Below, piece after piece: positions 1-32,080 of a DNA stretch of 32,080 bases. Origin of the DNA: Anaerolineae bacterium (GTDB lineage: Bacteria > Chloroflexota > Anaerolineae > Aggregatilineales > Phototrophicaceae). Under the pieces are notes generated by a model. The model saw only the letters and a program-made list of their open reading frames with translations, was not told the DNA's origin and made no database searches. Each line of letters starts with the position of its first letter. The stretch's first letter is position 1. The stretch spans positions 1 through 32,080 of the forward strand of contig JAIOHN010000471.1 in NCBI GenBank assembly GCA_019912985.1. The letters run 5' to 3'. Position numbers and translations under genes: made by a program.

Positions 1-16
1 GGAAAAAGATTAGAAT

Positions 17-180
17 CTGGCAAAGTTTAACACTCCCTACCGGGAGTGCCTCTTGCCAGCTTCCGAAATTTTCGCTATTCTATGAATAGAAGTTCGGAGG
101 CTGGCTTTAAGCCGCCCCGGCGGTTTACTGAAAGCCTTCTGAGTGCCGGCCAAAGCAAAATCAGAAGGCTTCTTCTTTTA
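17..180 (+). ncRNA. Structured RNA element ending in an intrinsic terminator (5' end may lie outside the window)
   Basis: Successive stems by eye: CTGGCAA(17-23)/TTGCCAG(53-59) enclosing CACTCCC(31-37)/GGGAGTG(42-48); alternative GCCAGCTTCCGAA(55-67)/TTCGGAGGCTGGC(93-105) enclosing CTATTC/GAATAG; a GC hairpin at about 109-126; AGCCTTCTGA(133-142)/TCAGAAGGCT(161-170) followed by TCTTCTTTTA. Confidence 0.5.
133..180 (+). terminator. Rho-independent terminator
   Basis: 10-bp perfect stem AGCCTTCTGA/TCAGAAGGCT then U-rich TCTTCTTTTA. Confidence 0.6.
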
Positions 181-274
181 TGTCACAAAGTTGGCAGATG
201 ACGCCTACGCGCCCCGTGCATCCTTATGGCGGTCGAATGCAGCTCTACCCTTAATCCATAGAACTCCTAAAAAT

Positions 275-311
275 AAAAAAGGCGTCACCCTTTGATACTG
301 GAGTGACGCCC
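275..311 (-). terminator. Intrinsic terminator (minus strand)
   Basis: Minus strand GGCGTCAC-tccagtatcaaag-GGTGACGCC immediately followed by TTTTTTATTTTT. Confidence 0.7.
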
Positions 312-480
312 TTGATATGTGATATAATCAAGGTGATCGTACCTCTCTCTTAGGTGCGGTCAAACGTCGAACTCCTGCGTTGAGTTCGGCAGTCCCTAAA
401 TCGAAACCCCTTGGCCGGGGCATCGGCAGAAAAACGAACTTCGGTTCGTTTTTCTGTTTAGGGACGGATAAATTGTTAAT
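276..480 (-). ncRNA. Candidate ~205-nt structured small RNA, family not recognised
   Basis: On the minus strand: -35 TTGCGC / 17 bp / -10 TATACT (510-515, 487-492), then GUCCCUAAA/UUUAGGGAC stem (457-465 with 392-400) enclosing a 12-13-bp AGAAAAACGAAC/GUUCGUUUUUCU hairpin and CCCC/GGGG, then CGAACUC/GAGUUCG, GACCGCACCU/AGGUACGAUC, CUUGAU/AUCAAG, then GGCGUCAC/GUGACGCC + U6. Confidence 0.5.
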
Positions 481-486
481 GAAGGT

Positions 487-515
487 AGTATAGCCCCCGA
501 TCCCGAGTCGCGCAA
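487..515 (-). promoter_or_regulatory. Predicted sigma70-like promoter for the minus-strand candidate sRNA
   Basis: Minus strand TTGCGC - 17 bp - TATACT; predicted +1 near 480. Confidence 0.35.
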
Positions 516-655
516 CTGATTCCTGATCCGAATCGCGGCAATTTCCGATTCAATTTCCGGCAATTCCTGAATCACAGGGACGAACAGAAGCCGGTTTGAA
601 GATTATTTTGAAGCCGGTCATTTCCATTTTAATCGGCGGAAATGCTGGATTCGAT

Positions 656-1126
656 TTAAGACCCCAGTTTGGCAAACGACGCAAAAAAGTTGTCCATGAT
701 ACTGGTATTGGTGCTTTTGTTGAGCACGATGGTATCCTCGTCTTCGTCGTCGAGCACCGGCAGCGCCAGTTTCTTCATGCCGCCTAAAGCCGGTCTGGCG
801 GACGGCGCACCGTCGCCCAGCGCGAGCAGGCTGCCCTGTTCCAGCATGATACGTTTCAGGTCGGCGATCTGGCGTTCGAGCTTTTCGGTGTCGGCGGCAG
901 GGGCCGGCAGCGCGGCCTGAGTCTTTGTCCAGGGAAATAATTCGTAGAGAACCGCGGTATCACCCTCCCCCAGCGACCACATCAAGCGCAGCCCGTTGCG
1001 CACCATGCGCGCGAACTGCTGGGTTGCTTTGCAGAACTGGATGAATTCCATGAGGCGTTTATCTTCTTGCAGATCGTGGTAGAGCCAGAACTTAAACTCT
1101 TTGCGGGGGCGGTAACGACGGGCCAT
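656..1126 (-). CDS. Conserved-type hypothetical protein (156 aa)
   Basis: Full ORF MARRYRPRKEFKFWLYHDLQEDKRLMEFIQFCKATQQFARMVRNGLRLMW...; basic N-terminus, helical core, acidic low-complexity C-terminus. Confidence 0.7.
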   Translation of the reverse strand: MARRYRPRKEFKFWLYHDLQEDKRLMEFIQFCKATQQFARMVRNGLRLMWSLGEGDTAVLYELFPWTKTQAALPAPAADTEKLERQIADLKRIMLEQGSLLALGDGAPSARPALGGMKKLALPVLDDEDEDTIVLNKSTNTSIMDNFFASFAKLGS

Positions 1127-1210
1127 AAATCACCTGTAACATTAATGTGCTGCGCATTAATGCGCTGACTCGTTGTTTCCATAATAGCGCGTCTAATCGT
1201 CTTCGTCTAG

Positions 1211-1219
1211 TGGTATAAT
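1211..1219 (+). promoter_or_regulatory. Extended -10 promoter element TGGTATAAT
   Basis: TGnTATAAT at 1211-1219, followed about 50 nt later by GGAAAGGG-N9-ATG at 1272. Confidence 0.4.
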
Positions 1220-1271
1220 GGAAAGAAAGGTAGAATTCAAGAATGATTTAATCTGGAAAGGGCGAATCCTT

Positions 1272-1790
1272 ATGAAGAAAGCCGGTGCGATTGCGACGCG
1301 ATTGGGCGTCCACTCCGATACGATACGGGATTGGGCAGACCTGTTTGAGGAGTTTTTCAGCGAAGGCGCGCGGCGCGGCGCTGGCATCCGGCGGGTTTTC
1401 AGCCTGGAGGACGAGGTTATCCTCAATACCGTCTGCGAACTGCGGAAACAAAACGTCGAATTTGAGGAAATTCGCGCCCGATTGACGAATGGAGAACGAA
1501 TTGAAGCTTTGCCCGTCATCAATGAGCCGGTTCCGCCAGATTCAGCCATCGAACTTTTTGGCAAAATCAAAATCCTGGAAGCGACTATCGAACAGAAAAA
1601 TGAATTGATTGCCGAATTACGGGCCGAAATTGAAGCCGAGCGCAGACGCACCGAGCAGGCCATCGAGCGTGCCCACAGTATGCCCCCGCAAGAGGTGATC
1701 GCCCTGCATCGGAAGATTGCGGTGTTAGAGTACCAGCTTGAGCAGATCCAGTCCCAGCGTGACGACAAGCAGGAAATGAGTGACCAGTAA
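1272..1790 (+). CDS. MerR-like HTH regulator with C-terminal coiled coil
   Basis: MKKAGAIATRLGVHSDTIRDWADLFEEFFSEGARRGAGIRRVFSLEDEVILNTVCELR has MerR-type HTH spacing; long E/R-rich coiled-coil tail. Start chosen at 1272 because the 1218 ATG overlaps the -10 box. Confidence 0.65.
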   Translation: MKKAGAIATRLGVHSDTIRDWADLFEEFFSEGARRGAGIRRVFSLEDEVILNTVCELRKQNVEFEEIRARLTNGERIEALPVINEPVPPDSAIELFGKIKILEATIEQKNELIAELRAEIEAERRRTEQAIERAHSMPPQEVIALHRKIAVLEYQLEQIQSQRDDKQEMSDQ

Positions 1791-2991
1791 TTTGACGGAA
1801 CGAGCCAATATTGTCGTCGTGGGCGGGGGGATCGTCGGGCTGGCGACCGCCCGTGAATTATTGACGCAGCATCCCGATCTGCGAGTTGTGATTGTGGAAA
1901 AAGAGGCCGAGCTTTCGACGCACCAGACCGGCCATAACAGCGGCGTGATCCACAGCGGGATTTACTACAAGCCGGGATCGCTCAAGGCGAAGGTCTGCGT
2001 GGCCGGACACCGCGCCATGCTGGAATACTGCGACGCGCACCACATTCCATACCGGTTGTGCGGCAAAGTCATCATTGCGGTGGACGAGAGCGAAATAGCC
2101 GCACTCAACGAGCTTTACCAGCGCGGGCTGGCTAACGGTGTCCAGGGTTTGGAGTTGGTTGATCCACCCCGGCTGCGCGAAATCGAGCCGCATGTGGTGG
2201 GAGTCAAGGCGATTTATTCGCCGAATACGGGGATTGTGGATTACCGCCGGGTTGCCCGCGCCTATGCTGACGACGTGCGCGAACTGGGCGGCCAGATCAT
2301 CACCGGCTTGCGGGTTTCGCGCGTCGAGGAACGCGGCCCGGAAACGATTGTGCGCACGACGCAGGGCGACATCCGAACGCGTTTTGTCATCACCTGTGCC
2401 GGGCTGTATTCGGATCGCATCAGCGGCGACCGCGCGAATGTGCGCATTGTGCCGTTTCGCGGCAGTTATTACCGTTTGAGTCCTGAAAGCAGCGACCGTG
2501 CCCGCGCCCTGATTTATCCAGTTCCCGACCCACGTTTTCCGTTTTTAGGCGTGCATTTCACACGGACGATGGACGATGAGGTGCTGGTTGGGCCGAACGC
2601 GGTGCTGGCATTCGCGCGTGAGGGTTATACCCGCTGGCATGTGAATTTTAGCGAAATGGCCGAAACCCTTATGTATCCCGGTTTCTGGAAGCTCGCCAAA
2701 AATTACTGGAAAATGGGCGCGCTGGAAATGTACCAGGATTTTGTGAAGGCGGCTTACGTCAAAACCGCCCGGCGCTATATCCCCGAATTGAGCAGCAAGG
2801 ACTTCCTGCCGGGGCGGAGCGGCGTGCGCGCCCAGGCATTAGACCGGAACGGCGTCATGGTCGATGACTTCCGCATCAAAGGCGGTGGGAACGTGATCCA
2901 TGTCCAGAATGCGCCTTCACCGGCGGCGACCTCATCGCTCATTATCGCTCAGACCATCGCCGCCCAGGCACAGTCCCAATTTGGCCTTTAA
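1780..2991 (+). CDS. lhgO: L-2-hydroxyglutarate oxidase (FAD-dependent, DAO family)
   Basis: N-terminal GGGIVGLATARELL dinucleotide-binding motif; STHQTGHNSGVIHSGIYYKPGSLKA and C-terminal GRSGVRAQALDRNGVMVDDF...VQNAPSPAATSSL are LhgO/L2HGDH-type. GTG start overlaps the upstream stop by 11 bp. Confidence 0.85.
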   Translation: MTSNLTERANIVVVGGGIVGLATARELLTQHPDLRVVIVEKEAELSTHQTGHNSGVIHSGIYYKPGSLKAKVCVAGHRAMLEYCDAHHIPYRLCGKVIIAVDESEIAALNELYQRGLANGVQGLELVDPPRLREIEPHVVGVKAIYSPNTGIVDYRRVARAYADDVRELGGQIITGLRVSRVEERGPETIVRTTQGDIRTRFVITCAGLYSDRISGDRANVRIVPFRGSYYRLSPESSDRARALIYPVPDPRFPFLGVHFTRTMDDEVLVGPNAVLAFAREGYTRWHVNFSEMAETLMYPGFWKLAKNYWKMGALEMYQDFVKAAYVKTARRYIPELSSKDFLPGRSGVRAQALDRNGVMVDDFRIKGGGNVIHVQNAPSPAATSSLIIAQTIAAQAQSQFGL

Positions 2992-4781
2992 CCCGACGGT
3001 TGAGCGGTTGCCTCTTCCGTCGGTTCCTCGGTCGGTTCCGGGGTTGGAACCAGCGTCGGGGTAGGGGGCGGCGTCACGGTGGCGATGCGCACCAACCGCA
3101 GCACAAAATCGTCCCCGCGCCAGGGCGAAACCAGTTCACGGTAATCGCCCCCCGGGATGTCGTCCCCGATCAGCACTGTGCCGTCTTCAGGCCGATACCA
3201 TTCGACCGAAAACACACCTTCGACTTCTCGCAGGTCAACCTGAACGCCGGGCGTCACCTTCGGATCAACCTGGGCGAAACGTTCAATTTTTCTCGCATTG
3301 GGGTGATAGATGATGAGTTCTTCATATTCGCGACGCATGAGTTCCGGGCGGCGGGTGTCGTTACGCTTATCTACATCGCTGACGAGGCTGTCATCCGGCT
3401 GGAACAACGACAGGTCGATATCACGGTCGGTGAAGTAGGACAGGATGTAAGGCGCGGAATCCAGACCAAATAACCGGCCAAAGATGCGCCCGCCGAAGCG
3501 GAAGGGGTTGTCTCTGGTCTGGCTATATGGCTCGATGAATGGATAGCGCCCGCCGTAGCTGGCCGACCCGCCGGATAATATCCATGACCAGAACAGCCAG
3601 CGCTGTGAATAATTGGGGTAGCGTGGGAAGCGGGCGTGGGAATCCTGCTCGTAATAATCTTCGCCCAGGAAGATGTGCATCGGGTACTGCTCATAGCGTT
3701 TGATGAGTTCCGCGCCGTGAGCATGACCATCTTCCAAGTGGATGTAGCTCACCCAACTGTCTTCTTCAGAATTAAGGTAGCAGAATTCCATGCCGCGCGA
3801 TGGGCTGACCGAAAGCAAATGTTTCCAGGGATCATATTGGGCGACATACTGCCCGACCTCGCGCGCAAAAGCCCGGTTTTTAGGAAACTCCGCGTTGCAG
3901 CCCAGGTCATTGACGGCGAGCCAGAACACCTGCGGGAAGGCTGCCCAGCGGGCGATCATGTAGCGCACGGTTTTTTCCCGATCTGATTCGGGAATCTCGG
4001 CCCAGGCTTCGCCCGCTTCGTCGGTCTGCCAGTTAATTTGCCCGAACAGGATCATCTGGATGTAAATATCAGGATACTGGTTGAGCATCCACTCGATGCG
4101 TTCGTCAGTGATGCGGAATTTTTCCAGGTTAAAGCGGGTGAAATCGTCACCCTCCCAGGGGTGATTGCTGGATCGCGCGTCTTTATCCCAGGCAAAACCG
4201 CCCAGCACCCCGGCGCGCAGGCTGGTGATGCCCAGCGTATTCAGTTCTTCGACATATGCCTGCCAGCGACGCTCATCGTTGTTGAAGAGGCGATAGGCCG
4301 TATCGTTGATATTGAGGAACCACTGCTCATTGTCGGTGATCCATTGGCGTGGGTTGTCGGGATCGGATTTGAGCATCCCGCGCAGGTCAGACTCGACGAC
4401 GGTGAATGTCCCGGTCTGGTTGTCAAGCAAACTATCGGGCGACCGCGACTGCCATGTCCAATCGCCGGTTTCGTTCACATAAACCCGCGCACGCCATGTC
4501 CGGTCACCGTCGTAAAACATATCCACCGTTTTGACATTTTCTCCGCCGGAAGGTGGGAAGAAGGTGACGCTGGCCCTGAGGTCAAATGGATTGCCGGTGG
4601 ACTCCGAACCGGCGAGCGCGATTTCATGCACGCCAAACAGCCGGGCCGGATTTTGATCCCGCGTAAAGTTGGGTTCGCCGGTCGTGGTCTGGAATGCGCT
4701 GAGAAGGATCAGCAGCAGCAGGGGAGGGGCAGATACCCGGATCATTGCTCTGATAAACCGTTTTAATCCCGATGAATACAT
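2988..4781 (-). CDS. Secreted DUF5060 / DUF4038 (apiosidase-like TIM barrel) protein with Pro/Thr-rich C-terminus
   Basis: Start at 4781 (RBS AAGGAG) gives signal peptide MYSSGLKRFIRAMIRVSAPPLLLLILLSAF; DUF5060-type N-terminal beta domain (FYDGDRTWRARVYVNETGDWTWQS), then a barrel; tail TPPPTPTLVPTPEPTEEPTEE. Confidence 0.7.
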   Translation of the reverse strand: MYSSGLKRFIRAMIRVSAPPLLLLILLSAFQTTTGEPNFTRDQNPARLFGVHEIALAGSESTGNPFDLRASVTFFPPSGGENVKTVDMFYDGDRTWRARVYVNETGDWTWQSRSPDSLLDNQTGTFTVVESDLRGMLKSDPDNPRQWITDNEQWFLNINDTAYRLFNNDERRWQAYVEELNTLGITSLRAGVLGGFAWDKDARSSNHPWEGDDFTRFNLEKFRITDERIEWMLNQYPDIYIQMILFGQINWQTDEAGEAWAEIPESDREKTVRYMIARWAAFPQVFWLAVNDLGCNAEFPKNRAFAREVGQYVAQYDPWKHLLSVSPSRGMEFCYLNSEEDSWVSYIHLEDGHAHGAELIKRYEQYPMHIFLGEDYYEQDSHARFPRYPNYSQRWLFWSWILSGGSASYGGRYPFIEPYSQTRDNPFRFGGRIFGRLFGLDSAPYILSYFTDRDIDLSLFQPDDSLVSDVDKRNDTRRPELMRREYEELIIYHPNARKIERFAQVDPKVTPGVQVDLREVEGVFSVEWYRPEDGTVLIGDDIPGGDYRELVSPWRGDDFVLRLVRIATVTPPPTPTLVPTPEPTEEPTEEATAQPSG

Positions 4782-4929
4782 GTTGTTCGGTTCTCCTTTG
4801 CGTAGGCCCCAGACCTGATTTGCTCGTAACAAGCTGGTGGATGAGGCTGATTAACGTGCCTGTGACGGCGCCAAATTTCCCTTAATACAATATATTTGTT
4901 AGTTTTAGATTAGATTACAGCGCGTCAGG

Positions 4930-5110
4930 CCGCACCCGTATCGGGTTTTGCATCCCGGTGCGGTACGATATTGCTGCTGAACACCCGTTATCTTCGACCG
5001 GCAGCAAAATGATGTGCGCATTGTAACCAGTTCGCACCATATTGATAAAGTGCGGCGTGTGCTGGCCGCGACCCCTGCCGCGTGAACCGGAAGCTTGCTG
5101 TGAGGTTCAC
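4930..5110. other. Hairpin-rich intergenic region between divergent genes (possible structured leader)
   Basis: CCGCACC(4930-4936)/GGTGCGG(4957-4963); TTGCTGC(4971-4977)/GCAGCAA(5001-5007); GTGCG(5014-5018)/CGCAC(5033-5037); GTGAACC(5082-5088)/GGTTCAC(5104-5110). Confidence 0.3.
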
Positions 5111-5238
5111 GAAAGGCGGTATACATTAAATAGAGAGTAGGATTAAGTTATGTTTCTCCAGCAGAAATGTTATAACGCTGCCTATCTCAGCCATACTTTG
5201 CGTTTCTATTTTGATACAGTTTATAAAGTGAGGGGAAA

Positions 5239-6756
5239 ATGCGTCTGAAAATACTACAGGGTTTTATTCTGGTTACCACCGTCGTGTTTGCCAGCATCAT
5301 CATCCTTAGCCCTGTGCCGAAAGCGGATGCCGCCAGCCTGCTGCAAGATGCCCCCAGTCTTGACGGCTACAAAATTTATTTTACGGAGGCGAACGGCGAA
5401 GCCAGCCGTTTCGACCGCTCTGCATCCGGGTTATCCCGTCTCGCCGGCCTGTTGAGCGAATTGGGCGCGCAGATGGAAACTGTCGAATGGCGCACCCAAT
5501 TCCCCACCGACGCCGATCTCATTATCGTCGCCGGGCCAATGGTCGATCTGGATGCCAGCCAGACTGCCCGCCTGTGGGAATACATTACGGGCGGCGGTAA
5601 AGTGCTGCTGCTGGTTGATCCGCTGCGAATTGAGCGCGGGCGCGGCGTTGGCGTTCAACTCGAATCGGGTTTAATGCAGCTTCTGTGGACAGATTTAGGG
5701 ATGCGCGTGCGCAATGACATCGTTTTGACCGAAGGTTTCATGCCGATCCAACCGTTGGTTGCAACCCCTATGCCAGAGCAAACTCCCGAAGCGACCGCTG
5801 AAGCTGTTGTGCCGCCCGTCGTCGAGCCGCCACCCATTCTCAATTTTACAACGACGGACGTGACCGCGGATCAGCCCATCCTCGCCGGTATCACCGAACC
5901 ACTGGCCTTCTTCAACGCGCGTTCCATCGAAATTGATCTTTCTGTGCGCGAATTTCCGGTGCAACCCCTGGTCTTTTCCAGCGGGGAATTCTACGGCGAG
6001 AATAACCTAGCAGCTTTTAATGAAGGCGGCGTGGCGCTGTATAATATCGGCGAAGACATCTCGCCCGGTTTCCTGCCGCTGGCGACCGCTTTTGAAAACA
6101 GCACCAGCGGTACGCGTATCGTCCTGATCAGCGACCGCGATTTCGCAACCAACGGGAGCGGCCTCCAGAGTTCACCGCCCAACACTGGCGCGTTCCTGTA
6201 TCCGGGCAACGTGCGCTTTTTGCTGAACAGTGTCGCCTGGCTGCTGGGGGCGGAAAAAGTCGATCTGACCTTCCCGACGCCTGGGCCAACCGCTACCCCC
6301 ACACTGATCCCCACGCCTGCCGTGATTGATCCGCTGGCCGTCCAGACCGACCTGGCTGTGACCGTATCGGTGTCCAATATTCGCCCGGTCGAAGGCGAGA
6401 TCATCATTTACGACATCACCGTCGTCAACAACGGCCCGGAGACGGCTGAGTTAATCGAAGTCACGGATGATCTGCCAGCGGGCATCCAGTATATTATGGC
6501 CTCCGGCGGCGCTTTCGACGGCGAAGTTAACAAGTGGATCATCGATTCGCTTGAACCCAATCAGGGCACAAGCCTGCGTCTGGTGGTTGGCGTCCTGCGC
6601 GGCACCGTCGGGACGACCATCACCAATCAGGTGACGGTAAGCAGCGAACTGCTCACCGACATTGATCCCAACAATAATGCGGCGACCGCGGAAATCAATA
6701 TTGAACGGATCATTCTGGCCGATCAAGAACCGCAGCCGACGCAGGAAGGTGGTTAA
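5239..6756 (+). CDS. Secreted protein: GldG-like / ABC-type uncharacterised domain plus DUF11 C-terminal domain
   Basis: Signal peptide MRLKILQGFILVTTVVFASIIILS...ADA; GATase-like region DADLIIVAGPMVDLDASQTARLWEYITGGGKVLLLVDP; DUF11-type VTVVNNGPETAELIEVTDDLPAGIQYI...ITNQVTVSSELLTDIDPNNNAATA; RBS GAGGGG. Confidence 0.7.
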   Translation: MRLKILQGFILVTTVVFASIIILSPVPKADAASLLQDAPSLDGYKIYFTEANGEASRFDRSASGLSRLAGLLSELGAQMETVEWRTQFPTDADLIIVAGPMVDLDASQTARLWEYITGGGKVLLLVDPLRIERGRGVGVQLESGLMQLLWTDLGMRVRNDIVLTEGFMPIQPLVATPMPEQTPEATAEAVVPPVVEPPPILNFTTTDVTADQPILAGITEPLAFFNARSIEIDLSVREFPVQPLVFSSGEFYGENNLAAFNEGGVALYNIGEDISPGFLPLATAFENSTSGTRIVLISDRDFATNGSGLQSSPPNTGAFLYPGNVRFLLNSVAWLLGAEKVDLTFPTPGPTATPTLIPTPAVIDPLAVQTDLAVTVSVSNIRPVEGEIIIYDITVVNNGPETAELIEVTDDLPAGIQYIMASGGAFDGEVNKWIIDSLEPNQGTSLRLVVGVLRGTVGTTITNQVTVSSELLTDIDPNNNAATAEINIERIILADQEPQPTQEGG

Positions 6757-6760
6757 GTCG

Positions 6761-8428
6761 ATGGCTGGCAAGCGTCTGCTTTTCCTGTTGTGTCTGTTTG
6801 GACTGCTGGTTGGCAGGATTCCGGTTCTGGGGCAGGAAGCGGATCAGCCGTTGGTGGTATTTGTCCTGAATCCGGATATTGACAGCGGTTCGCCTTTTGA
6901 CGCCGGGCCAAATGGTCTGAGTTCGCTCAATAATATTTTTCAGAGCCTGGGTGCACGCACCCAGGTTGTGAATCTGATTGAGGCCGTGCCGCTCAACGCC
7001 AAAGTGATTGTCCTGGTCGGCCCGCGCAAGCGGCTGTCCATCATTGCCTTAGCTCGACTGTGGATTGGCCTGGGGCGCGGGCAGCATTTGCTGCTGGCGC
7101 TGGATCCGTCAGGCTATGGCCCGACCGAAACCGAGAACTTCAGGAGCGGCCTGGTCGGATTCGTCGATAATGCCTACGGGATCATGATCCAAGACGCTCT
7201 AATGGCCGAAACGTGGTTTACCAAACAGACCGTCCTGGGGCTTTCCGGCACCTTCTTCCGCACCCATGCTGACGTTGTTCAACATCCGGTGGTCGCGCCG
7301 CTGCGCCAGTATGATGTGCCGGTGTATGCGTGGGCTGCCAGACCAATACGCGTTGAACCGCTGGGACTGTACAGCAAGGCCGTGCCGCTACTGCAAACCA
7401 CGACCGCTTATGGGGAAACCAATGCAGAAGTCCTGCTGTTTAACGGCGATGAGCCGCCGCTGGAGCGCAATATCGAGACCGATATCACCGGCCTCGTCAA
7501 CATCGCCGGTCTGGGCGAAAACACCCGCACCGGATCACGCGTGGCCGTCCTGGGCGATTCTGAAATGCTGCGCAATGGCTATGGTCTGGCGACTGAATCC
7601 GGCTCCTTAAGCCCGCGCTATGTCGGCAACTATCTGTTTGCCGAACGGCTGTCTGCCTGGTTATTAGAACTGGACGCAGCGCAGTGGCCGGGGCTGCCGC
7701 AGGGCTTTGCCTGGATTGCTTTCGATGGCGACGCGGCGGATTGGGATCCGGCGATACCGATTGTCAACGACGGCCTGGATTCGGCCAGCCTGGATTTCAA
7801 CCTGCGCACGGCCCGCGCCGTGCAGGATGATTCTTATCTGTATGTTCTGGCCCAGACGGTTGGCGCGCCTAATCCCGCTGCCCAGGTCGATATGACCTTC
7901 GCCGACGATGAGACAGGCGCTCCGGTGATGATTTCCGCTGCTCCCGGTCAGGTCACCCTGACGGTGGGGGAGGGCGATCCGGTCGATATTTCTGATGGCA
8001 GTGTTATTGTTGGCGATAGCATTGAAATTCGCCTGCCCGTGCGGGTACTGGGCGGCGCTGACCAGATTGACCGTTTTTGCCTGTCGGCGGGCGCGGATGC
8101 CGGTGAACCGGATTGCCTCGAAGCCGTCGTGCCCATTTCGGTCGAAAATGCCAAAGACCCATCCGGCCTGCATTTCCCCGAAGGCCCGCTCGTAATCGTG
8201 ACCAGCGTGCGAAATGTTGTTTTGCGCAGCCTGCCCGACAGCGGCTCTCTCGAAGTGACAGCCCTGGAAGGCGGGAGTGTTATGCGCGCGGTCGGTCGTA
8301 CCGAGGCGTCAGACTGGATTCAGGTGGAAAGCGGCGATTACGCTGGCTGGATTTTTTCTTCGCTGATCGCCGCGAATTTCGACGTCAATGCGCTGCCGGT
8401 CACGGATGGCGCGCCAGCCGCTTCCTAG
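6761..8428 (+). CDS. Secreted protein: paralogous GldG-like N-terminal domain plus C-terminal bacterial SH3-like domain
   Basis: Signal peptide MAGKRLLFLLCLFGLLVGRIPVLGQ; AKVIVLVGPRKRLSIIALARLWIGLGRGQHLLLALDP aligns by eye with the 5239 product; C-terminus VRNVVLRSLPDSGSLEVTALEGGSVMRAVGRTEASDWIQVESGDYAGWIFSSLI is SH3b-like. Start 6761 preceded by GGAAGG. Confidence 0.7.
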   Translation: MAGKRLLFLLCLFGLLVGRIPVLGQEADQPLVVFVLNPDIDSGSPFDAGPNGLSSLNNIFQSLGARTQVVNLIEAVPLNAKVIVLVGPRKRLSIIALARLWIGLGRGQHLLLALDPSGYGPTETENFRSGLVGFVDNAYGIMIQDALMAETWFTKQTVLGLSGTFFRTHADVVQHPVVAPLRQYDVPVYAWAARPIRVEPLGLYSKAVPLLQTTTAYGETNAEVLLFNGDEPPLERNIETDITGLVNIAGLGENTRTGSRVAVLGDSEMLRNGYGLATESGSLSPRYVGNYLFAERLSAWLLELDAAQWPGLPQGFAWIAFDGDAADWDPAIPIVNDGLDSASLDFNLRTARAVQDDSYLYVLAQTVGAPNPAAQVDMTFADDETGAPVMISAAPGQVTLTVGEGDPVDISDGSVIVGDSIEIRLPVRVLGGADQIDRFCLSAGADAGEPDCLEAVVPISVENAKDPSGLHFPEGPLVIVTSVRNVVLRSLPDSGSLEVTALEGGSVMRAVGRTEASDWIQVESGDYAGWIFSSLIAANFDVNALPVTDGAPAAS

Positions 8429-8444
8429 ACACTGTTCAAGAATC

Positions 8445-8475
8445 AAACAGGGACAAGTTGGGCTTGTCCCTGTTT
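8445..8475. terminator. Bidirectional hairpin terminator between convergent genes
   Basis: AAACAGGGACAAG-TTGGG-CTTGTCCCTGTTT, 13-bp perfect stem. Confidence 0.65.
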
Positions 8476-8499
8476 CCCCTGCCTATGGCTATGATTCCC

Positions 8500-9519
8500 T
8501 TAAGGGTTATTTCCCGGCAGCAGCATATCGCGTCCCCGCTTCAGCAAGCCGTTCAAAAATCCCAGGCCATAAGCAAAGTGCAGAATGGCAAATACGCCGG
8601 GCAGCAGCTTCAGATGTTTCGCATCGTTTTTTCGGGCGATTTGCAGCGACGCGCCCAGGTTGCCGACCGCATACAGCGCCAGCGCCAGCAGCCATAATAC
8701 GCGGCTGAAGCGGCTGAACGGGGCTAAAAGCGCGCCGCCGAGGATGGTCGCGGCGAAAGCCGGTGGCACAAACTGCCGGGGACTCATCTGGAGCGGGTGC
8801 TTTTGCAGCACACGGATTTTCCAGAATCCGTATTGATAATACTGTCGCCACAGCGAACGCGGCGTGCTGCGGTTGTAGTAGCGCGAGTTGATGCGCGGGC
8901 TGAGTAAAATTTTGCCACCATTGGCCCGCAGCCGGTAATTGAATTCGTCGTCCTGGTTGCGCACCAGTTCTTCATCGAAGCCGCCGTTGCGCTCGAAGAC
9001 CGCGCGCGGCCATGCGCCCATATAAACGGTATCGACCCATTCTTCCTGATCGGAGTAGTGGAAGCGCGCCCCGCCGACGCCAAACGGGGAGCTGGTCGCC
9101 AGCGCCACCGCTTCACCGAATTCGCCGCGCCCGATGGCGGTCATGCGCCCGCCCACGTTATCCGCGCCGCTTTTCTGGAGCAGTTCGACGCAGCGGCTTA
9201 CATAATCTGGCTCGATGATGGTATGACCATCGACACGCACGATAATGTCGCCCGCCGCCTTCGCCAGAGCGATGTTGAAACCGGTTGGCACAATTTTGCC
9301 AGGGTTGTCCAGGATTTTGACAGCCACATCCGGGTGTTGCACGGCGGTCTGGGCGATGACGCTGCGGGTATCGTCGCTGGACATGCCGTCGGCGACCAGG
9401 ACTTCCATGCACATGTGGGGATAATCCTGTTCCAGCACCGCGCCCAGGCTTCGGCTGATAAAATCGGCTTCATTCCGAATTGGCATGATGACGGAGACAT
9501 AAGGTGTGTGTTCGGCCAC
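8500..9519 (-). CDS. Glycosyltransferase family 2 (ExoA-like)
   Basis: PYVSVIMPIRNEADFISRSLGAVLEQDYP...EVLVADGMSSDDT...VRVDGHTIIEPDYV, then NQDDEFNYRL. Confidence 0.85.
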   Translation of the reverse strand: MAEHTPYVSVIMPIRNEADFISRSLGAVLEQDYPHMCMEVLVADGMSSDDTRSVIAQTAVQHPDVAVKILDNPGKIVPTGFNIALAKAAGDIIVRVDGHTIIEPDYVSRCVELLQKSGADNVGGRMTAIGRGEFGEAVALATSSPFGVGGARFHYSDQEEWVDTVYMGAWPRAVFERNGGFDEELVRNQDDEFNYRLRANGGKILLSPRINSRYYNRSTPRSLWRQYYQYGFWKIRVLQKHPLQMSPRQFVPPAFAATILGGALLAPFSRFSRVLWLLALALYAVGNLGASLQIARKNDAKHLKLLPGVFAILHFAYGLGFLNGLLKRGRDMLLPGNNP

Positions 9520-9532
9520 GCTGTTTCCTTCT

Positions 9533-10168
9533 TTAAACTGTCGGACGATCCGTTTGATACGTCACAACTTTGCCATTGCTTTTGATGGGTTTCCAACCGC
9601 ACGTTTCGTACAGCGCGCGCGCCCCGCTGTTGTTTTCATATACAGACAATTGCAGAGCTTCATAACCCCGCGCCCAGGCTTCGTCTTCATAAGCCTTGAT
9701 CAACTGCTGGCCGATCCCCTGGCGGCGAAAATCGGGTGACACGCCGAGACCCACCATCCGAAAAAGACGTCTGGGTGGCTCGTCTGATGATAAAGCAGGT
9801 GAGGGGGCTTTATTCGACCTTCCCAGCAGATGGCGCAGGCGTTCCGGTAGCTGGGCCAGGAAGCCGGAACGGGCGAACAACCAGGGATGGGTGATAGTCG
9901 CCAGGGCAATTGTCCCGATGAGTGCCCGGTTCATGCGGGTATTGTAGCCCTGCGGTGCGCCGAAAGCATAACCGGCCAACCGGCCATCGGCTTCGCAAAT
10001 CAGATTGAGCGCCTCCGGGTCGGTGATGAACCATTTGAGAAAATTGGTCACGTAGCGTTTGCCTAATTCTACGCCCATCGATCCGGCAAAAGCGGCCTGA
10101 TGCAGCGGTACGTAGGCGGGCAGGTCGCTGAGGCGGGCAGGGCGAACCTGATATGGACTAGCTGCCAT
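9533..10168 (-). CDS. GNAT family N-acetyltransferase
   Basis: MAASPYQVRPARLSDLPAYVPLH...MVGLGVSPDFRRQGIGQQLIKAYEDEAWARGYEALQLSVYENNSGARALYETCGW; start 10168 with GGAGC RBS. Confidence 0.85.
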   Translation of the reverse strand: MAASPYQVRPARLSDLPAYVPLHQAAFAGSMGVELGKRYVTNFLKWFITDPEALNLICEADGRLAGYAFGAPQGYNTRMNRALIGTIALATITHPWLFARSGFLAQLPERLRHLLGRSNKAPSPALSSDEPPRRLFRMVGLGVSPDFRRQGIGQQLIKAYEDEAWARGYEALQLSVYENNSGARALYETCGWKPIKSNGKVVTYQTDRPTV

Positions 10169-11207
10169 TGGCTGCTCCTTTTTGCCCGACTGCCAGCCGG
10201 TAAACGGCGATGACGCGCTCGGCATATTTTTGAAAACCCAAGTCGAGCACTTCGTCGCGCAGCGCTCTGGCCGATTTATGTTCCAGAACACGCATCAGGG
10301 CGGCAGCCAGGTCTTGCGGCTGGTCGCTGTCCACGACGGCGCACGAGTCCAGATGCCCTATGCGCTGGCGTACATCGCCGACCGCCGTCGCTACGACCGG
10401 CAGATTGCAGGCGAGCGCCTCTTTGACGACATTTGGCGATCCTTCGTTGGTCGAGGTCAACAGCAGGACATCGCAGGCGCTCATATAAATTGGGACTTCG
10501 GCAGGCGGTCGTTTACCGGCTACCACCAGTTCGACCGGGTGTGTCTGGCTGGCGATGCGGCACACCTCGACGGCCAGATTGTGGCGTTTGCGCGGGTTGG
10601 CCGGGTCGATGCTGGCGAATAATGCCAGTTTGCGATCCTGGGGCAGGCCGAGCCGTTCGCGTGCCTCACGTTTGTCGATGGGCTGGAATAAATCCAGATC
10701 AAGGGCGCTGGAGACGATGTGATAACCCTTGCGCGGCAGCTTTTTACCCAGGTTTTCCGAGACCACGATGACCTGTGTCGCCAGCAGCGACAGGATGCGG
10801 CTGATCATCATCAGGACGTAATGCTTGTAGCGCTGTTTGCCTTTGAAAGCAGGCGAACCTTCGACGTCACTTCCGCCGTAGCTGATGACGACCGGCAGTT
10901 TGAACTGTGCCCGCGCCACCATGCCGCACTGTCCGAAATAGGCGTGGATCAGATCATAATCGTTCTGTCGCAAACGGCGATGCAGCTCGCTCACAGCCTG
11001 CCGGTATTTGCCCGGACTCCAGCCGCCGTCATAGGGCAGCACGTCCATGTCAACGCCCGCCGCGCGCAGGGCGCGCACTCCGCGCTCGACAAAAGGGGCT
11101 TTGGAAGGATTTTCCGGCGTCGGCCACTGGGAAGTGACAAATAGTACCTTTAATGGTTTTTCCGCCGTGATCTCGACATTTTTCTTGGAACTTATAACAT
11201 TCACCAT
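10158..11207 (-). CDS. Glycosyltransferase family 4
   Basis: KVLFVTSQWPTPENPSKAPFVERGVRALRAAGVDMDVL...; GT4 C-terminal STNEGSPNVVKEALACNLPVVATAVGDV. Confidence 0.85.
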   Translation of the reverse strand: MVNVISSKKNVEITAEKPLKVLFVTSQWPTPENPSKAPFVERGVRALRAAGVDMDVLPYDGGWSPGKYRQAVSELHRRLRQNDYDLIHAYFGQCGMVARAQFKLPVVISYGGSDVEGSPAFKGKQRYKHYVLMMISRILSLLATQVIVVSENLGKKLPRKGYHIVSSALDLDLFQPIDKREARERLGLPQDRKLALFASIDPANPRKRHNLAVEVCRIASQTHPVELVVAGKRPPAEVPIYMSACDVLLLTSTNEGSPNVVKEALACNLPVVATAVGDVRQRIGHLDSCAVVDSDQPQDLAAALMRVLEHKSARALRDEVLDLGFQKYAERVIAVYRLAVGQKGAANGS

Positions 11208-11217
11208 AAATTTAGCT

Positions 11218-12327
11218 CTAGTGGCTGAATACTTCCTGATATAAATCGCCATACTGCTGGGCCATTTTCTGCACATCGTAGTTCTGGATGCGGTCGTATC
11301 CGGCACGTCCCATTGACTGCCGCAGGTTCGGATCATTGACCAGCCGCATCACATAATCGGTCAGGCAGTTCACGTCGCCAATTGGCGCTACAAATCCGGT
11401 TGCGCCTTCCACGACGAGCGCTTTGCAATCGCCGATGTCCGTCACGACGCAGGGCAGGGCAGTCGCCATCGCTTCCATGACCGCATTGGGCGTTCCTTCG
11501 TTGCGACTGGTCATCAGCAGGATGTCCAACGCCCGCAGCACCTCCGGCACATCTGAACGTGATCCCAGAAAATGCATGTATGGCTCAAGGTTTAATTCTC
11601 GTACCTGCTGCTCGACGGCTTCACGTAATGGCCCATCCCCGGCATGTAAAAAGCGCACATTGGGATTTTGATCAATTATTTTCCGTGCCACCTGCACGAA
11701 AACTTCCGGCGCTTTCCGCCGCGCCAATGCGCCGATTGTGCCGACAACAACCTTATCGTGCCAGTCTTCCGGCAGTAAAGCCGGTAATTCGACAGCTTTT
11801 CGCGGCGCAAACCGGTTTAGTTCAATGCCGTTCGGAATGAAACGGGATTTCCCCGCCGGTACATGGTCATGATCGACCAGATATTGCTGTGATGAAACTG
11901 CGTTGGAAACAAACATGGTGATATGCCGGTTCAGCCACAGCCGCGTCAACCGTGAATACCAGCCGGGATCGCGCACCGGATGGGTACGCAAACCCACGAT
12001 GGTCGGACGGCGCTGAAAAAAGGTCGCCAAACGCCCGTATATTCCCGGTATGCCGTCCATCCACTGATGCACAATATCGGGCTGCTGTTCACGGATCGCC
12101 CGTATCACGCCGGTCAACCGTGAAACGTCGAATGACCCTGTACGTTGGAGTTCGATTACCCGATAGCCTAATTCCTGGTACGGTTTGAGCCAGTAGCCGC
12201 CAGATGCCAGTGAAACGACGGTCGCATTCGGCTTGAGATGCTTCAGGACGTAGTAAAGCTGCTGTTCCGCGCCCCCTTGCCCCAACTGGCTGACAATATA
12301 CAGAATCTTCGGACGATCCGGGGTCAT
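11218..12327 (-). CDS. Glycosyltransferase family 4
   Basis: ILYIVSQLGQGGAEQQLYYVLKHL...; TSRNEGTPNAVMEAMATALPCVVTDIGDCKALV. Confidence 0.88.
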   Translation of the reverse strand: MTPDRPKILYIVSQLGQGGAEQQLYYVLKHLKPNATVVSLASGGYWLKPYQELGYRVIELQRTGSFDVSRLTGVIRAIREQQPDIVHQWMDGIPGIYGRLATFFQRRPTIVGLRTHPVRDPGWYSRLTRLWLNRHITMFVSNAVSSQQYLVDHDHVPAGKSRFIPNGIELNRFAPRKAVELPALLPEDWHDKVVVGTIGALARRKAPEVFVQVARKIIDQNPNVRFLHAGDGPLREAVEQQVRELNLEPYMHFLGSRSDVPEVLRALDILLMTSRNEGTPNAVMEAMATALPCVVTDIGDCKALVVEGATGFVAPIGDVNCLTDYVMRLVNDPNLRQSMGRAGYDRIQNYDVQKMAQQYGDLYQEVFSH

Positions 12328-14585
12328 CGTGAATACCCCTGCTGCAATTGGGTCTGCGGTTTAGCGATTTTCCGCGTGCTATACCATGAGAAAACCTGAA
12401 CCACTGCCCATACCAGAATGGCAATCGCCGAAACACCCGCTACACGGAAAAAACCTTCTCGCAATGGTGATACAACCGCCGTCAGCGTCACCTGATGTTT
12501 GCCTTTGGGTGCTGCGAAAACAATCATATTAAAGGCATCGGGATAAAACGACGTTAGGATGCCATCTATTTCCAGCCGAAGCAAAGGATAATAGGCATAT
12601 GCCAGACGAATATAACCGTCGCCGCAGGCATTATAATTCAAGGCGACGGTATTGTGACGTTCAACTGCGCCTTCAAAGGTAAATGGCTGTTCCGTCAGGC
12701 AAGCGCCTGAGTGTTCGGGCATAGAATTGATAGGCTCTTTCACCAGAATCGCACCCGCCTGTGGCTGTCCCACGTCCAACTGCATCTGCTGGGCTACAGC
12801 ATTCACATAATCAGTGCTGATCTGGCGTTTTTCGTACATTTCGCGTGCGCTTTGCCCCATTATGCCGTTCGGGTCTTCAACTTCGGCAACCTGGACAGCA
12901 GGGGCAAAGAGGACTGGGGTTGCGCCCGACACCCCAAAAATATCATTGTCATCCATTACCACATAACGCACGTTCATCAGACGCAGCAGGTTAAGCAGTT
13001 CTGGCGATGGTTGTTGGCTGCCATCGTAAACCTCTGTCGCCAACTGGTTGCTGATAGCAGCCATGATGTTGAAAGGGTGGGTCGCTTCTTCAATCGAGCC
13101 GCCAAATGGGATGGAGGCATTTGTCATCATCGTGTCTTCCGCGCGCCAAAATACACCCCGATCCGGTTGGAACACCATAATGCGGCCAACCGTACCCTTC
13201 GTTTCAAGTTCATTCTGCAACCGAGCGACATCATCATGCACGGATGCCATATCCCGATAGCCGCCGACCAGCAGCAGGGCAGGACCTAATTCCAACAGGA
13301 TGAACAAAATGGCCGCCTGATAGAGCCGGGGTATTCTGGATGGCGAAGCGACCAGATGTTGGACGATCCAGGCAATGCCATAACCGGCGACAATACACAC
13401 GAAGAACAACCATATACTGGTGTAGCGTTTGATTGGGTCAAGCAGGATAAAGCCGATAGCGGCGATGAAGAAGGGATACCCGCTAATCAGTTTCTCTTTG
13501 CTGATCTTCCGGCGAACGATCAGATGGTAAACTGCTACCAATCCGCCTATTAAAGCCGGAACGAGGATGCTCAAACCGACGTAACCCTGTCCCCACGAAT
13601 CAAGCAGGTTGGTGATGAGGCCGATATTCAGCATCGCGGTGATGATGCCATCCAGCGAAAGCGTACCCAAGACCTGCGGTATAGAGGGCAAATATACGCG
13701 CTCCAGCATGGATGGTACGGCCAACCAGCCGGCCAGCAAAAACGCAATTATTCCTGTGCCGACCCCTAAAAGGATTGTCCGGCGAACATTTTGCCAATCC
13801 CGATAGACAGTGCTGACGCTGATAATCCAGGCCAGCACAACCATATAGGTGACTGACAAATAAGTTCCATACTGGATGTGCGTTATGATGCTCATGGCGC
13901 ACAGAACTCCGCCCAGAATCGCGGCTATAACGAGTTTCACCCGCTTTTGCAGCCAGTATTCGAGGAGTAGGAAAAACAGGGGAATCCAGAAATAGATAAG
14001 CGCCAGTGGCAGTATGCCGAAACGCCGCACGACGCCAAAGTGCTGCCAGGAAATTACATATGCCGTCGCAACCAGGATTGCGATTCCTGTGTTCAAGGAT
14101 CGCTTGCGGGCATAGAGGTACATGAACAAGCCAGAGGCTACGTGCACCAGCCATAACAGCAACTTGGTGCTGGCAAACAGGTCAAGGCCAGTCAGCTTGC
14201 TTACGCCAATGATGGACAGATAAGTGTTGAAACCAAAGAATAGTTCCTGTGGATGGCCGAAATAAAAGCGATTTGACCAGATGGGCAGCTCGCCTTTTTG
14301 CAGGACATCCATGAGCAACCAGGTGCGGGCCATGTGCAGCGAGCCATCTCCCCGCACGAAATCACCGGGAAAAAAATAATTCAGCAGCAGTAGACCAAAT
14401 GCCAAACCTAATAGGCCGATTACAACCCGTTCGCGCAAGGGCTGCTTTTCGCCAGACTGCCGCCATATCAACCAGAAAAGTAAACAAACGGCGACGCCAA
14501 TCCCTGCCAGCGTAAAGACCGAGAGCAGGGGATTGTCTTTCAAAAAATTGAGTTGTTCGCTCAGCGTTTCCCGTAAAATATCCAT
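12324..14585 (-). CDS. Large polytopic membrane protein (YfhO / GT-C-like)
   Basis: Many hydrophobic segments; GDGSLHMARTWLLMDVLQKGELPIWSNRFYFGHPQELFF extracytoplasmic motif; beta-rich C-terminal domain with final TM. Confidence 0.6.
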   Translation of the reverse strand: MDILRETLSEQLNFLKDNPLLSVFTLAGIGVAVCLLFWLIWRQSGEKQPLRERVVIGLLGLAFGLLLLNYFFPGDFVRGDGSLHMARTWLLMDVLQKGELPIWSNRFYFGHPQELFFGFNTYLSIIGVSKLTGLDLFASTKLLLWLVHVASGLFMYLYARKRSLNTGIAILVATAYVISWQHFGVVRRFGILPLALIYFWIPLFFLLLEYWLQKRVKLVIAAILGGVLCAMSIITHIQYGTYLSVTYMVVLAWIISVSTVYRDWQNVRRTILLGVGTGIIAFLLAGWLAVPSMLERVYLPSIPQVLGTLSLDGIITAMLNIGLITNLLDSWGQGYVGLSILVPALIGGLVAVYHLIVRRKISKEKLISGYPFFIAAIGFILLDPIKRYTSIWLFFVCIVAGYGIAWIVQHLVASPSRIPRLYQAAILFILLELGPALLLVGGYRDMASVHDDVARLQNELETKGTVGRIMVFQPDRGVFWRAEDTMMTNASIPFGGSIEEATHPFNIMAAISNQLATEVYDGSQQPSPELLNLLRLMNVRYVVMDDNDIFGVSGATPVLFAPAVQVAEVEDPNGIMGQSAREMYEKRQISTDYVNAVAQQMQLDVGQPQAGAILVKEPINSMPEHSGACLTEQPFTFEGAVERHNTVALNYNACGDGYIRLAYAYYPLLRLEIDGILTSFYPDAFNMIVFAAPKGKHQVTLTAVVSPLREGFFRVAGVSAIAILVWAVVQVFSWYSTRKIAKPQTQLQQGYSR

Positions 14586-14682
14586 CTGGGTTTAAGCGAC
14601 TCTTAAATTGCTTAACGAATTTTTCATCCGGCAAAGGCGGGACTGGTCTTGCCCTCAAATGTTTATGTGAGGCTACTGTAGG

Positions 14683-16119
14683 TTATCCTCTGGAATTTCT
14701 GGCGATAAAATGCTTTTGTGGGATAAACTGCTGCTGAATTTGTGAGGCTGTCTCTCTCAGGCGTATGTTTTCCATCGCCGTACACGCTCCCAACGTAAGC
14801 CACAGCAACTTATCATATTGATCGTGTTTGGTGATGCCGCCTATGAGAATGAGCACGAGTACCGCAAACCATGTATAGGATAAAAATGCCTCATCCTGAT
14901 TTTTCAGTTGCCATGCTGCTCGCAGCGCATAATAGATGGCACAAACCAGCATCCCCATAAAAAAGATAAAACCGATGACGCCTGTTTCGGCGATCACCGA
15001 GAAATAGATGCTGTGTGCACCTACAACGACCACCGTCGAAGACAACGGATCGCTGTATTTCAGTACGTTGTTGGCAAACTGGTTAATGCCGACTCCGGTG
15101 ATTGGCTTATCCTCTACCATACGCATGGCCGTATTCCACAGCTCATAGCGGATACCGACTGTATCTGAACCTTCCTCAAGGGTCGGGAAAATGCTGTTCC
15201 ACATGCTGTCCCAATAGGTTGATGGAACCACCACGTAGATTGTGAAAGCAATTACCGCAGGCACGATCACACGCTGCGGGCGAATCTTTGAGGTCGGCGA
15301 CAATAAAATCACCACGAAGCCAATTGCCAGGATCAAAATGCCCGTTCGTGAGCCGGTCAGGGCAATGCCTTCAAGCAGCACAATCTGGGCAATCCAGGTT
15401 AAGGCGATGAGGAAGCGCTGGCTTCCACGTTTCAGTATGCTGCGCAGGAAGAACAGGATAACGATTGCAGCTGCAAACTGCCGAGCGGCGCTGCTGATAC
15501 CCCCCAGGCCACTTTTGCCTTCGGTGGAAAAGGTTGCCCCTAAAGAGGAATTTTGAATAGCGACCCAGGCGGAGATTAAGCAGGCTGCGACATAAAGCCA
15601 CATCACACTACGGTTCACCGGCAGATGTACCAGCAGTTCGCCGCCCATCCACAGCAAAATCAGGAGTTGAAAATAGGTTAACAAAGCCACGCCGCGCCCA
15701 CTGCGTAAGGCCGCCTCAGGATTGCTAACCAGTATCCAAAGGACAAACAGGAGGGCAAAGGCGTAGGTCAGGTGAAAGCGCTTCGGAAAAAATGATAATC
15801 CCAACCGCCGCCGTTCAAACAGGAAGGCTGCCAACGTGGCCGCGCCAATGACCGGGGACAGAGAGGAAACAAAGGGCAATTTGGGCAGGGAATCGGTGAT
15901 GGGTAGTAAAGCAATGACGAGACCAAGCCCCCAGTAGGGATGGCGGAAAATAATGTAAACCAGAAGAATTGCCAAGCCGACCAGAATCAGGGGATTGGCG
16001 CTGTCCCCCACGCCTGCGCCATAACGCCAACCGACGAGGGCGGTTAGCCCGAAGGTAAGGACGATAATCAGCAGCGGAACCAACCACTGCTGCGGGGATG
16101 AGGCTCGAATTGCTCGCAT
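14683..16119 (-). CDS. O-antigen ligase / polymerase-like (Wzy_C family) membrane protein
   Basis: About 12 hydrophobic segments; ITGVGINQFANNVLKYS...VVGAHSIYFSVIAETGVIGFIFFMGML matches the Wzy_C/O-antigen ligase periplasmic-loop pattern. Confidence 0.8.
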   Translation of the reverse strand: MRAIRASSPQQWLVPLLIIVLTFGLTALVGWRYGAGVGDSANPLILVGLAILLVYIIFRHPYWGLGLVIALLPITDSLPKLPFVSSLSPVIGAATLAAFLFERRRLGLSFFPKRFHLTYAFALLFVLWILVSNPEAALRSGRGVALLTYFQLLILLWMGGELLVHLPVNRSVMWLYVAACLISAWVAIQNSSLGATFSTEGKSGLGGISSAARQFAAAIVILFFLRSILKRGSQRFLIALTWIAQIVLLEGIALTGSRTGILILAIGFVVILLSPTSKIRPQRVIVPAVIAFTIYVVVPSTYWDSMWNSIFPTLEEGSDTVGIRYELWNTAMRMVEDKPITGVGINQFANNVLKYSDPLSSTVVVVGAHSIYFSVIAETGVIGFIFFMGMLVCAIYYALRAAWQLKNQDEAFLSYTWFAVLVLILIGGITKHDQYDKLLWLTLGACTAMENIRLRETASQIQQQFIPQKHFIARNSRG

Positions 16120-17300
16120 CAGGTTAACTCAGGAGCTAATTGAACAGGGTTATTCTGAATGACATCGCGCAAATGCTGGGCTACAACGGGGGCATGGAAT
16201 TGATTGGCTGCGCGAACCGCGTTTTGTACAAGTTGTTTGCGTAAGGCACTATCGGTTCCCAACCGGGTTATGGCTTGTTTAAGCGCATCAGGACTAGGAT
16301 CGGTAACAATTAACGCACAGTTATGTTCACGCAGGAAATCACCGATGAAACAACCTTCTGGCACATGCGCCAGGATGGGACGGCCAGCAATCAGGTATTC
16401 AATTGTTCGGGTCGGAAAAATGGTCTCGATTTCCTCTGCCGATTCACGTTCCGAAAAACCGTGTGGCAGAAACAGAATATCAGCTTTTTGCAGTTCGGCA
16501 ATCAAATTATCCCGCGATACGGTTGTGAGATGAAACTGGTCGCCTTCCACGCCCAACCGTTTGAGATACTGGTCATTGGTGCGCGTATAAATCCAGAGTT
16601 CAACATCGGGCAGCGCCTTCACTGCCGCCGCGATATGTTCTACTGCGCCTTCGTTGGAGGCATTTACACCCCCTGACAGTACCAGTCGCAGTGGTTTCCC
16701 CACACTGTCAGGGGAGGGGAGTGTCCCAACATCCGGCGGTGTTTCGTTGAAACTGTGGGTCAGCGGTGTACAGACCAAATCTGGATAATAACTGTGGTAA
16801 AGCTTTTGCATGGCTTTGCTCATGACAAAGACATGCCGGGCATGTCCGAAAACGCGGGGCTGCAACCATTTTGCCAGGACATTGGCGCGCCGATGCTCCA
16901 GATAGGTGTTGTGGAAATAGACGTAAAGTGGCTTGCCGGTGATCAAGCTGATGAGATAAGACGCGAACAAGTAGATTTCGTCGGGATAAACGCCCAGGAT
17001 GACATCCGGCTGCTGCCAGAGGCAAGCCCACCACAGCCGCAGCAGCAGCCAGGGGAACTGCACCCAGCGCAGCAGCCGCGCGCCGCGCCAGCCGTCCGGC
17101 GGCGTGATGGTGGCATAAATGATTTTCGGCCAATCGGCCTGCCATTTCACCGGGGGGGAACTGGCAAACCATGACCCCACCACCAGCATCTCGTCGCGCG
17201 CAAATTGACGGGCGAGATTGCCGATAATCACACTCGATCCGCTGACACCGGGCGGAACGCTGCGCGAGACTAATAGAATCTTAGGCGTTTTTGACCGCAT
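16119..17300 (-). CDS. Glycosyltransferase family 4-like
   Basis: [35 protein letters not shown]..., GT-B architecture; start taken at MRSKTPK. Confidence 0.75.
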
Positions 17301-18351
17301 CAACCATGCGCTCCTGCCACGCTTGATATATCTCTTCAAAAATCATGGGTAAGGTTTTGGTGATACCCCACTCAGGATAGTCAGATTTTATTTGAGAAAG
17401 ATCAGAAATGTAGCAGATGTGGTCGCCCTCTCGATTTTTATCGGTGTAGGTATATTGCATTTTGCGCCCGCTTAACGCTTCGACATGAGCGAAGGCTTCC
17501 AGAATCGAGCATGAATTTTCGCGACCACCGCCCAGGTTATACACCGCGCCGGAGCGTGGGGACTGGTAGAAGTATTCGATGAAGCGAGCGACATCGTAAG
17601 CATGGATATTGTCGCGAACCTGTTTGCCTTTGTAGCCATACACATGATATACGCCGCCGCTTGCGTTGACCTTGATGAGATAACTGAGGAAGCCGTGCAA
17701 TTCCACGCCGGAATGATTCGGGCCGGTCAAGCAGCCACCGCGCAGACAGCAGGTTTTCATGCCGAAATAGCGACCATATTCCTGCACCATGACATCGGCG
17801 GCGACTTTGGATGCGCCGAAGATCGAGTGTTTGGACTGATCAATCGACATGTCCTCGCGGACGCCATTGTAGTCGGATGGATCGGCATATTCCCAGCGCG
17901 TTTCCAATTCCTTGAGCGATAGACGGTTGGGCGCGTCGCCATAAACCTTGTTGGTGGACATGTGGACGAAAACGGCTTCCGGGGCGTGCAACCGCACCGC
18001 TTCGAGCAGATTGAGCGTGCCACCCGCGTTCACGTCAAAGTCGTCAAAGGGACGGCTGGCCGCCAGATCGTGGCTGGGCTGGGCGGCGGTATGCACGACC
18101 AGATCAGGCTGAAGCTGCTGGATGCATACGGCTACACCCGCGCGGTTGCGGATGTCTAACTCGTGGTGGTGAAAATTGCGGCAGGTGCTTTCCAACCGCT
18201 TTTGATTCCAGCGGGTATCGCCCATCTGGCCGAAGAAATCGGCGCGCATGTTGTTGTCGATGCCATGCACTTCCCAGCCAATCGCGTCAAAATGCATCAC
18301 GACTTCCGAGCCGATCAAACCGCTGGAGCCAGTTACCAGTAATTTTTTCAC
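17281..18351 (-). CDS. NAD-dependent epimerase/dehydratase (CDP-paratose 2-epimerase-like SDR)
   Basis: [20 protein letters not shown] Rossmann motif; [15 protein letters not shown] active-site region HMSTNKVYG...; YNLGGG. Confidence 0.75.
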
Positions 18352-18974
18352 AGTGGAGTCTCCTGAACGTCTAAGGTTTTAATCACCCGCGCCGGGTTGC
18401 CGGCAATGATGCTGTTGGGCGGGAATGTACCCGATACGACAGCGCCTGCGCCGACCACACAACCGGTTTCCAATATCGTGCCTTTTAAGATAAATGCCCC
18501 CGAACCGATAAACACGTCATCTTTTATGACTACCGGTTTGCTGGCCACGCCTTTGTTGCGATCCATGCGCCGGGCTTCTGCGGAGAGTGGATGGAAATCG
18601 CTGTCGCTGATTCTGGAATTTGCTCCGATCAGGACATGATTACCGATTTCCACCGATTTTGCCGAGCAGATGACCGTCCCTGACAGCGCGCAGTGATCGC
18701 CAATTGTAATCCTCGCGCCGGTTTCCAACAGACGTAATCCGCAGGGGGTGTTGAGCAGCAAGGGATTGCTGGTCGGTCGTGAATAGAGGGCTACCTGCCT
18801 GCCCAGACGAATCGTGCCGCCCGGTTTCATGCGGATGACCGGCGAACCGACCAGCACCAGGCCATTGCCATGCTGCACGCCCGCCGCCCGCAGCAGCACC
18901 GGCCCGATTAAATGATCCCCGATTAGTGCCGCTAGTGTTGCGGGCATTCTCAATAACTTCAGCAAAAAATCCAT
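18348..18974 (-). CDS. Left-handed beta-helix (hexapeptide repeat) acyltransferase
   Basis: [42 protein letters not shown]...[46 protein letters not shown]. Confidence 0.85.
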
Positions 18975-19008
18975 GATTGTTCTCAGGTCTTTAGTCGTTC
19001 GCTTTTCG

Positions 19009-20433
19009 TCAACGGACTGAATGCAGCCTGCCATTCTGGCGGGCTGGCTGCGGTACGGGCGTAATCTCTTCGATGATGTGCCCGGCGATGACTTCGCCCG
19101 CCCGCCCGTGATTGGCGAAAACCGTTTCGGTTAGTGCGGTCTGGGCGTCGGCCAGCGACTGCCAGACCTGACGATTCTCGTATCCTTTTGACAGCCATTC
19201 AATAAGCTGCGCCGGATTTTCAATCCGCTGGGCCAGACCGCGCTGCCAATTGTCGGCCAGATGCGGCCAGCCGTTGGCGTAGAATTGCAGGATTGGCTTG
19301 CGGTAGAGTAACGCGTCCAGCATGACCGTCGAGCATAAAGTCCCGCATATATCGGCTGCGCCGAGCGTGGCCGCGAGATCGCATTCTTTTTTGAAGACGT
19401 GCAAACGCGAATACTGCGTATAAAGGCTGCCATCTTCATTGGGATGCAGACGCACGACAACGTTGATCCGGTCGGACAACGTTTCGGCAGCAGTATTCAA
19501 CCAGGCCGCGCAGCCTTCTGCCGCTTCACGCGAGGTGAATTGCAGGTCGTTGCCGTTGGAGAAGAAGACCAGCGTGGGCTTATCCTGTAGACTTAGCGCC
19601 GCCTGAAAACGCGCGCGCACATCTGACGGCAGTGGGGCAGGGAAGGAGTCATGGCGCGGGCTGCCGAGAATCATGAGATGTTTTTCCGGCACGCCATATT
19701 TCATCATCTGGTCACGAGCCATAGCACCCCACACACCCATATGGTTGGACGTGACCGGCGCATTATAGGCGCTGACCGCGCCATGCAGCAGCACCAATGT
19801 GTCGATGCCGAGGTTGTTGGCCGCGGTGCAGGCGGCTGAACCCGGCAGCAGTTGATCGACCGGCAGCACCATCAGGCGCGGTTTGAGGGCGGTCAGCAAG
19901 CGGATGACTTCGGCGATGGTGTTATCAGTATGGCTGCACAAATCAACGAATGCCGAGAAGGACTCTGCCCCTAAATCTTCGGCCAGCACCGCCTGCAAAC
20001 TTTTCCAACCCCGTTTCCAGGGATCGGACGAGTGCCAGCGATAGGGAACCTGAAAGAGGATGGGTTTTAAATCCGGGCTTATTTTTTCATGAACCGCTTT
20101 GGTAGCGATCAATGCCGCGCGTTTGCCCGCTGCGCGGACGTTATTCAACACAGGTAGTATCGCCTCAACCAATACCTCACGCGGGGAATCCAGCCAGAAT
20201 ACCACGTCTACCGGGGACAGATCGCCCTGGCTGTTTGCCTGCCGGAGCGCCAGGCGCGCCCATTGTTTGGCATGGTCAGCCAAACTCAGGGTGTCATGAC
20301 GCTGCACAAAGGATTTGAAGATCATCTGGCGCAGTGGAATCATGTAGGGATGCGCCTTAAAAACAGCTTCGGTGCGGCGCAGATATTCCAGCCAACGGGC
20401 TTCGAGTGTGGGCAAATGGGCAATTGCTGTCAT
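19009..20433 (-). CDS. Uncharacterised GT-B-like surface-carbohydrate protein (glycerophosphotransferase / capsule-transferase-like fold)
   Basis: Ordered HG-AVSAYN, WGAMARDQMMKYGVPEKHLMILGSPRHDSFP, VVRLHPNED, GTLCSTVMLDALLYRKPILQF motifs typical of CDP-glycerol-transferase-like/GT-B proteins. Confidence 0.6.
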   Translation of the reverse strand: MTAIAHLPTLEARWLEYLRRTEAVFKAHPYMIPLRQMIFKSFVQRHDTLSLADHAKQWARLALRQANSQGDLSPVDVVFWLDSPREVLVEAILPVLNNVRAAGKRAALIATKAVHEKISPDLKPILFQVPYRWHSSDPWKRGWKSLQAVLAEDLGAESFSAFVDLCSHTDNTIAEVIRLLTALKPRLMVLPVDQLLPGSAACTAANNLGIDTLVLLHGAVSAYNAPVTSNHMGVWGAMARDQMMKYGVPEKHLMILGSPRHDSFPAPLPSDVRARFQAALSLQDKPTLVFFSNGNDLQFTSREAAEGCAAWLNTAAETLSDRINVVVRLHPNEDGSLYTQYSRLHVFKKECDLAATLGAADICGTLCSTVMLDALLYRKPILQFYANGWPHLADNWQRGLAQRIENPAQLIEWLSKGYENRQVWQSLADAQTALTETVFANHGRAGEVIAGHIIEEITPVPQPARQNGRLHSVR

Positions 20434-20443
20434 AGCCGCACCT

Positions 20444-21478
20444 CTACAAATCCACAATCTGGCCGCTTTTGAGCGATTGGTCGGCGGCCAAGCCGATTTT
20501 CATACTGCGGATGCCTTCGCGCAGGTCAATCATGGATTGGGCCTCTCCGCGTACACAGGCCAGAAAATGTTGCAGTTCGTCCATAAACATCTGGTTGCGG
20601 TCAAAGTCCTGAAAGGAGTAGCGAAGCGGCGCGGGTGCTCCCAGTTCATGCAAAACGACCTCATTGGCATAATAGTCGTAGCGCAGTTTGCCCGCGTCGC
20701 CAATGACTTCGCAAATGCGCTGGGGTGGTTTCTGCAAATAATCGAGGTGGATGTGTACCGGCAGCGGCGTGCCCCGGTATTCACAGCGCAGGAGCATGTT
20801 GACCGAGTCTTCCACATCCATTTCGAGATTGCTTAGATGACCGCCCATCGCGAAGACCTGCCGTGGCATCCCGAACAACCAGAGAGCATAATCGATTTCG
20901 TGGGTTTGCACCCGCAGCGACCCGCCACCGAGTTCAGCGCGGGCTGCGTAGCTTTCGCGGTAATCTTCGTAGGGATGCCAGCCCGGTAAATATTCACCGT
21001 TCACGATATGGGCCGAGATGATATGTCCCAAACGGCCTTCATCCATTTTCGACCTTACCCAGCGCAGACCGGGATGAAAGCGAAACTGGTAGGCTACAAA
21101 GGTCACTAATCCATTCTTCTCGACCAGACAGAGCAGTTCATCAAGCTGGTCGAGATTGTGCGAAATGGGCTTTTCAATGAATAAGTGACAGCCTGAACGG
21201 GCGGCGGCCAATGCAACCGGTACATGGAGCGTGTTGGGGTTGGTGATGAAGACTGCATCCGGCTTTTCGTTCAGGGCATCGTCCAGATTGGTGAACGAGC
21301 GAATCTGATAGGTCGATTCGAGGTCGGCGCCGGATTTGACGGTCATATCCGCGTTCAGCACTGGACTGGAAGCCCGATTCCGGTAGGCCAGAATTTCCAC
21401 CTGATCGCCCAACAGCGTCCGTAAATTGCGGACGTGGCGCTGGCCGATTGAACCGAGTCCGCACATTAATACTTTCAC
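20444..21478 (-). CDS. Gfo/Idh/MocA family oxidoreductase
   Basis: KVLMCGLGSIGQRHVRNLRTLL; DAVFITNPNTLHVPVALAAARSGCHLFIEKPISHNLDQLDEL (EKP motif). Confidence 0.88.
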   Translation of the reverse strand: MKVLMCGLGSIGQRHVRNLRTLLGDQVEILAYRNRASSPVLNADMTVKSGADLESTYQIRSFTNLDDALNEKPDAVFITNPNTLHVPVALAAARSGCHLFIEKPISHNLDQLDELLCLVEKNGLVTFVAYQFRFHPGLRWVRSKMDEGRLGHIISAHIVNGEYLPGWHPYEDYRESYAARAELGGGSLRVQTHEIDYALWLFGMPRQVFAMGGHLSNLEMDVEDSVNMLLRCEYRGTPLPVHIHLDYLQKPPQRICEVIGDAGKLRYDYYANEVVLHELGAPAPLRYSFQDFDRNQMFMDELQHFLACVRGEAQSMIDLREGIRSMKIGLAADQSLKSGQIVDL

Positions 21479-22830
21479 GGCTGTTCCATCCTTAAGGCTG
21501 GTACACCCATGCGGGAAGCTGCGCGCAGTCTCTCGACAAGTTCCTCATACAATGTAACATACTGCTGCGCCTGCAATTCCAGGCTGAAGTGTTCAACCGC
21601 TTTTTTTCGGCAAGCTGCCCGATATCGTTCCAATTCGGCGGCGTCATTGAACAAACGGCTGATGCCATCCGCCATCGCGTCGGTATCGACCAGATCGGCC
21701 AGGATACCCGTTTTCCCCGGCTGAATCATGTCCGGCAGGCCGCCGACGCGGAATCCAGCAGCGGGCGTACCACAGGCAAGGCTTTCCAGCACGACGTTAG
21801 GAAAGTTGTCGATTCGTGAGGTGATGACAAAACAGTCAGCAGCGCTGTAGGCTTTTGCCAACTGCTCGGCGCTGTCGATGTGTCCAAGATGATAGGCCGG
21901 GACGTATTGATTGAACTCAGCCAGCATTGTGTCCGGCAGTTGGTCGCCAACCAACACCAATCCGAGTTCGGCATCAGGATTGAGTTCTCGCAGGCGTTTT
22001 AACAGGGGTGGGTAGTATTGCAGCCCTTTGCGCGGTTGCCCCAGTTTGGTGGCTACTGACAGGAGCAGTTTCCCCCTGGCGGGCAAGCCCAGTTCATGGC
22101 GCGCCTGCGCGGTGGGGGAGGGGGAGAAGACTTCCGTATCAATGCCATAGGGGATGCGCCGGAGCGTTTGTTCGCGCGTAACAGCGCTGGTTGAAATGAA
22201 ATCCAGCATCCATTGATTTGGGGCAACTACGGCCATCGCGGGCAGGGATTCGAGAATAGCTTTTTTATGGTTAAAGGTGTAATGCGTCAGATCGAGCCAC
22301 CAGCCCTCATGCCGGGCAAAAGGGCAGTCGCCACACCCCCTGCGCCAGCCTTCGCAGGCATCCCATTCCTGTGGATAGCCACAGCCGCCGGTTCCAAGAT
22401 GTTGGTCATGCATCGTCCAGACAACCGGACGCTGCCGTCCCAGATGTTTCAGCGCATTCAGATTAAACCAGCGGGCATCTGCCCCATGCAGGTGGATCAC
22501 ATCGGCACCGGGAAAAGACCAGAAGCGCGATGATACGTGGGTCAGCCCGGTCAGGCCGAGGCGCGCATTTACCAGTTTGGAAGCCGAGTCGGCATAACGC
22601 AAAAGCGGCTTGGTGCGCGGAAACGGGTAAATATGATCTGCCGCCTGTGCCGAGGAGGCTGACGCCCTGTACAGCGAACTTTGGATACCCACTTTCAGCA
22701 AGCCCTGGTGCAAGCGCCGGGCAGCATTTGCCACGCCGCCGCTCACGGGGCTGATGTGGGCAACCCGTAGATTGCTTTTGAGTTTGTCCGACTCTAAATA
22801 CTCAACCGACACGATGCTTTCATTTCTCAA
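21475..22830 (-). CDS. Glycosyltransferase family 4
   Basis: RVAHISPVSGGVANAARRLHQGL...VIHLHGADARWFN...FPNVVLESLACGTPAAGFRVGGLPDMI. Confidence 0.85.
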   Translation of the reverse strand: MRNESIVSVEYLESDKLKSNLRVAHISPVSGGVANAARRLHQGLLKVGIQSSLYRASASSAQAADHIYPFPRTKPLLRYADSASKLVNARLGLTGLTHVSSRFWSFPGADVIHLHGADARWFNLNALKHLGRQRPVVWTMHDQHLGTGGCGYPQEWDACEGWRRGCGDCPFARHEGWWLDLTHYTFNHKKAILESLPAMAVVAPNQWMLDFISTSAVTREQTLRRIPYGIDTEVFSPSPTAQARHELGLPARGKLLLSVATKLGQPRKGLQYYPPLLKRLRELNPDAELGLVLVGDQLPDTMLAEFNQYVPAYHLGHIDSAEQLAKAYSAADCFVITSRIDNFPNVVLESLACGTPAAGFRVGGLPDMIQPGKTGILADLVDTDAMADGISRLFNDAAELERYRAACRKKAVEHFSLELQAQQYVTLYEELVERLRAASRMGVPALRMEQP

Positions 22831-24145
22831 AAGCTATCTCTTTGCTGATCACCGGATTCTCCGCTGAGCGAAGTTCCCAGCGATGATCCACCATCAGGGC
22901 TTTCATGTGCTGTTGCAACGGCAGATTCCCCGTTCCATAAAAATCGCCCGGTTCGACAAAGAGTACGCCAGCGTCTTCGATGCTGTCGATCAGATAATCG
23001 GGCGCGATGCCCATTTCCACGCTAAAGCGGTAGCTCCCCGGCGTGAGCGGCAGTTTGGGGATGTGACAGACCATCTGTCCTTTGGGCGGGATTTCCTCGA
23101 ATGCGCCGTGCGTGAGACGGACATGGGGCGCGAACAGCAGTTCCCCAAACGAGCCGTAAAAGGCGATGAAGGCATCGACATCTCTGGCGGTTTTGCCATT
23201 GGCAGACTCATAATCCATGACGATGGTGAGCGGCCTGCCGGAAACGCCGCTGGAGGTCATATCGCCAGCGAGGTTTAAGAAGGTGACATTGGTGAAGCGG
23301 AAGCGACCATTGCCCCGGCGATCCGTGCGTTCGGTGAGCGGGATACTGACTTTGGATGCGCCCATTTCCATGTAGTGGGTGATGATGTCATTTACCGGGC
23401 CATCTTTGACAATATGGCCTCTGGAGAGCAGGACACCGCGTGTACATAAGGCCGCGACCGCTGCCATATTGTGGGAGACAAAGAGAATGGTGCGGCCTTC
23501 TTTGGAAACCTCTCCCATCTTACCGAGGCATTTTTTCTGGAAAGCTGCATCGCCGACGGCCAGCACTTCATCGACGACCAGAATTTCGGGTTCAAGGTGC
23601 GCCGCGACCGCGAAGCCCAGGCGTAAACCCATGCCGCTGGAATAAAATTTGACCGGCGTGTTGATGAACTGCTCGATTTCAGCAAAAGCGATGATTTCAT
23701 CCAGCTTACGGGTGATCTCGTTGCGGGTCATGCCCAGGATCGCGCCGTTGAGGTAGATATTTTCACGCCCGGTGAGTTCCGGGTGGAAGCCTGTGCCGAC
23801 TTCCAGCAGCGCACCAATACGCCCGTACACATCGGCATAACCTTTGGTTGGTATGGTGATGCGTGACAGGATTTTGAGTAGCGTGCTTTTGCCCGCGCCA
23901 TTATGGCCGATGATGCCAACGACTTCGCCCTGTTTCACATCGAAGGAAACATCTTGAATCGCCCAGAAGGTTTCATCCATTTCCATCGCGCCGGTGGCAT
24001 CACCGCTCAACAAACGTTTCAGACGCCGCGCCGGAGTCAGTACCGAACTGGTGATGCTACTGCGCAGGGTTTTGTACTTGGTTTTTGTGCCGCCAATACG
24101 ATACTGTTTACCGAGACCTTCGACACGAATTGCTATATCCGCCAT
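22820..24145 (-). CDS. Polysaccharide ABC transporter ATP-binding protein (Wzt-type) with C-terminal Wzt_C-like domain
   Basis: Walker A GHNGAGKST; signature YSSGMGLRLGFAVAAHLEPEILVVDEVLAVGD; about 190-residue C-terminal beta-rich extension. Confidence 0.9.
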   Translation of the reverse strand: MADIAIRVEGLGKQYRIGGTKTKYKTLRSSITSSVLTPARRLKRLLSGDATGAMEMDETFWAIQDVSFDVKQGEVVGIIGHNGAGKSTLLKILSRITIPTKGYADVYGRIGALLEVGTGFHPELTGRENIYLNGAILGMTRNEITRKLDEIIAFAEIEQFINTPVKFYSSGMGLRLGFAVAAHLEPEILVVDEVLAVGDAAFQKKCLGKMGEVSKEGRTILFVSHNMAAVAALCTRGVLLSRGHIVKDGPVNDIITHYMEMGASKVSIPLTERTDRRGNGRFRFTNVTFLNLAGDMTSSGVSGRPLTIVMDYESANGKTARDVDAFIAFYGSFGELLFAPHVRLTHGAFEEIPPKGQMVCHIPKLPLTPGSYRFSVEMGIAPDYLIDSIEDAGVLFVEPGDFYGTGNLPLQQHMKALMVDHRWELRSAENPVISKEIAFEK

Positions 24146-24154
24146 GTGCTTTCC

Positions 24155-25111
24155 TTAGACCACATCTGCAAAGGATTTTTCCATCCTCTGGAAGTAAAAC
24201 ATGCCGGTGATGAGTAAGCCAAATGCCACAACTGCCGAAACAATGATGGTAGACCCAGGCGCATTATTGGTTCCCAGCAATACCCAGCGAAAGCCTTCGA
24301 CCACGCCAGCCATCGGGTTAAGGCCATAGATGGTGCGCCAGGGTTCAGAGAGCAAACTGCTCGGATAAGCAATGGGTGTCGCGAATAACCAGATTTGGGT
24401 TAGAAAAGGGACAACGTAGCGAATATCCCGAAACTGGACATTCATAGCCGCCAGCCACAGACCGACGCCCAGCGAAGTCACCAGCGCCAGCAGCAGGAAG
24501 AAGGGCAACCAGAGGATGTTTAGCGTCGGGGTGTACAGCGCTAAGATGGGCGAGAAATCACTTTGCAGTACCGGCACAGCCAGCGGCGTCGATGTGTATA
24601 AGGGGTTGATGCCGTAGAAGAGCATCATGCCCAGCAGCACAATGAAGGCCAGAACGAAGTCGACCAGACCGGCTAATACGGTTGAGATCGGAATAATCAA
24701 GCGCGGGAAATAAACTTTGGTGATGAGTTTGGAACTGTTGACCAGACTGGCTGATGAGTGGGTTAACCCGTTCGAGAAGAATGTCCAGGGAACCAGGGCG
24801 GCATAACTAAAAATAGGGTAGGGGATGCCGTCAGAAGGAACCTGCGCCAACCGTCCAAAAAACAGACTGAACACCACCATTGTAAAAAATGGCTGAATGA
24901 TGGCCCACGATGCCCCGAAGATCGTCTGTTTATAGCGCACGATAATATCGCGCCAGGTTAAGAAAAACAGCAGTTCGCGGAACTTCCACAATTCGCCTAA
25001 TTGCAGCGACGCCCAACCATGAATCGGTTGAATCCGAACCCGTACTGCGGGTTTGGGGTGGGGAATGGCATTCGTGGATTGCGTCATATCGTATCGTTCA
25101 ACCGAACTCAT
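24155..25111 (-). CDS. Polysaccharide ABC transporter permease (Wzm/TagG-type)
   Basis: WKFRELLFFLTWRDIIVRYKQTIFGASWAIIQPFFTMVVFSLFFGRL, ABC-2 permease; adjacent to Wzt. Start may be internal (MTQSTN). Confidence 0.9.
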   Translation of the reverse strand: MSSVERYDMTQSTNAIPHPKPAVRVRIQPIHGWASLQLGELWKFRELLFFLTWRDIIVRYKQTIFGASWAIIQPFFTMVVFSLFFGRLAQVPSDGIPYPIFSYAALVPWTFFSNGLTHSSASLVNSSKLITKVYFPRLIIPISTVLAGLVDFVLAFIVLLGMMLFYGINPLYTSTPLAVPVLQSDFSPILALYTPTLNILWLPFFLLLALVTSLGVGLWLAAMNVQFRDIRYVVPFLTQIWLFATPIAYPSSLLSEPWRTIYGLNPMAGVVEGFRWVLLGTNNAPGSTIIVSAVVAFGLLITGMFYFQRMEKSFADVV

Positions 25112-25182
25112 CTGCGACCTCGGAAATATTTGTGTGGGAGCATGGCAACGCCTAATCCCTATGGGTTCAGATCAATAATGGG

Positions 25183-25209
25183 AAAAACCGATTGTATTCG
25201 GTTAATCGG
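25183..25209 (-). terminator. Intrinsic terminator overlapping the 3' end of the FlaA1-like gene
   Basis: Minus strand CCGATT-aaccgaatac-AATCGG-TTTTTCCC; the gene's TAA stop (25202-25204) is inside the hairpin. Confidence 0.5.
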
Positions 25210-27202
25210 AACCGGCTGCTGACTGAGGCATTTTGCTGCCATTTGCTGAATACGTTACAGAGGTTTTCAGGGCAGCTTCTGTTTTGACAGGATTCTTTTC
25301 GTCAGGCCCATCTTCGCCTAGGATGGCATACTTCTCGCTCGAAGTCATGTTCCATAACAACTGGCGCAGCGGCGCTTGTTTACTGTCGATACCATTCTTC
25401 TGTAAATATCCCACCCATTGCAATAGCAGATTGCTGTCCATGAGTTCGTTCGCTGCATTCAATTGAATGATGCCCGGATGGACGGTTTCCGTAGCACTTT
25501 CAGCCGCGCCGTCATACAACTGTTCGTGAAGTTTTTCGCCGGGGCGCGTGCCGGTAAAGTGAATTTCGATGTCCTGGTATGGGCGTAAACCCCGAAGCCG
25601 TATCATTCGTTCGGCCAGATCAAGGATACGCACTTCCTCACCCATCTTCAGCAGGAAAATTTCTTTGCCGTTGGTCAGGCAGGCGGCATGAATGACGAGG
25701 TTAACCGCTTCAGGAATGGTCATGAAGTAGCGCGACATTTCCTTATCGGTGATCGTGATCGGACCACCCTGGCTGATCTGATAATTGAAGGTTGGGACGA
25801 CACTGCCCCGGCTGCCGAGTACATTACCAAAGCGCACCGATGTGTAGAGCGTTTTATTCTCCGGCTGCTGAGATTGTGCGCGGATCAACAGTTCGCAAAT
25901 CCGTTTGCTTGCGCCCATTACGCTGCTGGGATTAACTGCTTTATCGGTTGAAATCAGGACGAAACGCTCGACTTCATATTTCCGGGAAAGTTCGGCTAAT
26001 TTGCGCGTGCCGCCGATATTGACTCGGATAGCTTCATTCGGGTGTTCTTCCAGCATGGGGACGTGTTTGTAGGCGGCAGCGTGGAACACAACCTGTGGAT
26101 GGTACTTTTCAAAAATCGCTTCCAGCGCATCCTGATCCGTAATGTTGGCGAGCGTGTAGGCTAACTGCGCCTGTGGGAAGTGGGATTTCAGTTCAATGGA
26201 AAGATCGTACAGGCCGCTTTCGTTGCAATCCAACAAAATTAATTTCAGCGGGCGGTAATTAGGCAGTTGGCGCGCCAGTTCAGACCCGATGGAACCGGCT
26301 GCGCCTGTGACCAGGATGACTTTATTGGTAACCGGGGAGAGGTCAACATCTTCGTGATGCGTGATCAGACTGCGCCCCAGCAAGTCTTCCGGCTGAACAT
26401 CGCGCAGCAGACCCGCGTTCTGGCGCACATTCAGCAGCGCCCGTGTATCCGGGATTACTTTAATCAACGCCTTAGTGCTTTCGCACTGAGTGAGAATGTC
26501 TCGGAAATCCGGGCCAGGAATGTTGTGGATCGCTACAGCTACCAGATCGATATTGTGTAATTCAACTAAACGGCCAATCATCTGACGACCGCCGAGAATC
26601 TGGCAGCCTTCGACATACATGCCCAGTTTCTCCGGGTCGTCATCCACGAAGCCGACCACATGGTATTTCTTGTCAGAGCGATGTTTAAGCTGGACTGCAA
26701 GTTCGCTCCCGGATTGTCCGGCTCCAATGATCAAGACCCGCGTTTTGGGCTTGGGGAATTTGCGATTCCAGATCGCCTGCCAGCGCCATGACAGGCCGCT
26801 AATCATGCGGGATCGGTAGCGCACCGCGATGAAGCCGCCCAATGCCAGCACATTGCCAATCAGAATAATGCTGTAGGGTAGGGGCTGCTGCCGTACAGCG
26901 GTATTCACAATCATGGTAAAAATTGTGGAGGTGGCGACAGCATTAATAATGAGTGTGATGCCATGTCCGCTGGTTCGCGCCCACAAATTTTTGTAAATCC
27001 CAAATGAATAAAAAATCCCCACTGTCATACCAGCGCTGAACAGAATGAGGCGCACCCCGTCCGCTGACTCCAGAGGCGTCATGACACCCCGAACCGAAAA
27101 TGCAGCCATAAAACTCACCAGCAGGATGATGATATCCGTGATAGCGGAGAGCAGAATGTGCCGGGCGTGGCGATATGTCGTGGAGAGATTGTTATTATTC
27201 AT
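25202..27202 (-). CDS. Membrane-anchored nucleotide-sugar dehydratase/epimerase (FlaA1/CapD/WbpM-like)
   Basis: N-terminal TM segments, first Rossmann LIIGAGQSGSELAVQLK, second VTGAAGSIGSELARQL; VLISTDKAVNPSSVMGASKR (M-x3-K catalytic variant of long-form family); GEKLHEQL. Confidence 0.9.
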   Translation of the reverse strand: MNNNNLSTTYRHARHILLSAITDIIILLVSFMAAFSVRGVMTPLESADGVRLILFSAGMTVGIFYSFGIYKNLWARTSGHGITLIINAVATSTIFTMIVNTAVRQQPLPYSIILIGNVLALGGFIAVRYRSRMISGLSWRWQAIWNRKFPKPKTRVLIIGAGQSGSELAVQLKHRSDKKYHVVGFVDDDPEKLGMYVEGCQILGGRQMIGRLVELHNIDLVAVAIHNIPGPDFRDILTQCESTKALIKVIPDTRALLNVRQNAGLLRDVQPEDLLGRSLITHHEDVDLSPVTNKVILVTGAAGSIGSELARQLPNYRPLKLILLDCNESGLYDLSIELKSHFPQAQLAYTLANITDQDALEAIFEKYHPQVVFHAAAYKHVPMLEEHPNEAIRVNIGGTRKLAELSRKYEVERFVLISTDKAVNPSSVMGASKRICELLIRAQSQQPENKTLYTSVRFGNVLGSRGSVVPTFNYQISQGGPITITDKEMSRYFMTIPEAVNLVIHAACLTNGKEIFLLKMGEEVRILDLAERMIRLRGLRPYQDIEIHFTGTRPGEKLHEQLYDGAAESATETVHPGIIQLNAANELMDSNLLLQWVGYLQKNGIDSKQAPLRQLLWNMTSSEKYAILGEDGPDEKNPVKTEAALKTSVTYSANGSKMPQSAAGSD

Positions 27203-27417
27203 AGATTGTTACTGTAAGACTACGATCTTGGCGAAAATTTAACCCAGGGTAAATTGAGGCTATTATGGGACACACGACTTACTAATGCCTAACAAACCCT
27301 GTTCAAAAGTACGCCGCCGCACTTATTTTCACCATTCCACATTGATAATTCGTAAGATTTTGTGGATTTCCTAAAAAAGTAAAAGCGCATTTTTAGGGAC
27401 TTAAGAGTAATGAAAGG

Positions 27418-27665
27418 TATAATGCCAAAGACAATTTAAATTAACGATGCTGGCTCAGGCATTAACCCAGGCAAGTGAATCACAGGTGAGAGCCAATTAT
27501 GTTAATGCGACCGGTATCCAGAAATCACGTGTATTTACCACTAATCGCATGTTGATTAGCGTAGCTGGGCTAGCAAATGGGTACTACGTTGATTTATTTC
27601 TAATGAAACCTGTGCTAGCTTTGCAAATTGACGCAATCTTTAGTGGTCAGTGAATGGAATAAGGT
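27418..27665 (+). promoter_or_regulatory. Predicted promoter and long structured 5' leader of the Wzz/BY-kinase gene
   Basis: TATAAT at 27418-27423; CTGG(27450)/CCAG(27518); GCATTAAC(27459-27466)/GTTAATGC(27501-27508); CTAATC/GATTAG (27541-27559); ACCACTAA(27537-27544)/TTAGTGGT(27640-27647); ORF starts 27666. Confidence 0.4.
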
Positions 27666-29402
27666 ATGGAATTCAGTAAGTTGGTTCGATTATTCAAAGG
27701 TTGGGGTTGGCTCATCATTCTAGCGGGTGTATTAGGAGTGGGAGTCAGCTTATTATCCAGTGCCAATCAAAAGCCAACTTATCTGGCGGAAACCAAGGTC
27801 TTGATTGGCGGTTTTCTGGCGAGTCCTAATCCTAATCGGGGCGATATTGAGACTGGGGCAGGGCTGGCTGAAACATATCTTGAGTTAGTTACGACAACGC
27901 CGGTGTTACAGGGCGTGATTGATGAACTCAGCTTGCCTCTGGCCGCCGCCGATCTGAAAAAGCTGGTGCTGGCAGGTAAGCCCGGCGATCCGCCAGTCAT
28001 TGTCATCCAGGTCTATTACCCTGACCGTGATATGGCTGTCCAGATTGCCAATAAAGTTACTGAGCAGCTTATTCTGAAGAGTCCCTCTAATCTCACGCCT
28101 GCTCAGCAGGCTCAGATTGTGCTGGCAAATCAGCAGATTGAGCTGCTCAATACGCAAATTCAGGAAACTCTGGCTGAAATCAAAACCATTGATGACCAGC
28201 TTGAAGCGACCGGTTCGGCTAATGAGTTCAGTCCGCTCACCCAACAGCGGACTGCCCTGGTTGAACAAGTCAATCAGGCGTCGGCCAACATGGCGCAGTT
28301 TTCGTCTACGATTGCCAATCTGGAGCAGCAGACAAACACCCTCCAGGTGATTGAACCGGCAGTGTCGGCTATTTTATTCAGGACTGGCCCCGGAACGCTG
28401 GAGTCTGCATTTTTGAGTGGACTGGTGGGGGCTGTACTGGGCATCATTGCTGTGCTTGCCATTGGCTATCTAGACCCAACCGTCCGCACGTCGAAAGACA
28501 TGACTGATCTGATGGATTTGACGGTTCTGGGCACCATTCCAGAGCTGGGGAAGCGCAATTCCAGCTACTCAGAGCAGTTGGTTATCGGTTTACCGCCGCG
28601 CTCCATCATCCCTGAAGCCTACCGAACCCTGCAAACCAATTTACTGTTTGCTGCCAATTCAACCAGCAATGGCGTTTACATTATTACCAGCCCAGGTGAA
28701 CACGAAGGAAAGACGATCACAGCGGCCAACCTGGCTGCTACGATGGCTCTTGGCGGATTGGAAGTGCTGTTGATTGACGCTGATCTGGTGCGCCCCACCA
28801 TCCACGAGGTCTTCGGCCTGGCGAATCATGTCGGCCTCACCAATTTGTTGGCGGCCAAACCCGCCAATCTGGACGACATGGTACAAACCGAAGTGTCGCA
28901 ATACACGAACCGGCTTGAATCTGAGCCAATCGCGATTTTACAATCCTGCGTACAAAATACGAGTATCCCTAAACTGCGTGTAATGACGGGCGGGGCTAAC
29001 GTCGAAAACTCGGCGACGCTGCTCAGTTCCAGCCTGCTCCAGAAGTGGATTGACCTGATGCAAGCCTACCTGAAGGTCGATGTGATCCTGTTCGACTCCG
29101 CTCCCTGCCTGACGGTTGCCGATACTTCAATTCTGGCTGCTAAGGTCAGCGCTGATTGTATTCTGGTCGTAGAGGCAGGCCGTACTCAGCGCACGGCTAC
29201 GCTGCGGGCGCAACGCCAGTTCGAACATATTGGCATCAAAATTCAGGGCATCATTCTTAATCGGGTGAAATCGAGCGATATTGATCACGGCTATACGTCT
29301 GGTTACGTCCATATCAACCCAACCAATTTGTACAGCCCGCAGATGCTCCAGCCGTCGAATAACCATGTTCATAACCCACAGACGGAGCAAGCTGCCGAGT
29401 AA
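27666..29402 (+). CDS. Fused polysaccharide co-polymerase (Wzz domain) and BY-kinase (Wzc/CpsD-like)
   Basis: TM near the N-terminus (GWGWLIILAGVLGVGVSLL) and TM2 (LSGLVGAVLGIIAVLAIGYLD); Walker A-like ITSPGEHEGKTITAANLA, A' VLLIDADLVRPTIH, B VDVILFDSAP; Tyr cluster YTSGYVHINPTNLY at the C-terminus. Confidence 0.88.
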   Translation: MEFSKLVRLFKGWGWLIILAGVLGVGVSLLSSANQKPTYLAETKVLIGGFLASPNPNRGDIETGAGLAETYLELVTTTPVLQGVIDELSLPLAAADLKKLVLAGKPGDPPVIVIQVYYPDRDMAVQIANKVTEQLILKSPSNLTPAQQAQIVLANQQIELLNTQIQETLAEIKTIDDQLEATGSANEFSPLTQQRTALVEQVNQASANMAQFSSTIANLEQQTNTLQVIEPAVSAILFRTGPGTLESAFLSGLVGAVLGIIAVLAIGYLDPTVRTSKDMTDLMDLTVLGTIPELGKRNSSYSEQLVIGLPPRSIIPEAYRTLQTNLLFAANSTSNGVYIITSPGEHEGKTITAANLAATMALGGLEVLLIDADLVRPTIHEVFGLANHVGLTNLLAAKPANLDDMVQTEVSQYTNRLESEPIAILQSCVQNTSIPKLRVMTGGANVENSATLLSSSLLQKWIDLMQAYLKVDVILFDSAPCLTVADTSILAAKVSADCILVVEAGRTQRTATLRAQRQFEHIGIKIQGIILNRVKSSDIDHGYTSGYVHINPTNLYSPQMLQPSNNHVHNPQTEQAAE

Positions 29403-29430
29403 CCCTCACACCGCATTTCACCAGGATCGA

Positions 29431-29468
29431 AAAAGGGACAAGTCCACGCTTGTCCCTTTTTATTTATC
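29431..29468 (+). terminator. Rho-independent terminator
   Basis: AAAAAGGGACAAG-TCCACG-CTTGTCCCTTTTT followed by ATTTATC. Confidence 0.8.
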
Positions 29469-29553
29469 GCATCACACTGACTGTCTAAAAATGTTCCTTA
29501 ACTCGGATCAAAAGCGTGGGATTTGGCTCTAATACTCACCTTTTTCTGGCTGG

Positions 29554-29651
29554 ATAACCCCCGTTGGCGACTGCCTTGCACCTACCTTACACATCTCAAT
29601 ATGGTTTGTAAGAATCGTATTGGCGGCTTTTCAGTCCCCTAACGGGGGTAT
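29554..29651. repeat. Imperfect ~20-bp inverted repeat with a nested hairpin
   Basis: ATAACCCCCGTTGGCGACTG (29554-29573) vs CAGTCCCCTAACGGGGGTAT (29632-29651), plus inner CTTACA(29586-29591)/TGTAAG(29607-29612). Confidence 0.5.
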
Positions 29652-29678
29652 CAGAATTGCAATAGATTTTGCAGCGTT

Positions 29679-30653
29679 TCAGGTATGAATTTCGCTGGCC
29701 CAGGCGCGGTTTGCGTTATACCAGGCCACCAGATTTTCGATTCCCTGTTCGTAATGGGTCATCGGTTCCCAACCCAGTTTTTCGCCTGCGCGGCTGATAT
29801 TTGCCCAGGTGTCTCGTACGTCTGCCGGGTGACGCGGCTTAAATTCCAATTTGGCCGGACGGCCTACTTTTTGTTCCACTGTGCGGATAATTTCCATCAG
29901 GTTGATTGGCCGGTCGGATCCCAGGTTGATGATTTCATAACCCATGGGTTTCAGCCCGGCGATTGTCCCGCGCGCGATGTCGTCCACATAAGTAAAATCG
30001 CGCGACTGCTGTCCATCGCCGAAGATTTCAACCGGTTTACCTTCGCTGATCCACTGGACAAACCGGAACATGCTCATATCAGGACGTCCGGCTGGCCCGT
30101 AAACCGTGAAGTAGCGGAAGATGGTTACGTCAATTTGGTACAGGTAGTGATAGCTGTAGCATAAGACTTCGGCGGCCTTCTTTGATGCGGCATAAGGTGA
30201 CAGCGGACGGCTGGTATCGGCGTCTTCCTGGAACGGCATGGGATTATGCTGTCCGTACAAACTTGAAGTGGAGGCCAGGACAAATTTTTTGATCTGATGC
30301 TGGTTGCAGAGTTCCAGCAGATTGAGCGTGCCGGTCGTATTGGTCTCAAAATAGACCCAGGGATTATCGACAGAGTAACGAACCCCGGCACGCGCCGCCA
30401 GATTAATCACCGCATCGAAGGCTGGTTTTTCGGCGAAGAGTTTTTCGAGAGCTGGTTTATCGCATACGTCGATTGGATAAAAACGAAAAGTGGGGTGGGG
30501 GGTAAGCTGCGCCAGCCGCCACTGCTTTAAGCGCGGATCATAAGCCTCATTCATGTTATCCACGCCTACGACTGTGTGGCCCTCTGCCAGGAGAATTTCC
30601 GTCACTTTTGAACCGATAAAACCCGCTGCTCCGGTGATTAAATAATGACTCAT
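29679..30653 (-). CDS. NAD-dependent epimerase (UDP-glucuronate/UDP-hexose 4-epimerase-like SDR)
   Basis: MSHYLITGAAGFIGSKVTEILLAEGHTVVGVDNMN; ASTSSLYG...SPYAASKKAAEVLCYSYHYLY; FTVYGPAGRPDM. Confidence 0.88.
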   Translation of the reverse strand: MSHYLITGAAGFIGSKVTEILLAEGHTVVGVDNMNEAYDPRLKQWRLAQLTPHPTFRFYPIDVCDKPALEKLFAEKPAFDAVINLAARAGVRYSVDNPWVYFETNTTGTLNLLELCNQHQIKKFVLASTSSLYGQHNPMPFQEDADTSRPLSPYAASKKAAEVLCYSYHYLYQIDVTIFRYFTVYGPAGRPDMSMFRFVQWISEGKPVEIFGDGQQSRDFTYVDDIARGTIAGLKPMGYEIINLGSDRPINLMEIIRTVEQKVGRPAKLEFKPRHPADVRDTWANISRAGEKLGWEPMTHYEQGIENLVAWYNANRAWASEIHT

Positions 30654-30848
30654 TCGATACTCCTCATTGTAATGACGTTAGTGCTAGGTTCACGCAAGGA
30701 CATTTCTTTACATTTTGCATATTGGCTTTGAGGATCACTCTCGCCTGTGTTATGAAACTAGTTCTAGTTCACTATAAGTAAGCTCACATCCGGCTAACGT
30801 GAAACTGTTGATGGATAATAAAGTATTCCGCACATCTGGAGTTTTTTA

Positions 30849-32045
30849 ATGGCGCTGACACCCGCACCTGCCTGGAAAGAACGCCCACGCCGCACGACTT
30901 TCCTCTCGTTCTCACCTCCGGCCATTTCTGAGGCCGAAATCGAGGCTGTTGTCGATACCCTGCGCTCTGACTGGATCACAACCGGCCCCAAAACCAAACG
31001 ATTCGAAACCGAATTTTCGGGATACATTGGCGCAAAAGCTGCCCTGGCGCTTAATTCCTGTACGGCTGGGCTGCATGTGGCACTGGCAACCTGTGGCATC
31101 GGGCCAGGCGACGAGGTCATCACCACGCCGATGACCTTTTGCGCTTCGGCTAATGTGATTGAACACGTCGGCGCACGCCCGGTACTGGTGGATGTCGAGC
31201 CGGATACCCTGACGATTGATCCTCAGCGCGTTGCTGAGCATATTACTCCCAGGACGAAAGCCATTCTTCCGGTTCATTATGCCGGGCATCCCGCCGATAT
31301 GCGGCCCATCATGGAACTGGCACATGAACATAAGCTGTACGTGATCGAAGACGCAGCGCATTCGCTGCCTGCGACTTATGAGGGGCAGAACGTTGGCACG
31401 ATTGGCGATTTTACCGCTTTTAGTTTTTATGCCACAAAGAACCTGACGACTGCTGAAGGCGGGATGCTGACTGGTTCCCCGGATATGATGGATCGCGCTC
31501 GCGTCATCAGTCTGCACGGTATGAACCGGGACGCCTGGAAGCGGTACACCGCCGAGGGTAGCTGGTATTATGAGGTTGTCGAGCCGGGATTCAAATATAA
31601 CATGACGGACATTCAGGCGGCTATCGGTCTGGTGCAGCTTGGCCGTCTGGAAGCGATGCAGGCGCGGCGGCGAGAAATCGTTGCCCAATACAATGCGGCC
31701 TTCAGCGCGATTGATGCGCTGCAAACCCCGACCGAGCGACCGAACGTTGAGTCTGCCCATCACCTGTATGTCCTCCGGCTGAACCTAGATCGCCTGAAGA
31801 TCAACCGCAGCGCCTTCATCGAACAACTCAAAGAACGTCAGATTGGTTCGAGCGTGCATTTCATCCCGGTTCACCTGCATCCTTATTACCGCGACAAATA
31901 TGGCTTCAAGCCGGAAGATTTGCCGGTCGCTTACGCTGAATATCAGCGGCTCGTTTCCCTGCCGCTGCATCCTGGGCTTGAAGACGAAGAAGTGCTGGAC
32001 GTAATTGCAGCCGTCAGTGAGATTTGTGAGGAGTATCGTTTATGA
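30849..32045 (+). CDS. DegT/DnrJ/EryC1/StrS family sugar aminotransferase
   Basis: LALNSCTAGLHVAL, VIEDAAHSLPATY, FSFYATKNLTTAEGGML (PLP lysine), SLHGMNRDAWKRY. Confidence 0.92.
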   Translation: MALTPAPAWKERPRRTTFLSFSPPAISEAEIEAVVDTLRSDWITTGPKTKRFETEFSGYIGAKAALALNSCTAGLHVALATCGIGPGDEVITTPMTFCASANVIEHVGARPVLVDVEPDTLTIDPQRVAEHITPRTKAILPVHYAGHPADMRPIMELAHEHKLYVIEDAAHSLPATYEGQNVGTIGDFTAFSFYATKNLTTAEGGMLTGSPDMMDRARVISLHGMNRDAWKRYTAEGSWYYEVVEPGFKYNMTDIQAAIGLVQLGRLEAMQARRREIVAQYNAAFSAIDALQTPTERPNVESAHHLYVLRLNLDRLKINRSAFIEQLKERQIGSSVHFIPVHLHPYYRDKYGFKPEDLPVAYAEYQRLVSLPLHPGLEDEEVLDVIAAVSEICEEYRL

Positions 32046-32080
32046 AATCCTTACTCAAATCGGTTTTCATTGTACTGGGT
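32042..32080 (+). CDS. 5' end of the next gene (truncated by window), product unknown
   Basis: ATGA overlap with the aminotransferase stop; MKSLLKSVFIVLG... hydrophobic N-terminus. Confidence 0.45.
   Translation, partial: MKSLLKSVFIVLG

Follow-up and report, generated by a model that had tools for sequence, protein, structure and literature searches.

Which RNA, on which strand and in what role, is encoded by the dense run of helices at 276–480 of the window, the whole 32,080-nt stretch of Chloroflexota DNA analysed here? The first-pass annotation had proposed a single undescribed small RNA on the minus strand, with a TTGCGC-17-TATACT promoter, a three-way junction, later hairpins and a terminal stem with a U6 tail. 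All of these elements are present, and the promoter and terminal stem are conserved in related sequences. The region is probably one of replication control, in which an antisense RNA promotes early termination of a rep leader and thereby controls copy number.

The structure itself is pronounced. The minus strand at 485–270 folds to −79.9 kcal/mol, compared with a mean of −49.6 for shuffled sequences (z −6.7; 0 of 200 shuffles as stable), and the plus strand at 270–485 folds more strongly than the minus (−91.0, z −7.5). In a folding scan of the 32-kb window, the piece at 1–200 (z −6.7) was the top of 160 consecutive 200-nt pieces, and 276–475 had a z of −7.1; the 276–480 region together with 1–200 is the most structured part of the window.

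No Rfam covariance model matched the window at gathering level. At E ≤ 10, positions 1–1200 gave scattered sub-threshold matches only, with no ctRNA_pT181, RNAI, CopA or similar among them, and the Rfam ctRNA and RNAI families had no match at E ≤ 5 in the leaders of two related loci, L083 and L080. Familiar housekeeping RNAs, which the first-pass annotation had not recognised here either, were set aside: the 6S RNA gene of this genome is on another contig (C709, 60.2 bits with the covariance model), and there was no covariance-model or ARAGORN match to tmRNA, SRP RNA, RNase P RNA or a riboswitch in the window.

The identity of the region comes from its relatives. A BLAST search of 61 related genomes with the 271-nt region found, apart from the region itself, chance matches within genes only. 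A wider query (1–655) found colinear pieces in two genomes, G069 (Chloroflexi ANAER1) and G072 (labscale reactor MAG9, a record labelled Bacteroidetes that groups within the same family here). A third genome, G061 (Anaerolineae MGR_bin408), has several copies. In total there are 8 other copies in these 3 genomes of the same family, making nine clear members in 4 genomes. A covariance model, R1, was trained only on five paralogs from G061. In a blind test it recovered the window at 515–365 on the minus strand (58.7 bits, E 3.9e-15), the G069 and G072 copies at about 1e-7, and, at a contig end, a sixth copy in G061. Its matches in G005, G032 and G014 were weak, and the two whose surroundings were examined adjoin unrelated genes.

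Of the eight relatives, seven immediately precede a Prim-Pol gene (PF09250) and the eighth is at a contig end; at two loci the large gene after the leader carries the Prim-Pol domain with E values of 3.9e-24 and 2.3e-21. In the relatives, then, the region forms the leader of a replication gene of the Prim-Pol type, carried by plasmid-like elements, and the gene downstream in the window is presumably a Prim-Pol gene too – contig C208, which holds the window, ends where that gene would begin. The features of the leader and its surroundings, in order of transcription, are as follows.

515–486, minus strand: sense (rep-leader) promoter, with −35 TTGCGC at 515–510, a 17-nt spacer and −10 TATACT at 491–486
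~479, minus strand: predicted start of the sense RNA, from the promoter position
480–276, minus strand: sense leader up to the attenuator/terminator (fold z and R1 match as above)
465–392, minus strand: three-way junction, P1 (465–457 with 400–392) enclosing P2 and P3, with covariation as given below
311–333: H6 hairpin, whose loop region holds the antisense −10 box
310–275, minus strand: intrinsic terminator (attenuator), stem 310–281 and U-run, conserved and with compensatory changes in relatives
268–251, minus strand: Shine-Dalgarno sequence AGGAG (268–264) and two-codon ORF ATG GAT TAA (259–251), just past the terminator
107–171, strand not assigned: palindrome TTAAGCCGCCCCGGCGGTTTA (107–127) and hairpin AAGCCTTCTGA/TCAGAAGGCTT (132–171), inverted repeat I6
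1–23, minus strand: candidate first Prim-Pol codons TTG CCA GAT TCT AAT CTT TTT, cut by the contig end

Positions 1–23 would be the start of the Prim-Pol gene, judging from comparison with the coding start of L083. The relatives share the sense promoter hexamers and the 17-nt spacing, with variants TTGCGT in L083 and TTGCAT in L326. The boundaries first drawn at 276–480 were too narrow: the conserved unit spans from the promoter at 515 to about 107 and continues toward the gene past the contig end.

The helices covary. In an alignment of the nine sequences, 16 of the 32 modelled pairs change on both sides (27 cells), counts that lean toward structure because the alignment was fitted to it. The covariation score is 0.296, compared with 0.161 for shuffled alignments, and 0 of 500 shuffles reach the observed value. 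Controls in which the partner was slid gave 1–4 both-side-changing pairs, compared with 16 in the real pairing, and are a partial guard only against the fitting. Counts across the leaders are also non-independent, since the nine are interrelated and six come from one genome.

Wobble pairs show which strand carries each helix: where one strand has a G-U pair, its complement has an A.C mismatch. The first-pass annotation had read G-U pairs in the GACCGCACCU/AGGUACGAUC stem as evidence for the minus strand. That argument is reversed: the stem has two A.C mismatches on the minus strand, the same positions are G-U on the plus strand, and the G-U pairs of the helices at 335–390 and 427–456 favour the plus strand, both in the window and in every relative. 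The features of the predicted antisense RNA are listed here.

320–328, plus strand: extended −10 box TGATATAAT, in the H6 loop region, with a start at ~335
~335–455, plus strand: predicted countertranscribed RNA of about 120 nt
335–361, plus strand: H5 hairpin, close to the antisense 5' end (8 antisense-type and 0 sense-type wobbles, in 4 sequences)
366–390, plus strand: H4 hairpin (6 antisense-type and 0 sense-type wobbles)
402–425, plus strand: P3 hairpin, a candidate recognition loop with a YUNR (U-turn) motif in the antisense loop
427–456, plus strand: P2 hairpin with a cUUCGg loop on this strand, followed by a U-run (449–459) as predicted antisense terminator

In P2, 10 positions are G-U on the antisense strand and none on the sense strand, over 8 distinct stems. 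Counting distinct stems, P2, H4 and H5 together have 24 plus-type wobbles and no minus-type wobbles. P1 and the terminator, which are wholly or partly outside the antisense RNA, have no plus-type wobbles and 5 of the minus type, 4 of them in the terminator; P3 is mixed (1 and 2). The helix arms for this count were aligned by hand. Free energies, which need no such alignment, lead to the same assignment: all 9 of the sequences have an overlap that is more stable as antisense, and in 7 of 8 the terminator is more stable as sense; the window departs from this by 0.4 kcal/mol. P1 can form in the sense RNA only. An antisense extended −10 box, TGnTATA(A/C)T, is found about 110–200 nt into the leader in all nine leaders that include that part. 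The same leaders also have, close to where the sense RNA begins, a hairpin with a U-run in the antisense direction.

These patterns are good evidence that both a sense and an antisense RNA are under selection, as judged from sequence and predicted folds, and an architecture of two RNAs is well supported by the comparison. A stand-alone minus-strand small RNA with targets in trans, ending at the 276 terminator, would account for the conserved minus-strand promoter and terminator. It is nonetheless very improbable: P2, H4 and H5 are kept in their plus-strand form, every relative with downstream sequence precedes a Prim-Pol gene, and conservation of the leader runs past the terminator. What stood of the original proposal is an undescribed structured minus-strand RNA with conserved promoter, terminator and covarying helices; what did not is its independence, as it is the Prim-Pol leader overlapped by an antisense RNA. 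A little less probable still is structure at the level of DNA only, such as a single-strand origin or inverted repeats that bind protein, in which case there would be no regulatory RNA. Inverted repeats are numerous here and the context is one of replication, but each strand has a distinct wobble signature, there are promoter and terminator signals both ways, and covariation without sequence conservation fits RNA.

Returning to the sense and antisense pair, the following sequence of events is proposed. The Prim-Pol leader RNA would start at ~479 on the minus strand. An antisense RNA of about 120 nt would start at ~335 on the plus strand, cover the first ~145 nt of the leader and stop at the hairpin at 427–456, and its level would track the copy number of the element. 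When abundant, it would pair with the leader, with first contact probably made by the YUNR loop of P3, and sequester the 3' arm of H4, which would otherwise be free for the 5' arm of the terminator. With the H4 arm tied up, the terminator at 310–281 would form and transcription would stop ahead of the replication gene; when the antisense RNA is scarce, antiterminator pairing would allow read-through. Transcription of both RNAs, the attenuation step and copy control are all steps that we infer from the sequence. The purpose of such a switch would most likely be a steady copy number of a plasmid-like element in a Chloroflexota bacterium.

The pairing step has two candidate parts. The antisense P3 loop has a YUNR motif in all nine sequences – CUUG in the window, and CUUG, CUAA or CUUA in the relatives. 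YUNR is a feature of recognition loops in plasmid antisense RNAs (PMC4485353), and because the motif is common by chance, its presence here is no more than consistent with a recognition loop. The other part, with duplex ranks as evidence, is a candidate antiterminator.

~374–364, minus strand: candidate antiterminator, the 3' arm of H4 in the sense RNA, GGAGUUCGACG

In most leaders, few or no other stretches would pair better than this one with the terminator 5' arm, with fractions of better windows of 0.00, 0.00, 0.00, 0.02, 0.14, 0.00, 0.08 and 0.03. The two sides change in step: GGAGU..GACG would pair with CGUCACUCC in the window, and GAAUGAC with GUCAUUC in L080. The position is slightly shifted in L080 and L081. 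Compared with shuffled leaders, the duplex gave single-sequence p values of 0.17–0.73, none significant, and the pairing was chosen after the sequences had been seen. The predicted minimum-energy fold holds the terminator and not the antiterminator. Attenuation is a step that we only infer, because the antiterminator is non-significant in single sequences and the terminator is in the minimum-energy fold.

The same pair of RNAs could instead act on translation or on primer formation, as in a RepA-type translational block or in pSK41-like or ColE1 RNAI/RNAII-like control; such modes of action are known for the antisense RNAs of other plasmids (PMC5703833). The long leader, with its conserved two-codon ORF and Shine-Dalgarno sequence past the terminator and its conserved palindrome and hairpin further along, would suit such a mode of action. 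In every relative that includes that part, however, a strong intrinsic terminator with compensatory changes directly follows the region overlapped by the antisense RNA; attenuation therefore fits best, and action on translation or priming is considered unlikely.

The two-codon ORF is itself a feature of the family. ATG-NNN-TAA is present in 9 of 9 leaders that reach that far, with GAT, AAT, AAC, CAC or GAA as the second codon, and 8 of the 9 have a GGAG-type Shine-Dalgarno sequence before it. (The ORF in L084 was counted from the aligned leaders, as the T-run rule of the shuffling script missed it.) By mononucleotide shuffling, the chance of ATG-NNN-TAA within 45 nt is about 1–4% per leader. 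A more speculative proposal, doubtful as it stands, is a two-step rep switch in which attenuation is coupled to this ORF, and ribosomes loading there would set read-through, leader stability or the start at the distant Prim-Pol gene. We know of no other plasmid copy-control system with this combination. As an invariant feature, the two-codon ORF lends itself to direct testing. In other systems two-codon minigenes regulate leaders (PMC8708949). The minigene in the axe-txe leader is similar in that a two-codon ORF and a Shine-Dalgarno sequence lie within a leader (PMC8708949); it differs in that it adjoins a toxin gene, whereas the ORF here comes after the attenuator and its effect is putative.

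Further along, the 107–171 piece is the most conserved DNA of the leader, with 90–94% identity to relatives over 31–34 nt. Its palindrome and hairpin are a possible Rep-binding or origin site.

Two genes lie upstream of the leader.

656–1126, minus strand: ParR-like gene (156 aa), upstream of the leader and on the same strand
1218–1790, plus strand: MerR-family gene with a coiled coil (PF13411, E 2.9e-7), divergent from the ParR-like gene

The 156-aa protein has no Pfam match, and a scan of the genome contigs with it found nothing. In the relatives a ParR-like gene adjoins a MerR gene and is often followed by an actin-like gene; gene order suggests that it belongs to the segregation module of the element there. 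The MerR and ParR-like genes are in the same order in the window, which is missing the actin-like gene. Near the L083 leader are MerR, ParR-like and actin-like (ALP_N) genes, and near L080 is a tyrosine integrase. The MerR/ParR-like/ALP_N set (L083 1106–3325) is a multi-copy, segregation-like module, with 11 copies in G061. At L083 7214–7933 (plus strand), the gene next to Prim-Pol encodes a PHAX_RNA-bd domain (PF10258, E 2.7e-18); an RNA-binding protein so close to an RNA switch may be relevant to it. Sugar epimerases, glycosyltransferases and an O-antigen-type ABC transporter can be read from the translations of 2988–31000 in the window, which places a polysaccharide locus next to the element. 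No defence family was detected by PADLOC.

Such leaders probably form a wider, diverged family, judging from shared promoter signals. Several other Prim-Pol leaders have TTGCGC-17-TATACT or a similar promoter followed by an antisense extended −10 box, and four leaders (L149, L139, L144 and L129) give weak matches to the R2 model at the corresponding position. A second Prim-Pol leader of the same genome as the window (L154, G000:C283:10900-12290) has TTGCGC-17-TATACT and an antisense TGTTATAAT, with no recognisable two-codon ORF. No further members came from R2 scans of 154 genomes in the order and 396 in the class, where the filters applied miss weak members. Phage and plasmid records, searched at the DNA level, returned weak, unrelated pieces only; plasmid and viral records contain only distant Prim-Pol relatives, and R2 had no convincing match in viral Prim-Pol leaders. 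One apparent relative, G000:C443:1802-1848 (L021), was rejected, as its 84% identity over 47 nt spans only the terminator and the TATTTTTAGGAG tail. An ORF whose product has repeated barrel-like domains begins just after this copy, and the rest of the leader is absent.

Copy control by antisense RNA is best known from plasmids of Firmicutes and Proteobacteria, and searches of 5.4 million open papers returned none that links Prim-Pol with antisense RNA and plasmid replication. If the proposed switch is right, it explains how the many Prim-Pol elements in these Chloroflexota limit themselves, and it would supply both a covariance model with which to find further examples and components for genetic tools in a phylum that has few.

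Among known systems, ColE1 RNAI/RNAII is similar in that an antisense RNA of ~110 nt acts against the 5' part of a long transcript of the replication region. There is no sign of a pre-primer here, and unlike ColE1 the terminator and a downstream replication-protein gene are conserved. In pIP501 and pT181 the antisense RNA causes early termination of the leader (PMC4981023, PMC5703833). The pT181 RNAI/repC attenuator (Rfam ctRNA_pT181) has the same layout of attenuation driven by a countertranscript, but its Rfam models are unmatched here, the helices differ, and its Rep is a rolling-circle initiator. The pIP501 RNAIII/repR leader (Inc18) is the target of a complementary antisense RNA of 136 nt, close in length to the one predicted here, and there too a terminator and the rep gene come next. 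A further parallel is a U-turn loop in the target RNA, which matters in pIP501. There is no similarity to pIP501 in sequence or at the level of Rfam, no CopR homologue was identified, the initiator is Prim-Pol instead of RepR, the host belongs to the Chloroflexota, and a two-codon ORF follows the terminator. The order of sense start, antisense target, antisense promoter, terminator and rep gene is common to pIP501, pT181 and the leaders described here – the family of rep-leader/antisense control regions is real and had not been described before, and the kind of switch is one already known.
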